A DNA stretch of 64,000 bases from Pseudomonadota bacterium (GTDB taxonomy: Bacteria > Pseudomonadota > Gammaproteobacteria > Burkholderiales > Thiobacillaceae), in contig JAKADY010000005.1 of the NCBI GenBank assembly GCA_021826065.1, forward strand, positions 1-64,000. Direction: 5' to 3'. Within the stretch, counting starts at the first letter, position 1, and each line of letters opens with the position of its first letter. Made by a program: the position numbers and the translations under genes. Of this stretch, positions 1-64,000 are shown one piece after another. Under the pieces are notes generated by a model. That model had not been told where the DNA came from. It saw only the letters and a program-made list of their open reading frames with translations, and did no database searches.

Positions 1-56
1 CGCTCGGGCGCAATCTGCCACCCGATGGCCAGTTGCGTGTCGAGCAACAGCCTCAT
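1..56 (-). CDS. PIN-domain (VapC-like) toxin, 5' part only
   Basis: Only the first 18 codons lie in the window; the gene runs off the left edge. The visible start MRLLLDTQLAIGW resembles the beginning of PIN-domain ribonucleases, where the Asp of the LLLDT segment is the first metal-binding acid. Its ATG overlaps the stop of the upstream antitoxin-like gene by four bases (ATGA), the usual coupling in toxin-antitoxin operons. Toxin function is inferred from this N-terminus and from the partner. Confidence 0.6.
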   Translation of the reverse strand, partial: MRLLLDTQLAIGWQIAPE

Positions 57-301
57 TCATCACGGCCCTCGAAGGCGGCCTGCAGGTCCTCCGGCAAGGG
101 CGCATCGAAATCGTCGGCGATCCAGAAACCCTGGCCTTGCATCCCGCCAGGCGGTTTGATCCTCGGCTGCTTGGGCACATAGGGCACGAGGCGCGCCACC
201 GGCACCCCGGCCTTGGCGATGACGACCTCCTCGCCGCGCTGGATCTGCTCGATCCGCTTGGAGAAATGCGTCTTGGCCGGATGGATGTTGACGATTGGCA
301 T
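53..301 (-). CDS. Phd/YefM-type antitoxin (VapB-like)
   Basis: An 82-residue protein starting MPIVNIHPAKTHFSK, followed by an EEVVIAKAGVPVARLVP stretch. This is the typical N-terminal DNA-binding fold of Phd/YefM-family antitoxins; the C-terminal half (GFWIADDFDAPLPEDL) is the usual toxin-wrapping tail. It should neutralise the PIN toxin encoded immediately downstream and repress the shared promoter. The internal ATG at 301 is chosen because the family begins at this motif; an upstream in-frame start would add 13 atypical residues. Confidence 0.8.
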   Translation of the reverse strand: MPIVNIHPAKTHFSKRIEQIQRGEEVVIAKAGVPVARLVPYVPKQPRIKPPGGMQGQGFWIADDFDAPLPEDLQAAFEGRDE

Positions 302-384
302 GGGCGCCGGCCGGCAATGGACTAAGAGTAAGTCTAGCACAACCCGGGATACTCACTGCACCGCGCTCCATGCCGGCGAACGGC

Positions 385-1719
385 TCAGCGCACGACCACC
401 TCGCCGCGCAGGCTGTTGGGCAGCGCCGCGGTGATGCGGATGTCGCACATCTGGCCGATGAGCCGGGGCGGGGCGGCGAAATTGACGGCGCGGTTGTTCT
501 CGGTGCGGCCGGTCAGTTCCCCCGGGTCCTTCTTCGACGGCCCCTCCACCACGACGCGCTGTACCGTCCCCACCATCGCCTGGCTGATGGCCTCGGCGTT
601 GGCGCGGATTGCCGCCTGCAGCCGGTACAGGCGTTCCAGCTTGACCGCCTGCGGCGTGTCGTCCGGCAGGCTGGCCGCCGGCGTGCCGGGGCGGGGGCTA
701 TAGACGAAGCTGAAGGAGTGGTCGAAGCCCACCGCCTCGATCAGGTGCATGGTCGCCGCGAAATCGGCCTCCGTCTCGCCGGGGAAGCCGACGATGAAGT
801 CGGTGGCGATGCTGATGTCGGGCCGCACGGCGCGCAGCCGGCGGATGATGGACTTGTACTCCAGTACCGTGTAGCCGCGCTTCATGGCGGTGAGTATCCG
901 GTCCGAGCCGGACTGCACCGGCAGGTGGACGTGCGAGACCAGCTTGGGCAGCCGCGCATAGGCCTCGATCAGCCGCTCGGTGAACTCCCGCGGGTGCGAG
1001 GTGGTGTAGCGGATGCGCTCGATGCCGGGGATTGCGTGCACCAGCTCGAGCAGCAGGGCGAAATCGGCCTCGCCACCGTCGTCCATGGCCCCGCGATATG
1101 CGTTAACGTTCTGCCCCAGCAGGGTGACCTCCTTGACCCCCTGCTCGGCCAGCCCGGCCACCTCGGCGAGTACGTCGGCGAGCGGCCGCGAGACCTCCTC
1201 GCCGCGGGTATAGGGGACCACGCAGAAGCTGCAATACTTCGAGCAACCCTCCATCACCGAGACGAAGGCGGTCGGTCCCTCGACACGGGCGGGCGGCAGA
1301 TGATCGAACTTCTCGATCTCCGGGAAGGAGACGTCCACCTGGGGGCGTCCGCTCGCCCGCCGCCGGGACAAGAGCTCCGGCAGACGGTGCAAGGTCTGCG
1401 GGCCGAACACCAGGTCCACATAGGGGGCACGGCGCACGATCGCCTCGCCCTCCTGGCTCGCCACGCAGCCGCCCACGCCGATGATGAGCTCGGGGTTTTT
1501 ATATTTCAGGTGCTTGACCATCCCCAGGTCGGTGAACACCTTCTCCTGCGCCTTCTCGCGCACCGAGCAGGTGTTGAACAGGATGACGTCGGCCTGCTCC
1601 GGGTCCTCGGTCGTTTCAAAGCCCTCGGCGGCGCCGAGAACGTCGGCCATCTTGGCCGAGTCGTACTCGTTCATCTGGCAGCCGAAGGTTTTGATGAAGA
1701 CTTTGCGTGACATGCGCAT
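385..1719 (-). CDS. miaB: tRNA-2-methylthio-N6-dimethylallyladenosine synthase MiaB
   Basis: A 444-residue radical-SAM methylthiotransferase that converts i6A37 to ms2i6A37 in tRNAs reading UNN codons. The N-terminal UPF0004 domain carries the three cluster-binding cysteines C14 (TFGCQMN), C51 and C85. The radical-SAM CxxxCxxC motif follows at C159/C163/C166 (CSKYCSFC), and a C-terminal TRAM domain ends near [19 protein letters not shown]. Length is normal. A second ATG two codons inside (1713) is an equally good start. It is divergent from ubiD with only 49 bp between starts, so both promoters must lie in that gap or within the opposing gene starts. Confidence 0.96.
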
Positions 1720-1768
1720 TGCAGGTTAAATCAAAGGATTATTTTATCCCAGCGCCGACCGAGCTCCC

Positions 1769-3244
1769 ATGCGATACCACGACCTGCGCGACTTCCTTGA
1801 ACAACTCGAACGCCGGGGCGAGCTCAAGCGCATCGCCGTCGAGGTGGACCCGCGGCTCGAGATGACCGAGATCGGCGACCGAGTGCTCAAGCGCGGCGGC
1901 CCGGCGCTGCTGTTCGAGCGGCCCAAGGGGTTTGCTGGCAAAGGCGCGATCCCGGTGTTGACCAACCTGTTCGGCACGGTCAAAAGGGTGGCCCTAGGGA
2001 TGGGCGAGGAGGACCCGGCCAAGCTGCGCGAGATCGGGCGGCTGCTCGCCTACCTCAAGGAGCCGGAGCCGCCACGGGGCTTGCGGGACGCCTGGGAGAA
2101 GTGGCCCATCCTCAAGCAGGTCCTCAACATGGCCCCGCGCGAGGTGACAGACCCGCCCTGTCAGGCGGTGGTGTGGGAGGGGCATGACGTGGACCTCGCG
2201 CGGTTGCCGATCATGACCTGCTGGCCGAACGACGCCGGGCCGCTGATCACCTGGGGACTCACCATCACGCGCGGGCCGGCGAAACCGCGCCAGAACCTGG
2301 GCATCTACCGCCAGCAGGTGATCGGTCCCAACAAGGTGATCATGCGCTGGCTGGCGCACCGCGGCGGCGCGCTCGACTTCCGCGACCACTGCCTCAAGCA
2401 CCCGGGCGAGCCCTTCCCCGTGGCGGTGGCCATTGGTGCCGATCCGGCCACCATCCTCGGGGCGGTCACCCCCGTGCCGGACACGCTGTCGGAATACCAG
2501 TTCGCGGGGCTACTGCGCGGGGCGAAGACGGAGGTGGCGCGCTGCATCGGCTCCGACCTGCAGGTGCCGGCCAGCGCCGAGATCGTCCTGGAAGGGGTGA
2601 TCCACCCCGAGGAGACGGCGCTGGAGGGCCCTTTCGGCGACCACACCGGTTACTACAACGAACAGGAGCGCTTTCCCGTCTTCACCATTCAGCGCATCAC
2701 GATGCGCCGCGATCCCATCTACCACAGCACCTACACCGGCAAGCCGCCGGACGAGCCGGCCATCCTGGGGGTGGCCCTGAACGAGGTGTTCGTGCCGCTC
2801 CTCCAGAAGCAGTTCCCGGAGATCACCGACTTCTACCTGCCGCCCGAGGGCTGCAGCTACCGCCTGGCGGTGGTGTCTATGCGCAAGCAGTACCCCGGCC
2901 ACGCCAAGCGGGTGATGTTCGGCGTGTGGTCCTTCCTGCGCCAGTTCATGTACACCAAGTTCGTGTTGGTCACCGACGACGACGTCGACGTGCGCGACTG
3001 GAAGGAAGTGATCTGGGCGCTGACCACCCGGGTCGACCCAGGCCGCGACCTGGTGGTGGTGGAGAACACCCCCATCGACTACCTCGATTTCGCCAGCCCC
3101 GTGGCCGGCCTGGGCGGCAAGCTGGGCATAGACGCCACCCACAAATGGCCGGGCGAGACCACACGCGAGTGGGGCACGCCCATCGTCATGGATGCGGCGG
3201 TCAAGCGCCGGGTGGACGCCCTGTGGCAGACCCTGGGGCTCTAG
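1769..3244 (+). CDS. ubiD: 4-hydroxy-3-polyprenylbenzoate decarboxylase UbiD
   Basis: A 491-residue prenylated-FMN-dependent decarboxylase acting in ubiquinone synthesis, where it removes the carboxylate of 3-polyprenyl-4-hydroxybenzoate. The whole protein is collinear with UbiD, including [22 protein letters not shown] at the N-terminus, the [21 protein letters not shown] segment and the acidic [11 protein letters not shown] active-site region. The flavin prenyltransferase UbiX that makes its cofactor is not in the window. ubiJ-ubiB, which act in the same pathway, lie about 6 kb away. Confidence 0.95.
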
Positions 3245-3262
3245 GCGTGCGCGGCCGTCGGT

Positions 3263-3279
3263 GTTAAGGAAGTCTTAAG
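3263..3279 (+). promoter_or_regulatory. PmrA/QseB-type box
   Basis: The sequence reads GTTAAG-GAAGT-CTTAAG, that is two TTAA-centred half-sites spaced by five bases, the form recognised by PmrA/QseB-type OmpR-family regulators. A possible -10 (CAGAAT, 3290-3295) follows ten bases later, and the next gene is the secreted Ala/Lys/Pro-rich protein at 3353. A regulator of exactly this family is encoded at 3688, so autoregulation of the locus is a reasonable inference, not a demonstrated fact. Confidence 0.6.
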
Positions 3280-3352
3280 TCTTGGCCGGCAGAATGGCCT
3301 CCGCCGATACGATCCTCGTTAGGCACACCATTCACCGAAAGGAGTTGACCCC

Positions 3353-3613
3353 ATGAATCTGAAGACCCTTGCTGCCCTGTTGTCCGTTGCCGGCTTCCTG
3401 ACCCTGGGTGCCGCGCACGCCGCCGAACCCGCCAAACCGGCTGAGCCGGCCAAGGCCGCCAAGCCGGCCGAACCAGCCAAGGCTGAGAAGAAGGTGGTCG
3501 TTGCCAAGAAGACCAAGAAGGAAGAGGCCAAGCACGAAGAGAAGGCCATGCATGGCGCCGAGGCCGCCAAGCCGGCTGAACCGGCCAAGCCCGCTGAACC
3601 GGCGAAGAAATGA
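3353..3613 (+). CDS. Small secreted Ala/Lys/Pro-rich repeat protein
   Basis: An 86-residue protein with a clear Sec signal peptide (MNLKTLAALLSVAGFLTLGAAHA, cleavage expected after AHA). The mature part consists almost wholly of EPAKPAEPAK-type repeats around a lysine-rich core (KKVVVAKKTKKEEAKHEEK). No enzymatic domain is visible; it should be an unstructured cationic/zwitterionic periplasmic peptide. An AAAGGAG ribosome-binding site lies nine bases before the ATG. It sits between a PmrA/QseB-type box and a terminator, directly ahead of the matching two-component system, which suggests a stress-responsive envelope protein. Function is unknown. Confidence 0.8.
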   Translation: MNLKTLAALLSVAGFLTLGAAHAAEPAKPAEPAKAAKPAEPAKAEKKVVVAKKTKKEEAKHEEKAMHGAEAAKPAEPAKPAEPAKK

Positions 3614-3638
3614 TCCGTCGATCATGATCGGCTGATGG

Positions 3639-3665
3639 GCGGGGCGCAAGCCCCGCTTTTCGTTT
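3639..3665 (+). terminator. Rho-independent terminator
   Basis: Stem GCGGGGC/GCCCCGC with a GCAA tetraloop, followed by TTTTCGTTT. It ends the transcript of the small secreted protein. Only 23 bp separate it from the GTG of the response regulator, so expression of the regulator may depend on read-through or on a very short promoter region. Confidence 0.85.
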
Positions 3666-3687
3666 ACGCACCAGCATAATTCCATCC

Positions 3688-4346
<659 letters not shown>

Positions 4347-4350
<4 letters not shown>

Positions 4351-5681
4351 GAAACGCCATCCGCCGGCAGCTACTCGCCTGGCAGATCGGTGCCCTGCTC
4401 ATCACCGCCGCCCTGGTGAGCCTGGTCACCTACGCGCTCGCCTGGAACGCCTTCAACCGCGTGCGCGACTTCACCCTGGAGCAGGTCGCCTACACGGTGG
4501 TGCGCCATGGCGTGGTGACCGAGCCGGAGGATGCCTTGGAGGACCGCGGTCAGTTCCTGAGCCAGATCTGGGACGCCGACGGCGAACTGGTGTTCACCTC
4601 CAACCCCGACATCGAACTGCCGCCGCAGCCCAACGGCCTGCATGTCCTGCATTGGCGCGGTGCCGAATGGCACACCTACACCCTGCGCGAACGGGGGCTG
4701 ACCATCCAGGTGGCCAACACCACCGCCAACCGCCAGGCGATGTTCGCCCGCATCGTGCCCTGGCTGATCCTGCCCATGGGGCTGCTCATCGCCCTGCTCG
4801 CCGCGGGTATCTGGCTCGCCGTGGGCCGTGCGCTGCGACCGCTCGCCGCCCTGCGGGAAGAGATCGGCCACCGCGAGCCGGACAGGCTGCAGCCGGTCGC
4901 CACGCGCGAGCTACCCGAGGAGCTACGTCCGCTGGCCGAGGCGCTCAACGGGCTGCTCGCTCGGCTGGATGCGGCCTTGTACTCACAACGACGATTCATC
5001 GCCGACGCCGCCCATGAGCTGCGCACCCCGCTCGCCGCCGTCCGCCTGCAGGCCCAGCTCGTGCAGCAGGCGGGTAGCCCGGCCGAGCGCGAGGCGGGGC
5101 TTGCCCAGCTCATGGCCGGTGTGGACCGCGCCACCCACATGGTCCAGCAACTGCTGGACCTGGCCCGGCTCGACCCGCAGGCCAACACCGAGCCGCTCGC
5201 GGCGGTCGATCTCTGCGCGCTGGCCCGTGCGACGGTGGCGGACTTCTCCGTCCAGGCCGAGGCGACCGGCATCGATCTGGGCCTCGGCGCCTGCGCGGCG
5301 GCGACGGTTGCCGGACGGCCCCGCGCCTTGCGCGTGCTGCTCAACAATCTGGTGGATAATGCCCTGCGCCACTGCCCGCCCGGCAGCCGGGTCGATGTGG
5401 AGGCGCAGCGGCATGGGCAGACAACGGTGCTCATCGTGCGTGACAACGGACCCGGCATTCCGGCGGCTGAACGCGAGCGGGTGTTCGACCGCTTCTACCG
5501 GCTGCCCGGCGCTGCGGCGCCGGGCAGCGGCCTGGGACTGGCCATCGTGCGTGAGATCGCGCATCAGCATGGCGGACGCGTCCAGCTCAGCGAAACCCCG
5601 GGTGGCGGGCTCACCGTGAGGGTCGATCTGCCGCTGGACGCCCTGGGCGCACAGCAGACGGACAGCACCCAAACGACATGA
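4347..5681 (+). CDS. Sensor histidine kinase, QseC/PmrB-like
   Basis: A 444-residue inner-membrane kinase with a TM helix at about 13-33, a periplasmic sensor region of about 100 residues, a second TM at about 138-160, and a HAMP-like linker. The HisKA phosphoacceptor is H223 (DAAHELRTPLAA) and the HATPase domain has the N box (NNLVDNALRH), DNGPGI and GSGLGLAIV. It overlaps its regulator upstream and TrkH downstream by ATGA junctions. The periplasmic domain gives no recognisable ligand motif; the family responds to cations, antimicrobial peptides or autoinducers. Confidence 0.92.
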
Positions 5682-7138
5682 GACAGCGCCTGCCCGCCAT
5701 CTTCAAGGTTCTGGGGATGGTGATCTTCGTCTTCGGTCTGTCCATGTCGTTGCCCCTGGCCGTGTCCCTGAGCATTGGCGACGCAGCACAACTGGCCTAC
5801 GACAAGGCCGTTTTGGTCACCATCGGCGTGGGCGGCTTGATGTGGTTGATCAATCGCAACCGCCGTGAGGAGCTGCGGGCGCGCGACGGCTTTCTGCTGG
5901 TCGTCCTGATCTGGGTCGTCCTGCCCTTGTTCGCCGTCCTGCCCCTGATGATCTACCTGCCGCAGCTCTCCTTCACCGATGCCTATTTCGAAGCGATGTC
6001 GGGGCTCACCACCACCGGCGCCACCGTCCTCTCCGGCCTGGATGCACTGCCGCCTTCGATCAATCTGTGGCGCACGCAACTGCACCTGCTGGGGGGCATG
6101 GGGGTGATCGTGCTGGCGGTGGCCATCCTGCCGCTGCTGGGCGTCGGGGGCCGACAGATGTTCAAGGCGGAGACACCGGGACCCATGAAGGACGTCAAGC
6201 TGACCCCGCGCATGCGCGAGACGGCCAAGGGCCTGTGGGCGGTCTATGGCATCATCACCTTAGCCTGTTTCATCACCTTCTGGGGGCTCGGCATGGACTG
6301 GCTCGACGCCCTGATCCACGCCTTCTCCGTGATGGGCCTGGGCGGTTTCTCCTCGCATGACGCGAGTTTCGCCCACTTCGACTCGGTGGCCCTTGAGCTG
6401 GCCGCCATGGGGTTCGCCCTCCTGGCCGGCATGAACTTCGCCACGCACTTCCTCGCCTTGCGCGGCCACAGCCTGCGGCCCTACCGGGCCGACCCCGAGA
6501 TCCGCGCCTATGTCCTGGTGGTGTTGGGCAGCGCCGTGGGCTTGGCCGTTTATCTCTGGTCGAACGGCGTTTATGCAGACCTGCCCACCGCCCTGCGTCA
6601 TGCCAGCTTCAACACCGTCTCGATGGCAACCACCCTGGGGCTCGCCACCCAGGACTTCGCCGCCTGGCCACCCATCGCCGGTCTGTGGTTGCTGTTCCTG
6701 TGCAGCTTCTCGACCTGCGCCGGCTCGACCGGCGGCGGCATCAAGATGCTGCGGGCGATGATCCTGTACCGCCAGACGCAACGCGAGATGGTGAAGCTTC
6801 TGCACCCGACCGCCGAGCGGCCGGTGCGCATCGGCGAGACACTGGTGCCCAACAAGGTGGTGTTCGCCGTTCTCGCCTTCGGTTTCGTGTATATGGCCTC
6901 GCTGGCCATCCTCACCCTGGCCTTGGTGGCCGGCGGCCTGGACGCAGTGTCCGCCTTCTCGGCGGTGGTCGCCTGCGTCAACAACACCGGACCCGGTCTG
7001 GGTGCCGTGGGTCCGTCCACGACCTATGCCGTGCTCACGGACGCGCAAACCTGGGTTTGCACCTTCGCCATGCTGCTGGGGCGGCTGGAGCTCTTTACCC
7101 TGTTGGTGGTCCTCACGCCGGGCTTTTGGCGCAAATAG
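5678..7138 (+). CDS. trkH: TrkH/KtrB-type potassium uptake channel subunit
   Basis: A 486-residue polytopic membrane protein with the four-fold MPM architecture of Trk channels. Pore-loop sequences visible are EAMSGLTTTGATVLSG, FSVMGLGGFSSHD, FNTVSMATTLGLA and VVACVNNTGPGLG. It imports K+ under control of a cytosolic TrkA/KtrA ring, which is not encoded here. It is fused translationally (ATGA overlap) to a QseBC/PmrAB-like two-component system, so K+ uptake is probably induced with the response to that signal. This association is unusual for trkH, which more often sits alone or with trkA. Confidence 0.92.
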   Translation: MRQRLPAIFKVLGMVIFVFGLSMSLPLAVSLSIGDAAQLAYDKAVLVTIGVGGLMWLINRNRREELRARDGFLLVVLIWVVLPLFAVLPLMIYLPQLSFTDAYFEAMSGLTTTGATVLSGLDALPPSINLWRTQLHLLGGMGVIVLAVAILPLLGVGGRQMFKAETPGPMKDVKLTPRMRETAKGLWAVYGIITLACFITFWGLGMDWLDALIHAFSVMGLGGFSSHDASFAHFDSVALELAAMGFALLAGMNFATHFLALRGHSLRPYRADPEIRAYVLVVLGSAVGLAVYLWSNGVYADLPTALRHASFNTVSMATTLGLATQDFAAWPPIAGLWLLFLCSFSTCAGSTGGGIKMLRAMILYRQTQREMVKLLHPTAERPVRIGETLVPNKVVFAVLAFGFVYMASLAILTLALVAGGLDAVSAFSAVVACVNNTGPGLGAVGPSTTYAVLTDAQTWVCTFAMLLGRLELFTLLVVLTPGFWRK

Positions 7139-7145
7139 GGCGACT

Positions 7146-7787
7146 TCAGGTCCGCGGCTGGCCGTAATCGGCGAACCGCGCCAGCACCGCCGCCATCTCG
7201 GCATCAGTCAGCAGGACCGGCTCGCCCAGGAGGCGTGCGCGCCAGTACTGGGCGGCCAGCTCCTCGACGATCTCCGCCAGGCGCAGGGCCTCGTCGAGCG
7301 TGCGCCCCAGGGCGACCTGCCCGTGATTGGCCATCAGACAGGCACGCCGGCCGGCGAGCGCCGCCAGGACGTTCGCCGACAGGGCCTCGGTGCCGAAGGT
7401 GGCATAGGCCGCGCAGGGGATGTCGTGACCGCCAGCGGCGGCGACCATGTAATGGAAGGCGGGGATGGGCCGGCGCAGGCAGGCAAGGCTCACCGCGTAC
7501 GGCGAGTGGGCATGTACGATCGCTCCCGCCTCGGCCCGCGCGCGGTAGAGGTCGCGGTGGATGCGCCATTCGCTGGAGGGCTTGAGCGGCCCCTGCCAGC
7601 CGCCCTCCAGGTCCATGTACACCATCTGCCCGGCCTGCAGGCTGTCGTTGGGCAGGCCGCTGGGGGTGATGAGGAAACCCTCGTCCCAGCGCAGGCTGAC
7701 GTTGCCCTCGGCGCCGCGGTTGAGCCCCAGGGCGACCGTGCGCCGCGCCGCCTCGGCCAGCGCCGCGCGCGCCGCCTGTTCATCCAT
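7146..7787 (-). CDS. Class II aldolase: methylthioribulose-1-P aldolase or dehydratase
   Basis: A 213-residue zinc-dependent class II aldolase/adducin-family protein. Visible signatures are [16 protein letters not shown], the metal-ligand pair in [11 protein letters not shown] and the third histidine in [11 protein letters not shown]. It overlaps mtnA by eight bases, so its substrate is very probably 5-methylthioribulose-1-phosphate (or the 5-deoxy analogue). The [12 protein letters not shown] and ANHGQVALG segments resemble fuculose-phosphate aldolases more than classical MtnB dehydratases. It may therefore cleave the substrate to DHAP plus an aldehyde (Ald2-type shunt) instead of dehydrating it. 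The mtnB assignment remains possible. Confidence 0.8.
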
Positions 7788-8871
7788 CGGTGTGCTCCGG
7801 GTAAAGTGCCCGCAGTCCCGCGCGGCTGGCAGGGCACACCCCGCGCTCGGTGATGAGTCCGGTGATCAGCCGCGCCGGCGTCACATCGAAGGCAGGGTTG
7901 GCCGCGGGGCTCGCCGCCGGGGCGAGACGCACATCGAGCAGCCGGCCGTCCTCGGCCAGCCCCCGGATGTGGGTGACCTCGCTGGCATCGCGCGCCTCGA
8001 TGGGGATGCCAGCGCCGTCGGCAAGCCGCCAGTCGATGGTGGGGCCCGGCACGGCGACATAGAAGGGGATGCCGTTGTCGTGCGCGGCCAGGGCCTTCAA
8101 ATAGGTGCCGATCTTGTTTGCCACATCGCCGTTGACCGCCACCCGATCGGCGCCGACGAGGACCATGTCCACCTGTCCCTGCCGCATCAGATGGCCGGCG
8201 GCGTTGTCGGCGATCACCGTGTGCGGCACCCCATGGCTGGCGAGCTCCCAGGCGGTGAGCGCCGCCCCCTGGTTGCGCGGCCGCGTCTCGCTGACCCACA
8301 CGTGCACCGGCACGCCGGCGTCGTGCGCGGCATAGATCGGGGCGAGCGCCGTGCCCCAGTCCACCGTGGCGAGCCAGCCCGCGTTGCAGTGGGTCATCAG
8401 GTTGAGCGTCCGACCCGTGGCGGCGTAGCGGTCCCGGATGAGGGCGAGGCCGTGGCGGGCGATGGCCTCATTGATGGCGACGTCCTCGTCGCAGATCGCC
8501 GCCGCCTCCGCCCAGGCCGCCGCCCGGCGGGCCTCGGCGGGCAGGGACAGGAGGCGGGCGCGCATGCGCTCCAAGGCCCAGCGCAGATTGACCGCCGTCG
8601 GCCGGGTGGCGGCCAACCGCGCGCAGGCCGCGTCGATGTGGGCCTCGCTCGCCGCCTCGGCCAGTGCCAGGGCAAGCCCGTAGGCGGCGGTGGCGCCGAT
8701 CAGCGGCGCGCCGCGCACCTGCATGGTCTGGATCGCCTCGGCCGCCGCCTCCAGCGTGCGCAGGGTGCGGAAGACGAGCGCATGCGGCAGCCGCGTCTGG
8801 TCGATGATCTCCACGCCCGAACGGTCGGGCAGTGGGCGGATGCTGCGCGTTGGGGTGCCGGCGATGTTCAT
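7780..8871 (-). CDS. mtnA: S-methyl-5-thioribose-1-phosphate isomerase MtnA
   Basis: A 363-residue isomerase converting methylthioribose-1-phosphate to methylthioribulose-1-phosphate in salvage of methylthioadenosine. Family motifs are [14 protein letters not shown] near the N-terminus, the catalytic cysteine in [20 protein letters not shown] and the catalytic aspartate in [20 protein letters not shown]. The start is placed at [14 protein letters not shown]; a longer in-frame extension of 27 residues is atypical. It lies upstream of, and overlaps, the class II aldolase gene. The phosphorylase or kinase that feeds it (MtnP, MtnK) is not in the window. Confidence 0.93.
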
Positions 8872-8975
8872 GCGGCACAGTGTACCGCCCTTCCCCGTCC
8901 TTGCGAGATAGGCCTGAACGTGGCCCCGCAGTGACCGGCGCCTCACGTACAATCCCGGGTCAGCGAGTGCCCACC

Positions 8976-9551
8976 ATGGATCGCCTGTTCGCCACCCTGC
9001 TCAACCGCCTGCTCGCCGACCAGCCCGCCGCCGCGGCGCGTCTGTTGCACCACGCCGGCAAGCGGCTGCGCATCGCCCTGCCATTGGCCCGCATCGACCT
9101 CGCGGTGCGCGCCGATGGCACGTTCGCCCCGGCCGCCGCCGCGGCTGGGGAGACGATCGATTGCGAGATCCGTCTGTCCCCGCAGGTCCTGCTCGCCCTG
9201 CCGATCCGGGGCGGCGAGGCGCTCGGCATGGCCCAGGTCGCGGGCGACGGCGTGCTGGCGGCCGACCTCTCCGCCCTGTTGCACCAGCTCGACTGGGCCG
9301 TGGCCCTGGCGCCCGCCCTGGGCCCCGTCGCTGCGGCGCGGGCCGACCAGGCCCTGCGCACCCTGGTGCAACGACGGGACGAGGCGGGCGAGGCCCTAGC
9401 GCGGTCGCTGGCCGACTATCTGGTCCACGAGGCGCGGCTGCTGGCCGAGGGCGAGGCGGTGCGCGAGTTCGTGCGCGAGGTGGACGAGCTGCGCGAGGCG
9501 GCCGACCGGCTGGCGGCGCGGCTGGCCCTGCTCGAAGACCGCCGTCCCTGA
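8976..9551 (+). CDS. ubiJ: Ubiquinone biosynthesis accessory factor UbiJ (SCP2 domain)
   Basis: A 191-residue soluble protein beginning [23 protein letters not shown]. It contains an SCP2-like lipid-binding domain followed by a C-terminal helical region ending [21 protein letters not shown], a probable coiled coil. UbiJ binds lipid intermediates in the aerobic ubiquinone metabolon. Its stop overlaps the ubiB start (TGATG), and the ubiJ-ubiB pairing is the standard arrangement, usually with ubiE upstream; ubiE is not here. The start is at the ATG where the family begins; upstream in-frame sequence overlaps the mtnA promoter region. Confidence 0.88.
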
Positions 9552-11071
9552 TGCGCCTCCTGCGGCTCGCGCGCATCCTCTGGGTAGCCCAGCGCTTCGG
9601 GCTGGACGAGTTCGTCCTCGGCCACGAGCGCGTGCGGCTGCTGCGCTGGGCGGTGCGGATGACCCTGTTCTGGCGGCGCCTCGACCGGCCGCGCGGCGAG
9701 CGGCTGCGGCTCGCGCTCACCAGCCTGGGCCCCATCTTCGTCAAGTTCGGGCAGATGCTCTCCACCCGGCGTGACCTCATCCCCACCGACATCGCCGACG
9801 AGCTCGCCCTGTTGCAGGACCGCGTCCCACCCTTTCCGTCCGAGCAGGCCCAGGCCGTGCTCAGGCGCGCCTACGGGCGGACGGCGGCGCAGGTCTTCGC
9901 GGAGTTCGACCCCGAGCCAGTCGCCTCGGCCTCCGTCGCCCAGGTCCACCGCGCCCGGCTCAGGACCGGCGAGGCCTGCGCGGTCAAGATCCTGCGCCCC
10001 GGTATCCGCCGGGTGATCGACCACGATCTGGAGCTGCTCATGGCCGGCGCCACGCTGGTCGAGACCCTGTGGCGGGAGGGCAAGCGGCTCAAGCCGCGCG
10101 AGGTGGTGCAGGAGTTCGCCAAACACCTGGATGACGAGCTGGACCTGATCCGCGAGGCGGCCAACTGCTCGCAGCTCAGACGCAACTTCGAGGGCTCACC
10201 CCTGCTCGCCGTGCCCGAGGTCTACTGGGACTACTGCACGCCTGAAGTGATGGTGATGCAGTGGATGGACGGCACCCCCATCTCGCGCGTGGACGAGCTC
10301 AAGCGCCGCGGTGTGGATCTCAAGCGCCTGGCCCGCGCCGGGGTGGAGATCTTCTTCACCCAGGTCTTCCGCGACGGCTTCTTCCACGCCGACATGCACC
10401 CGGGCAACATCCTGGTCGAGGACAGCGGCCGCTACGTCGCCCTCGATTTCGGCATCATGGGCACGCTCGACGAGACGGACAAGAACTACCTGGCGCAGAA
10501 CTTCCTCGCCTTCTTCCGGCGCGACTACAAGCGGGTGGCGGCCGCCCACCTGGAGGCCGGCTGGGTACCGCCGGGCACGCGGGCGGACGAGTTCGAGGCC
10601 GCCATCCGCGCCGTCTGCGAGCCGGTATTCGACCGTCCGCTCAAGGAGATCGCCTTCGGGCGCGTGCTGCTGCGACTGTTCCAGACCTCCCGCCGCTTCG
10701 GCATGGAGATCCAGCCGCAGCTCGTGATGCTGCAGAAGACCCTGATCAACATCGAGGGCCTCGGCCGCGAGCTGGACCCCGACCTCGACCTGTGGGCCAC
10801 CGCCAAGCCCTATCTGGAGCGCTGGATGAGCGAGCAGGTGGGCTGGCGCGGCTGGCTGCAGCGGCTCAAGGAAGAGGCCCCGCACTGGGGCATGGTCATC
10901 CCCCAGCTGCCGCGGCTCGCCCACCAGGCCCTGCGCGGCGACCACCTGGCGCGGGTGGAGGCCGGCATGGGCCTCATGCTCGCCGAGCAGCGCCGGCGCA
11001 ACCGCTGGCTGATGGTGATCGCCGCCCTGCTCCTCGCCCTGTTACTGCTCCAGGCCTTGCAACCGGCCTGA
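9551..11071 (+). CDS. ubiB: UbiB, atypical kinase/ATPase of ubiquinone synthesis
   Basis: A 506-residue ABC1/ADCK/UbiB-family protein. Visible family marks are the [14 protein letters not shown] motif, the alanine-rich nucleotide loop ASASVAQVH, the lysine in CAVKILRPG, and the catalytic [12 protein letters not shown] and LDFGIMG segments. Two C-terminal TM helices end the protein ([17 protein letters not shown]), anchoring it in the inner membrane. It supports ubiquinone hydroxylation steps, probably by ATP-driven extraction of lipid intermediates. It is translationally coupled to ubiJ. Confidence 0.95.
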
Positions 11072-11103
11072 GCGCGCAGGCTCAGCACGCTGGGCCTTTA
11101 GAC

Positions 11104-11460
11104 TCATACCCCCGCGTCCTTGACACACTTCTTGACGAAGCTCTCGCGCGCCGCCCCGTGCAGTTTCTTCTCGTCCGCGTTCGTCTCGCAACGGGCCTGC
11201 GCTGACGCCGCTTTGGGGTCGGCCTCGCATTTCTTGATGAAACTGTTGCGCGCCGCGCCGGAGAGCTTCTTGTTGTCGGCCAGGACAGTGCAGCTCGCCG
11301 TGCCACCGCCCCTGGCCTCGGCCTCGCACTTCTTCAGGAAACTCGTCTTGGCCGCGCCGGAGAGCTTCTTCTCCACGGCCTGCGCCTCGCAGTCCACGGC
11401 GGCGGCCTGCGTGGCGGCGAACGACAGGGCGGTCAGGGTGGCAAGGATCAGTTTGTGCAT
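11104..11460 (-). CDS. PsiF-repeat periplasmic protein with three repeats
   Basis: A 118-residue protein with a signal peptide (MHKLILATLTALSFAATQAAA) followed by three copies of a C-x(20)-C unit. The units are CEAQAVEKKLSGAAKTSFLKKC, CTVLADNKKLSGAARNSFIKKC and CETNADEKKLHGAARESFVKKC, each paired by flanking cysteines. This is the PsiF repeat, named from the E. coli phosphate-starvation-inducible PsiF; its biochemical role is unknown. The gene is a monocistronic unit converging on ubiB. Evenly spaced cysteines suggest three disulfide-closed helical hairpins in the periplasm. Confidence 0.88.
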   Translation of the reverse strand: MHKLILATLTALSFAATQAAAVDCEAQAVEKKLSGAAKTSFLKKCEAEARGGGTASCTVLADNKKLSGAARNSFIKKCEADPKAASAQARCETNADEKKLHGAARESFVKKCVKDAGV

Positions 11461-11553
11461 GCGGGGGGCTCCGTGACGGACAAAGGGAGTTTGCAGGGTT
11501 GGCCAAACACCCCGTGTTGGTCAGTGAAGCGGGTCACAGCGTGGGGTGTGGGA

Positions 11554-11627
11554 TGGAGGCGCGAGCCGGAATCGAACCGACGTCCACGGCTTTGCAGGCC
11601 GCTGCATAACCACTCTGCCATCGCGCC
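11554..11627 (-). tRNA. tRNA-Cys (GCA)
   Basis: The complementary strand folds as a complete cloverleaf: acceptor GGCGCGA/TCGCGCC, anticodon loop CCTGCAAAG with GCA, T-arm GGTTCGATTCC, discriminator U and an encoded CCA. It lies about 70 bp downstream of tRNA-Gly on the same strand, separated by a terminator-like hairpin. Confidence 0.97.
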
Positions 11628-11651
11628 TTGTTGGCTGCCATTATGCAGCCA

Positions 11652-11687
11652 CAAAAACGAAGGGGGAAAGCATGTGAGCTTTCCCCC
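11652..11687 (-). terminator. Rho-independent terminator between the two tRNA genes
   Basis: On the minus strand a perfect ten-base stem (GGGGGAAAGC/GCTTTCCCCC, six-base loop) is followed by TTCGTTTTTG. It would stop transcription after tRNA-Gly and before tRNA-Cys. A second small hairpin (TGGCTGC/GCAGCCA, 11632-11651) follows immediately before the tRNA-Cys gene. Confidence 0.75.
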
Positions 11688-11695
11688 GATGGGTC

Positions 11696-11771
11696 TGGAG
11701 CGGGAAACGAGTCTCGAACTCGCGACCTCAACCTTGGCAAGGTTGCGCTCTACCAACTGAGCTATTCCCGC
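11696..11771 (-). tRNA. tRNA-Gly (GCC)
   Basis: A 76-nt cloverleaf on the minus strand with acceptor GCGGGAA/TTCCCGC, D-arm AGCTCAGTTGGTAGAGC, anticodon loop CTTGCCAAG (GCC), T-arm GAGTTCGAGACTC and encoded CCA. Confidence 0.98.
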
Positions 11772-11785
11772 ATCGGAGCGTTGGA

Positions 11786-11813
11786 ATTTTATACAGCGTC
11801 ATCGATTTGTCAA
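11786..11813 (-). promoter_or_regulatory. Sigma70 promoter for tRNA-Gly
   Basis: On the minus strand a consensus -35 TTGACA (11808-11813) and -10 TAAAAT (11786-11791) are separated by 16 bases; the tRNA begins about 14 bases after the -10. The -35 hexamer is built from the last codons of pgsA (Leu-Thr), so the promoter overlaps that gene's 3' end. Confidence 0.7.
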
Positions 11814-12389
11814 CTCGTGCACGGTCTGCCCGCGCAGGTCGCGCCAGGCCTGTAACAGGTAGTGCAACATGGACCAGAGGGTGAGGAAGGCAGCGATGTC
11901 CAGCAGCCAGCGGCCAAGCCATTGCGCGCTCAGCGGGCCGATGGGGGCGTGATAGAGCAGCAGCAGGATGGCGGCCATCTGGGCGGTCGTCTTGAGTTTG
12001 CCAAAGAAGGAGACCGCCACGCTGTGCGAGCGCCCGACCTTGGCCATCCATTCGCGCAAGGCGGAGATGGCGATCTCACGGCCGATGATGACGAGCGAGG
12101 CGGCCACGCCGGCGCGGTCGAGGTCCACCAGGACGATCAGCGCCGCCGCCACCATGAGCTTGTCCGCCACGGGGTCGAGGAAGGCCCCGAAGGCCGAGGT
12201 CTGGTTGAGCCGGCGCGCCAGCCAGCCGTCCAGCCAGTCGGTGACCGCAGCCAGGGCGAAGATCCCTGTGGCGACGAGATTGAGCGACTGCGTCGGCAGC
12301 CAGCCGTCGGGCAGGTAGAACACCCCGACGAACAGCGGGATGAACGCGATACGCAACCAGGTCAGGAGGTTGGGCAGATTGAGCGGCAT
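11799..12389 (-). CDS. pgsA: CDP-diacylglycerol-glycerol-3-phosphate 3-phosphatidyltransferase PgsA
   Basis: A 196-residue inner-membrane enzyme that makes phosphatidylglycerol-phosphate. The CDP-alcohol phosphotransferase motif is complete: DWLDGWLARRLNQTSAFGAFLDPVADK, matching DGxxAR-x8-GxxxDxxxD. Several hydrophobic helices are visible (N-terminal LPNLLTWLRIAFIPLFVGVF and later segments). It lies 18 bp downstream of uvrC on the same strand, a conserved uvrC-pgsA pairing followed by tRNA genes, as in many proteobacteria. Confidence 0.95.
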   Translation of the reverse strand: MPLNLPNLLTWLRIAFIPLFVGVFYLPDGWLPTQSLNLVATGIFALAAVTDWLDGWLARRLNQTSAFGAFLDPVADKLMVAAALIVLVDLDRAGVAASLVIIGREIAISALREWMAKVGRSHSVAVSFFGKLKTTAQMAAILLLLYHAPIGPLSAQWLGRWLLDIAAFLTLWSMLHYLLQAWRDLRGQTVHELTNR

Positions 12390-12407
12390 GCGCGCAGTGT
12401 AGGGGCT

Positions 12408-14216
12408 TTAGTGCAGTTCGCGGTAGATGCGCTCGGCAAGTGCCCGACTGATGCCCTCGACCTGGGCGAGCTCCTCCACCCCGGCCGCCTTCAGCCCGCG
12501 CAAACCGCCGAAGGTCTGCAGCAGGCGCTGGCGGCGCTTGGGCCCGATGCCCTCGATCGCCTCCAGGGTGGACTGACTGCGGCGCTTGGCGCGGCGGGCG
12601 CGGTGGCCGGTGATGGCGAAACGGTGCGCCTCGTCGCGGATCTGCTGGATCAGGTGCAGGGCCGGATGATCGGGCGGCAGGCGTAGCGGCTCCCGCTCGT
12701 CGGGCAGGAAGAGCTGCTCCAGGCCGGGCTTGCGCGCCTCGCCCTTGGCCACGCCGATGATCGGCAGGTCGCCGAGCCCCAGCTCGCCGAGCACTGCCAG
12801 GGCCACGTTGAGCTGGCCGCGGCCACCGTCGATGAGCAACAGATCGGGCAGCCGGCCCTCGCCAGCCGCCAGCTTGCCATAACGGCGCGTGAGCGCCTCC
12901 TTGAGCGCGGCATAGTCGTCGCCGGGCGTGGGGTTGGCCACGTTGTAGCGGCGGTATTCCGAGGGCTGCAGGGCGCCGCGGTCGTAAACCACACAGGCGA
13001 CCACCGTGGCCTCGCCCTGGGTGTGACTGACGTCCAGGCATTCGATGCGCTCGATGCCCGACTCGCCCATGACCTCGTTGAGTGCCTCCAGGCGCGCCGC
13101 CTGACTGAGCCGTTGGCCTTCACGCGCGACCAGCGCCGCGCGCGCATTCTCTTCGGCGAGCCGCAGCCAGACCCGGCGCTCGCCGACGGGACGGCTGACG
13201 ACCTGCACCCGGTGCCCGGCCCGTTCCGCGAGCCAGCCCTCCAACCCTTCCACCTCGGCGGAGAGCACCAGCAGGGGTGGAACATCGTGCGCGGCGTAGT
13301 GTTGCGACACGAAGGCCTCCAGGACCTGGGCCGCGTCGGCGTGCTCGGCGTTGTCAGGGAAGAAGGCCTTACCGCCGAGCAGTCGCCCGGCGCGGATCAT
13401 GCTGAGCCAGACACAGGCCACGCCCCCTTCGACGACGGCGGCGATCACGTCGGCGTCGTGCTGCGAACGGCTCTCCACGAACTGCTTCTCGCGCACCCGC
13501 GCCAGGGCCTGGATCTGATCGCGGTAGACGGCCGCCGCCTCGTAGCGCAGCTCGGCCGCCGCCCGCTCCATCTGCGTAGTGAGCCGGTTGAGCACCTCGG
13601 CGTCCTTGCCGGCGAGGAACAGCGCGGCATCCTCGACATCGCGCGCATAGTCCTCGGGGCTCACCAGCCCCACGCAGGGCGCGCTGCAGCGGCGGATCTG
13701 ATGCAGCAGGCAGGGACGCGAGCGGTGTGCGAAGACGCTGTCCTCGCAGGTGCGCAGCCGGAACACCTTCTGCAGGATCTGGATCGCCTCGCGCACCGCG
13801 TGGGCGCTGGGATAAGGGCCGAAATAGCGGTGGCGGCGGTCGGTCGGGCCCCGGTAGAAGGCGATGCGCGGGTACTCGTGGCCGGTGAGGATGAGATAGG
13901 GGTAGGACTTGTCGTCGCGGAACAGGATGTTGTATCGCGGCGCCTGCGCCTTGATGAGGTTGTTCTCCAGCAGCAGGGCCTCGGACTCCGAACGCGTGAC
14001 GGTGACCTGGATGTCGCGGATACGCGAGACCATGTGTTGGATGCGCGGCGAGAGATTACCCTTGTGGAAATAGCTGGACACGCGCTTCTTCAGGTCGCGC
14101 GCCTTGCCCACATAGAGCAGCTCGCCCCCCTCGCCGAGCATGCGGTAGACGCCCGGCAGATTGGGCAGACTGGCCAGTATGGGTTGAGGGTCGAAGTCTT
14201 TGGTCAAATTGCTCAT
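12408..14216 (-). CDS. uvrC: Excinuclease ABC subunit C
   Basis: A 602-residue nuclease of nucleotide excision repair that makes both incisions around a lesion. It has an N-terminal GIY-YIG domain ([23 protein letters not shown]), a UvrB-binding UVR motif near [22 protein letters not shown], a central RNase H-like domain ([35 protein letters not shown]) and a C-terminal tandem HhH ([19 protein letters not shown]). The ATG at 14216 is preferred over an in-frame TTG two codons upstream. The 184-bp gap upstream (to 14406) is shared with the divergent TPR gene; no consensus promoter stands out there. Confidence 0.96.
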
Positions 14217-14406
14217 ATGCAAAGGCTACCGGAATTCGCACACGGGAAGAATGTCAGCGACTCGCCGCGGAGGAAGACCTGGCGTGACATCATCCTGGTC
14301 ACCGCAACGAAGTTTTCGCCTGGAGAGTGCAGAGCGCCTGGGACCCCGAGCCCACCCATGCGTCGTTCGATTAACATAGCGTCGCCTATCCTCCCCCAAC
14401 CGTCCC

Positions 14407-17241
14407 ATGACCGATCCCCTGCTCGACCTCGAACCCGAAGCGCCGCGGCCGCGCTTCACCCGCACACACGTCGTCCTGCTGGCGGTGGCACTTGTGGTGG
14501 TGGCCGGCGCCTGGGGGGCGTACCACGTCCTCACCCACAAGGACACCGGCGATTACCTGCGTGAGGCGGAGACGGCCCTCGCACGCGGTGACCCGAAGGC
14601 GGCGGCGATTGCGCTGAAGAACGTCCTGCAGATCGAACCCGACAACGCCCAGGCGCGCTACCAGCTCGGCCGGCTTTATGTGGAGGTGGAGGACTACCTC
14701 GCCGCCGAGAAGGCGCTCGAACGCGCCCAGGCCTTGAAGCACGCCGCAACCGATCTGCCCTTGCTCTTGGCGCGCACCTGGCTCGCACTGGGCCAGCCCG
14801 AGCGGGTGATCGAGGCGCTGCCGGTGGCAGCCGAGGCGAAGCCGTCGGATCAGGCGGCCCTGCACGCCCTGCGGGCACGGGCGCAGTGGATGAAAGGCGA
14901 GCGCGCCGCGGCGGAGGTCTCGCTCGCCGCCGCCGAGGCCCTGCAGCCGGAGGCGGTGGAGCTGCTGCTCACCCGAGCCCTGATGGCGGCGGCCGAGGGC
15001 GAGCGCGACGCGGCACTGGCCTGGGTCGAGCGGGCCCTCAAGCAGGACGGCCGCCGTGCCGAACTGTGGCTATTGAAGGGCGATCTGCTGCGGCAGGGCG
15101 GACAGCGCGCGCAGGCCCAGGCCGCCTATCGCCAGGTGCTCGCGCTCAAGCCCGAGGACGTTCCGGCGCGGGTCGCCTTGGCGCTCAGCCTCCTGGAGGC
15201 AGATGCCGTCGCGCCCGCGGCCGGGGTGCTGCAGGAGGCGGCCCGGCTGTCCCCGAACCATGTCATGGTGCGCTATCTACAGGCGCTGATCGACTTTCGC
15301 AGCGGCAAGCTGGCCGAGGCGCAGAGCAAGCTCCAGCAGGTGCTGAAGCTCGACCCGGAGTTCCTGCCGGGACACCTGCTCACCGGCGCGGTCAATCTCG
15401 CCCTGGGCAACCGCGACACCGCCGTCAGCCACCTGCAGCGCGTGGTGGACCGGGCACCGCGGCACCCGCAGGCGCGCCGGCTGCTCGCTGCGGCCCTGGC
15501 GCAAGGTGGCGAGCTCGCTGCGGCGGAACGCCTGATCGCCGAGTTGAAGGACGACGATGACCTCATCACCCTGGCCCTCAAGGGTGAGATCGCCCAGCGG
15601 CGCGGCCACCCCCAGCAGGCGCGCGAGTACCTGGAACGGGCGAGCGCCCTGGCGCCGGACAATCCGGACCTGCTCATGCAGCTGGCGCAAAGCCGCATGG
15701 CCGCGGGCGACCGCGAGGGCGCCGTGGCGGCCCTGGAGCGGGCAGCAACGCTGGAACGCGACTCGACCCGGCCGGAGGTGCTGCTGGTGCAGACCCACCT
15801 TCGAGATGGTCGAATCGACGCCGCCATGGCGGTGATCGACCGCCTGCAGCGCGAGCGCCCAGGCGACCCGCTGCCGCACAACCTGCGCGGCATCGCGCTG
15901 ATGGCCAAACAGGACGTGAAACAGGCGAGAGCGAGCTTCACCGAGGCGCTCCGGCAGGACCCGGCCTTCCTGCCCGCTGCCGCCAACCTGGCGCGGCTGG
16001 ACCTGATGGACAAGGACACTAAGGCGGCACGCGGCCGCTTCGAGGCGGTGCTGGCCAAGGACCCCGGCAACAGCCGGGCGCGCATCGCCCTGGCAGAGCT
16101 GGCGCTGGCCGAACGCGACGAACGCGCCTTCCTCGACCAGCTGGCGCTGGCGAAGCAGGCCAATGCCAGGGACCCGGCCGCCTATGCCCTGCTCGCCCGG
16201 CACTGGCTGCGCAAAGGGGATGCCGCGCGCGCCCTGACCGAGGCGCGGGCCGGACTCGATGCCACGGGCCGTGGCGAGTTCCACGAGCTGATCGGCCAGG
16301 CCCACCTGCTCAACCGTGACACGGTGGCCGCGGCCAGCGCCCTCGCCAAGTGGGTGGAGGCGAGCCCCGACAACCCCCGCGCGCATTACCAGCTCGCCGA
16401 GGCCCAGCACCTGAACAAGGCGAACCATGAGGCGATCCGCAGCCTGGACCGGGCCCTCGCCCTGGCCCCCGACTTCGCCGAGGCCCTGGGCGCGAAGGCC
16501 ACCCTGCTGGCCGAGACCGGCCGCGGCGCCGAGGGGCTCAAGCTCGCCGCCGATCTGCAGCGCAAGCAACCGAAGTCGCCGGCCGGGTACGTGGCCGAGG
16601 CGGAGATCCTGGCCAAGTCTGGCCGTTTCACCGAGGCGGCCACGGTGTTCGCCCGCGCGGCGGAGGTGGCGGGGAGCGGCCGGCTGGCGCTACGCGCGCT
16701 GGAGGCCTGGCAGCGTGCCAACCAGGCGGCGCAGGGCATCGCCTGGCTGGAAGATTGGCTGGTGAAGCGGCCCGACGACGTGCCTGTGCGCCACGGCCTC
16801 GCCCTCGCCCTCATACAGGCCGGCAGGCTCAAGGAGGCGGCCGGCCACTACGAGCGGCTCTATCAGGCCCAGCCGCGCAACGCGGTGGTGGCCAACAACC
16901 TGGCCTGGCTCTATGGCGAGCTCAAGGACCCGCGTGCGCTCAAGACCGCCGAGCAGGCCTATGCCCTGAGCCCGGACGATCCCTCCGTGCTCGACACCCT
17001 GGGCTGGCTGCTGGTCAATTCAGGCGAGGTGCAACGCGGCCGCGGCCTGCTCGAAAAGGCCGCGCGACTGGCGCCGGACGCGCCAGCGATCCAGTACCAC
17101 CATGCCGCGGCCCTGGCCCGTGCCGGAGACACGCGTGCGGCCCTGGCGGGGCTGGAGCGGCTGCTCAACGGCGGCGCCGACTTCCGGGAGAAGGCGGCCG
17201 CCATCAAGCTGCACGAGGAACTCAAGGGGCACGCGCGCTGA
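14407..17241 (+). CDS. Large membrane-anchored TPR protein, PrsT-like
   Basis: A 944-residue protein with a cytoplasmic N-terminus, a single TM helix at about 21-41 (VVLLAVALVVVAGAWGAYHVL), then about 20 tandem tetratricopeptide repeats running to the C-terminus. The first repeats (ALARGDPKAAAIALKNVLQIEPDNAQARYQLGRLY) resemble PrsT, the TPR lipoprotein of PEP-CTERM/exosortase systems. PrsT usually has a lipobox; this one has an uncleaved anchor instead, and no exosortase gene is in the window. It probably scaffolds envelope or polysaccharide-export proteins in the periplasm. Family name is tentative; TPR content is certain. Confidence 0.75.
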   Translation: MTDPLLDLEPEAPRPRFTRTHVVLLAVALVVVAGAWGAYHVLTHKDTGDYLREAETALARGDPKAAAIALKNVLQIEPDNAQARYQLGRLYVEVEDYLAAEKALERAQALKHAATDLPLLLARTWLALGQPERVIEALPVAAEAKPSDQAALHALRARAQWMKGERAAAEVSLAAAEALQPEAVELLLTRALMAAAEGERDAALAWVERALKQDGRRAELWLLKGDLLRQGGQRAQAQAAYRQVLALKPEDVPARVALALSLLEADAVAPAAGVLQEAARLSPNHVMVRYLQALIDFRSGKLAEAQSKLQQVLKLDPEFLPGHLLTGAVNLALGNRDTAVSHLQRVVDRAPRHPQARRLLAAALAQGGELAAAERLIAELKDDDDLITLALKGEIAQRRGHPQQAREYLERASALAPDNPDLLMQLAQSRMAAGDREGAVAALERAATLERDSTRPEVLLVQTHLRDGRIDAAMAVIDRLQRERPGDPLPHNLRGIALMAKQDVKQARASFTEALRQDPAFLPAAANLARLDLMDKDTKAARGRFEAVLAKDPGNSRARIALAELALAERDERAFLDQLALAKQANARDPAAYALLARHWLRKGDAARALTEARAGLDATGRGEFHELIGQAHLLNRDTVAAASALAKWVEASPDNPRAHYQLAEAQHLNKANHEAIRSLDRALALAPDFAEALGAKATLLAETGRGAEGLKLAADLQRKQPKSPAGYVAEAEILAKSGRFTEAATVFARAAEVAGSGRLALRALEAWQRANQAAQGIAWLEDWLVKRPDDVPVRHGLALALIQAGRLKEAAGHYERLYQAQPRNAVVANNLAWLYGELKDPRALKTAEQAYALSPDDPSVLDTLGWLLVNSGEVQRGRGLLEKAARLAPDAPAIQYHHAAALARAGDTRAALAGLERLLNGGADFREKAAAIKLHEELKGHAR

Positions 17242-17325
17242 AGCCGCGCCGGGGCCTCGCAGCACGGCCGATCCCGTCTGTGCGGCGCGCTCACCGACGC
17301 CGCCCGGTGGACATTGAGGGATAAT

Positions 17326-17561
17326 CCTAAAAACCGCAGTTGACCGCTCTTATGGCTTCGTAACAGCTCGATGATGCAAGAGATTTTGCCTCCGGTCATC
17401 CGCTCCCAGAGGGTGAACACGCGAACCGCCCGCCTTCGGTCTTGTACGCCCGTCTGGCTGCGTTGCTCCTCCTTGCAGGCAGCCCACCCTGCGGCGTCGT
17501 CGCGCCTTGCCAGCCGGTCGTACAAGCCCGCTTTCGGGCGCGTTCAACTGCGGTTTTTAGG
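17326..17561 (+). mobile_element. MITE-like element, copy 1 (236 bp)
   Basis: Bounded by perfect 18-bp inverted repeats, CCTAAAAACCGCAGTTGA at the left and its complement at the right. It is flanked by a 5-bp direct repeat ATAAT (17321-17325 and 17562-17566), the expected target duplication. It encodes no protein with a recognisable domain. Inside, CTTGTACG (17441-17448) pairs with CGTACAAG (17519-17526). A second copy in reverse orientation lies at 21582-21816. It fills most of the 353-bp gap between the TPR gene and purC. A non-autonomous transposon mobilised by a transposase elsewhere is inferred; the parent is not recognised. Confidence 0.85.
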
Positions 17562-17594
17562 ATAATCGGGGCTGCCTCCAGCGCGGATGAGACC

Positions 17595-18482
17595 ATGCCC
17601 GACACCCTCTACGAATCGACCCTCCGCTCCCTGCCGCTCATCCACCGCGGCAAGGTGCGCGACCTCTATGCCGTCGACGACCGGCGGCTGCTCATCGTCA
17701 CCACCGACCGACTCTCCGCCTTCGACGTGGTCCTGCCCACGCCCATCCCGGGCAAGGGGCGGGTGCTCACGGCGGTGTCGAATTTCTGGTTTAACCGGCT
17801 CGCCCACATCCTGCCCAATCACCTGACCGGGGACGCCGCCGAGGACGTGGTGGCGCCGGATGAGCGCGAGCAGGTGGCCGGGCGCGCAGTGGTGGTCTGG
17901 CGCCTCAAGGCCCTGCCGGTGGAGGCCATCGTGCGCGGCTATCTGGTGGGCTCGGGCTGGAAGGACTACCAGGCCACGGGCCGCGTCTGCGGCATCCCCT
18001 TGCCGTCGGGGTTGCGGCTCGCCGAACGGCTGCCACAACCCATCTTCACCCCCTCGACCAAGGCAGCGGTGGGGGAACACGACGAGAACATCGATTTCGA
18101 GCACTGCGCAGCGCTCTTGGGCCCGGCGCTGGCGGGAGAGGTGCGCGACGCCGCCCTGGCCCTGTACAGCGAGGCGGCGGCCTACGCGGCCGGGCGCGGC
18201 ATCCTGATCGCCGACACCAAGTTCGAGTTCGGCCTGGACGCGGACGGGCGGCTCACCCTCATCGACGAGGCGCTCACCCCCGACTCCTCACGCTTCTGGC
18301 CGGCGGATGCCTACCGGGTGGGTGAGAACCCGCCCAGTTTCGACAAGCAATACGTACGCGACTGGCTGGAGGCGAGCGGCTGGGACAAACGTCCGCCGGG
18401 GCCCGCTCTGCCGGACGAGGTCGTGCGCAAGACGGCGGAGAAATACCAGGAAGCGCTGACCCGGCTCGTCGGGACAGCGTAG
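17595..18482 (+). CDS. purC: Phosphoribosylaminoimidazole-succinocarboxamide synthase
   Basis: A 295-residue SAICAR synthetase of de novo purine synthesis. It starts [29 protein letters not shown], with the conserved GKVRDLY motif. It shows [43 protein letters not shown] and [13 protein letters not shown], all SAICAR synthetase signatures. The start is set at this ATG; the reading frame extends upstream into the mobile element but that part is not family sequence. The promoter must lie in or next to the element, only 28 bp upstream, so the insertion may affect purC expression. Confidence 0.96.
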
Positions 18483-18502
18483 GGCGGCAATCTTTTGCCG
18501 CC
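18483..18502. repeat. Hairpin after purC
   Basis: GGCGGCAA/TTGCCGCC stem with a TCTT loop immediately after the purC stop. No T-tract follows on the plus strand; on the minus strand it lies downstream of hemE. It could act as a bidirectional transcript end or simply be part of the adjacent REP-like repeat. Confidence 0.45.
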
Positions 18503-18527
18503 ATCACGCTCGTTAGAACATGCGGGT

Positions 18528-18547
18528 GTCGGCAAAGGATTGCCGAC
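18528..18547. repeat. REP-like palindrome, copy 1
   Basis: GTCGGCAA-AGGA-TTGCCGAC, a perfect eight-base stem with a four-base loop, between the 3' ends of purC and hemE. A 19/20 identical copy lies at 20869-20888, also downstream of a gene. This is the pattern of dispersed REP palindromes. Confidence 0.65.
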
Positions 18548-18566
18548 CTACAACGATACGAGGGTC

Positions 18567-19634
18567 TCAGGCCTTGTGATAGGCGCGACTCTCGCTCTTG
18601 ACCGTGTCCACCAGCACGCGCACGTTCTGCGGCGGGGTGAACTGGGAGATGCCGTGGCCCAGGTTGAAGACGTGCCCGGGGCCGGGGCCGAAACTCGCCA
18701 GGATGGCGCGCGCCTCGGCGGCGACACGCTCGGGCGGTCCGAACAGCACGGCGGGGTCCATATTGCCCTGTAGCGCCACGCGGTCGCCCACACGGCGGCG
18801 CGCCTCGCCGATGTCGATGGCCCAGTCCAGGCCGACGGCGTCGCAGCCGCAGCCGGCGATGTGCTCCAGCCACAGACCGCCGCCCTTGGTGAAGACGATG
18901 CGCGGCACCACGCGGCCCTCGTTCTCGCGCTTGAGCCCCGCCATGATGCGGGCGATGTAGGGCAGCGAGAATTCCAGGTAGGCGGCCTGGGTGAGCATCC
19001 CGCCCCAGGAGTCGAACACCATCACCGCCTGGGCGCCGGACTCGATCTGGGCGTTCAGGTAATCGGTCACCGCGCGGGTGTTGACCTCCAGGATGTGGTG
19101 CAGCAGGTCGGGGCGGCTGTAGAGCAGGGTCTTGAGCTTGAGGTACTGGTCGCTGCCCTCACCCTCGACCATGTAGCAGGCGAGCGTGAAGGGGCTGCCC
19201 GAGAAGCCGATCAGCGGCACCGAACCGTCCAGCGCCCGGCGGATCTCGGCGACCGCATCGAGGACATAGCGCAGGTGGTCGTAGGGATCGGGAGCGGTGA
19301 GGTCACGGATTTCCCACTCCTCGCGCAGCGGCCGCTCGAACTTGGGCCCCTCGCCCGGCGCGAAGTACAGGCCCAGGCCCATGGCGTCGGGGATGGTGAG
19401 GATGTCGGAGAAGAGGATGGCCGCGTCCAGGTCGTAGCGGGCGAGCGGCTGCAGGGTCACCTCGGTGGCGAGATTGGGGCTCTTGCACAGGGTGAGGAAA
19501 TCCTGGGCGCGCTCGCGCGTGGCGCAGTATTCGGGCAGGTAACGGCCGGCCTGACGCATGAGCCAGATCGGGGTGTATTCGGTGGGCTGGCGTAGCAGCG
19601 CACGCAGCAGGGTGTCGTTACGCAGTGGGCGCAT
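18567..19634 (-). CDS. hemE: Uroporphyrinogen decarboxylase
   Basis: A 355-residue cytosolic enzyme that decarboxylates uroporphyrinogen III to coproporphyrinogen III in haem synthesis. Signatures are [16 protein letters not shown] near the N-terminus, [20 protein letters not shown] carrying the catalytic aspartate, and [16 protein letters not shown]. Full normal length. It is convergent with purC and divergent from nothing close; a small membrane protein gene follows upstream on the same strand. Confidence 0.97.
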
Positions 19635-19677
19635 GCGGCGGTCCGGTTGTCGTCAGCTCGGATTATAGAGGGCTCGG

Positions 19678-19962
19678 TCAGGTCGCGAACAGGCGCTTGA
19701 GATAGGCCAAGGCGAGCCATAGCCATAGCAGGACGAAGAAGGTCACATAGGGCACGTGCCGATCGATCACGGCCGCCGGCAGGAGGGTGCGCACGATGCG
19801 GATGGCCGGCCGGGTGATGACCTGGAAGATGCGGTAGACGAAGTTCTCTTCGCGCCGGCGCCCGGCCAGCAGCCCGACGATGCCCTGGCCGAGTAGACTT
19901 AGGCCGGCGACCTCGACCAGGGCGCGCAAGAGGGTGAGGAGCAGGAGCAGGGGGTCTTGCAT
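19678..19962 (-). CDS. Small membrane protein, unknown function
   Basis: A 94-residue protein with two hydrophobic segments, one N-terminal (LLLLLTLLRALVEVAGLSLLGQGIVGLL) and one C-terminal (VPYVTFFVLLWLWLALAYL). Between them is a basic stretch GRRREENFVYRIFQVITRPAIRIVR. The loop-helix pattern recalls half of a YggT module, but the similarity is too weak for a family call. The ATG at 19962 is chosen because upstream in-frame codons encode charged, non-conserved sequence. It lies 43 bp upstream of hemE on the same strand and may be co-transcribed with it. Confidence 0.7.
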   Translation of the reverse strand: MQDPLLLLLTLLRALVEVAGLSLLGQGIVGLLAGRRREENFVYRIFQVITRPAIRIVRTLLPAAVIDRHVPYVTFFVLLWLWLALAYLKRLFAT

Positions 19963-20067
19963 GACGATGACTCGTTTGAGTGGCGGATTGTATCCATTGC
20001 CTGCCCGCACGGCCCAGCGGAAAATCCCGCCGTTACCGTGAAAATCGGCGCAGCCGATCACGAAGTT

Positions 20068-20175
20068 CCCCTCTCCCGCCCTCACCCCCATCCCCTCACC
20101 CGCACGCGGGGGAGGGGAGCTTCGAGCGGCTCACGCCGGTGACCATGCTGGAGGGGGTGGGGGAGAGGGGCTAGA
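20068..20175. repeat. Polypyrimidine/polypurine inverted repeat
   Basis: A plus-strand run of CCCCTCTCCC...CTCACCCCCATCCCCTCACC is mirrored about 60 bases later by GGAGGGGGTGGGGGAGAGGGG, with a GGGGGAGGGGAG block between. It is intergenic repeat of the kind scattered through proteobacterial genomes. The same CCCTCTCCC/GGGAGAGGGGCTGG core recurs inside gatB at 46835-46870. The rest of the 299-bp gap 19963-20261 holds only this repeat, the inverted repeat that follows, and a ribosome-binding site. Confidence 0.6.
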
Positions 20176-20183
20176 GGTGAGGG

Positions 20184-20246
20184 AACCGTTCATGGCCGGC
20201 AGGTGCGTTTTCATTGGTAGCGGCGGTTCATCGGCCATGAACGGTT
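20184..20246. repeat. 15-bp inverted repeat upstream of a TPR gene
   Basis: AACCGTTCATGGCCG (20184-20198) and its exact complement CGGCCATGAACGGTT (20232-20246) flank a 33-base loop, ending 15 bases before the start of the TPR gene. It could be a cruciform, an mRNA leader hairpin near the ribosome-binding site, or a repeat end. Confidence 0.6.
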
Positions 20247-20261
20247 CGTCTTGGAGGTATG

Positions 20262-20861
20262 ATGAATTTCGATGCCTGGCGGCACGCGCTGCGCGCGCGC
20301 CTGTTCATGCGCCTGCGGCGCTGGGACGCGGCGATCGCGGCCTATTGCGACGCCCTGGCGGCGGCGCCCGACGACCTCAAGGCCACCGCGGGGCTGGGGT
20401 ATCTGCTCGGCATGCAGGGCCGCTACGGCGAGGCGGAGCCCTATCTGCGTCGCGCCACCGCGCTCGCGCCGCAGCGGGCGGACCTCTGGTTCAACCTGGG
20501 TTTCGCGCTGGACAAGGCGGGCCGCAGGCGCGAGGCGGTGGCGGCCCTGACTGAGGCCACGCGGCTAGACCCCAGGCTCGACCGCGCCTGGTATGGGCTG
20601 GGGCTGGCACACGCCGGCCTGGGTGAGCACCGCGAGGCGGTGCGCTGCCTCGAGGAGGCCACGCGGCTACAGCCGATGAACGGGCATGCCTGGTACGCCC
20701 TGGGCATGGCCTGGCATCACTGCCGCGAGCCCGATCAGGTCAAGGCGGTGGCCGAACACCTGGCCGGCTTCGACCCGCAGATGGCCCGCCAGCTGATCGT
20801 CGAGACCGGCCGCGCCGACCTGGCCCACCTGGTGGCCCACATCAAGGACTGGGGTCGCTGA
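20262..20861 (+). CDS. Small TPR protein
   Basis: A 199-residue cytosolic protein made of about four to five tetratricopeptide repeats (for example GLGYLLGMQGRYGEAEPYLRRATALAPQ and GLGLAHAGLGEHREAVRCLEEATRLQP). No signal peptide. Two ATG codons overlap at the start; GGAGG ends four bases before 20262 and only one before 20259, so 20262 is preferred. The C-terminal part (QVKAVAEHLAGFDPQMARQLIVETGRADLAHLVAHIKDW) is not TPR-like. Likely a protein-protein adaptor; partners unknown. Confidence 0.85.
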   Translation: MNFDAWRHALRARLFMRLRRWDAAIAAYCDALAAAPDDLKATAGLGYLLGMQGRYGEAEPYLRRATALAPQRADLWFNLGFALDKAGRRREAVAALTEATRLDPRLDRAWYGLGLAHAGLGEHREAVRCLEEATRLQPMNGHAWYALGMAWHHCREPDQVKAVAEHLAGFDPQMARQLIVETGRADLAHLVAHIKDWGR

Positions 20862-20868
20862 GACCGCT

Positions 20869-20888
20869 GTCGGCAAAGGATGGCCGAC
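20869..20888. repeat. REP-like palindrome, copy 2
   Basis: Same 20-base palindrome as at 18528-18547 except one base (TGGCCGAC for TTGCCGAC), immediately after the stop of the TPR gene. The mismatch weakens the stem by one pair. Confidence 0.6.
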
Positions 20889-20949
20889 CGACACGACCCC
20901 TCACGGGAGGGCGCCGAGCGGACCGGCGTCAGTCCTTTGCCCCCGCGCG

Positions 20950-21486
20950 TCAGACCCCCACCGCGCTCACCCGCTTGGCCTGGAAGCCCTCGGCGGCCGG
21001 CTCCTCGAGGAAGCGCACCGCCATGCCCGGCTCCAACCGTTCGAACTGCGGATGGACCACGTTTTCGCGGCTGAAGTAGAGGTCGCGGCCGTCGCTGGTG
21101 GTGATGAAGCCGTAGCCCTCGTCGGCGAAGATCCGGGCGATGGTGCCCTGGATCTCGGGTTCGTGCACCTTCACATCGCCGCGTTGCTTGCGCGCGTAGT
21201 CTTCCAGGCGGCGGCGGGCGGCGTCGAAGGCGTCGCGCAGCGCCACGTACAGGTCCTCGTCGCGCTCGCGGTTGACCACGATCTCGCTGCCGGGCACCGT
21301 GATGTCGATGCGCACGTTGAACTCCTTGCCCTGGTGTTTGTGCTTGCCAGGCAGCTCCACCACCACGCGGCAGCTCATGATCTCTGGGTAGAACTGATCG
21401 AGCTTGTCCACACGTGCGCGGATGTCGGACTCGATCGCGTCCGAATGCGGGATGTCACGCAAGACGATTTGCACAGGCAGTTTCAT
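20950..21486 (-). CDS. Ribosome-hibernation (HPF/S30AE) domain fused to a cold-shock domain
   Basis: A 178-residue two-domain protein. Residues 1 to about 105 form an HPF/RaiA-type S30AE fold (MKLPVQIVLRDIPHSDAIESDIRARVDKLDQFYPEI...DLYVALRDAFDAARRRLEDY), which normally sits in the 30S decoding site. Residues about 113-178 form an OB-fold cold-shock-like domain: QGTIARIFADEGYGFITTSDGRDLYFSRENV has the GYGFI and FxxENV elements of the RNP motifs. The fusion suggests a ribosome-associated RNA-binding stress factor. A strong GGAAGG site precedes the ATG. It is monocistronic; a mobile element copy lies 95 bp upstream. Confidence 0.88.
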   Translation of the reverse strand: MKLPVQIVLRDIPHSDAIESDIRARVDKLDQFYPEIMSCRVVVELPGKHKHQGKEFNVRIDITVPGSEIVVNRERDEDLYVALRDAFDAARRRLEDYARKQRGDVKVHEPEIQGTIARIFADEGYGFITTSDGRDLYFSRENVVHPQFERLEPGMAVRFLEEPAAEGFQAKRVSAVGV

Positions 21487-21581
21487 GGTTGCTTCCTTCC
21501 TTCACGGTTAGAAGTCGCACCAGTACACCCCTCCATCCACCTGCAGGACAGGCTGGAAGGGCAGGCACTGGTGGGATTTAA

Positions 21582-21816
21582 CCTAAAAACCTCAGTTGAA
21601 CGCGGGCGAAAGGCGGCCCAAGCCAGTGGCTGGCGCGAAGCGACGACGCCGCAGGGTCGCCCCCTGCAAGGAGGAGCGACAAAGCCAGACGCTGGCTTGG
21701 GCCGGAAGGCGGCCGCGTGGCGGTCTCACCTTATGGGTGAGGGCAATCGAAGGCAGAATCGTGTGCATCGTCAGACCCTTACAAGACCAAAGGAGCGGTC
21801 AACTGAGGTTTTTAGG
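21582..21816 (-). mobile_element. MITE-like element, copy 2 (235 bp)
   Basis: Same element as at 17326-17561, inverted. The 18-bp ends are CCTAAAAACCTCAGTTGA and its complement, flanked by a different 5-bp duplication TTTAA (21577-21581 and 21817-21821). The interior aligns colinearly with the reverse complement of copy 1 (shared CGACGACGCCGCAGGGT and CTGCAAGGAGGAGC blocks). An internal stem GGCCCAAGCCAG (21615-21626) pairs with CTGGCTTGGGCC (21692-21703) at the same place as the copy-1 stem but with different bases. It occupies the 358-bp gap 21487-21844, which holds no gene. Confidence 0.85.
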
Positions 21817-21844
21817 TTTAAGGCTTCGCGCTGAGGTCACGTCG

Positions 21845-22294
21845 TCACTTGCGCAGGGCCTGCTCGCGGTCGATCTCGCGCGCCACGAGCTTGGCCATCG
21901 CGCTCATCTCCTCGGCCAGCAGGATGAGCAGGTCGTCCAGGGTGACGATGCCCTGCAGCCAGCCGTCACGGTCCACCACCGGCAGCCGGCGTATCCCCTT
22001 GTCGCGCATGTAGCGGAGGGTCTCATACACGCCCTCGCTCTCGCGCACCTGTGCGACCTCGGCGCTCATGATGTCGCCCACCGTGAGGCCCTCGGCGGGC
22101 ACGTCCATGGCCACCACCTCGATGACGATGTCGCGATCGGTGACGATACCGACCGGCCGCCGTCGCCCCGAGAGCTCCTCCACCACCACCAGGTCTCCCA
22201 CATGGTAGCGGCGCATCAGGCGGGCGGCCTCGGGCACGGGGGTCTCGCGCGTGACGATCACCACCTCGCGGTTGCAGATCTCGCCGATCGGCAT
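21845..22294 (-). CDS. Tandem CBS-domain protein
   Basis: A 149-residue soluble protein consisting of two CBS motifs: ICNREVVIVTRETPVPEAARLMRRYHVGDLVVVE...GIVTDRDIV and IMSAEVAQVRESEGVYETLRYMRDKGIRRLPVVDRDGWLQGIVTLDDLL. A short helical tail follows. Such stand-alone pairs bind adenine nucleotides or SAM and act as energy sensors, often on a partner enzyme or channel; none is evident here. The ATG at 22294 begins the family sequence (MPIGEICNREVV); further upstream the frame runs into the divergent PilZ gene. Confidence 0.88.
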   Translation of the reverse strand: MPIGEICNREVVIVTRETPVPEAARLMRRYHVGDLVVVEELSGRRRPVGIVTDRDIVIEVVAMDVPAEGLTVGDIMSAEVAQVRESEGVYETLRYMRDKGIRRLPVVDRDGWLQGIVTLDDLLILLAEEMSAMAKLVAREIDREQALRK

Positions 22295-22385
22295 GGTTGT
22301 CCTCCGCTGTCCTTGTCCGATAATTTCATTAAAGAACCGGTTGCCGCTTCCGGCAAGCCGGACGTCGTGTTCCGGGGGAGTCCCG

Positions 22386-23078
22386 ATGACCGAAGACCTG
22401 TTCGCGAACGCATCCGGCAGACGGGGCCGCTGCCCGTTCACGGCGATGAAGCCCAAGGTCGGCCAGCGCATCGAGTTCCAGATCGCCCCCGCCGCCCTGC
22501 ACCCGCGCCTGTTCACCCACCTGATCGGCTACGAGCCCGGCGAGAGCGTGCTGGTGCGCACCCCGCTGGAGAACAACCTGCCCGTCAACGTGCACGAGGG
22601 GCAGGCCGTGCTGGTGCGCAGCTTCGACGGCATACGCGCCTACGCCTTCGAGACGACGGTGCAGCGCATCTGCATCGCCCCCTTCCTATACCTGCACCTG
22701 GGCTATCCGCCCGAGGTGCAGTTTCTGCAGGTGCGCCAGGACGTGCGCGTACCCGTGCGGCTCCTGGCCGAGGCGCGCGCCGGCGAGCACTGGATCCCCG
22801 CCCTGGTGCTGGACCTGGGGCTCGGCGGCGCGCTGTTGGAGACCAGCCACGCCCTCGGCGAGACGGGCAGCCCGGTGGAGGTTCGTCTGACCATCCCGGT
22901 GCAGGCCATGCAGACTGAGGTGCCGATGACCCTGGGCGCGCGGCTGCTGCATGTCGAGCGGCGGCAGGAGGGGGCGGGGCCCACGGTCTGGCGGCAGGGG
23001 GTGCAGTTCGAAGCCCCTGGCAAGGACGACCGCGTGAAGCTGCAGAACTTTCTATTCCAGCAGATGCTGGAGGGTTGA
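22386..23078 (+). CDS. Flagellar-brake/PilZ-domain protein (YcgR-like)
   Basis: A 230-residue protein with an N-terminal YcgR-like domain (KVGQRIEFQIAPAALHPRLFTHLIGYEPGESVLVRTP) and a C-terminal PilZ domain. The c-di-GMP-binding RxxxR is present as RQDVR. The second motif, normally D/NxSxxG, reads DLGLGG: the serine is replaced by glycine. It may bind c-di-GMP weakly or act as a degenerate PilZ adaptor, probably for type IV pili given the pilus genes nearby; no flagellar genes are visible. GGGGGAG precedes the ATG. Confidence 0.85.
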   Translation: MTEDLFANASGRRGRCPFTAMKPKVGQRIEFQIAPAALHPRLFTHLIGYEPGESVLVRTPLENNLPVNVHEGQAVLVRSFDGIRAYAFETTVQRICIAPFLYLHLGYPPEVQFLQVRQDVRVPVRLLAEARAGEHWIPALVLDLGLGGALLETSHALGETGSPVEVRLTIPVQAMQTEVPMTLGARLLHVERRQEGAGPTVWRQGVQFEAPGKDDRVKLQNFLFQQMLEG

Positions 23079-23129
23079 GCGCGGCGCGGGACTGTCCAAG
23101 GGGACACCCCAAGGCCCACCCGCGGTGAC

Positions 23130-23540
23130 TCAGTCGAGCCCTTCGGGCTCCCAGTCGCTGGCGGTGAAGGCGATCGCTGGCGATTGCGGCAGCGGCTTGG
23201 GTCGTGCCCGCGCCGGCTGGCGCGTGCGGCGCGCCGGGCGGGGGTGGTCCTCGCTCACCGGCCGCAGGGCCGCCAGCATGCCCAGCGCCATCTCCTTGGC
23301 GGCGGCGTTTTCCAGGCGGAAGCTGTGCCCACAGCGGGGGCAGTGGAACTGTTTGTAGGGCAGCAGTTCCACCAGGGCGAGCAGGGTGCCGAGGCTGTGC
23401 CGGGCGGCCAGCCGTGGCAGGTCGTCGAGGTCGTAGACCGTGGGGCGCGGGCCGGGGAAGCCGGGCAGCTTGCCCTCCGCCCGCGCACCGTCGCCGCAGC
23501 GTGGGCAGACCTTGCGCAGCTGGATGGCCCGCATGGCCAT
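23130..23540 (-). CDS. Zinc-ribbon protein, unknown function
   Basis: A 136-residue protein with two CxxC pairs forming one or two zinc ribbons: KVCPRCGDG near the N-terminus and HCPRCGHSFR around residue 67. Between them is a hydrophobic-helical segment PRLAARHSLGTLLALVELLPYK, and a disordered Arg/Pro-rich tail follows. It ends 15 bp downstream of nothing else on its strand, but its start lies just 14 bp after the dynamin-like gene stop, so the two are probably co-transcribed. No function can be assigned. Confidence 0.75.
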   Translation of the reverse strand: MAMRAIQLRKVCPRCGDGARAEGKLPGFPGPRPTVYDLDDLPRLAARHSLGTLLALVELLPYKQFHCPRCGHSFRLENAAAKEMALGMLAALRPVSEDHPRPARRTRQPARARPKPLPQSPAIAFTASDWEPEGLD

Positions 23541-23554
23541 GGCAGGGGCGGCGC

Positions 23555-25507
23555 CTAAGCCGTGGCGGCGACGGTCTGACCGGCGTCGAGGCTGCGCATG
23601 GCCACGCCGGTGAGCAGGGAGAACTCCTTGACGATGGCCTCGATCTCGTCGAGCTGGGCCTTGATCTGCACCATCTCCCGGTGCACCGCCTGGGTGCGCT
23701 CCTGGATGGAACTCAGGTTGGCGTGCACCTTGCTGATGTTCTCCAGGCGGTGTTCGAGCTGGGCCTTGTGCTCCTGGATGCGGGCGACGATGGGGTCGAG
23801 GGTGAGCCGCAGCCAGGTCTCGGTCTCCATGCGCACCTGCTGGAAGACGATGCGCGCCTGGGTGACCAGGCCGATGTAGAACTTCTTCACCATGAAGCGC
23901 TTCTCCAGCATGATGTTCATGGGATCGGCGCAGAATTCCTGGGTGCTGATCACCAGCTCGTCCAGGCGCCCGCGGTAGCGGGTGAGGTCGAGCACCGGCG
24001 GGTCGACCGACTCCAGCCCATGTTCGTCGTGGAAGCGCTGGTAGGCGGCGTTAAGCAGCTGCTTGATGGCCGCGCTCTGCTGCAGGGCGTGGTCGAACTC
24101 GGCGCTCATGCGCCGGATCAGGAGCTGCATGCCGCGGATCAGACCCGCCGTGGTCCAGCTGTCGTTGATGGCCATCATCGATTCCTCGATGATCTTGTCC
24201 ATGCGCTCCTCGTCCAGGTGGGCGAGCAGCTCCCAGCCCTGCTGCGAGACCACCTTGCGGGTGACGTTGAAGTTGCGCGTGGTCTCCTCGTACTTCTGCT
24301 TGTCGGCCATGACCTTGTCGCGCATCTGCAGGACGATCTGCTGGTTCTTGCCGGTGAGGGCCTGCAGGCTCTGGCGGGCGGCAGCCAAGCGCTTGTGCGC
24401 GGCCTCGCGCGTCTCGTTCAGGCGCGGCCCCAGCTCCTTGACCACCGACTCGCGCATGATCTTCTCGCGCGAGGGGATGATCTCGCGCGCCAGCATCACC
24501 TCCAGGGCCTGGATGCCGGAGCGCTTGAGCAGCTCCTGATCACCCCGGATCTTGGCCACCAGGGCCTTCTGCGCCGAGATGGCGAGCACCGCACCGGTGG
24601 GGATCCCCAGCTGCGCGGCGGTGGACTCGATCTGGCGCTGGATGGTGCGGGCGATCTCCTCCGGGCTCTTCAGGTCGTCCCACAGCATGTCGATCTTGTT
24701 GAGCACCGCATAGTGCTGGCTGGTGTGCTTGGCCACCATCTTGTTCCAGATCTCGAAGTCGGACTGGGTCACCCCAGTGTCGGTGGCGAGCAGGAACAGC
24801 AAGGCATGGGCGTTGGGGATGGCGGAGAGCGTCAGCTCCGGCTCCGCCCCCATGGCGTTCAGGCCGGGTGTGTCGAGGATGGCCAGGCCCGACTCCAGCA
24901 GCGGGTGCGGATAGTTGATCATGGCGTAGCGCCAGGCCGGGATCTCGACGCGGTCCTGGTCCTTGACCATGTAGGCGAGGTTGGGGTCGTTCTCGTCCCA
25001 AAGGCCCAGGGCGCGCGCCTCGACCTTGAACACGATCTTGGTCTCGGCGAGCTTGCGCATGGCGCTGACCATGGCGTTGGGGTCGGCCACGTCGAGCTTG
25101 AGGGTGTTCCACTCCACCGGCATGCGCTTCAGGGTGTTGATGCTGTCGTCGCGGAAGCGCGTCTCGATGGGCAGCAGCCGGATGTAGGGCTCGGCCTCGG
25201 GGTCGTAGAAGATCTCCGTCGGACACATGGTGGTGCGCCCGGCGTCGGAGGGCAGCAGCCGCTGCTTGAAGTCGGAAAAGAACAGGGCGTTGATGAGCTC
25301 GGTCTTGCCGCGTGAGAACTCGGCCACGAAGGCGAGCAGCAGCCGGTCCTTCTTCAGGTTCTCGGTCAGGTCGTACAGCCGCAGTAGCTGTTCCGGCTCG
25401 ACCTCAGCATAGCGTTCCAGCCACTCCTTGTAGGCGGTCACCACCTTGACCAGCCGGTCGCGCCGGTTGCGAAACCGGGATATGCCGCTTTCCAGGCCGT
25501 AGTTCAT
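23555..25507 (-). CDS. Dynamin-like GTPase
   Basis: A 650-residue large GTPase of the bacterial dynamin-related type. The P-loop EFSRGKTELIN lies at about 63-73, followed by switch-I threonines in GRTTMCPTE, the G3 motif LAILDTPGLNAMG and the G4 motif LNKIDMLWDD. The remaining 350 residues are helical (LKKDRLLLAF before, long coiled-coil segments such as KIDSSIQ-free ETREAAHKRLAAARQSLQALTGK after), as in membrane-remodelling stalks. Its ATG overlaps the DUF167 stop (ATGA). It probably acts at the inner membrane in fission, fusion or damage response; target unknown. Confidence 0.88.
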   Translation of the reverse strand: MNYGLESGISRFRNRRDRLVKVVTAYKEWLERYAEVEPEQLLRLYDLTENLKKDRLLLAFVAEFSRGKTELINALFFSDFKQRLLPSDAGRTTMCPTEIFYDPEAEPYIRLLPIETRFRDDSINTLKRMPVEWNTLKLDVADPNAMVSAMRKLAETKIVFKVEARALGLWDENDPNLAYMVKDQDRVEIPAWRYAMINYPHPLLESGLAILDTPGLNAMGAEPELTLSAIPNAHALLFLLATDTGVTQSDFEIWNKMVAKHTSQHYAVLNKIDMLWDDLKSPEEIARTIQRQIESTAAQLGIPTGAVLAISAQKALVAKIRGDQELLKRSGIQALEVMLAREIIPSREKIMRESVVKELGPRLNETREAAHKRLAAARQSLQALTGKNQQIVLQMRDKVMADKQKYEETTRNFNVTRKVVSQQGWELLAHLDEERMDKIIEESMMAINDSWTTAGLIRGMQLLIRRMSAEFDHALQQSAAIKQLLNAAYQRFHDEHGLESVDPPVLDLTRYRGRLDELVISTQEFCADPMNIMLEKRFMVKKFYIGLVTQARIVFQQVRMETETWLRLTLDPIVARIQEHKAQLEHRLENISKVHANLSSIQERTQAVHREMVQIKAQLDEIEAIVKEFSLLTGVAMRSLDAGQTVAATA

Positions 25508-25821
25508 TCTTCAGGCGCCCCCTTCTCCAGACATCGTCTCACCGTCGCCGGGTCTGCGCGGACATGGATGAGCTTGCGGCGGGATCTCTCCCCCTGCACG
25601 ATTGTAACCTCCCGGCGTGGCCGCTTGAGTAGCCCCGCCAAAAATTCGATCAGGGCGGCATTGGCCGCCCCCTCTACAGCGGCAGCGGCGACCCGGATCT
25701 TGAGGGCATCGCCGTGGACCCCGGCCAGCTCGCTGCGGGCGGACCCAGGCTGTACATGGATACACAGGCGTGCCCCGCCGTCGGCGGTGGGCGCGAGCCA
25801 GGGTGGAAGCGCCGCGACCAT
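25504..25821 (-). CDS. DUF167 (YggU-family) protein
   Basis: A 105-residue protein of the YggU/DUF167 family, recognised by LCIHVQPGSARSELAGVHGDALKIRVAAAAVEGAANAALIEFLAGLL and VTIVQGERSRRKLIHV. Function is unknown, although its position after yggT and proC is conserved across proteobacteria. Its ATG overlaps the yggT stop (TGATG), and its stop overlaps the dynamin-like gene start, so the block from proC to the GTPase is a single translationally coupled operon. Confidence 0.92.
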   Translation of the reverse strand: MVAALPPWLAPTADGGARLCIHVQPGSARSELAGVHGDALKIRVAAAAVEGAANAALIEFLAGLLKRPRREVTIVQGERSRRKLIHVRADPATVRRCLEKGAPEE

Positions 25822-26399
25822 CAGTGGATGAGGCCCAAAGCCCAGCGCTCCAGCCCCGCCACCGGCGCGATCAAGAGGAGCTGGATGAGGATCAATGCGA
25901 CCAGCGGCGAGAGGTCTATGCCGCCGACGCTGGGAATGAAACGCTGCAGGGGGGCGAGACAGGGCCGGGCCAGGGCATAGAAGACCGGGGCATGCGGCGA
26001 AAAGGGGTTGATCCAGGACAGCACGGCCTGGATCAGGATCAGGCCCATGAGGACGTAGAGGGCAAGCCGCAGGGCGGCGGCCAGCGCGATCAGCAGGAAG
26101 CCCGGCCAGACCTGGGCGCCGGCGATCAGGAAGGGGTAGCCGTCGAGCCAGTACACGCTCAGCACCGACAGCAGCTCGGCCAGATAGAACAAGACGAGGC
26201 TGGCCAGGTCGAGCCCGAACAGGCCCGGGATCACCCGGCGGGCGGGGCGCACGGCGAAGTCGGTGACCCGGACGATGAACTGGGCGAAGGGGTTGTGGAA
26301 GGGCACCCGCGTCCACTGCATATAGAAACGCAGCCCGAAGGCGATGGCCATGAGGTCGAAGACGGTGCGCAGGAGGAACTGCAGGGCGTCGGTGAGCAT
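25821..26399 (-). CDS. yggT: YggT-family membrane protein
   Basis: A 192-residue integral membrane protein with two YggT modules, each a pair of helices around the signature FHNPFAQFIVRVTDFAVRPARRVIPG and SPHAPVFYALARPCLAPLQRFIPSVGGIDLSPLVALILI. Family members are linked to osmotic tolerance and membrane-protein assembly, but no activity is established. It lies between proC and DUF167 with one-base or ATG/TGA overlaps on both sides. Confidence 0.93.
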   Translation of the reverse strand: MLTDALQFLLRTVFDLMAIAFGLRFYMQWTRVPFHNPFAQFIVRVTDFAVRPARRVIPGLFGLDLASLVLFYLAELLSVLSVYWLDGYPFLIAGAQVWPGFLLIALAAALRLALYVLMGLILIQAVLSWINPFSPHAPVFYALARPCLAPLQRFIPSVGGIDLSPLVALILIQLLLIAPVAGLERWALGLIH

Positions 26400-27214
26400 C
26401 AGGCATCCCTGCCGAGAAGGTCACCCAGCTCGCGGCTGCGCAGCGCCGCCGCACGCACCGCCTCGAGCACGATCGCCTTGATGTGGTGGGACTCCAGGAC
26501 CTGGATCCCGCGCTCGGTGGTGCCCCCCTTTGAGGTCACCCGGCTGCGCAGCTCGGCGGGTGGGGCGCCGTCCTTGATGGCCAGGGCCGAGGCACCGAAG
26601 AAGGTGGTGAGCGCCAGCTGCCGCGCCGTGTCGGCGGCGAGCCCCTGGTCGATGGCGGCCTCCTCCAGGGCCTCGATGAAATAGAACACATAGGCCGGGC
26701 CGCTGCCGGAGACGGCGGTGATGGCGTCGAGCTGCCCCTCGTCCTGCACCCAGACCACGCTGCCCACCGCCTCCATGACGCGGCTGGCCTGCTCGCGCTG
26801 GGCGGGGATCACGCCGGGCAGGGCGTAGAGCCCGGTGATGCCGGCGCCGACCAGGGCCGGGGTGTTGGGCATGGCCCGCACCACGGCCGGGTGCCCGCCA
26901 AGCCAGCGCGAGATGTCGCCCGCGCGCACGCCCGCGGCGATGGACAGGATCAACTGGCCGGGATAGGGCATGGGCAGGGTGGCGAGCGCCGCCCGCAGCT
27001 GCTGCGGCTTGACCGCCAGCACCAGGACATCGGCCTGCTCGATCAGAGGACCGTCGTGCTCCAGGACGTGGACCGGAAAGTTTTCCTTGAGCCAGGCGCG
27101 CCGGGCAGGGTCGAGCTCGACCACGACCATGTCCCCGCCGCGAAAGCCCTTGCTGAGCAGACCGCCCATGAGCGCGGCGGCCATGTTGCCGCCGCCGAGG
27201 AAACCCAGTTTCAT
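26399..27214 (-). CDS. proC: Pyrroline-5-carboxylate reductase
   Basis: A 271-residue NAD(P)H-dependent enzyme catalysing the last step of proline synthesis. The N-terminal Rossmann motif MKLGFLGGGNMAAALMGGLL is present, and the family signature lies near the C-terminus (ITAVSGSGPAYVFYFIEALEEAAIDQGL, VTSKGGTTERGIQVL). First gene of the coupled proC-yggT-DUF167-dynamin block. It is separated by 110 bp of featureless sequence from yggS, which reads the same way. Confidence 0.96.
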   Translation of the reverse strand: MKLGFLGGGNMAAALMGGLLSKGFRGGDMVVVELDPARRAWLKENFPVHVLEHDGPLIEQADVLVLAVKPQQLRAALATLPMPYPGQLILSIAAGVRAGDISRWLGGHPAVVRAMPNTPALVGAGITGLYALPGVIPAQREQASRVMEAVGSVVWVQDEGQLDAITAVSGSGPAYVFYFIEALEEAAIDQGLAADTARQLALTTFFGASALAIKDGAPPAELRSRVTSKGGTTERGIQVLESHHIKAIVLEAVRAAALRSRELGDLLGRDA

Positions 27215-27324
27215 CCCCTTCGATTCCCCTCAAGTTACGTGGGCCGCCCGGGCCTCTCCAGCCCCGGTCCGCCCATGCGTCCGCGCATTCAAGTGCCAGG
27301 CCCGGCGATCCGATATAGAGGCAG

Positions 27325-28011
27325 TCACCCCTGGCGCGCGCCGAAGATGGCCGTGCCGACCCTGATTATGGTAGCGCCTTCGGCGATGGCTGACTCCAGA
27401 TCCTGCGACATGCCCATAGACAACGTGTCCACGTCCAGCCCCTCGGCGCGCGCCTGGTGCAACAGCGCGGCCAGGACGCGGAAATACCCGCGCTGGGTGG
27501 CGGGCGCGTCGCTCGGCGGTGGGATGGTCATGAAGCCGCGCAGCTTGAGCCGCGGCAGCCCCGCCACCTGGCGCGCCAGCGCCACGGCCGCGTCGGGCGG
27601 CACCCCCCGCTTGCTCGTCTCGCCGCCGACGTTGACCTGCACGCAGACCTGCAGGGGCGGCAGGCTCTCGGGGCGCTGGCGCGACAGGCGTTCGGCGAGA
27701 TCCAGGCGGTCGATGCCATGAACCCAGGCGAAGTGTTCGGCCACGGCACGGGTCTTGTTGCGCTGCAGCGGCCCGATGTAGTGCCACTCGATCTCGAGGT
27801 CGGCGAGCGCGGCCTGTTTGGCCAGGGCCTCCTGCACATAGCTCTCGCCGAAAGCGCGCTGGCCCGCCGCGAAGGCCGCCCGAATGGCGTCGGCGGGGTG
27901 CGTCTTGCTCACCGCCAGCAGCTGCACCGTCGCGGGGTCGCGCCCGGCCTCGGCGCAAGCCGCGGCGATGCGCGCGTGCACGGCTTGCAAGGCCGCGGCG
28001 ATTGCGCCCAT
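27325..28011 (-). CDS. yggS: YggS/PROSC pyridoxal-phosphate homeostasis protein
   Basis: A 228-residue PLP-binding alanine-racemase-fold protein that buffers free pyridoxal phosphate. The PLP lysine is K36 in LLAVSKTHPADAI; further signatures are FGESYVQEALAK, EWHYIGPLQRNK and LSMGMSQDLESAIAEGATIIRVGTAIFG. It is divergent from pilT, with proC downstream, the common pilT-yggS-proC-yggT neighbourhood. Confidence 0.95.
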   Translation of the reverse strand: MGAIAAALQAVHARIAAACAEAGRDPATVQLLAVSKTHPADAIRAAFAAGQRAFGESYVQEALAKQAALADLEIEWHYIGPLQRNKTRAVAEHFAWVHGIDRLDLAERLSRQRPESLPPLQVCVQVNVGGETSKRGVPPDAAVALARQVAGLPRLKLRGFMTIPPPSDAPATQRGYFRVLAALLHQARAEGLDVDTLSMGMSQDLESAIAEGATIIRVGTAIFGARQG

Positions 28012-28034
28012 AATGGCCCAGGATCCCCCGGAGG

Positions 28035-28057
28035 TTTACGTAAACGTAAGAATTATA

Positions 28058-28060
<3 letters not shown>
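28035..28060. promoter_or_regulatory. Divergent yggS/pilT control region with palindrome
   Basis: The 46-bp gap carries the palindrome TTTACGTAAA (28035-28044) followed by CGTAAG, and ATTATAAT (28052-28059), itself palindromic, which gives a TATAAT -10 on both strands. On the plus strand this -10 overlaps the pilT ATG (28058-28060); on the minus strand it lies about 40 bases before yggS. The minus-strand use looks more plausible. Confidence 0.4.
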
Positions 28061-29101
<1,041 letters not shown>

Positions 29102-29104
29102 ATC

Positions 29105-30241
29105 ATGAACAGCGCACTCCCCAAGCCGATCCACGACTGGCTGCGCCTGATGGTGGCGCGCAACGCCTCCGACCTGTTCCTGACCGCGGGCTTTCCGCCC
29201 GCCGTCAAGCTGGACGGCAAGGTCACGCCGATCTCCAAACAGACCCTCACCCCGGCCGAAACCGAGAACCTGGCCCGCTCGGTGATGCCCGAGCGCGTGC
29301 GCGCCGAGTTCGACGCCCACCACGAGGCCAACTTCGCCATCCACGACCTGGACATCGGCCGCTTCCGGGTGAGCGCCTTCGTGCAGCAGGGTCGCGTCGG
29401 CGTGGTCTTCCGCCGCATCAACACGCGCATCCCCAAGCTCGAGGAGCTGCACCTGCCGCCCATCCTCAAGGACATCGCCCTGGTGCCCAGGGGCCTGGTG
29501 CTGCTGGTGGGGGCGACCGGCAGTGGCAAGAGCACGACGCTGGCCGCCATGATCGGCCACCGCAACCAGAACATGCAGGAGCACATCATCACGGTGGAGG
29601 ACCCGATCGAGTTCGTGCATCAGCACGGCAACTCGATCATCACCCAGCGCGAGGTGGGCACCGACACCGAGAGCTGGGAGGTGGCGCTGAAGAACACCCT
29701 GCGCCAGGCACCCGACGTCATCATGATGGGCGAGATCCGCGACGTCGCGGCGATGGAATACGCCCTGTCCTACGCCGAGACCGGCCACCTGTGCCTGTCC
29801 ACGGTGCACGCCAACAACGCCAACCAGACCATGGACCGGATCCTCTCCTTCTTCCCGCGCGAGCGGCGGGATCAGGTCCTGCTGGATCTGGCCATGCATC
29901 TGAAGGCCATCGTCTCGCAGCGCCTGATCCCGCGCCTGGATGGCAAGGGGCGCATCCCAGCGGTGGAGGTCCTGCTCAACTCGCCGCTCATCGCCGACCT
30001 GATCAAGGAGGGGCGCATGTTCGAGATCAAGGACATCATGGCCAAGTCGCGCGACCTGGGCATGCAGACCTTCGACCAGTCCCTGTTCGATCTCTACAAG
30101 GCGGGGGTGATCAGCGCCGAGGATGCCCTGCGCAACGCCGACTCCTTCAACGACCTGCGGCTCAAGATCAAGCTCTACCGCGAGGGCCGCGAGGACGGCC
30201 AGCCCTCGGCCGCGGCCATCAGCCACCTGGACATCATCTGA
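29105..30241 (+). CDS. pilU: Type IV pilus retraction ATPase PilU
   Basis: A 378-residue PilT paralogue that assists PilT in forceful retraction. Walker A reads GATGSGKSTT, with EDPIEFVHQHGNSIITQREVG, Walker B APDVIMMGEIRDVAAMEYAL and His box TGHLCLSTVHANNANQT. The C-terminal extension (YREGREDGQPSAAAISHLDII) is typical of PilU. It follows pilT by three bases and is surely co-transcribed. Confidence 0.97.
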   Translation: MNSALPKPIHDWLRLMVARNASDLFLTAGFPPAVKLDGKVTPISKQTLTPAETENLARSVMPERVRAEFDAHHEANFAIHDLDIGRFRVSAFVQQGRVGVVFRRINTRIPKLEELHLPPILKDIALVPRGLVLLVGATGSGKSTTLAAMIGHRNQNMQEHIITVEDPIEFVHQHGNSIITQREVGTDTESWEVALKNTLRQAPDVIMMGEIRDVAAMEYALSYAETGHLCLSTVHANNANQTMDRILSFFPRERRDQVLLDLAMHLKAIVSQRLIPRLDGKGRIPAVEVLLNSPLIADLIKEGRMFEIKDIMAKSRDLGMQTFDQSLFDLYKAGVISAEDALRNADSFNDLRLKIKLYREGREDGQPSAAAISHLDII

Positions 30242-30290
30242 GCGGCGGCCGGCACCCCGCTGCCTGGCGGGGCCCAGGCCCCAGCCGCTC
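30240..30290. terminator. Possible bidirectional terminator after pilU
   Basis: The 49-bp gap between the convergent pilU and hydrolase genes contains nested GC-rich inverted repeats. The outer arms are GAGCGGC (30240-30246) and GCCGCTC (30284-30290), with inner CCCCGC/GCGGGG and GGGCC/GGCCC pairings. There is no clear T-tract, so this is only suggestive. Confidence 0.4.
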
Positions 30291-31016
30291 TCACAACGTC
30301 TTGTCCAGATAATCCTTGACGTAACCGATCAGGGCGGCATCCTGCCCCTCGAAGAAATGGTCGGCGCCCACCGCCTTGGTCTGGGCCGATTTGGGGTGCC
30401 TGAGGGCCTTGCCGCGTTTGCCGGCGTTTTGCAATACCGCCGGCAGGTCGTTCTCGCCGTAAAGGTCGAGGACGGGCAGGCGCAGGCGCGACCAGTCCTC
30501 GGAACCGGGCGAGCCGATGGAGACCCAGGCGGCCACCTCGCGGCCGCCCGCACCGCTCAGATAGACGTAGCTCATGCGGCTGCCCAGGCTGTGCGAGACG
30601 ATGGCCACCTTCGGATAACCCTTGGCCTTGAGCCAAGCCACCGCCCGCTTGAGCCGCTCGGCGGCCTCGGGGAAGGTGGGCGGATAGGCATCGCCGCGCG
30701 CCTCGGCGGCGAGCACCGGCATCTGTACGGAGAGCGTGCTGTAGCCGTGTTCGGGTAGTTGTTGGCGCAGGACGCTGATGAGCCCCCAATCCGGGTGCAC
30801 GCCGAGACCGTGGACGACGACCACCGCCGCGCGGGCGTTGGCGGCGGGGGTGTAGAGGGCCAGGAAGCGGTGTCCCTTCGGACCGTCCAGCCAGACCGGG
30901 TCGCCGACCAGCACGGCGGGCAGGATCTCATCGGCCCAGCGTTTCTCGCGGGCGTAGTCGGCGGCGAAGGTGTTCAGGGAGAACAGCAGGGCCAGCACCA
31001 GGTAGAGATAGCGCAT
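30291..31016 (-). CDS. Secreted alpha/beta hydrolase-fold protein (DUF3530-like)
   Basis: A 241-residue protein with a signal peptide (MRYLYLVLALLFSLNTFA). The alpha/beta hydrolase fold shows VVVVHGLGVHPDWG as oxyanion region, a nucleophile elbow IVSHSLGSR, an acid in LDLYGENDLP and a histidine in VGADHFFEG. The elbow lacks the first Gly of GxSxG (SHSLG), as in DUF3530 proteins, so enzymatic activity is likely but unproven. Substrate unknown; a periplasmic location is predicted. Confidence 0.8.
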   Translation of the reverse strand: MRYLYLVLALLFSLNTFAADYAREKRWADEILPAVLVGDPVWLDGPKGHRFLALYTPAANARAAVVVVHGLGVHPDWGLISVLRQQLPEHGYSTLSVQMPVLAAEARGDAYPPTFPEAAERLKRAVAWLKAKGYPKVAIVSHSLGSRMSYVYLSGAGGREVAAWVSIGSPGSEDWSRLRLPVLDLYGENDLPAVLQNAGKRGKALRHPKSAQTKAVGADHFFEGQDAALIGYVKDYLDKTL

Positions 31017-31070
31017 TTCGTCTCCTTTCGGCGGTTGGGTCTTGGTTGAGTGACAGGGTCAGGCGAGCGT

Positions 31071-31883
31071 TCAAGCGATCAGGCTCCAGGCCATGCGCAG
31101 CCCCAGCAGGTAGAGCACCCCGGCAAAGATGCGCCGCAGGCGCGCCACCGGCAGGCGGTGCGTCAGGCGTGCCCCCCAGGGGGCTGCCAGCACACTCATG
31201 GCGGCGATGGCGACGAGGGCCGGCAGGTACACGAAGCCCAGGCTGCCCGTCGGCAGGCCGCCGACGGCGAGACCCGAGAGGACGTAGCCCAGCGTGCCGC
31301 TCACCGCGATGGGTAGCCCAATGGCGGCGGAAGTTCCGATCGCCTCCTGCAGGCGCAGATTGCACCAGGTGAGGAAGGGCACCGAGAGGGTGCCGCCGCC
31401 GATGCCCACCCAGCTGGAGACGAGCCCGATCACCCCGCCGGCCAGGGTCATCCCCGGCCAGCCCGGGGGCTGCCGGTGGGCGGCAGGCCGGAAACCGAAG
31501 AAGATCTGCGTGGCGGCGTAGAAGAGGAAGACGGTGAAGAAGAGCCGCAACCCCTGGTCGGGCAGCCAGGCGGCGGCGAGGCTGCCGGCCAGCGTGCCGA
31601 GCACGATGCCCGGCGTGATGCGGCGCACCACCGCCCAGCGCACCGCGCCGTGGTGGTGATGCGCGCGCAGGCTGGAGAGCGAGGTGAAGACGATGGTGGC
31701 GAGTGAGGTACCCAGGGCGAGGTGGATGTTGTAGGCGGCGGGGAAGCCCGCATGCACATAGACCCAGGTCAGCACGGGCACCAGGACGAGCCCCCCACCG
31801 ACGCCGAGCAGTCCGGCCACGAAGCCGGCGATGAGGCCGATGGCCAGGTAGATCAGCAGGAAGGTGAGCAGGGTGGGGTCCAC
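31071..31883 (-). CDS. TauE/SafE-family permease
   Basis: A 270-residue membrane protein with about eight TM helices and the duplicated TauE/SafE motif: GFVAGLLGVGGGLVLVPVLTWV in the first half and GLVSSWVGIGGGTLSVPFLTWCN in the second. The family exports or imports sulfur oxyanions, sulfonates or related organic anions. A GTG at 31883 is the most likely start, since no ATG is available before the first helix. It is 26 bp downstream of merR on the same strand and may be co-transcribed with it, which is unusual for a mer locus. Confidence 0.85.
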   Translation of the reverse strand: MDPTLLTFLLIYLAIGLIAGFVAGLLGVGGGLVLVPVLTWVYVHAGFPAAYNIHLALGTSLATIVFTSLSSLRAHHHHGAVRWAVVRRITPGIVLGTLAGSLAAAWLPDQGLRLFFTVFLFYAATQIFFGFRPAAHRQPPGWPGMTLAGGVIGLVSSWVGIGGGTLSVPFLTWCNLRLQEAIGTSAAIGLPIAVSGTLGYVLSGLAVGGLPTGSLGFVYLPALVAIAAMSVLAAPWGARLTHRLPVARLRRIFAGVLYLLGLRMAWSLIA

Positions 31884-31909
31884 GCGGGGGGTCCGAGGGC
31901 CGCGTGGAC

Positions 31910-32338
31910 TCAGGCGGGGGTGTCCGGGGTGCGCAGGGCGTCGATCAGCGGGCAGCGCACCCGTCCTTGCGTCTGCCCGCATTGCGCGACCAGGCCGCGC
32001 AGGGCCGACTCTATGCTCTGCAGATCGGCCAGTTTGCGCTGCACCTCGGCCAGTTTGCCCTCGCCCAGGGCGCGCGCCTTGGCGCAGGAGACCCCGTCCT
32101 CGAGCCGCAACAGCTCGCCGATCTCCTCCAGGCTGAAACCCAGGTGCTGGGCGGACTTGATGAAGCGCAGCCGGCCCAGGTCGGCCTCCGTGTAGCGGCG
32201 GACACCACCGGGGTCCCGCCGGGGCTGCCGCATGAGACCCTTGCGCTGGTAGAAGCGCACGGTCTCGACGTGCACGCCGGCCGTCCGTGCCAGGCGGCCG
32301 ATGGTGTAGAGCCCTTGGGGGGATGACGTCTGCGGCAT
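31910..32338 (-). CDS. merR: Mercuric-resistance regulator MerR
   Basis: A 142-residue MerR-family activator. The winged-helix DNA-binding part (LYTIGRLARTAGVHVETVRFYQRKGL) is followed by a dimerisation helix. The three mercury-binding cysteines are C85, C120 and C129, with the same 35- and 9-residue spacing as C82, C117 and C126 of Tn501 MerR. That spacing distinguishes Hg(II) sensors from zinc, copper and lead homologues. It is divergent from merT across a canonical mer operator. Confidence 0.93.
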   Translation of the reverse strand: MPQTSSPQGLYTIGRLARTAGVHVETVRFYQRKGLMRQPRRDPGGVRRYTEADLGRLRFIKSAQHLGFSLEEIGELLRLEDGVSCAKARALGEGKLAEVQRKLADLQSIESALRGLVAQCGQTQGRVRCPLIDALRTPDTPA

Positions 32339-32341
32339 GGC

Positions 32342-32372
32342 TTGACTCCGTACTCAGGTACGGCGGCAAGCT
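32342..32372 (+). promoter_or_regulatory. mer operator-promoter
   Basis: A -35 TTGACT (32342-32347) and a -10 CAAGCT (32367-32372) are separated by the long 19-base spacer typical of MerR-activated promoters. The spacer holds the dyad CCGTAC-TCAG-GTACGG (32348-32363). Order, dyad and spacing match the Tn501 merOP. MerR-Hg(II) should untwist this spacer to activate merT. Confidence 0.92.
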
Positions 32373-32401
32373 TAGCGTACATCGTATGGGAGACGATCAC
32401 C

Positions 32402-32752
32402 ATGGCTGCACGCAAATCCGGATTGGGCGCGGTACTCACGGGTGGTCTGGCCGCGCTGCTGGCCTCGACCTGCTGTCTGGGGCCGCTGGTCTTGATCACC
32501 CTCGGCTTCTCCGGGGCGTGGATCGCCAACCTGACTGCGCTCGAACCGCTCAGACCCTTGTTTCTCGCCCTCGCCCTGGCCGCCCTCACCCTGGCCTGGC
32601 GGCGGCTCACTCGCCCGGCCGCGGTCTGCCAGCCGGGGCAGGTGTGTGCCGTACCGCGGGTGTACAGGGCCTACCGGGCCCTGTTCTGGCTCGCCGCCGG
32701 CCTGACCGCCCTCGCCTTCCTGTTCCCCCTCATCCTGCCCCTGTTCTATTGA
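32402..32752 (+). CDS. merT: Mercuric ion transporter MerT
   Basis: A 116-residue inner-membrane protein with three TM helices that takes Hg(II) from periplasmic MerP into the cytoplasm. The cysteine pair in the first helix is C24-C25 (ASTCCLGP), and the cytoplasmic-loop pair is C76 and C82 (VCQPGQVC), the same numbers as in classic MerT. Length is normal. It starts at the ATG after the mer promoter. Confidence 0.95.
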   Translation: MAARKSGLGAVLTGGLAALLASTCCLGPLVLITLGFSGAWIANLTALEPLRPLFLALALAALTLAWRRLTRPAAVCQPGQVCAVPRVYRAYRALFWLAAGLTALAFLFPLILPLFY

Positions 32753-32762
32753 AAGGATCGCC

Positions 32763-33038
32763 ATGAAGACCTTCTGCGCCCTGATGCTCAGCCTTGCCAT
32801 CCTGCCCGCCCTGGCCGCGCCCCGCACCGCCATCCTGTCGGTCTCGGGCATGACCTGCGCGGCCTGCCCCATCACGGTGAAGAAGGCCCTCACCCGGGTG
32901 CCCGGCGTGACCAAGGCGGAGGTCGATCTTGACCAGCGCCGTGCCGTCGTCACCTACAACGCTGCCCGCACCACCCCCGCCGACCTGGCGCGGGCCGTGA
33001 GCGAGGCCGGCTATCCGGCGCAGGTGGTGGCCAAATGA
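32763..33038 (+). CDS. merP: Periplasmic mercuric-binding protein MerP
   Basis: A 91-residue protein with an 18-residue signal peptide (ALMLSLAILPALAA) and a single heavy-metal-associated domain. The metal site is GMTCAACP, with the two cysteines C32 and C35. It binds Hg(II) in the periplasm and hands it to MerT. The last codons overlap the next ORF by four bases (ATGA). Confidence 0.95.
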   Translation: MKTFCALMLSLAILPALAAPRTAILSVSGMTCAACPITVKKALTRVPGVTKAEVDLDQRRAVVTYNAARTTPADLARAVSEAGYPAQVVAK

Positions 33039-33271
33039 GCGCCATCGTCCTGGACTCCACCCTGACCTGCCCGGTCTGCGGCCACGTCAAGACCGAGCGC
33101 ATGCCGCAGGATGCCTGTCAGTGGTTCTACGAGTGCGAGGCCTGCCACACCGTGCTGCGGCCAAAGGCGGGCGACTGCTGCGTGTTCTGCTCCTATGGCA
33201 CGGTACCCTGCCCGCCGGTGCAGACCCAGCGACAGGCCGGGCACTGCGGTTGCGCGGCACGCAACGACTGA
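33035..33271 (+). CDS. GDCCVxC-domain cysteine-rich protein
   Basis: A 78-residue protein with CPVCG, CEAC, GDCCVFC and C-terminal CGC motifs, eleven cysteines in all. The GDCCVxC family is commonly found beside mer genes; some relatives have selenocysteine at one of these cysteines, but here all are Cys. It probably binds Hg(II) or another soft metal in the cytoplasm. It is translationally coupled to merP. No mercuric reductase (merA) follows. Confidence 0.9.
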   Translation: MSAIVLDSTLTCPVCGHVKTERMPQDACQWFYECEACHTVLRPKAGDCCVFCSYGTVPCPPVQTQRQAGHCGCAARND

Positions 33272-33286
33272 GGCAGCCGCTGCCTC
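33270..33286. terminator. Hairpin between convergent GDCCVxC and EVE genes
   Basis: GAGGCAG/CTGCCTC with a CCG loop spans the 15-bp gap between the two converging stop codons. No T-tract is present, so termination efficiency is uncertain. Confidence 0.4.
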
Positions 33287-33748
<462 letters not shown>

Positions 33749-33751
33749 GGT

Positions 33752-33780
33752 TTCCTCATCATTTTCGATCGGCCTATAAT
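33752..33780 (+). promoter_or_regulatory. Possible sigma70 promoter for the following gene
   Basis: A perfect -10 TATAAT (33775-33780) lies 37 bases before the ATG at 33818. The best -35 at 17-base spacing is weak (TTCCTC, 33752-33757). It is in the 69-bp gap between divergent genes. Confidence 0.45.
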
Positions 33781-33817
33781 CCGAGTAATTTCATCGGATA
33801 TTGTAGCGGAGGCCGAC

Positions 33818-34972
33818 ATGACCGAGATCGCAGCCGCACCGCCCCTGCCCCGCGCGGGCCAATCCCGGCGGCTGGATCTGGCCGCCCTGATCAACGCGGT
33901 CCAGCGCAACTGCGACATCTCCGACGCCCAGTATGCCGGGGACCTGACCCTGTGCACCTTCCTGCTCAAGATGCGCGAACTCTACCGCTGGGAGCACGAC
34001 ATCCCCTTGAGCGCCAACATGCCCAAGGGGGAGGTGGGCGACTGGATGAACGCCCGCAGCGCCCTGTGGGAGGGCATCGAGACCGACCCCTATGTGCCGC
34101 TGCCCCTGCCCTCGGGCGAGGTCGACCCCTTCGAGGTCGGCCGTGTGAACGCCGAGCTGCTGTCGCATGGCCTAGTGTACTCGGGCGGCTATGGGCGGCA
34201 GTGCAAACCGCACTTCTTCCTCGGCCAGCTCCTGCGCAGCGAGACGCGGCAGGGCCATCGGGTGCTGGTGTCCGGCTGCGAATACGCGCGCGACCTCGAC
34301 GCCCCGCCGGGGATGATGCTGGACGGCACCGTGTTCGTGCGCAGCGAGGCCCTCAAGCGCTGGTTGTGGGAGCGCTACGAGGAGTGGCGTTTCAATCCCA
34401 AGCGCAACGCGGCGATGGCGCGCGCACTGGCGTACTACCCGTTCGAACACGCGCCCGAGGCGGCGCTCAACGCCATGACGGCCAACGAGATCGAGGCCGT
34501 GATCCTGCACGAGCTGGGCGAGGCGCGGGTCGAGGCGGCGCTGGGCGAGGACTGGGGCACGCTGCTGTTGAGTGTGATGCGCAGCCGGGCAGAGATCATG
34601 GCCCGCGCCGTGCGCGACCTGTATGCCGACTGCCTGTCCACCCTGCCGGGGCTGATCGAGCGCGGCGAGCCGGCCAGTCTCCACTTCTTCTTCGCCAACT
34701 TCACCGGCATGCGGCGTAGCCTCGCACCGGCGCTGGCCGACGCCTACCAGCGCTGGGCGGCGGGCGGCGACCTCGGGGCCTTGAGCGCCGCCGCCGAGGC
34801 GGGGCTCGCACGCTGGGCGGAGACGGCGCAGTCGCTCCTGGCCCTCTACCGCGCCCACGGTGAGGCCGTCGGCCCGCAGATCGAGGCGCTTCTCGGAGGG
34901 GAGAAGACAGCGGACAGGGGACAGAGCACCAGCGCCTGCGCACCGGCGAGCGTAGGCAATCCCGAGCGCTGA
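33818..34972 (+). CDS. Conserved protein of unknown function
   Basis: A 384-residue soluble protein beginning MTEIAAAPPLP, with a conserved-looking stretch LINAVQRNCDISDAQYAGDLTLCTFLLKMRELYRWEHDIPL. It is acidic, helical in prediction by eye, and has no signal peptide or TM segment. It may belong to the Sfum_1244-type family of uncharacterised proteins, recalled from this N-terminal pattern, but I am not certain. The last 25 residues (from EKTADRGQST) look low-complexity and repeat-derived. A TATAAT box lies upstream. It is monocistronic between an EVE gene and the convergent pyruvate kinase gene. Confidence 0.7.
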   Translation: MTEIAAAPPLPRAGQSRRLDLAALINAVQRNCDISDAQYAGDLTLCTFLLKMRELYRWEHDIPLSANMPKGEVGDWMNARSALWEGIETDPYVPLPLPSGEVDPFEVGRVNAELLSHGLVYSGGYGRQCKPHFFLGQLLRSETRQGHRVLVSGCEYARDLDAPPGMMLDGTVFVRSEALKRWLWERYEEWRFNPKRNAAMARALAYYPFEHAPEAALNAMTANEIEAVILHELGEARVEAALGEDWGTLLLSVMRSRAEIMARAVRDLYADCLSTLPGLIERGEPASLHFFFANFTGMRRSLAPALADAYQRWAAGGDLGALSAAAEAGLARWAETAQSLLALYRAHGEAVGPQIEALLGGEKTADRGQSTSACAPASVGNPER

Positions 34973-35031
34973 ACCCTCAGACAGCGGACTGTTCACGTGT
35001 TTGGGTGCGCAGCACCCGCCCGACACAGTCC

Positions 35032-36888
35032 TCAGTCCTCCGTCCTCAGTCTTCTGACCAACTGACCCAACATCGGCCGCTGCTTCCGGCGGTGCTCGCC
35101 CATGCGCTCGAGCAGTTCGGCGAGGAAGTCCACCGTCTCGACGATGTAGGGGCCTTTGTTCAACATCACGCACTCGGCGCGTACGCCGAAGGCGGCGTCG
35201 GAGACCTCGGCGCGCGAGGGCAGCCCACGCTTGGCCATGCCCTCCAACACCTGAGTGGCCCAGATGACCGGCACGTGCGCGGCCTCGGCGAGCCAGAGGA
35301 TCTCCTCCTGCACCTCGGCCAGGCGCTCGAAGCCCACCTCCACCGCCAGGTCGCCGCGCGCCACCATCAGGCCCACCGGCGGGTTGGCCAGGGCGGCGAG
35401 CAGGATCCCGGCCAGGTTGTCGAAGGCCTGCGGCGTCTCGATCTTGAGCACGGTGCCGACAGGGCCGGCCTCGAGTGCACGCAGGGCGGCATGCAGGGCC
35501 TGAACGTCCTCCGGCCCGCGCACGAAGGACAGCCCGACGATGTCGACATGCCCGGCCAGGGCGCGCAGGTCCTCCAGGTCCTTGGCCGTCAGGGCCGGCA
35601 CGTCCAGGCGGGTGTCCGGCAGATTGATGCCCTTCTCGGGCCGCAAGCGGCTGCCCTCGGGGGCTGCATGGGTGATCTCGACCACGATCTCGCGGCCGTC
35701 GTTGGCCAGGATGCGTCCGCCGATGCGACCGTCGTCGAACCACACGCGCTGGCCCGGCGCGGCGGCGTCGAACACCGCCGGCAGCGTACAGGGGATGCTG
35801 GCAGGCCGGGTGACCCGGCCGCTGGCGTCGGTGAGCGGGTGTTCGCCGGGCCGGTCATCGCCGGTGAGCAAGAGCCGGTCGCCCACCCTGAGGGTGAGCG
35901 GCTGGACCCGCTCGGGCAGGGGGCCCACCCGACCGGCGGCGAGCTGGGCGTCGCCCCGCCAGAGGATGCAAGCGGCGCCGTCGCGCAGATAGACATGGCG
36001 TTCGGCGTGCGCCAACCAGGCCTCGCCCTGGCGTTCGACGACCTGCAGGCGCCGGCGGCTGCCGCGGTTGTCCTCCAGCTCCAGTTGGTCGCCCGGGCGC
36101 ATGAGGGCGAGCAGTTCGGGGTCGAGCGGCAGCCGGACGCCGTCGCCGTCCGGCGGCAGCGCCGCGTGGCGCGGCGTGAGCCAGACACGCGCGGGTTGCA
36201 CCACACGCCCCCAGGCGTCGCGCTTGGGTTTAAAGTCGATCAGCCGGCCGACCGGGCGGATGTCCCCGGTGCGCAGCTTGGGGCCGGCGAGGTCGGCGTA
36301 GACGCGGCAGCGGCGGCCGCATTCCGCCTCCGCGGTGCGCAGGTTGCGGATCATGGCGAGCCAGGCCTCGGCGTCGTCATGCGCGCAGTTGATGCGCATG
36401 ACGTCCATGCCGGCCTCGAGCAGCCGACGGATCAGATCGGGGGCATGCGCCGCCTCGCTGGGCATGGTGACCATGATGCGGGTGGCGCGCCGGCCGGCCG
36501 GCTGACCCAGCAGCGCCCGGGCATGGGCATCGAGCTGCTGCGCCCCGTCGGCAATGCCGACCTGTCCCCGGCGCACACGGCGCGACGGCGGCTCGCGCCC
36601 GGCCAGGGCATAGAGCGCCCTCACCACGGCGTTGAGGCTAGCCAGGGTGTGCGCCTCGGCCCGCCCCAGCCGCGACAGGCCCAGCAGCGCCAGCTCGTTC
36701 TGCAGGTCGCGGATGTCGCTCTGGCGCACCGCGAGGTAGTGCAGGAGATTGCAGGCGCTCGGGCGGTGGTCCGGGTGCACGGCCTCGATCTCCCGCGCAT
36801 GCGCCTGCTCCACCGCCAGGGCGTGGCGGCGCAGGGCCTCCAGCGCGGGGATCAGCCGCTCGGCGCGGCGGCGGGTGGACAGGGACAT
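35032..36888 (-). CDS. Atypical pyruvate kinase with N-terminal extension
   Basis: A 618-residue protein. Residues 1 to about 134 are an extension unrelated to known pyruvate kinases. The core then shows MVTMPSEAAHAPDLIRRLLEAG, MDVMRINCAHD, ADLAGPKLRTG, VGLSFVRGPEDV, the catalytic KIE (VLKIETPQA), MVARGDLAVE and VIWATQVLEGMAKRGLPSRAEVSDAAFG. Catalytic K, E, D and T positions are kept. The protein ends soon after VMLNKGPYIVETVDFLAELL and so lacks the usual C-terminal regulatory domain. It may be a pyruvate kinase with different control, or a related kinase; it is not the canonical PykA/PykF type. Confidence 0.8.
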   Translation of the reverse strand: MSLSTRRRAERLIPALEALRRHALAVEQAHAREIEAVHPDHRPSACNLLHYLAVRQSDIRDLQNELALLGLSRLGRAEAHTLASLNAVVRALYALAGREPPSRRVRRGQVGIADGAQQLDAHARALLGQPAGRRATRIMVTMPSEAAHAPDLIRRLLEAGMDVMRINCAHDDAEAWLAMIRNLRTAEAECGRRCRVYADLAGPKLRTGDIRPVGRLIDFKPKRDAWGRVVQPARVWLTPRHAALPPDGDGVRLPLDPELLALMRPGDQLELEDNRGSRRRLQVVERQGEAWLAHAERHVYLRDGAACILWRGDAQLAAGRVGPLPERVQPLTLRVGDRLLLTGDDRPGEHPLTDASGRVTRPASIPCTLPAVFDAAAPGQRVWFDDGRIGGRILANDGREIVVEITHAAPEGSRLRPEKGINLPDTRLDVPALTAKDLEDLRALAGHVDIVGLSFVRGPEDVQALHAALRALEAGPVGTVLKIETPQAFDNLAGILLAALANPPVGLMVARGDLAVEVGFERLAEVQEEILWLAEAAHVPVIWATQVLEGMAKRGLPSRAEVSDAAFGVRAECVMLNKGPYIVETVDFLAELLERMGEHRRKQRPMLGQLVRRLRTED

Positions 36889-36933
36889 GGAACGGGTCCG
36901 AGGCAGGGCTCACCCCAGGTTAACAGAGGTGTG

Positions 36934-38331
36934 TTACGCCGACTTTGCCGCCGACCGCCTTGCCCGCGCCGCCAGCCAGACCAGAAGCAGCACCGGCAAG
37001 CCGATCAGCGCCGTGCCGGTGAAGAAGAACGCATAGCCGTGCGCATCCACCACCACGCCGGAGAAGCCGGCGATGAACTTGGGCAGGAGCAGCATCACCG
37101 AGCTGAACAGGGCGTATTGGGTGGCCGAATAGGCGACATTGGTGAGGCCGGAGAGATAGGCCACGAAGGCCGAGGAGGCAATGCCGGCGGAGAGGTTGTC
37201 GGCCGAGACCACGAAGACGAGGCCGGTGACGTCGTGGCCGCGGCCGGCCAGCCAGACGAAGAGGAGGTTGGTGGCGGCCGACAGCAGCGCCCCCAGGAAC
37301 AGGGTCTTCATCACCCCCCAGCGGGCGGTCAGCAGCCCGCCGATGGCGGCCCCGACGATGGTCATGATCACCCCATAGACCTTGGCCACCGTGGCCACCT
37401 CGTCCTTGGTGTAGCCCATGTCCACATAGAACGGGTTGGCCATGATGCCCATCACCACGTCGGAGATGCGGTAGGTGGCGATCAACGCCAGCACCAGCAG
37501 GGCCTGCCAGCGGTAGCGGCGGACGAAGTCGATGAAGGGCGACAGCACCGCCCCGTGCAGCCAGGCCGCAAGCTTGAGCCACACCCCCTGTAAGCCCTGG
37601 TCGGCAAGCCAGACGCGCGCCCTTTCCTCGCGCGCCAGGGTCTCGGCGAGGAGCGCCGCACGCGCAGCGTCCACCCTGGGCTCGCGCACGATCAGGGTGG
37701 TAAGGATGCCGACCCCCATCAGCGCCGCCATCACCGTATAGGCGATGCGCCAGGGGGCGTGCTCATAGGTGGCCTCGGACGGGTCGAAGACGGCGGCGAT
37801 CCACAGCACGCCGGCGCCGGCGGTGATCATGGCCACGCGGTAGCCGGCCTGGTAGGTTGCGGCCATCGCCCCCTGCAGCCGCACCTCCACCGCCTCGATG
37901 CGGTAGGCGTCCAGCGCGATGTCCTGGGTGGCCGAGGCGAAGGCCACGGCCAGGGCAAACCAGGCCATGTGGCTCAAGCTCTGCGTCGGGTCGGTGTGCG
38001 CCATGCCCAGGAGCGCCAGGGCGATGGTCACCTGCGAGGCGAGCAGCCAGGCGCGCCGGCGGCCCAGCACGCGGCTCAATACCGGCAGCGGCAGCCGGTC
38101 GACCAGCGGCGACCAGGCCCACTTGATGCCATAGGCCAGCCCCACCCAGGAGAAATAGCCGATGGTGGTGCGGTCCACCCCCGCCTCCCGGAGCCAGAAG
38201 GAGAGCGTACCCAGCACCAGCAGCAGCGGCAGCCCGGCGGAGAAGCCGAGGAAGAGCATGCCCAGCACGCGCGGGTGGGCGTAGATGGCCAGGCCGCCGA
38301 GACGGCCGCTGGGGGACTCGGGTCCGCTCAC
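36934..38331 (-). CDS. AmpG-like MFS permease
   Basis: A 465-residue major-facilitator protein with 12 predicted TM helices. It begins (GTG at 38331) SGPESPSGRLGGLAIYAHPRVLGMLFLGFSAGLPLLLV, typical of AmpG, which imports anhydro-muropeptides for cell-wall recycling. YFSWVGLAYGIKWAWSPLVDRLPLP and ATQDIALDAYRIEAV are AmpG-family signatures. Its start overlaps the xth stop (GTGA). Substrate assignment rests on family resemblance; other AmpG-like permeases carry other substrates. Confidence 0.82.
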   Translation of the reverse strand: MSGPESPSGRLGGLAIYAHPRVLGMLFLGFSAGLPLLLVLGTLSFWLREAGVDRTTIGYFSWVGLAYGIKWAWSPLVDRLPLPVLSRVLGRRRAWLLASQVTIALALLGMAHTDPTQSLSHMAWFALAVAFASATQDIALDAYRIEAVEVRLQGAMAATYQAGYRVAMITAGAGVLWIAAVFDPSEATYEHAPWRIAYTVMAALMGVGILTTLIVREPRVDAARAALLAETLAREERARVWLADQGLQGVWLKLAAWLHGAVLSPFIDFVRRYRWQALLVLALIATYRISDVVMGIMANPFYVDMGYTKDEVATVAKVYGVIMTIVGAAIGGLLTARWGVMKTLFLGALLSAATNLLFVWLAGRGHDVTGLVFVVSADNLSAGIASSAFVAYLSGLTNVAYSATQYALFSSVMLLLPKFIAGFSGVVVDAHGYAFFFTGTALIGLPVLLLVWLAARARRSAAKSA

Positions 38332-39107
38332 AGGTTGTAGTCGTAGTCGATGGTCAGCGGCGCATGGTCGCTGAAACGCTCGGCCTTGTAGATGCGGGCC
38401 TCGAGGGCCTTGGCGGCGATGCCGGGGGTGGCGATCTGGTAGTCGATGCGCCAGCCGACGTTCTTGGCCCAGGCCTGGCCGCGGTTGGACCACCAAGTGT
38501 AGCCCTCCTCGGTGGCGTCGGGGTATAGGCGGCGGTAGACGTCGACGAAGCCCAGCTCCGAGAACACCCGGCCGATCCAGGCGCGCTCCTCGGGCAGGAA
38601 GCCGGAGTTCTTCTGGTTGGAGCGCCAGTTCTTGAGGTCCTTCTCGGTGTGGGCGATGTTCCAGTCGCCGCAGAGGATGACCTCGTGGCCGGCCTGTGCC
38701 AGCCGAGCGAGATGGGGGTAGAAATGCTCCATGAAGGCGAACTTGGCCGCCTGCCTGTGCTCGCCGGCGGAGCCCGAGGGCAGGTAGACGGAGACGATGG
38801 CGAGCCGGCCGAACTGAACCTCAAGATAACGGCCTTCCGCGTCGATATCCGGTATGCCCAGGCCCTCGATGATCCGGTCCGGCTGACGCCGGCAGTAGAT
38901 GCCCACGCCGCTGTAGCCCTTCTTCTCGGCATAGTGGAAATAGCCGTAATAGCCCGGCGGATTGAGCATTTGCGCCGTCATGTCGGCGACCTGTGCCTTG
39001 AGCTCCTGCAGGCAGACGACATCGGCCGCCTCGCGCGGCAGCCAGTCGTAAAAGCCCTTGCTGGCCGCCGAACGGAGGCCGTTGACGTTGAGGGTTACAA
39101 TGCGCAT
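38328..39107 (-). CDS. xth: Exodeoxyribonuclease III
   Basis: A 259-residue AP endonuclease/3'-exonuclease of base-excision repair. Active-site motifs are MRIVTLNVNGLRSA, the metal-binding glutamate in CLQELKAQ, CGDWNIAHTEKDLKNW, WRIDYQI and SDHAPL. The start is the ATG at 39107, where family sequence begins; the frame continues upstream through the pyrE start but is not family-like. Only 18 bp separate it from divergent pyrE. Confidence 0.95.
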   Translation of the reverse strand: MRIVTLNVNGLRSAASKGFYDWLPREAADVVCLQELKAQVADMTAQMLNPPGYYGYFHYAEKKGYSGVGIYCRRQPDRIIEGLGIPDIDAEGRYLEVQFGRLAIVSVYLPSGSAGEHRQAAKFAFMEHFYPHLARLAQAGHEVILCGDWNIAHTEKDLKNWRSNQKNSGFLPEERAWIGRVFSELGFVDVYRRLYPDATEEGYTWWSNRGQAWAKNVGWRIDYQIATPGIAAKALEARIYKAERFSDHAPLTIDYDYNL

Positions 39108-39125
39108 TTTTGACGGACGGATCGC

Positions 39126-39767
39126 GTGTCGGCTTTCAAAGAGGATTTCCTGAGCTTCGCCATCGAACGGGGGGTGTTGCTGTTCGGGGCGTTCAAGACC
39201 AAGGCGGGTCGCGTCTCGCCCTATTTCTTCAACGCCGGGCTGTTCAACGACGGGCTGTCGCTGAAACGTCTGGGCGAATTCTACGCCAAAGCCATCCTCG
39301 ACTCCGGGCTCGCCTTCGACGGCCTGTTCGGCCCGGCCTACAAGGGCATCCCGCTCGCCGCGGCAGTGGCCATCGCCCTGGCCGGCCTGGGACGCAACGT
39401 GCCGTTCAGCTACAACCGCAAGGAGGCCAAGGACCACGGCGAGGGCGGGGTGATCGTCGGCGCGCCGCTCCAAGGGCGCATCCTCATCGTCGACGACGTG
39501 ATCTCGGCCGGCACCTCGGTGCGCGAGTCGGTGGCGCTGATCCGTGCGGCGGGGGCCGAGCCCTGCGGCGTGGCGATCGCCCTGGACCGCCAGGAGCGCG
39601 GCACGGGTGAGCTCTCGGCCGTGCAGGAGGTGAGCCGCGACTATGGCCTACCGGTCATCCCCATCGTCCGTCTGGACGACCTGATGGCCTATCTGGCGGC
39701 GCGTGCCGGGCAGGCCGAGACCCTGGCGGCCATGCGCGCCTACCGCGAGCGCTATGGTGCGGCCTGA
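39126..39767 (+). CDS. pyrE: Orotate phosphoribosyltransferase
   Basis: A 213-residue enzyme of pyrimidine synthesis that adds PRPP to orotate. It shows the type-I PRPP motif [15 protein letters not shown], the flexible loop [10 protein letters not shown] and the N-terminal [18 protein letters not shown]. It uses a GTG start. It overlaps the DUF4124 gene by 14 bases. The pairing with divergent exonuclease III over a very short gap is conserved in betaproteobacteria. Confidence 0.96.
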
Positions 39768-40395
39768 GCGGGCGTCGAGCCGCTGCCCCGGGCGGACAGC
39801 CGCCGCCCTGGTCCTTGGCCTGCTCTTCGCCCTGCCGGGCTGGGCGCAGACCTACCGCTGGGTCGATGAACGCGGCCGGGTCTATTACAGCGACAAGCCG
39901 CCCTTGCATGCCGCCGAGCCGGACGTGCTCGACCGGCAGGGGCGGTTGCTGCGCAAGGCCAGGCCGGCGACGCCGACGGCCAACGTCGGCGGACGCGACC
40001 TCGCGCGCGAGCGCCAGGACCGGGCGCTGCTGTCGACCTATGTGCACGAGGCCGAGATTGATCTCGCCCGTGAGCGCGCTCTGGCGCAGGAGCGGGCCAA
40101 ACAGGAGAGCCTGGAGGCGCTGCTGGAGCAGGCCCGGGCGCGCAAGGCCCGCCTCGAGGGCGAGGCCGCCGCCCACCGCCAGGCCGGGCGCACGCCGCCG
40201 GCGGGCCTGAGCCAAGCGCTCGCCGAGAGCGAGCGCGAGTTCGCCCGCCTGGCGCAGCTGCACGCACGCAGCGAAAACGCCATGCGCGAGATCGAAATGC
40301 GCTATGAGGGCTACAAGCGGCGCTTTCGCGAGCTCAAAGGCCTGCCCGCCGAGGCGGCCCGCACCACGGCGCCGGCCACGAACGGCACGCCCTAG
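39754..40395 (+). CDS. DUF4124-domain periplasmic protein
   Basis: A 213-residue protein with a signal peptide ([18 protein letters not shown]) and an N-terminal DUF4124 segment [18 protein letters not shown]. The rest is charged and helical ([34 protein letters not shown]), likely a coiled coil. DUF4124 is a short beta module in many periplasmic proteins of this group; its role is unknown. The ATG at 39754 lies inside the 3' end of pyrE, suggesting coupled translation. Confidence 0.8.
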
Positions 40396-42092
40396 CCGGT
40401 CTTGGCCGCCGCGAGCGGCTGTGGGCGGTGCAGGCCGTAACCCTGGGCGTAATCCACCCCCAACCGGGTCAGCTCCGACACGATGGCGGCATCCTCGACG
40501 AACTCGGCCACGGTCTTGAGGCCTACGGTGTGGCCGATGCGGTGGATGGCCTCGACGATCGCGCGGTCCATGGGGTCGCGGGTGATGTCGCGCACGAAGG
40601 CGCCGTCGATCTTGAGGTAATCCACTGGCAGGGTCTTGAGATAGGTGAAGGAACTCAGCCCCGAGCCGAAGTCGTCCAGGGCGAAGCGGCAACCCTCGGC
40701 GCGGATGGCGTGGATGAAGTCGAGGGCGCGGCTCAGGTTGGCGATGGCGGCGGTCTCGGTGATCTCAAAGCAGAGCAGCGCGGCGGTCTGGCCGGTGTCG
40801 CGCAACAGCTCGCGCAGGTAGGCGTCGAAGCCGGTGTCGTTGAGGGTCGCCCCCGACAGGTTGACGAAGAAGCTGGGGGCACCGCTAGCGGCGGCGTCCG
40901 GATGGCGGGCGACGTGTTCGAGCAAGCGGCGCACCACCCAGCGGTCCAGAGCGGGGGCCACGTTGTAGCGCTCGGCCGCCGGCAGGAAGGCGCCCGGGCC
41001 GATCAGCGTGCCCGACTCGTCGCGCAGGCGCAGGAGGATCTCGCGGAAGGCGGGCTGGGGCGTGTGGCCGAGGGCATCGATCCGCTGCCAGTGCAGCTCG
41101 AAGCGGTCCTGCTCCAGGGCGGCATTGATGCGGGCGACCCAGTGCATCTCGCCCTGGCGGCGGGCGAGCTCGACGTCGTCCTCCTGGAACAGGTGGATGC
41201 GGTTGCGGCCGAGGTCCTTGGCGGCATAGCAGGCCACGTCGGCGCGCCCCATGAGGTCGGCCAGGGTGCCACTCGCCCGGTTGATCGGCACCAGGCCGAT
41301 GCTGCCGCCGATGGCGAAGGTCTTGCCCAGCCAGCTGAAACGGAAGTCGTTGAGGGCGGCGAGCACCTGGGCGGCGATGTGCTGCGCGCGGTCGAGCGGG
41401 CAGTTTTCGAGCAGGATGCCGAATTCGTCGCCGCCCAGGCGGGCGACGGTGTCGCTGTCGCGCACCTGGGCGTGCAACAGCAGGGCCACTTGCTTGAGCA
41501 GCTCGTCGCCGGCGACATGGCCGCAGGTGTCGTTGACCACCTTGAACTGGTCCAGATCGAGGTAGAGCAGGGCGTGGTGGGTATCCAGCTCGCGCGACTC
41601 ATCGAGCGCCTCGGCCAGCTTGCGCTCGAACTGCGCCCGGTTGGTGAGTCCGGTCAGCGGGTCGTGGTAGGCCAGGTGACGGATGGTCGCCTCCGCCTGG
41701 CGGTGGGCACGGCGCACCGCGGCGTCGCGGACCTCGCGCTCGATGGCCGGCACCAGGCGGGCGAGGTTGTCCTTCATGATGTAGTCGGCCGCCCCCGCCT
41801 TCATGGCGGCCACCGCCACATCCTCGCCGATGGTGCCGGAGAGGATGATCACCGGCACGTCCGAACCGGTCTGGCGCACCAGGTCGAGCGCCGCCTCCGA
41901 GCTGAAGCCGGGCAGGTTGTGGTCGGTGATGACCACGTCCCAATCGGGCTCGGCCAGGGCCTGGGTCAGCTGGGCCGCGCTGTCGACCCGATGCAGCATC
42001 GGCCGGTAGCCGTGACGCCTGAGCTCGCGCTCGAGCAGCAGGGCGTCGTCCTCCGAGTCCTCCACCAACAGGACGCGCAGGACCTTGCTCAT
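40392..42092 (-). CDS. Response regulator with GGDEF and EAL domains
   Basis: A 566-residue three-domain protein: REC (1 to about 120, VLLVEDSEDDALLLERELRRHG, phosphoacceptor in WDVVITDHNLPG), GGDEF (about 155-315, motif LGGDEFGILLEN intact) and EAL (about 325-560). The EAL signature reads EIL (FREILLRL), but the catalytic set remains: N in FFVNLSG, E in CFEITET, DDFGSG, K in YLKIDG, E in AEFVE and Q in YAQGYG. It could both make and degrade c-di-GMP. It is last in an operon after a CheY-like regulator, a large PAS kinase and a PhnD-like protein. Confidence 0.92.
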   Translation of the reverse strand: MSKVLRVLLVEDSEDDALLLERELRRHGYRPMLHRVDSAAQLTQALAEPDWDVVITDHNLPGFSSEAALDLVRQTGSDVPVIILSGTIGEDVAVAAMKAGAADYIMKDNLARLVPAIEREVRDAAVRRAHRQAEATIRHLAYHDPLTGLTNRAQFERKLAEALDESRELDTHHALLYLDLDQFKVVNDTCGHVAGDELLKQVALLLHAQVRDSDTVARLGGDEFGILLENCPLDRAQHIAAQVLAALNDFRFSWLGKTFAIGGSIGLVPINRASGTLADLMGRADVACYAAKDLGRNRIHLFQEDDVELARRQGEMHWVARINAALEQDRFELHWQRIDALGHTPQPAFREILLRLRDESGTLIGPGAFLPAAERYNVAPALDRWVVRRLLEHVARHPDAAASGAPSFFVNLSGATLNDTGFDAYLRELLRDTGQTAALLCFEITETAAIANLSRALDFIHAIRAEGCRFALDDFGSGLSSFTYLKTLPVDYLKIDGAFVRDITRDPMDRAIVEAIHRIGHTVGLKTVAEFVEDAAIVSELTRLGVDYAQGYGLHRPQPLAAAKTG

Positions 42093-42548
42093 TCAGGGTG
42101 TCCCGGCAGCCGGCGGCGGCACGTTGAGCACCAGCCAGTACAGGCCCAACTGCCGCGCCGCCTCGAGAAACTGTTCGAAGTCCACCGGCTTGCGCACATA
42201 GCTGTTGGCGCCGAGCTGGTAGCTCGCCAGGATGTCCCGCTCCTCGTTGGAGGTGGTCAGGATCACCACGGGCAGCAGATGGGTGCGTGGGTCGGCACGC
42301 AGTTGCCGCAGGACCTCCAGCCCGTCCACCTTGGGCAGCTTGAGATCGAGCAGCACCACCTGGGGCTGGTTGCGGGTGTCGCGGCCGCTGTGGGCACCGG
42401 TGCCGAACAGGTAGTCCAGCGCCTCCACCCCGTCGCGCGCGACCACCACCGGATTGAGGATGTTGTTCTTGCGGAAGGCGCGCAGGGTCAGTTCTTCATC
42501 GTCCGCGTTGTCCTCCACCAGCAGGATGACCTTGTCCGTCGGGTCCAC
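42093..42548 (-). CDS. Single-domain CheY/Rcp1-like response regulator
   Basis: A 151-residue stand-alone receiver, probably phosphorylated by the adjacent kinase. Acidic pocket LLVEDNADDEE, phosphoacceptor in QVVLLDLKLPKVDG, and K in YVRKPVDFEQF are present. The ADDEELTLRAFRKNNILNPVVVARDGVEALDYLFGTG pattern is of the Rcp1 type found with phytochrome-like and PAS kinases. Its ATG-stop junction to the GGDEF-EAL gene is one base, so the two are coupled. Confidence 0.93.
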   Translation of the reverse strand: MDPTDKVILLVEDNADDEELTLRAFRKNNILNPVVVARDGVEALDYLFGTGAHSGRDTRNQPQVVLLDLKLPKVDGLEVLRQLRADPRTHLLPVVILTTSNEERDILASYQLGANSYVRKPVDFEQFLEAARQLGLYWLVLNVPPPAAGTP

Positions 42549-42599
42549 GTGTCTCTCCTCCTCTTTGTGGGTGGTGGTGGAATTCTGTTCGGAAAAGGG

Positions 42600-45467
42600 T
42601 CAGCCCGACAAGGTGACCGCTGGCGGCAGGGTGAAACGGAAGGTCGCGCCCTGGCCGGGGCTCGCCTCGGCCCAGATGCGGCCACCATGGCGGTGGACGA
42701 TGCGCTGCACGGTGGCCAGACCGATGCCGGTGCCCTCGAATTCGCTCGGGTGATGCAGGCGCTGGAAGGCGCCGAACAGCTTGTCCGCATAGCGCATGTC
42801 GAAGCCGGCACCGTTGTCGCGCACATAGAACGCGGGGCCCGCCTCTGACGGCGTGCTGCCCACCTCGATGCGCGGCCGCTCGGTACTGCCGGTGTATTTC
42901 CAGGCATTCTCCAGCAGGTTGTAGAGCGCGGTGCGCAACAGACCAGGGTCGCCCCACACCGTCAGGCCGGGTTGCACGACGATGTCCACCCGCCGTTCAG
43001 GCTGCGCCTGCTGCAGTTCGGCGAGGATCTCGCGCGCCATCCCGCTCAGATCGACCACGCCCGGCTGCAGCGCCGCCCGGCTCACGCGCGACAGCTGCAA
43101 CAGGTCGTCGATCAGGGTGGCCATGCGCTGGGTGGCGGCGCGCACCCGGCGCAGGTAGTCCAGGCCGGGGCCGTCCAGACGCTCGCCGTAGTCCTCCAGG
43201 AGGGCCTGACTGAAGCCGTCGATGGCGCGTAACGGCGCGCGCAGGTCGTGCGAGACGGAGTAGGCGAAGGCCTCCAGCTCGCGGTTGGCGGCGGCCAGCT
43301 CCTCGCTACGCTGCTTGAGCAAGCGTTCCGCCTGCTTGCGCTCGCTGATGTCCAGGCTATAGCCGATCATGCCGATGGGTTCGCCCTGCGGGTCGCGGCG
43401 CAGGCTAAGGCTGAGCAGCACATCCACGACGGTGCCGTCCTTGCGCCTGAGCCTGACCTCCAGCTCGAGCGCCCCCTGCCGCTGCAGGGGGAGGATGACC
43501 TCGCGCCAGAGGAAATCGCTGTTTTCATAGAGCAGCCCCACCGAGCGGCCCAAGACCTCCTGCGCCTTGTAGCCGTAGAGCCGCTCGGCGCCGCGGTTCC
43601 AGCTGGTGATGACGCCGTCGAGGTCGGTGCTCACCACGGCGTCGTGGATCTGGTCGATGATGGCGGCCTGTTCCTGGACCTGGCGCGTGCGCGCCGCCAC
43701 GAGCTCCTCCAGGCGGTCGCGGTGGGCCGCCAGTTCGCGTTCGGTGCGGCGCAGCTCGGTCACGTCGAGGGTGGTGCCGATCATGTGCAGCGGCCGGTGC
43801 TCGGCGTCGAAGCTGACCCGACCCTGTTCCAGAACGATGCGCTCGCTGCCGTCGGGGACGAGCACGCGATGCTCGATGCGGTAATGACCGTCCTCGCGCT
43901 GCATCGCGGCCTGCATCTCCGCCCACACCGCCGCGCGGTCGTCCGGGTGGACGTGGGCCATGAAGGCCTCGGCGCTGGCGGCGACCTCGCCGGGGACGTA
44001 GCCGAGCAGGCGGTATTCCTCGTCCGACCAGGTCGCCTGCCCGGTGGTGAGGTCCAGGTCCCAGCTACCCAGATGGGCGATGGCCTGGGCCTGGGCGAGT
44101 TGCGCCTCGCTGGCGCGCAGGGCGGCCTCGCTGCGCAGCCGTTCGCTGATGTCGCTGACGATGGCGATGAATCGCGGGGCCTCGTCCGGCGGCTGGACGT
44201 ACTGCAGAAAGATCTCCACCGGAATGTCATGGCCATCGCGGTGCCGGTGCATGGTCTGGAAGCGGATGGCCGGCCGCTCGCCCCGGCGCAGGGGCTCGAT
44301 CAGGGCCTGGAAGCGCGCCGCGTCGAATTCCGGCTTGATGTCCAGCGGCGTCATCTGCAGGAGTTCGGCCTCGCTGTAGCCGACCTGGGCGACGGCCCCC
44401 TGGTTGACATAGATGAACCGCAGGCTGTCGGCCTCGAAGATGAAAACGCATTCCTCGATGCGGTCCAGGGTGTCCTTGAAATGGCGCAGGGCCGCCTCCA
44501 CCCGCTTGCTGTCGCTGATGTCGCGCATGATCGTGGACAGGTACAGCAGCTCACCGCGTTCATCACGATGACCGACGATCACCTGGGAGACCGGGATCTC
44601 GCGCCCGCCCGCGCCGAGCAGGGCCGTCTCGCCAGACCAGACGCCGGTGCGGATCGCCGTCGGGATCCCCTCGTCGCGGATCACAGCCATGGCCCAAGGC
44701 GGGTGGATGTCGGTGATTTGGTGGGTCTGCAGGGACGCCTGCGCCAGGCCCGTGATGCGTCGCCCGGCAGCGTTCAGATAGAGGATGCGGCCGTCCGGGG
44801 TGGCCATGCCGACCAGGTCGGGGGTGGCCTCCAGCACCGAAATGAGGCGATCGCGTTCCTGTTGCGCCGCCTGACGCTCGGCCAGGGCCGTCCGGAGCTG
44901 GACGTTGGCCGCTTCGGTGCGCTGGCTCAGGAGACGCAGTTCGGCCCCCTCGCGTTGTCGCAGCTGGAGCTGGCGTAAAAGCAGCCCCAGTAGCAGGGCG
45001 AACAGGGCATAGGCCGCGCCAAGCTGCAGGCGCAACTGCTGCTGACGCTGGGTGATGGGGGACAGATCGTGCACCAGGGTCAGATGGGCAGCCCCCTGGT
45101 AGCCATAGTTGAGCGTGGCCTCCAGGGGCGGGGTGCGCGTGCCTGTGACCGAGGGGCGACGATACTGTCCGAGTCGGAAGCCATTGCCCGTCTCGAGCAC
45201 GATCTCGGCCACGTGCGCGTGCCGGCTGCCCCAGGCCTGCACCACCTGGCTGGCGCCCTCGTAATGCCCCTGTTCCAGGTGACTGCGCACCAGGGTGGCG
45301 AGCAGATCCAGCTCGTGCCGGGCCGAGCCCAGGGCCGCCTGCGTCTCCTGCGCCTGCTGCGATCTCAGCTGCTGCTCACCGATCCACAGGATCCCCACCA
45401 GCAGCAGTGCCAGACCCAACCAGGGCAGGACGGGATGGGCCCACAGACGCATCTCAGGCATCCGCAT
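42600..45467 (-). CDS. PAS-domain sensor histidine kinase
   Basis: A 955-residue inner-membrane kinase. TM helices lie at about 12-30 and 148-168, around a short periplasmic sensor loop. Four PAS/PAC domains follow (for example VLEATPDLVGMATPDGRILYLN, IEECVFIFEADSLRFIYVN, AIAHLGSWDLDLTTG and QIHDAVVSTDLDGVITSWN). HisKA has H in AYSVSHDLRAPLRAI, and HATPase has NLLENAWKYT, VRDNGAGFDM and GTGIGLATV. Its start overlaps the phnD-like stop; ATG codons at 45461 and 45452 are alternatives, the last clearing the overlap. It probably phosphorylates the next gene's regulator. Confidence 0.92.
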   Translation of the reverse strand: MRMPEMRLWAHPVLPWLGLALLLVGILWIGEQQLRSQQAQETQAALGSARHELDLLATLVRSHLEQGHYEGASQVVQAWGSRHAHVAEIVLETGNGFRLGQYRRPSVTGTRTPPLEATLNYGYQGAAHLTLVHDLSPITQRQQQLRLQLGAAYALFALLLGLLLRQLQLRQREGAELRLLSQRTEAANVQLRTALAERQAAQQERDRLISVLEATPDLVGMATPDGRILYLNAAGRRITGLAQASLQTHQITDIHPPWAMAVIRDEGIPTAIRTGVWSGETALLGAGGREIPVSQVIVGHRDERGELLYLSTIMRDISDSKRVEAALRHFKDTLDRIEECVFIFEADSLRFIYVNQGAVAQVGYSEAELLQMTPLDIKPEFDAARFQALIEPLRRGERPAIRFQTMHRHRDGHDIPVEIFLQYVQPPDEAPRFIAIVSDISERLRSEAALRASEAQLAQAQAIAHLGSWDLDLTTGQATWSDEEYRLLGYVPGEVAASAEAFMAHVHPDDRAAVWAEMQAAMQREDGHYRIEHRVLVPDGSERIVLEQGRVSFDAEHRPLHMIGTTLDVTELRRTERELAAHRDRLEELVAARTRQVQEQAAIIDQIHDAVVSTDLDGVITSWNRGAERLYGYKAQEVLGRSVGLLYENSDFLWREVILPLQRQGALELEVRLRRKDGTVVDVLLSLSLRRDPQGEPIGMIGYSLDISERKQAERLLKQRSEELAAANRELEAFAYSVSHDLRAPLRAIDGFSQALLEDYGERLDGPGLDYLRRVRAATQRMATLIDDLLQLSRVSRAALQPGVVDLSGMAREILAELQQAQPERRVDIVVQPGLTVWGDPGLLRTALYNLLENAWKYTGSTERPRIEVGSTPSEAGPAFYVRDNGAGFDMRYADKLFGAFQRLHHPSEFEGTGIGLATVQRIVHRHGGRIWAEASPGQGATFRFTLPPAVTLSG

Positions 45468-46314
45468 CGACTGCCCGCATCATCCGCCGCAGGCCGTCAT
45501 AATCGGCATCGTCGGCGCCGACCAGGGCACTGAGCCCAGGATGCAGCCTTTTGAGCACATCGCGACCGGCCGCGTCGCGGTGCAGGTTGAGCAGGGTATG
45601 GCGCAGCCGTTCCACATCGGCCGGCGGAAGGGTGGCGCGGGCGACGAACAGATACTCCGGCACCGCCGGGCTGACCGCCAGGGCGCGCAACCCGCGCCCG
45701 GCGTATTCCTGGAAGACCTCTTGCTTGAGCCCGCCGGCATCGAAGTCGCCCGCCAGGACGGCCAAGGCGACGTCACGGTGGGTGCCGAGGAAGCGGTGAT
45801 GGCCCAGATCGCGCAGACGCACCCCACTCTGTAGCAGCTGATAGTGCGGTAGCAGATGCCCCGCCCTAGAGTCCGCAGCACCGAAGGCCATGCTGCGCCC
45901 TTTGAGCATGTCGACGCGGGTCAGCGGGCTGTCGCGGTGCACGGCAATCACGCCGCGCAGACCGGGCTCCCCGGTGACCTCCAGCCGGGCCAGGATGGGT
46001 TTGCGCCCGTAGCGCTCGACCATGCGCACGTAGCTGGCCGGGCCGATGTAGGCGATGTCCACCTGGTCGCCGCCGATGGCGGCGAGGTGCTGCTTGTAAC
46101 TCTGGCCGACGCGCACCTGCACCGGGCGCCGCAGCGCCTCGCTCAGGCGGGCCGCCAGCGGCGCGAAGCGCCGCTCGATCTCAGGCGCCGGTAGATAGGG
46201 CAACACGGCCAGCACCAATGGCGTATTCGCCGGTGGGCCTGCAGACAGCGCTGCAGGCAGGAGCGACAGCCAGGCCAGGATCAGCGTCAGCAGGCGGGCG
46301 AGCGGGTTTTTCAT
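45454..46314 (-). CDS. PhnD-like periplasmic binding protein
   Basis: A 286-residue protein with a signal peptide (LARLLTLILAWLSLLPAALSA) and a PhnD/type-2 periplasmic-binding fold: VLAVLPYLPAPEIERRFAPLAARLSEAL, VDIAYIGPASYVRMVERYG and LRDLGHHRFLGTHRDVALAVLAGDFDAGG. PhnD relatives bind phosphonates, phosphite or other small oxyanions for ABC import. Here no permease or ATPase follows; it is translationally linked to a PAS histidine kinase, so it probably delivers a ligand signal to that kinase, as in other PhnD-sensor fusions. Ligand unknown. Confidence 0.85.
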   Translation of the reverse strand: MKNPLARLLTLILAWLSLLPAALSAGPPANTPLVLAVLPYLPAPEIERRFAPLAARLSEALRRPVQVRVGQSYKQHLAAIGGDQVDIAYIGPASYVRMVERYGRKPILARLEVTGEPGLRGVIAVHRDSPLTRVDMLKGRSMAFGAADSRAGHLLPHYQLLQSGVRLRDLGHHRFLGTHRDVALAVLAGDFDAGGLKQEVFQEYAGRGLRALAVSPAVPEYLFVARATLPPADVERLRHTLLNLHRDAAGRDVLKRLHPGLSALVGADDADYDGLRRMMRAVDADA

Positions 46315-46413
46315 GGACGCAGGGTGGCGTTGCGGGGTCCAACCGACGCGCGGTTACACCGCAGTGTGCCAACTATAACGGCTGCCGTGGCTGGCGGGTG
46401 TAGCCCGACCGCG

Positions 46414-47880
46414 TCAGCCCCCGAGGCGTTGTTTGAGCAACGCGTTGACCTGCTGCGGGTTGGCGCGCCCGCGCGTGGCCTTCATGACCTGGCCGACCAG
46501 GGCGTTGAAGGCCTTGTCCTTGCCGGCGCGGTATTCCTCGACCGACTTGGGATTGGCTGCCAGGACCTCGTCGACGATGCGCTCGAGCTCACCGGCGTCC
46601 GACATCTGCTTGAGCCCGCGCGCCGCGATGATGGTGTCGGCATCGCCCTCGCCCGCCCACAGGGCGGCGAACACCTCCTTGGCGAGTTTGGACGAGAGGG
46701 TGCCGTCATCAATGCGGCGCAGGAGCCCCGCCAGGCGCCCCGGGGTAATCCGGCTTTGCGCGATGTCCAGACCCTCGCGGTTGAGCGCGGCGGCCAGATC
46801 CCCCATCACCCAGTTGGCGGCCAGCTTGGCCGCCCCCCCTCTCCCCTCGGGAGAGGGGCTGGGGGAGAGGGCGGCCAGCACCGCCTCGAAATACTCGGCC
46901 GTGGCGCGCGAGGCGGTGAGCGTCGCCGCGTCGTAGGCGGACAGCGCCAGCTCGGCCTGGTAGCGCGCCTGTTTCTGTTGCGGCAGCTCCGGCAGCTCGG
47001 CGCGGATCGCTTCGATCCAGTCCTCGTCGAGCTTGACCGGTAGGAGATCGGGGTCGGGAAAATAACGGTAGTCGTGCGCCTCCTCCTTGGAGCGCATCAT
47101 GCGGGTCTCGCCCGTGTCCGGGTCGAACAGCACGGTGGCCTGGTGGATGGCGCGGCCGTCTTCCAGCTCGCCGATCTGCCAGCGCGCCTCGTACTCGATG
47201 GCCTGCTCCAGGAAGCGGAAGGAGTTCAGGTTCTTGATCTCGCGCCGCGTGCCGAAGGCCTCCGACCCTTTCGGCCGCACCGAGACGTTGGCGTCCACGC
47301 GGAAGCTGCCCTCCTGCATGTTGCCATCGCAAATCCCGATCCAGGTCACCAGGGTGTGCAGCGCCCGGGCATAGGCCACCGCCTCCTGGGCCGAGCGCAT
47401 GTCCGGCTCGGAGACGATCTCCAACAGCGGCGTGCCGGCGCGGTTCAGGTCTATCCCCGTCATGCCATGGAAGTCCTCGTGCAGGCTCTTGCCGGCGTCC
47501 TCTTCGAGATGGGCGCGGGTGATGCGGATCGTCTTGGTCTGCTCTCCGACCTGGATGGGCAGGCTGCCCGCCTCGACGATGGGCAGCTCGTACTGGCTGA
47601 TCTGGTAGCCCTTGGGCAGGTCCGGATAGAAGTAGTTCTTGCGCGCGAAGACGTTGATCCGGTTGAGCCGCGCGCCGATCGCCAGCCCGAAGCGGATGGC
47701 CCGCTCCACCGCCCCCTTGTTCAACACCGGCAGCACCCCGGGCAGCGCCAGGTCCACGGCGCAGGCCTGGGTGTTGGGCGCGGCGCCGAAGGCGGTGGAG
47801 GCGCCGGAGAAGATCTTGGCGGCGGTGGTGAGCTGGACGTGGACCTCGAGTCCGATGACGGTTTCCCACTGCATGGTCAT
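46414..47880 (-). CDS. gatB: Aspartyl/glutamyl-tRNA(Asn/Gln) amidotransferase subunit B
   Basis: A 488-residue subunit of GatCAB, which converts mischarged Glu-tRNA(Gln) and Asp-tRNA(Asn) to the correct aminoacyl-tRNA. It has the GatB signature ([24 protein letters not shown]), [17 protein letters not shown], a helical tail and a YqeY domain. Between VLAAL and AAKLAANW, near residues 337-349, about 12 extra residues ([11 protein letters not shown]) come from a polypyrimidine repeat. It overlaps gatA by four bases (ATGA). Confidence 0.95.
46835..46870. repeat. In-frame repeat insertion within gatB
   Basis: A CCCCCCTCTCCCCTCGGGAG-type palindrome followed by AGGGGCTGGGGGAGAGGG interrupts gatB without breaking the frame. 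It is flanked by inverted TGGCCGCC (46827-46834) and GGCGGCCA (46870-46877). It matches the core of the intergenic repeat at 20068-20175. On the coding strand it encodes Ser/Pro and Gly/Arg residues. Confidence 0.75.
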
Positions 47881-49331
47881 TTCACCTCGGGCAGGCGGGT
47901 GTGCCAGTCGGTTACCTGCTGATACTGATGCGCGACGTTGAGCAGCCGCGCCTCGCTGAAGTAGTCGCCGATCAATTGCAGCCCCACCGGCCGGCCGTCG
48001 GCGCCGAAGCCGCAGGGCAGGCTCATGCCGGGCAGCCCGGCGAGGTTGACCGCGATGGTGTAGATGTCGGACAGATACATCTCCACCGGATCGGCGCGCT
48101 TGGCGCCCAGTTCGAAGGCGGTGGTGGGCGTGGTGGGGCCGAGGATGACGTCACACTGCTGGAAGGCCGCCGCGAAGTCCTGGGCGATCAAACGCCGCAG
48201 CTTTTGCGCCTGCAGGTAGTAGGCGTCGTAGTAGCCGTGCGACAGCACATAGGTGCCGATCATGATGCGCCGCTTGACCTCGTCGCCGAAGCCCTCGGCG
48301 CGGGTGCGCTCGTACATGTCGGTGAGATCGGTGTATTCCGGCGCGCGGTAGCCGTAGCGCACGCCGTCGTAGCGGGCGAGATTGCTGGACGCCTCGGCGG
48401 GCGCCAACACGTAGTACACCGGCACCGAAAGCCGGCTCATGGGCAGGCTCACCTCCACCGTCTGTGCACCCAGCCGCCGAAATTCGGCCAGCGCCGCCTC
48501 GATCGCGCGGGCGACGTCAGCGCTCAAACCCTCGGCGAAATACTCGCGCGGCAGACCTATCCTGAGTCCGATGAGCGGCCGCGTGAGGTCGCGGGTGTAG
48601 TCCTCGGCCGGGCGCTCCAGCGAGGTGGAGTCGCGCGCGTCGAATCCGGCCATGACGTTCATGAGCAGCGCACAGTCCTCGGCGCTGGTGGCCATGGGGC
48701 CGCCCTGGTCGAGCGAGGAGGCGAAGGCGATCATGCCGTAGCGCGAGACCGTGCCGTAGGTGGGCTTGAGTCCCGTGATGCCGCAGAAGGCGGCCGGCTG
48801 GCGGATGGAGCCGCCGGTATCGGTGCCGGTGGCGGCCGGCGCCATGCGCGCCGCCACCGCCGCGGCCGAGCCGCCGGAGGAGCCGCCTGGGACCGCCTGC
48901 AGGGCCCAGGGGTTGCGCACGGGGCCGAAGTAGCTCGTTTCATTGGACGAACCCATGGCGAACTCGTCCATGTTGGTCTTGCCCAGACAGGGCAGTCCCG
49001 CCGCCTTGCAGCGCTCGATTACGTGCGCATCATAGGGGGCGACGAAGTTGGCGAGCATCTTGGAGCCGCAGGTGGTGAGCCAGCCCTCGGCGCAGAAGAT
49101 GTCCTTGTGCGCGATGGGCACGCCGGTGAGCGCCCCGGCCCGGCCCTCGGCGCGCAGGCGGTCGGCGGCCTCGGCCTCGGCCAGGGTGCGCTCGGGGTCG
49201 ACGGTGATGAAGGCGTTGAGCACAGGGTTCAGGCGCGCGATGCGGTCGAGGTAGTCCTGACAGAGCTCGCGGCTGGAGGCCTGCCCCGAGGCGAGCAGGT
49301 GGGACAACTGCTTGAGCGAGGTGTGGTTCAT
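47877..49331 (-). CDS. gatA: Aspartyl/glutamyl-tRNA amidotransferase subunit A
   Basis: A 484-residue amidase-signature subunit that releases ammonia from glutamine or asparagine for GatB. The Ser-cisSer-Lys triad is present: K in [11 protein letters not shown], and the two serines in [16 protein letters not shown] with [17 protein letters not shown]. Normal length. It lies between gatC (45 bp upstream) and gatB (ATGA overlap). Confidence 0.97.
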
Positions 49332-49376
49332 GACTTGGTGTGTGCTTCAGCCTGACGGGCGCCTTGGGTTCGCCGC

Positions 49377-49664
49377 CTATTCGATCACCTTGGGCACCAG
49401 ATAGAGCCCGTCTTCCACCTGCGGGGCCACGGCCTGAAAGGCCTCGCGCCGGTTGGTCTCGGTGACCACGTCCTCGCGCAGGCGCTGGTAGACGTCGCGG
49501 GCATGGGCCATGGGCTCGATGCCGGCGGTGTCGACGGCCTGCATCTGTTCGATCAGGTGGAAGATCTCGTTGAGCTGGGATTGATAGCGCGCAGCCTCGT
49601 CGGCATCGATGCGGATGCGCGCGAGGTGGGCGATGCGGCGGATGTCTTCGAGTGTGAGCGACAT
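49377..49664 (-). CDS. gatC: Aspartyl/glutamyl-tRNA amidotransferase subunit C
   Basis: A 95-residue subunit that stabilises GatA and contacts GatB. It begins [24 protein letters not shown] and has the core [24 protein letters not shown], both typical. First gene of gatCAB. It is divergent from mreB; the 257-bp gap (49665-49921) has AT-rich stretches (TATCATATG and others) but no convincing promoter for either gene. Confidence 0.95.
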
Positions 49665-49864
49665 GAATGACCTCTTGGGCGACCGTGCAGCCTGGCGTCA
49701 CACCCGATGACCTCGCCTTCGGGCGCAAGCGCTATACCCTGAAACCGAATAGGTTATCATATGCCGCTTGACCACGCGCCTGGCCCGGCGGCGTCCATGC
49801 GGGTGGCGCCGGGCGAGACGATCACCGGCTGCGCGCCTGACCGTGCCACGCTGGGTCGTGGTGA

Positions 49865-50962
<1,098 letters not shown>

Positions 50963-51038
50963 TGCGAGTGCGGTGTGAGGGGGTGTGACGGGCCGCGGCC
51001 GGCCCGTCCCCCAGCCTCTAGCCCAGGCCCCTGCCCCC

Positions 51039-51905
51039 ATGGCCACGAACGCTCAGGCACCCATGTTCGTGCGGGTGATGGGCCTGCCCCTGCGCCTATC
51101 CCTGTACGTCCTGCTCTGTCTGGTGCTGATGACGGTGGATGCGCGCTATGATCTACTGCATCAGGTACGCGCCGGCCTGACCGCGGTGCTGCATCCGCTG
51201 CAGAACCAGCTCGCCCGGCCCTTCCGCTACCTGCAGGAGGCCTTCGACTTCTTCCGCATCCACGGCGAGTTGCTGCGCGACGTCCACCGTCTGCAGGCGG
51301 AGCGACGCGAACTGTTGCTGCTATTGCAGGACCGCGAGCTGCTGCAGGCCGAGAACCTCCATCTGCGCGCCCTGCTCGACCTCGATACCCCGCCGGGTTA
51401 CCGTGCGATCGCGGTGGAGCTCATTCAGGTGCTGCCCAACCCCTTCGCCCGCAAGGTCGTGGTCAACCGCGGCAGCCGGCAGGGGGTAGCCCCCGGCTGG
51501 CCGGTGGTGGATGCGCTCGGTCTGGTCGGGCAGGTCACCCGCGTCTATCCCAACAGCAGCGAGGTGAGCCTGATCACCTCGCCGGAGCAGGACGTGCCCG
51601 TTCAGGTCCTGCGCAATGGGCTGCGTCTGCTCGTTTCGGGCGAGGGGCAGGACCGGCTGCTGGAGGTGCGCTTTCTCGACATGCACGCCGACATGCAGAC
51701 CGGTGATATCCTGGTCACCTCCGGCCTAGACGGACGCTACCCGGCCGGCATCCCGGTCGCGCGTGTCCTGGCCACCGAGCCGCCGCGCCACAGCCCCTTC
51801 GCCCGCGCGCTCTGCGCGCCGCTCGCCGGGGTGGGCAAGCAGCGGCAGCTGGTCATCCTGCAACGCATGCCTGAGGGTGTTCAGCCACCCGCGGGGCGGC
51901 CATGA
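51039..51905 (+). CDS. mreC: Rod shape-determining protein MreC
   Basis: A 288-residue bitopic protein: a TM helix near LRLSLYVLLCLVLMTVDARY, a coiled coil (LLRDVHRLQAERRELLLLLQDRELLQAEN) and the beta-rich MreC core (PNPFARKVVVNRGSRQGVAPGWPVV, GLVGQVTRVYPNSSEVSLITSPEQDVPVQV). It activates PBP2-RodA from the periplasm. The start at 51039 is chosen; another ATG eight codons in (51063) is possible. Its last bases overlap mreD (ATGA). Confidence 0.93.
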   Translation: MATNAQAPMFVRVMGLPLRLSLYVLLCLVLMTVDARYDLLHQVRAGLTAVLHPLQNQLARPFRYLQEAFDFFRIHGELLRDVHRLQAERRELLLLLQDRELLQAENLHLRALLDLDTPPGYRAIAVELIQVLPNPFARKVVVNRGSRQGVAPGWPVVDALGLVGQVTRVYPNSSEVSLITSPEQDVPVQVLRNGLRLLVSGEGQDRLLEVRFLDMHADMQTGDILVTSGLDGRYPAGIPVARVLATEPPRHSPFARALCAPLAGVGKQRQLVILQRMPEGVQPPAGRP

Positions 51906-52447
51906 ACCAGGACGCCACGCTCGCCCCGCGCGGCCCGCAGCTCGTCGCCCCGGCCGGTGCGCGTCTGGTCTACGGCAGCCTTGCCATCGCCTTCCTGCTC
52001 GGGTTGCTGCCCTGGCCGGGGCAGTGGCGCTGGCTGGTCCCGGATTTCAGCTTCATCGTGCTGCTGTACTGGAACATCCACGCCCCGCACCGGGCCGGGC
52101 TCGGGCTCGCCTGCGGCCTCGGCCTGCTGACCGACGCCGCGCGCGGCGTGCTGTTCGGCCTGCACGGACTCGTCTACGTCTTGGCCGCCTTCGCCGCGCT
52201 CACCGTGCGCCGGCGCCTGGAGAACTTCCTACCGCCCGGGCAGGCCCTGCAGCTCGCCCCCTTGTTCGTCGGCAAAGAGCTGGCCGTCTTGCTGCTGGGG
52301 CTGGCTGCGGGGCAGACGGTGATCGACTGGTGGACGCTGGCCGCCGGACCGATGGCGGCCCTGCTCTGGCTGCCGGTGTGCCTGCTGCTGCACCGCCTGG
52401 CCGGGCGGCCGTCCGCCCCGCCCGCGGCCATGGCCCAGGACAAGTGA
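51902..52447 (+). CDS. mreD: Rod shape-determining protein MreD
   Basis: A 181-residue inner-membrane protein with five predicted TM helices (for example LVYGSLAIAFLLGLLPWPG, FSFIVLLYWNIHAP, GLGLACGLGLLTDAARGVLFGLHGLVYVLAAFAAL). It links MreC to the elongasome. It lies between mreC (ATGA overlap) and mrdA (21 bp). Sequence is weakly conserved in this family, so the call rests on position and topology. Confidence 0.9.
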   Translation: MNQDATLAPRGPQLVAPAGARLVYGSLAIAFLLGLLPWPGQWRWLVPDFSFIVLLYWNIHAPHRAGLGLACGLGLLTDAARGVLFGLHGLVYVLAAFAALTVRRRLENFLPPGQALQLAPLFVGKELAVLLLGLAAGQTVIDWWTLAAGPMAALLWLPVCLLLHRLAGRPSAPPAAMAQDK

Positions 52448-52468
52448 TCCAAGCGCCCTGGCGGTGCC

Positions 52469-54445
52469 ATGAGGGTCCTGCGCTACATCACCCCCGAGGA
52501 GTCCTTCCGGCAGTACCGTCGGCGGCTGGAGGCGGCCGGCCTGATCGCCATCGGCCTGCTCCTCGTCCTGGCCGGTCGCTTCTTCTGGCTGCAGGTCGTG
52601 CAGTTCGAGCGCTACCACACCCTGGCGGAGAACAACCGCATCGCCCTGGTCCCTGCGCCGCCACCGCGCGGGGCGATCTACGACCGCAATGGCACCGTGC
52701 TGGCGCAGAACTACACCGCCTTCACCCTGGAGATCACCCCGGACAAGGCGGGCGACCTCGACCAGCTGATACGTGAGTTGGCCGAGCTGGTCGAGATTAC
52801 CCCGGCCGATGTCAAACGCTTCCGCCGCCTGCTGGGGGAGAGCAAGGGCTTCGAGCGCGTGATCCTGCGCGCCCGGCTGTCCGAAGCGGAAGTGGCGCGT
52901 CTGGCCGTCAACCGCTACCGCCTGCCCGGCGTGGAGGTGCGCGCGCGTCAGTTCCGCCAGTACCCCTACACCGACGTGATGGCCCACGTGGTGGGCTACA
53001 TCGGGAGGATCAGCGCCCAGGACAAGGACCAGCTCGCCGCCGAGGGCCGTGACGCCAATTACCGCGGCAGCGAATACATCGGCAAGGCCGGTGTGGAGGC
53101 GAGCTATGAGCGCTGGCTGCACGGGCGCACCGGCTTCGAGAAGGTCGAGACCGACGCCGGGGGGCGTGCCGTACGCCTGCTTGAACGCACTCCACCGGTG
53201 GCCGGCCACAACATCCACCTGCATCTGGACGCGGGGCTGCAGCAAGTGGCCGTCGAGGTGTTCGGCGAGCATCGCGGCGCCCTGGTGGCGCTCGACCCCA
53301 GCAACGGTGGGGTGCTCGCCCTGGTCTCCCGCCCCGGCTTCGACCCCAACCTGTTCATCGACAGCATCGACCAGGCCACCTGGGCCGAGCTCAACCACCC
53401 CATGACGCGGCCGCTCATCAACCGGGCCCTGCGCGGCGTCTATCCGCCCGGCTCCACCATCAAGCCCTTCATGGGGCTGGCCGGTCTGGAGCTGGGCCTG
53501 CGCACCCCGGGCGATAGCATCCAGGACCCCGGCTATTTCTCGCTGCCCGGCAGCACCTACCGTTACCGCGACTGGAAGAAGAACGGCCATGGCGTGGTCG
53601 ATCTGAAGAAGTCCATCGCCGTGTCCTGCGACACCTATTACTACCGCCTGGCCCACCAGATGGGGATCGAGGCCATGCACCGCTTCCTCGCCCAGTTCGG
53701 CTTCGGCCGCAAGAGCGGCATCGACCTGGAGGGGGAACTTGCGGGCCTGCTGCCCAACCCCGAGTGGAAGCGTCGCCGCTTCAACCAGCCCTGGTGGCCG
53801 GGCGAGACGGTGATCGCCGGCATCGGCCAGGGCTACATGCTGGCCACGCCGCTGCAGCTGGCGGTGGCGACCATGGCCATTGCCAACGATGGGGTGGTCT
53901 ACGCCCCGCAGCTTTTGCGCGCCTGGCAGGATCCGACGAGCGGACGCATGCACTACGCGGCGCCGCGCGTTCTCGGCCGCATTCCGCTCAAGCCTCAGCA
54001 CCTGGCGGTGATCAAACAGGCCATGGTCGATGTCATGCTGCCGGGTGGGACCGCCGCCGCGGCCGGGGCGGGTGCGGCCTATGCCTTTGCCGGCAAGACC
54101 GGCACCGCCCAGGTGATCGGCATCAAGCAGGGGGCGCGCTACGACGAGAAGCGCATCGCCGCGCACCACCGCGACCATGCCCTGTTCATCGCCTTTGCCC
54201 CGGCCGAGGCGCCGCGCATCGTCGTGGCGGTCATGGTGGAGAACGGCGGCAGCGGCAGCGGTACGGCGGCGCCCATGGCGCGCAAGGTGATCGACTACTG
54301 GCTGTTGGGCAAACGACCCGACGCCGCCGCGCCCGGCGGCCTGGTCGCACCCGAAGCGACGGCCGAGGAGGCGGAGGAGCGCGAGGATGCCTCCCCCGTG
54401 CCGGCAGCGGGCGAACCCGAGGAGGTGCCTGGAGATGCTCGCTGA
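52469..54445 (+). CDS. mrdA: Penicillin-binding protein 2
   Basis: A 658-residue class B transpeptidase with an N-terminal TM helix (LIAIGLLLVLAGRFFWLQVVQF), a dimerisation domain with RGAIYDRNG, and the transpeptidase domain. Active-site motifs are SxxK in GVYPPGSTIKPFMGL, SxD in SCDTYYYRLA and KTG in FAGKTGTAQVIG. It cross-links peptidoglycan during elongation. An Ala/Glu-rich C-terminal tail (about 40 residues) is longer than usual. It overlaps rodA by 11 bases. Confidence 0.96.
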   Translation: MRVLRYITPEESFRQYRRRLEAAGLIAIGLLLVLAGRFFWLQVVQFERYHTLAENNRIALVPAPPPRGAIYDRNGTVLAQNYTAFTLEITPDKAGDLDQLIRELAELVEITPADVKRFRRLLGESKGFERVILRARLSEAEVARLAVNRYRLPGVEVRARQFRQYPYTDVMAHVVGYIGRISAQDKDQLAAEGRDANYRGSEYIGKAGVEASYERWLHGRTGFEKVETDAGGRAVRLLERTPPVAGHNIHLHLDAGLQQVAVEVFGEHRGALVALDPSNGGVLALVSRPGFDPNLFIDSIDQATWAELNHPMTRPLINRALRGVYPPGSTIKPFMGLAGLELGLRTPGDSIQDPGYFSLPGSTYRYRDWKKNGHGVVDLKKSIAVSCDTYYYRLAHQMGIEAMHRFLAQFGFGRKSGIDLEGELAGLLPNPEWKRRRFNQPWWPGETVIAGIGQGYMLATPLQLAVATMAIANDGVVYAPQLLRAWQDPTSGRMHYAAPRVLGRIPLKPQHLAVIKQAMVDVMLPGGTAAAAGAGAAYAFAGKTGTAQVIGIKQGARYDEKRIAAHHRDHALFIAFAPAEAPRIVVAVMVENGGSGSGTAAPMARKVIDYWLLGKRPDAAAPGGLVAPEATAEEAEEREDASPVPAAGEPEEVPGDAR

Positions 54446-55532
54446 GCGGTTGTTCAAACGCCTGACGGCCCACCTCGACCCAGTGCTGGTCGGGCTGCTG
54501 GGCCTGTTGCTGCTGGTGAGCCTCGTTGCCGTCTGGAGCGCCTCCGCCGGCAACAGCGACAAGTTCGTCGCGCATCTGGTCAACATCGCGGTGGCCCTGA
54601 CCGCCATGTTGCTCGCCAGCCACATCCCACCGCAGCGGCTGATGCAATTCGCGCCGCTCGCCTATGCCGTTGGCCTCGTCCTGCTGGTGGCCGTGGCCCT
54701 GTTCGGCGAGGTGGTCAACGGTGCGCGCCGCTGGCTCGATCTGGGGGTCACGCGCATCCAACCCTCGGAGCTCATGCGGCTCGCCGTGCCGCTGCTGCTC
54801 GCCTGGTACCTGCACCAGAAGCAGGAGAGCCTGCGCTCGGTCGACTTCGCCGTGGCCCTCGGCCTGCTCGCGCTGCCGGTCGTGCTCATCCTGCGCCAGC
54901 CCGACCTGGGCACCTCGCTGCTCATCGCCGCCTCGGGCTTCTTCGTGATCTATCTGGGCGGGCTGAGCCTCAAACTGATCGCCGCCGCGGCTGCCCTGGC
55001 CGCCGCCGCCGCCCCCTTCGCCTGGCACATGCTGCACGACTACCAGCGCCAGCGCATCCTGACCATGCTGGACCCCAGCAGTGACCCGCTGGGGGCCGGC
55101 TACCACATCATCCAGTCGACCATCGCCGTCGGTTCCGGCGGCCTCACCGGCAAGGGCTGGATGGCGGGCACCCAGACCCACCTCGACTTCCTGCCCGAGC
55201 GCAGCACGGACTTCATCTTCGCCGTGCTGGCCGAGGAATTCGGCCTCATCGGCAACCTGCTGTTGCTCGCCCTCTACGCCGCCATCGTCTATCGCGGCCT
55301 GACGCTGGCCGCCCGCGCGCCCACCCTGTTCGGCCGCCTGCTCGCCGCCGCCCTGGTGCTCACCTTCTTCATCTACGCCTTCGTCAACATGGGCATGGTC
55401 TCGGGCATCCTGCCCGTGGTGGGGGTGCCGCTGCCCCTGGTGAGCTATGGCGGCACCTCGATGGTGACAGTCCTGCTGGGCTTTGGTATCGTGATGAGTG
55501 TTGCGACCCACAAAAAACTGGTCAAAACATGA
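54435..55532 (+). CDS. rodA: Rod-shape SEDS glycosyltransferase RodA
   Basis: A 365-residue SEDS-family peptidoglycan glycosyltransferase with about ten TM helices. Family marks are [56 protein letters not shown] and [27 protein letters not shown]. It pairs with PBP2 to build lateral wall. The ATG at 54435 lies inside the mrdA end, and its stop overlaps rlpA. Confidence 0.96.
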
Positions 55533-56827
55533 GGTTGTCCTTAAAACTTGTAGCGGTTTCTGGAATCGGCGTCCTGGCCGCTGGCTGTACCAGCATGGCC
55601 CCGACCGAGCGCCCGGACGCCACCACCCGCGCCGAGCCGGCCCGTCCCAGCGTGCTGCCCCCCCTGCGCGGCGGCGGCTACTACAAGGACGACGGCCCCG
55701 GCGCCAACCCGCCGCCCAATCTCCATGCCGTGCCCGACGCGGTGCCGCGGCCCGAGCCGCTGCATCGCTTCGCCAACAACCCCTATCGCGTGCGCGGGGT
55801 GAGCTACAGCCCGCTTGCCGGGGATGCGCCGCATTTCGAGCGCGGGCTCGCCTCCTGGTATGGCCGCCGCTTCCACGGCCGGCCCACCTCATCGGGCGAG
55901 CCCTACGACATGTACGCTATGACCGCGGCGCACCGGACGCTGCCCATCCCCAGCTACGCGCGGGTGACCAACCCCGACAACGGCCGCAGCGTCATCGTCC
56001 GCATCAACGACCGCGGCCCCTTCCACCCCGACCGCGTCATCGACCTGTCCTACACCGCCGCCTACAAACTGGACCTTCTGAAAGGGGTGGGGATGGTGGA
56101 GGTCGAGCGCCTGTTCCCGGACGAGGGCGACGCGACCACCTCCTTCGCCGCCGGCGCGGGCGAGACCGCCACACCGGTGCTCTCAAGAAACTCGCCGGGC
56201 CGCCCCAAGAGTTTCTTGGCCCCCGTGGGGGGCGATTCGACGCTTAGCGGAGAATCGGGGGCGGTGCTCGTTTCCGCCCAGGGCAATGCCCAGCCGGCCA
56301 CGCCCGTCGGCAACGTCGCGACGATGCAGCCCGCCGGCATCTATCTGCAGCTGGGTGCCTTCGGCCGCCCCGAGTCGGCGGAGGCTCTGGTGCAACGGCT
56401 CACACAGCGCCACGGTGAGACGCTGCCGGGCGTGTGGCGCCCGAGCGAGGGCGGCCTCGTCCGCGTCCAAGTCGGCCCCTATGCCAGCGCCGGCCAGGCC
56501 GACGCGGCGGCGCGCCGACTGGCCGAGGACCTTGGGGTGCGCCCGTTCCGCGTCGTCGTGCAGGCGAGCCCGGAGAGCGCGCTCGAGCCGCCCAAGGCCG
56601 CCCCCGCCCAGTGGCTGCAGCTCGCCGCCTATGCCAACCCGCAGGCGGCCCAACGCCTGGTCGAGCGCCTGCAGGGTGACGCCGCCCTGCCGGGGCTCGC
56701 GCGCATCGAGGCCGATGGCCTCGTCAAGGTGCAGGCCGGGCCCTTCGCCAGCGACGAGCAGGCCGAGCGCGCCGCGCAGTACCTCACCGCCGCGCTGGGG
56801 CACCGGCCCTACCGGGTCGTACGCTAG
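55529..56827 (+). CDS. rlpA: RlpA-like septal-ring lytic transglycosylase with two SPOR domains
   Basis: A 432-residue outer-membrane lipoprotein; the lipobox is LAAGC with C20. The double-psi beta-barrel domain (about 103-195) holds [34 protein letters not shown] and [21 protein letters not shown], with the catalytic aspartate in NDRGPF and H135. Two SPOR domains follow (about 270-350 and 362-432) instead of the usual one. The linker between them and the barrel contains a repeat-derived stretch (near 218-243). It cleaves denuded glycan strands at septa. Overlaps rodA by four bases. Confidence 0.92.
56181..56270. repeat. Repeat-derived linker inside rlpA
   Basis: CAAGAAACTC (56184-56193) and GAGTTTCTTG (56209-56218) form a perfect ten-base inverted repeat around CCGGGCCGCCCC. 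A GCCCCCGTGGGGGGC palindrome and GATTC...GAATC follow. Its organisation (GGGCCGCCCCAAG, CCCCCxTGGGGGGC, CGACGCTTAGCG) resembles dispersed intergenic repeats of betaproteobacteria. It keeps the reading frame and encodes a low-complexity linker. Confidence 0.6.
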
Positions 56828-56908
56828 CCGACGATACGCCGGTTCACACCCCGCCAGCCTGCGGTTTGCCGCGGGCCGTCCTATTGATTTTCCCGCCACT
56901 CACCACGC

Positions 56909-58039
56909 ATGAAACCCCTGTCTCTGTTCCTCGCGCTGTTTTTCGTCCCCCTTGCATACGCCGCCACCCTGCCGCCGCCGCCGGCGCCGCAGATCGAGGC
57001 GCGCGCCTGGCTGCTCACCGACCTGCTCTCCGGTCAGACCCTGGCCGAGCAGGCCCCCGATGCCCGCGTCGAGCCGGCCTCGCTCACCAAGCTGATGACC
57101 GCCTACCTGGTCTTCACCGCGCTCAAGGAGGGGCGGTTGCGCCCCGATCAGACGCTTCCGGTGTCGGAGCGTGCCTGGCGGGCGGAGGGTTCGCGCATGT
57201 TCCTCGATCCGCGCCAGCCCGCCAAGGTGGACGACCTGCTCAAGGGGGTCATCGTCCAGTCCGGCAACGATGCCTGCATCGTCCTGGCCGAGGCCATCGC
57301 CGGCTCCGAGGAGGGCTTCGCCGCGATGATGAATGCGATGGCGAAGCGGCTGGGCATGCACAACACCCATTTCGTCAATTCCACGGGGCTGCCTCACCCG
57401 CAGCACTACTCCACCGCGCGCGACCTCACGCGCCTGGCCGCCGCCCTGATCCGTGACTACCCGAACTACTACACCTATTACGCGATCAAGGAGTTCACCT
57501 ACAACGGCATCACCCAGCCCAACCGCAACCGCCTGCTGTGGCTGGACCCCAATGTGGACGGGGTCAAGACGGGGCACACGGCGAGCGCCGGCTACTGCCT
57601 GATCGCCTCGGCCCGCCGCGGCGAGCGCCGCCTGATCTCGGTGGTGTTGGGGGCGCGTTCCGACAACGCACGGGCCATGGAGAGCCAGCGGCTGCTCAAC
57701 TACGGCTTCCAGGCCTTCGACACCGTGCGGCTGTACAAGGCCAACCAGCCCGTGACCCGCGTCAAGGTCTACAAGGGGCGGCAGGGCGAGGTGGGGCTGG
57801 GCTTCGGGCAGGACTTCTACGTGACCGTGCCGCGCGGCGCCGGCGAGCGCATCCAGGCGCAGCTCATCACCCAGCAACCCCTGCTCGCACCCGTGACGCG
57901 CGGCCAGCCGCTCGGCACCCTGCGCCTGACCCTGGACGGCAGGCCGATCGGCGACTACCCCCTGCGCGCCCTGGACAACGTGGCCGTCGCCGGCCTGTTG
58001 GGACGGATCTGGGACAGCATCCTGCTGTGGTTCCGCTGA
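56909..58039 (+). CDS. D-alanyl-D-alanine carboxypeptidase (PBP5/6 family)
   Basis: A 376-residue class C penicillin-binding protein with a signal peptide (LSLFLALFFVPLAYA). Active-site motifs are SLTKLMTAYL (SxxK), SGNDACIVLAEAI (SxN) and KTGHTASAGYCL (KTG). The C-terminal PBP5 domain ends with an amphipathic membrane anchor (LLGRIWDSILLWFR). It removes the terminal D-Ala of pentapeptides and so limits cross-linking. It ends the elongation cluster, 81 bp after rlpA. dacA or dacC cannot be told apart from sequence alone. Confidence 0.95.
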   Translation: MKPLSLFLALFFVPLAYAATLPPPPAPQIEARAWLLTDLLSGQTLAEQAPDARVEPASLTKLMTAYLVFTALKEGRLRPDQTLPVSERAWRAEGSRMFLDPRQPAKVDDLLKGVIVQSGNDACIVLAEAIAGSEEGFAAMMNAMAKRLGMHNTHFVNSTGLPHPQHYSTARDLTRLAAALIRDYPNYYTYYAIKEFTYNGITQPNRNRLLWLDPNVDGVKTGHTASAGYCLIASARRGERRLISVVLGARSDNARAMESQRLLNYGFQAFDTVRLYKANQPVTRVKVYKGRQGEVGLGFGQDFYVTVPRGAGERIQAQLITQQPLLAPVTRGQPLGTLRLTLDGRPIGDYPLRALDNVAVAGLLGRIWDSILLWFR

Positions 58040-58047
58040 CCCGTTGC

Positions 58048-58076
58048 ACCAGTCAGGCGGGCACCGCCTGACTGGT
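58048..58076. terminator. Bidirectional terminator hairpin between dac and chpA
   Basis: A perfect 13-base stem, ACCAGTCAGGCGG/CCGCCTGACTGGT with a GCA loop, lies between the convergent genes. It includes the last codons and the stop of chpA (58053). No long T-tract follows on either side, so intrinsic strength is uncertain, but the stem is very stable. Confidence 0.65.
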
Positions 58077-61000
58077 CAGCTGGGCGATCGCCTCCAGCAG
58101 GGCGTCCTCGTCGAAGGGCTTGCCCATGTATTGGTTCACGCCCAGGTCCAGGGCGTACTGACGATGTTTGTCCGCCGTGCGCGAGGTGATCATGATGATG
58201 GGGATCCCCCTGAGCCGGCTGTTGGCGCGGATGGCGCGCGTGACCTCGTAGCCGTCCATGCGCGGCATCTCGATGTCGAGCAGGATCACCGCCGGCAGCT
58301 CGTCCTGCAGGAATTCCAGGGCCTCCACGCCGTCCTTGGCGGTGGCGACGCGGTAGCCCTCGCGGGTGAGCAGGCGGCTCGTGATCTTGCGCACGGTGAG
58401 CGAGTCGTCCACCACCAGGACCAGCGGGGCCTGGCCCGCCGGGGCCGGCATCGCCACCAGCGGCTTGGGCTGCCGCGGCACCCACTCGGCCAGGGCGAAG
58501 GGGTTGAGGATCAGGGCGATGCGCCCGTCGCCCAGGACGGTGGCACCGATGATGCCGGGGATGCGCGCCACCTGGGGCCCGGTGTTCTTCAGCACCGCTT
58601 CGAAATTGCCCTCCAGGGCGTCGACGTGCAGCGCCAGCCGCTCCGCGCCCGCGCGCAGCAGCAGCAGGGTGCGGTAGCGCCCCTCGACGGGCTGGCTGTG
58701 GCTATTCATGAGCTCGGCCAGGCTGCGCAGGGGGTAGTGCTCACCGCCCATCTCCAAGCCCCCCGCAGCCAGCAGCCGGGCGAGCTCCTCCTGGCGCACC
58801 TCGCGCACCAAGGCGACCAGGTTGGCGGGCAAGGCGTAGGTCTGGTTGCCGGCGCGGGCCAGCACCACCGGCGTGACCGCCAGGGTGAGCGGCAGCCGGA
58901 TGATGAAGCGCGTGCCCCTGCCCGGCTCGCTCTGGATCCGCACACGGCCGCCGATGCCGGCGATCTCGTTCCTGACCACGTCCAGCCCGATGCCGCGGCC
59001 GGCTACCTCGGTGACCTCGCGTGCGGTGGAGAAGCCCGGCGTGAACAGGAAGGCCTCGAGCTGCTCGGGGGTGACCTCGTCTTCCGGTCTGATCCAGCCC
59101 AGGGTCTGCGCGCGCGCGCGCACGGCGGCGTAGTCGATGCCGGCCCCGTCGTCGGCGAGGGTGATCACGATCTCGTTGCCCTCCTGCCGGAGCGAGAGGC
59201 GGATCTCGCCGTATTCCGGCTTGCCGGCGGCAAGCCGCTGCTGCGGCGGCTCCACACCGTTGGCGACGGCGTTGCGCAGCAGATGCTCCAGCGGGGCGGC
59301 GATGCGGTCCAGGACGGTGCGGTCGAGCTCGGTACGACCGCCCTCGATCTCCATCTGCGCCTTGCGCCCAAGCTCCTTGGCCGCCTGGCGCACGACGCGA
59401 TGCAGGCGCTCGGACAGGGTGGCGAAGGGCATCATGCGCATGCGCATCAGCTCATGCTGCAGGTTGCGGGTCATGCGCGATTGCAGATGCAGCGTGCGGT
59501 CGGCATCCTCGATGCCGGCGAGCAGGTTGTCCTGGGCGGTGGAGACGTCGTTCACGCTCTCGGAGAGCAGGCGCGTGAGCTCCTGCAGCCGGGTGTAGCG
59601 GTCGAACTCGAGCGGGTCGAACTCGCCGGCCTCGTCCATCTGGTTGAGCCGCGTGCGCATCTGGCTCTCGGCCTGGATCTCCAGTTCACGCAGCTGGTTG
59701 CGCAGGCGTTCGACGTTGGCGGTGAGTTCCTGGGCGGTCTGCTTGTAGCTCGCGAGCAGGCTCTGCACCCGCGCGCGGGCGATCGCCACCTCGCCCGCCT
59801 CGTTGAGCAGGGTGTCGAGGACGTTGGCCTTGAGCTTGAGCGTCTGTCGCAGGCGCAGGTCCTCCTCGGTCACCGCCTGAACGGCGGGCATGGGGCCTGC
59901 CCCGGAGGGAATGAGTCCGGGGGCCGCCGCGACCGGGGCCGCCGCACCGGGGGCGGGCGCGGCCTCGGGCGCCGGTCGCCCCTGCAGGGCATCGACCATC
60001 TCGGCCAGCTGGTCGTAATCGGCCTCCAGCTGATCGATGAAGGCCGCTGTCGGTGCCGACTCGCCCAGGGTCTGCAGCCGGGTCTCCACGCGATGGGTAC
60101 GCTCGCCCAGGCGCATGGCCCCGGCCATGCGCGCGCTGCCCTTGAGGGTGTGCAGATCGCGCTTGAGCGCCTGGCGCACCGCGTCGTCGGTCGGATCGCT
60201 GCGCCACTGCCTGAGGCTCTCGCCAATGCGCGGCATGAGCTCGGCCGCCTCGTCGAGGAAGATGGGCAGCAGCTGCGGGTCGAGGTCGTCCTGGGGCAGG
60301 GCCTCCTCGGCAGGGGCATCGGCCGGCGCCGGCTCTGGGGCTTGTATGGGTGTGACGGCCGGCTGGCCCATTGCCACCGCCTCGCCCGTGGCCGCCTCAG
60401 TCGCGACCCCGGTGTCGCTCACCGATTCCGCCGTCGGGATGCTCGCGGGCGCGTCCTCGGCCGGCTCGATAGGGCTGGGGGGCTCGGTTAAGACTTCGGC
60501 GGGGACGCCTTCGAGCGGCTCCAGGGCGGGGGGCTCCAGGGCAGCGAGACATTCGGCGATCTGCGGCTGTGCCTCGGGCCAGTGCCGGTTGCGGATCGCC
60601 GCCACCATCTCGTCGAGCAGGGCCGTGCTGATCTCCAGCGTCTCCAAGGCCTCTGCCGTGAGCGGCGCCACCTTTTCGGGCCAGATGCCGGCCCACTGCT
60701 CGATCGCGTGGGCGGCCTCGGTCAGCGGGGTGAAGCCGGTGGTGCGGGCAATACCGGCCAGGGTGTGGGCGGAACGGACGAAGGCCTCCCAGCTGGCCGC
60801 GTCGTGCCCCCGCGCCATGCGCTTCAGGTTGGCCTTCAGATCGGCCAGCCGCTGGGCAGCCTCTTCGATGAAGATGTTGTACAGCGCAGCGGGCAACCGG
60901 TGCCCGTCGATCTCGACCTGATCCTCTTCACCGGCGGCCGGGGAGCCCGCCGGCGCGCCGGTGTCAGACTTTGGGGGTGGGCTGCCCTCCGACGCGGCGA

Positions 61001-63395
61001 CCTGGCTGCGCAGGGCCTGTGCCCAGGCAACCAGCTCTCCCGCCTCGACCTGGGGCCGCCCCCCCGCCTCGAGCACCTGCACCCAGGCGCCGAAGGCATC
61101 CACGGCCTTGTCGAGGAAATCCAGCACCTCGGGGGTGGGTGGCCGCTCGGCGCGCAACCAGTGATTGAGGGTGTCCTCCACCTGCCAGGCCACTTCGGCC
61201 AGATCGGTGAGACCGACCATGCGCCCGCTGCCCTTGAGGGTGTGGAAACCCCGGCGGATGGAGACGAAGGCGTCGGCGTCGAACAGGTTGACATGCAGCC
61301 TTGCGAGCTGGGCGACGATATTGCCCAGGACGTCGTTGGCCTCCTCGATGTAGACGTTGAGCATCTCCGCATCGATCGCCTCGGCCGAGGCGGCTGCCAG
61401 CTTGAGGGCCTCGGCGCTCGGCGCGGCGGCCGCGGGGGCCTGACCGAGCTGCTGGATGGCGGCACGCACCGTGCCGGCCGTGCCCTGGGCGGCCACCTGC
61501 TGCAACGCCTGCTCGGCCTGGCTCTTGAGCTGCAGGTCGCCGACCAGATCGGCATCGCGCGCGATCCGGCCCAGCTCGCCGGCGAGCTGGTCGCGCGTGT
61601 CGGCATCGAGCTCACCGGCCGGTAATTCCTCGGCCTGACGCTGCAGGCCGGCCACGGCCTCGCGCAGCTGCGTCTCGACGCTGGCCTCGCGCGGGCGCAG
61701 GGTCTCACGCCGGGCCAAGAGGCTCGCGAGTTGCTGCCGGTCGTCACGGCCATAGCGCAGGGCCTCCACGTACAGACCCAGCGTGGAGAGGGCATCGGCG
61801 ACCCAGTTGAGCTCCTCCGGGCTGATGCGGTATTCGGGGTCGGCGAAGCGGTCGATGTGCTCCAAGCTGGCGCGGGTGAGGTCGGCCGCCGTGTCCAGCT
61901 GGAGGATGTTGAGCGCCCCCAGGACCTGCTTCATCATGCCGGGTACCAGCGGCAGACGGCTGCGTTCGTTGGGTTCGCGGAAGAAGCGGTCGAGGATCTC
62001 CTCCACCTGGCTCAGGTTGGCCTGGATCTCCTGGGTGACCTGGGCCAGGATCACCTTCTCCTGTGCCTGGCGGGAGATCTCGTCGAGCAGCGGGACGTCG
62101 GTGGGGATGCGGGAGACGTCGTAGCTGGGGTCGATGGCGGCCTGCAGCCTTTGGGTCAGCACGTCGGCCTGGCGGTCGAACAGGCCGCCCAGGGCCTCGA
62201 AGTGCTCGGTGGCGTTCTGGGTGAGCAGCAGCGCGGTGGCCATCTCCAGCTGCAGCGCCTCGTTCTGGGCGGTGTCGGCCACGCTGGGCAGGCGCTTGGC
62301 CACGGCCTGCACCATGCGTAAGAGGTTCTTGAGGGATTCGTTCGGCAGCCGGGTCGCCGCTTCGAACAAGGACATGGCGGCGGCCTGGAAAGGGGCGAGG
62401 CTCTCCGGACGGCCGGCACAGACCCGCATCCAGTGCTCTTTGGCCGTGGCGAGGGCCTCGCGCAGGGCGTTGAGGTGCGGACGCCAGCCGGCCTGGGCGG
62501 CGGCGACCGCCTCGGGCTGCTGCGGCGGCAGGTAGCGATCGAGGTGATAGAGGCGCCGCGCCTCCTGGGCGCGGCCGCCCCCCTCGCGGTCGAGCGCGAG
62601 GTAATAGAGCACGTCGCGCTGCAGGCGCTCGGCCAGCTGCCGCGACCCCTCCATCAGGCGCCGCATCTGCAGGTCGACGCGGCCACACAGGCGTTTGACC
62701 CAGAAGTCGACCGGCAGCGCCCCGCGGCGCAGGGATTCGATGAAACCCGTCACCAGCCACCAGAAGGTGTATTGGCTGCCGTCCGGGGCGAGGCGCTCCA
62801 GTTCTTGCACGGCACGGTCCATCTCCAGCAGACCGGCCGCCGGCTCGCGATTCTGCAGGAACTGCAGCAGCCCCTTCTGGTAGCGGGCGCGCGCCTGGCG
62901 GATGGCGCGTGCCTGCGCAGCCGCATCCAGGCTGGGGGCCGCCTGACTGCGGTTGACCCGCACGTCGAGGTCCGGGAAGAACAGTGCGCTGGGGGCCGGG
63001 GGCTCGGCGCCGCGCTGGGCCACGACCTGCGCATGGATCGGGGCCAGCCGCAGCTCGGCGTTGGGCGCGCCATTCATCAGCTCGTCCAGGTAGCCGAGGA
63101 CCGCGTCGCAGGCCGCGCTGGCGACCTGAGCGCGCTCGGCGGTGCGCAACTCGTCGCGATTGGCCATGTCCGCCAGCAGCCGCTCGGTCTCGGCACACAC
63201 CGCCGCCACCCCCTGCAGGTCGACGATGTTCAAAGCCCCGGTGACCTGGTGCAGATGGGCCTCGGCCGCCTTGAGCGGGGCGACGTCCTCGCCATTCCAG
63301 TCTGTCAGCGCCTGTTTCGCCGCCGCCAGGGCGCTGTCGACCTCGGCCTTGACCCAGGTCAGCGGCCCCAGGTCGAAATCCCTATCCTCATGCAT
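58053..63395 (-). CDS. chpA: ChpA/PilL hybrid chemotaxis kinase for twitching motility
   Basis: A 1780-residue hybrid CheA-like kinase. The N-terminal half has Hpt-type modules; three have clear phosphorylatable histidines, RGFHTLKGSGRMVGL, VRSAHTLAGIARTTGF and RDLHTLKGSARMAGA, and one near the start is degenerate. A Pro/Ala-rich linker leads to a CheA P3-P5 unit with HATPase motifs (HLLRNAVANGVEPPQQR, ADDGAGIDYAAV, GRGIGLDVVRNEIAGIGG) and a CheW-like domain. A C-terminal receiver ends it (VLVVDDSLTVRKITSRLL, LLDIEMPRMDGYE). It controls pilus extension/retraction and probably cAMP. It follows pilJ on the same strand. Confidence 0.95.
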   Translation of the reverse strand: MHEDRDFDLGPLTWVKAEVDSALAAAKQALTDWNGEDVAPLKAAEAHLHQVTGALNIVDLQGVAAVCAETERLLADMANRDELRTAERAQVASAACDAVLGYLDELMNGAPNAELRLAPIHAQVVAQRGAEPPAPSALFFPDLDVRVNRSQAAPSLDAAAQARAIRQARARYQKGLLQFLQNREPAAGLLEMDRAVQELERLAPDGSQYTFWWLVTGFIESLRRGALPVDFWVKRLCGRVDLQMRRLMEGSRQLAERLQRDVLYYLALDREGGGRAQEARRLYHLDRYLPPQQPEAVAAAQAGWRPHLNALREALATAKEHWMRVCAGRPESLAPFQAAAMSLFEAATRLPNESLKNLLRMVQAVAKRLPSVADTAQNEALQLEMATALLLTQNATEHFEALGGLFDRQADVLTQRLQAAIDPSYDVSRIPTDVPLLDEISRQAQEKVILAQVTQEIQANLSQVEEILDRFFREPNERSRLPLVPGMMKQVLGALNILQLDTAADLTRASLEHIDRFADPEYRISPEELNWVADALSTLGLYVEALRYGRDDRQQLASLLARRETLRPREASVETQLREAVAGLQRQAEELPAGELDADTRDQLAGELGRIARDADLVGDLQLKSQAEQALQQVAAQGTAGTVRAAIQQLGQAPAAAAPSAEALKLAAASAEAIDAEMLNVYIEEANDVLGNIVAQLARLHVNLFDADAFVSIRRGFHTLKGSGRMVGLTDLAEVAWQVEDTLNHWLRAERPPTPEVLDFLDKAVDAFGAWVQVLEAGGRPQVEAGELVAWAQALRSQVAASEGSPPPKSDTGAPAGSPAAGEEDQVEIDGHRLPAALYNIFIEEAAQRLADLKANLKRMARGHDAASWEAFVRSAHTLAGIARTTGFTPLTEAAHAIEQWAGIWPEKVAPLTAEALETLEISTALLDEMVAAIRNRHWPEAQPQIAECLAALEPPALEPLEGVPAEVLTEPPSPIEPAEDAPASIPTAESVSDTGVATEAATGEAVAMGQPAVTPIQAPEPAPADAPAEEALPQDDLDPQLLPIFLDEAAELMPRIGESLRQWRSDPTDDAVRQALKRDLHTLKGSARMAGAMRLGERTHRVETRLQTLGESAPTAAFIDQLEADYDQLAEMVDALQGRPAPEAAPAPGAAAPVAAAPGLIPSGAGPMPAVQAVTEEDLRLRQTLKLKANVLDTLLNEAGEVAIARARVQSLLASYKQTAQELTANVERLRNQLRELEIQAESQMRTRLNQMDEAGEFDPLEFDRYTRLQELTRLLSESVNDVSTAQDNLLAGIEDADRTLHLQSRMTRNLQHELMRMRMMPFATLSERLHRVVRQAAKELGRKAQMEIEGGRTELDRTVLDRIAAPLEHLLRNAVANGVEPPQQRLAAGKPEYGEIRLSLRQEGNEIVITLADDGAGIDYAAVRARAQTLGWIRPEDEVTPEQLEAFLFTPGFSTAREVTEVAGRGIGLDVVRNEIAGIGGRVRIQSEPGRGTRFIIRLPLTLAVTPVVLARAGNQTYALPANLVALVREVRQEELARLLAAGGLEMGGEHYPLRSLAELMNSHSQPVEGRYRTLLLLRAGAERLALHVDALEGNFEAVLKNTGPQVARIPGIIGATVLGDGRIALILNPFALAEWVPRQPKPLVAMPAPAGQAPLVLVVDDSLTVRKITSRLLTREGYRVATAKDGVEALEFLQDELPAVILLDIEMPRMDGYEVTRAIRANSRLRGIPIIMITSRTADKHRQYALDLGVNQYMGKPFDEDALLEAIAQLTSQAVPA

Positions 63396-63437
63396 CCTCG
63401 TTCGCCTTTTCGTGACCCCTGCGCGCGGTCGGGCGCG

Positions 63438-64000
63438 TCAGAGCTTGAATCCCGAGACGGACACCTTGAGCTCGTCGGCCAGGGCGCTCAACTGGTCCAT
63501 AGACTGGGCACTGCGGCGGGCGCCGTCGGAGGTCAGCCGAGTGACCTGCAGGATCTCCTGCATGTTGCGGGCGATGTCTTCGGCGGTGCGCGCCTGCTCC
63601 CGGGTGGCGTCGGAGATGCCCTGGATGAGGCGGGCGAGCTGGGCCGAGACGGTCTCGATCTCCTGCAGGGCATGACCCGCCGCGTCGGACAGGTTGGTCC
63701 CCTCGACCACGCCCTGGGTGCTGACCTCCATGGCGTTGACCGCGTCCTGGGTGTCGCCCTGGATGGCCTTGACGATGGCGCCGATGCGCCGGGTCGCGTT
63801 GGCGGAGCGTTCCGCCAGGCGCTGCACCTCCTCCGCCACCACCGAGAAACCGCGCCCGGCCTCGCCGGCGGCGGCGGCCTGGATGGCGGCGTTGAGCGCC
63901 AGCACGTTGGTCTGCTCGGTGATGTCACCGATCAGCTCGACGATCTCGCCGATCTCCTGGGAGGACTCACCCAGGCGCTTGATCCGCTTGGCGGTCTCCT
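63438..64000 (-). CDS. pilJ: PilJ methyl-accepting chemotaxis protein, 3' part
   Basis: Runs off the right edge; about 187 C-terminal residues are visible. The signalling hairpin is present ([48 protein letters not shown]), followed by the descending helix and end SGFKL. The typical TLLALNAAIEA is replaced by [10 protein letters not shown], as in PilJ. It senses pilus-related or surface signals and controls ChpA encoded 42 bp downstream. Confidence 0.95.

Follow-up and report, generated by a model that had tools for sequence, protein, structure and literature searches.

The closest described relative of the protein analysed here is Pyk2 (NCgl2809) of Corynebacterium glutamicum. According to its published characterization (PMC5112673), Pyk2 carries an N-terminal extension of 120 amino acids, has its barrel in two parts (residues 128-213 and 346-606) and is without a C domain. 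It is a pyruvate kinase using PEP and ADP, runs as a homohexamer in gel filtration, is inhibited by ATP, and on ribose complements the deletion of pyk1 alone as well as that of both pyk genes (PMC5112673). Its S0.5 for PEP decreases from 4.58 mM to 2.17 mM in the presence of FBP, and its kcat is 5.58 per s (PMC5112673). The FBP site of other FBP-activated pyruvate kinases is located in the C domain, and for Pyk2, which is activated by FBP despite lacking this domain, a distinct mechanism of allostery was inferred in the same study (PMC5112673). Within the family, Pyk2 is the one member for which we found a measurement of activity with PEP and ADP (PMC5112673).

The window, that is the whole stretch of 64,000 nucleotides that was analysed, carries at 35032-36888 on the reverse strand an open reading frame of 618 aa with an ATG start. 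Over residues 5-610 the encoded protein matches NF011314 (PRK14725.1, 'pyruvate kinase'), an equivalog model of NCBIfam, scoring 785.8 bits where the cut-off is 642; the match covers the full length, no difference to the model was found, and chance is excluded as its source. The layout of the NF011314/PRK14725 family, with an N-domain, a split barrel, a long lid region and no C domain, is also that of the window protein, and Pfam finds its barrel as two pieces. In NCBIfam it also matched six models of ordinary pyruvate kinases, and it stays below the cut-off of each, with 206.9 bits for PRK05826 (cut-off 432), 142.1 bits for PRK09206 (cut-off 686) and 219.5 bits for TIGR01064 (cut-off 306.4). 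Extension, split barrel and lack of a C domain are likewise the features of Pyk2, which was compared by its description (PMC5112673). A stand-in for Pyk2 at the level of sequence is the Corynebacterium-type locus L182, which scores 839 bits to NF011314, has the same motifs as the window protein and resembles the pyk2 locus by an adjoining ldhA-like gene. We therefore consider it highly probable that the window protein belongs to the PRK14725 (Pyk2) family and is the second pyruvate kinase of its genome, most likely with ordinary PEP to ADP chemistry and with probable changes in its control and cation site. For this protein we infer activity with PEP and ADP, roles for the N-domain and an extra lid, and independence of K+.

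An AlphaFold2 model of the window protein, built on an alignment of 46 rows (the window and 45 of the best 80 loci), reached a pLDDT of 90.5 and a pTM of 0.83. In structure comparison the part of it from residue 132 to about residue 604-608 resembles solved pyruvate kinases, with a best Z of 35.5 (rmsd 2.3 over 332 residues, 1.7 over 315). Since the pyruvate kinase fold begins at residue 132-133, the long N-terminal extension pointed out in the initial annotation is present, with a length of about 131 residues and not about 134. It corresponds to positions 36496..36888 (reverse strand), is supported by alignments and appears helical in the models. Of the A-domain barrel, the first part (residues 132-209; 36262..36495, reverse strand) contains RINCAHD (165-171) and DLAGPKLRTG (199-208), and the second part (residues 426-605; 35074..35613, reverse strand), delimited by alignments and model, holds K482, E484, D513, T545 and LNKGPY (576-581). 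Following the barrel the model has one helix and a short tail, and nothing more; this last helix (582-616) reaches the point where a C domain would begin. Family-wide, the tail after NKGP has a median of 38 residues (range 32-108; 120 of 128 members read), against a median of 158 (range 153-175; 22 of 48 read) after MLSGETA in ordinary kinases. Model, structure comparison and tail lengths agree that the C-terminal effector domain of ordinary PykA/PykF is absent, as had been claimed from the sequence; the structure prediction suggested at that stage as a check yields a pyruvate kinase barrel from residue 132 behind a helical N-domain.

The N-domain is conserved across the 25 members aligned, with a core of S44-A45-x-N47...Y51...R55...Q63...G70...E78 in two alignments. 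When modelled alone it gave a pLDDT of 82.7. A Foldseek search with this model returned 81 matches at E ≤10 and none at E ≤0.001, and the best structural Z of 6.3 (rmsd 3.5, 81 aligned) is in the chance range for helical bundles.

In an alignment with PykF and PykA of E. coli and with the ordinary kinase of the same genome, K482, E484, D513 and T545 of the window protein fall on K220, E222, D246 and T278 of PykF, R165, N167 and H170 on R32, N34 and H37, D199 on D66, and the lid lysine of the KGIN motif, K419, on K156. The residue set of pyruvate kinase (EC 2.7.1.40), namely the catalytic K, E, D and T with the R, N and H on the ADP/PEP side, is present. K482, E484, D513 and T545 are invariant in 46/46 rows, and H170 and K419 belong to the nearly invariant class (90% or more) of the same alignment. 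The roles of the four catalytic residues and of the KGIN lysine are textbook assignments, transferred here by alignment. Phosphate would accordingly pass from PEP to ADP by ordinary chemistry: K482 would act as K220 does in PykF, the divalent metal would be bound by E484 and D513, T545 would take part in the transfer of the proton, and the KGIN lysine, located in the second lid, would act on the nucleotide. The E. coli enzymes PykF and PykA (PRK09206, PRK05826) share barrel, ordinary lid and catalytic residues with the window protein, but have a C-terminal effector domain, a single lid, RxNFSHG, a longer loop at the end of the barrel and no N-domain.

The initial annotation had noted that the catalytic K, E, D and T are kept, that RINCAHD replaces RxNFSHG and that the end of the barrel is divergent, and the alignment to PykF bears out all three: the four residues coincide with their counterparts, RINCAHD (165-171) stands where ordinary enzymes have RxNFSHG, and VMLNKGPY stands in place of VMLSGESAKGKYP, in a loop that is 4 residues shorter, with 2 more residues lost just before it. 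Its reading of these deviations as an individual oddity was mistaken, since every one of them is a mark of the widespread NF011314/PRK14725 family. In a set of 128 distinct long members, the window included, to which 48 ordinary kinases were compared, the Ala of the RINCAH-type motif is found in 128/128 (127 by pattern, and L111). The shortened LNKGP loop is found in 120/128 by a simple pattern, K578-G579 is invariant in the 46 aligned rows, and strict patterns recover ARGDL in 128/128, ATQ in 121/128 and KxE in 113/128, some rows being cut. These motifs are family-wide, and a changed function specific to the window protein is therefore rejected. One member, L111, reads RINCARD, with Arg at window position 170 (PykF H37) where the other 127 have His, and so departs from the family at a position expected to belong to the active site. 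Two relatives, L019 and L101, are each split over two reading frames, by assembly frameshift or decay.

The lid (B) domain appears to be duplicated in tandem in the window protein, at residues ~209-325 and ~325-425, since profile comparison, length of the stretch and topology of the model agree. The putative extra copy, B1 (35914..36264, reverse strand), would lie in sequence between the barrel and the true lid, B2 (35614..35916, reverse strand), which contains FDDG (384-387) and KGIN (419-422) and is recognized by its profile matches to other lids. The stretch from DLAGPK to KGIN, which holds the lid, has a median of 225 residues (range 210-254) in the 118 of 128 long members that could be read, compared with 92-99 in ordinary kinases (21/48 read; 92-108 in 40/48 with a looser end mark) and 99-112 in five of six single-lid cousins (L033 unread). 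A profile of B1 (205-325) aligned to one of B2 (322-430) by hhalign with a score of 35.25, an E of 8.2e-6 and a probability of 83.6%, in a match that spans 42 columns only, at 38% identity. Twenty controls with permuted columns of B1 scored 7.8-16.2, and control blocks from the N-domain and barrel scored 9.6-17.8, the top one, residues 1-120 against B2, being slightly over the permuted controls; a further control, residues 135-215 against B1, scored 30.2 and is uninformative, as it overlaps B1 by 11 residues. B2 matches the lids of ordinary pyruvate kinases (21 lids) at E 2.3e-17 and those of the single-lid cousins at E 8.4e-26, and B1 compared directly with the ordinary lid gives a weak match (E 0.0012, probability 19.6%). 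In the AlphaFold2 model a strand-helix-strand order repeats in both halves, as compared by order and not by superposition. The initial annotation, made from the sequence, mentions neither the length of this stretch nor the apparent duplication. The description of the region between the barrel halves of Pyk2 names no second lid in the sections available to us (PMC5112673), and no report of the lid duplication was found in searches of the open-access literature. The feature is real and of a kind already known, the Pyk2 family, and the tandem lid is the part that this literature did not yield.

The extra lid and the shortened loop at the end of the barrel could also be taken to mean that this is a pyruvate kinase-like enzyme with a changed phosphoryl acceptor or donor, or one that serves as a regulator, in which the second lid and loop 576-581 form a different pocket. 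The presence of an ordinary pyruvate kinase in the genome and the poor affinity of the tested relative Pyk2 for PEP (PMC5112673) would fit such an enzyme. We regard it as improbable, since the window protein retains every catalytic and metal residue as well as the lid lysine, and Pyk2 complements pyk deletions and turns over PEP and ADP (PMC5112673). The different phosphoryl acceptor that had been suggested from the sequence is unsupported for the same reason, the residues on the nucleotide and PEP side and lid K419 being in place. Nevertheless, because the reported S0.5 of Pyk2 for PEP is high at 4.58 mM, with a kcat of 5.58 per s (PMC5112673), Pyk2 might catalyse a further reaction, or one to which it is better suited, beside that with PEP and ADP.

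The host genome (2.74 Mb, 74 contigs) encodes one further pyruvate kinase, on contig G000:C71, and this is of the ordinary type, with 655 bits to PRK05826 (cut-off 432) and 392.7 bits to the Pfam barrel. An ordinary-type frame (485 aa, with RINMSH and DLSGPKIRTG) was also observed at L130, on a contig of an Acidobacteriota MAG, where it lies on the opposite strand to a double-lid kinase within one 7.3-kb locus. The family is over its cut-off in 14/41 genomes of relatives and in 8/398 genomes phylum-wide, the own genome included in both counts, and around an actinobacterial relative in 8/101 genomes of the order and 58/401 of the family. Of 596 candidate stretches in named genomes, at least 561 code for a relative. 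The loci compared are the best 80 of these at least 561, and their titles, which can err for metagenomes, name Thiobacillaceae, Gallionellaceae, Chromatiaceae, Chloroflexi, Pontibacter and Acidobacteriota, so by record title the same architecture occurs in several phyla. C. glutamicum and Deinobacterium chartae both match at E ≤1e-100, and one or the other of them passes the cut-off. The patchy spread (14 of 41 genomes) and the frame-split relatives would be compatible with a pseudogene or a non-expressed relic beside the ordinary enzyme, and yet the window gene is an intact frame of 618 aa with the invariant residues of its family and 81% identity over 613 columns to the kinase of its nearest relative, L051, which makes decay very unlikely.

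Six cousins with a single lid (L029-L034, 502-604 aa) share the N-domain, Lys117 and the lack of a C domain with the window protein, as well as the Ala of the RINCAH-type motif (RINTAH in L034), but have one lid instead of two. L029, L031 and L032 score 530-542 bits to NF011314, under the cut-off of 642, and pass no NCBIfam pyruvate kinase cut-off. A maximum-likelihood tree was made from the barrel without lids for 55 rows, comprising 31 long, 5 single-lid and 19 ordinary sequences. Long rows were sampled every fourth (32/128) with L182 added, a few then being unread by pattern, and the window is present twice among the 31 under two names; 29/48 ordinary and 3/8 'short' rows (two split long copies, one unread) were left out, and the root was taken between the N-domain family and the ordinary kinases. 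These two are split with 100/100 support. The long form is one clade (99/98) with L182 inside, and joins three single-lid cousins at 95/93, the other two single-lid rows falling outside; only 2% of 200 bootstrap trees unite all single-lid rows. Since the long clade nests among N-domain cousins with a single lid, the tree, with its five single-lid rows only, suggests that the N-domain came first and was followed by a single duplication of the lid. A phylogeny against PykA/PykF had been proposed with the initial annotation, and by the 100/100 split and the failed cut-offs there is no close relation. The shared barrel fold and catalytic residues might point to an enzyme of the ordinary PykA/PykF type which in this genome has merely been deprived of its C domain and has acquired an arbitrary extension, but this is refuted for practical purposes by six missed ordinary cut-offs, by the separate family in the tree, and by an N-domain conserved in 25 aligned members of an architecture found in several phyla by title.

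The rabbit enzyme binds K+ through S76, N74, D112 and the carbonyl of T113 (PMC4284704). Enzymes with Lys117 are described as K+-independent, with Leu113 in their signature and Gln114 and Leu/Ile/Val120 in 77% (PMC8835810). The window protein has Lys and Leu at the corresponding K204 and L200 in common with these enzymes, but differs from them by Ala (A201) instead of Gln114, Thr (T207) instead of Leu/Ile/Val120, and the loss of Ser76 (PMC8835810, PMC4284704). The combination of Lys117 with Ala at the K+-ligand position Ser76 marks the family: Lys117 is found in 127/128 members (L017 unread), and Lys117 with Ala76 in 34 loci of the actinobacterial draw, L182 included. Ordinary kinases keep Ser76 in all that were read (45/48), and have Lys117 in 38/48 and Glu117 in 10/48. 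The active site of the family is thus predicted from sequence to be K+-independent, since Lys117 would take the place of the cation and the Ser76 ligand is Ala. Contrary to this prediction, Pyk2 is reported to have an absolute need of Mn2+ and a monovalent cation (PMC5112673). Relative to K+, however, its activity is 73% with NH4+, 51% with Na+ and 38% with Li+ (PMC5112673), as against 8% with Na+ and 2% with Li+ in the rabbit enzyme (PMC4284704), and because this selectivity is weak, the cation need of Pyk2 suggests a general salt effect rather than a K+ site.

Upstream of the kinase gene, on the same strand and after a gap of 45 bases, lies an MFS permease frame (36934..38496, reverse strand; Pfam PF07690), which we take to be AmpG-like. 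As this frame overlaps the next gene, the true start of the permease is probably lower than 38496, and permease and kinase are possibly co-transcribed. Beyond the permease Pfam finds a protein of the endonuclease/exonuclease/phosphatase family and then a phosphoribosyltransferase, and the domain scan a response regulator with GGDEF and EAL domains at 40392-42092 (reverse strand). Downstream and convergent with the kinase, at 33794-34972 on the forward strand, is a gene with the N and C domains of DUF6866, two Pfam families of unknown function, and past it an EVE-domain protein. When neighbouring frames of the best 80 loci and the window were clustered, some loci having short flanks, L051 shared its surroundings with the window on both sides, L052 shared the side of permease and exonuclease, and one further cluster at the window edge joined L051, L056 and L057; the permease was common to L051 and L052 among the 80. 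At the other loci only the kinase and its shadow frames were common to the window. A conserved operon or functional partner is rejected for the 80 loci and the window, since the neighbours are essentially shared with L051 and L052 and none was seen beyond close relatives. While the pyk2 gene adjoins ldhA (PMC5112673), the window kinase has no ldhA among the neighbours scanned. An ldhA-like gene of at least 69% identity is present at six loci (L182, the source of the query, L193, L195, L198, L199 and L202), all from the actinobacterial draw with ~1.5 kb of flank on each side, and L183 and L090 gave weak matches.

As to regulation, the different control proposed in the initial annotation is plausible, with a precedent in Pyk2, which is activated by FBP without a C domain (PMC5112673); it is the alternative of a different acceptor that is unsupported. 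For the second pyruvate kinase of the PRK14725 family that we believe this protein to be, control and assembly would probably be mediated by the conserved N-terminal helical domain, the extra lid or both. One may speculate further, and tentatively, that the long members form a class of their own among pyruvate kinases, in which the C domain was swapped for the N-domain and the lid was afterwards doubled once, in which the extra lid relays an effector signal (that of FBP in Pyk2) from the N-domain to closure of the lid, and from which the cation site is gone. If this were true, both allostery and catalysis would work through parts unused in any other pyruvate kinase.

Among allosteric enzymes, pyruvate kinase is a textbook case. 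Because this family is without the C domain and has one member reported to respond to FBP, the location of the FBP binding site becomes a directly testable question, and the second lid copy and the missing K+ ligand offer concrete targets for mutation. The answer would apply widely, since the family is found, by record title, in several phyla.
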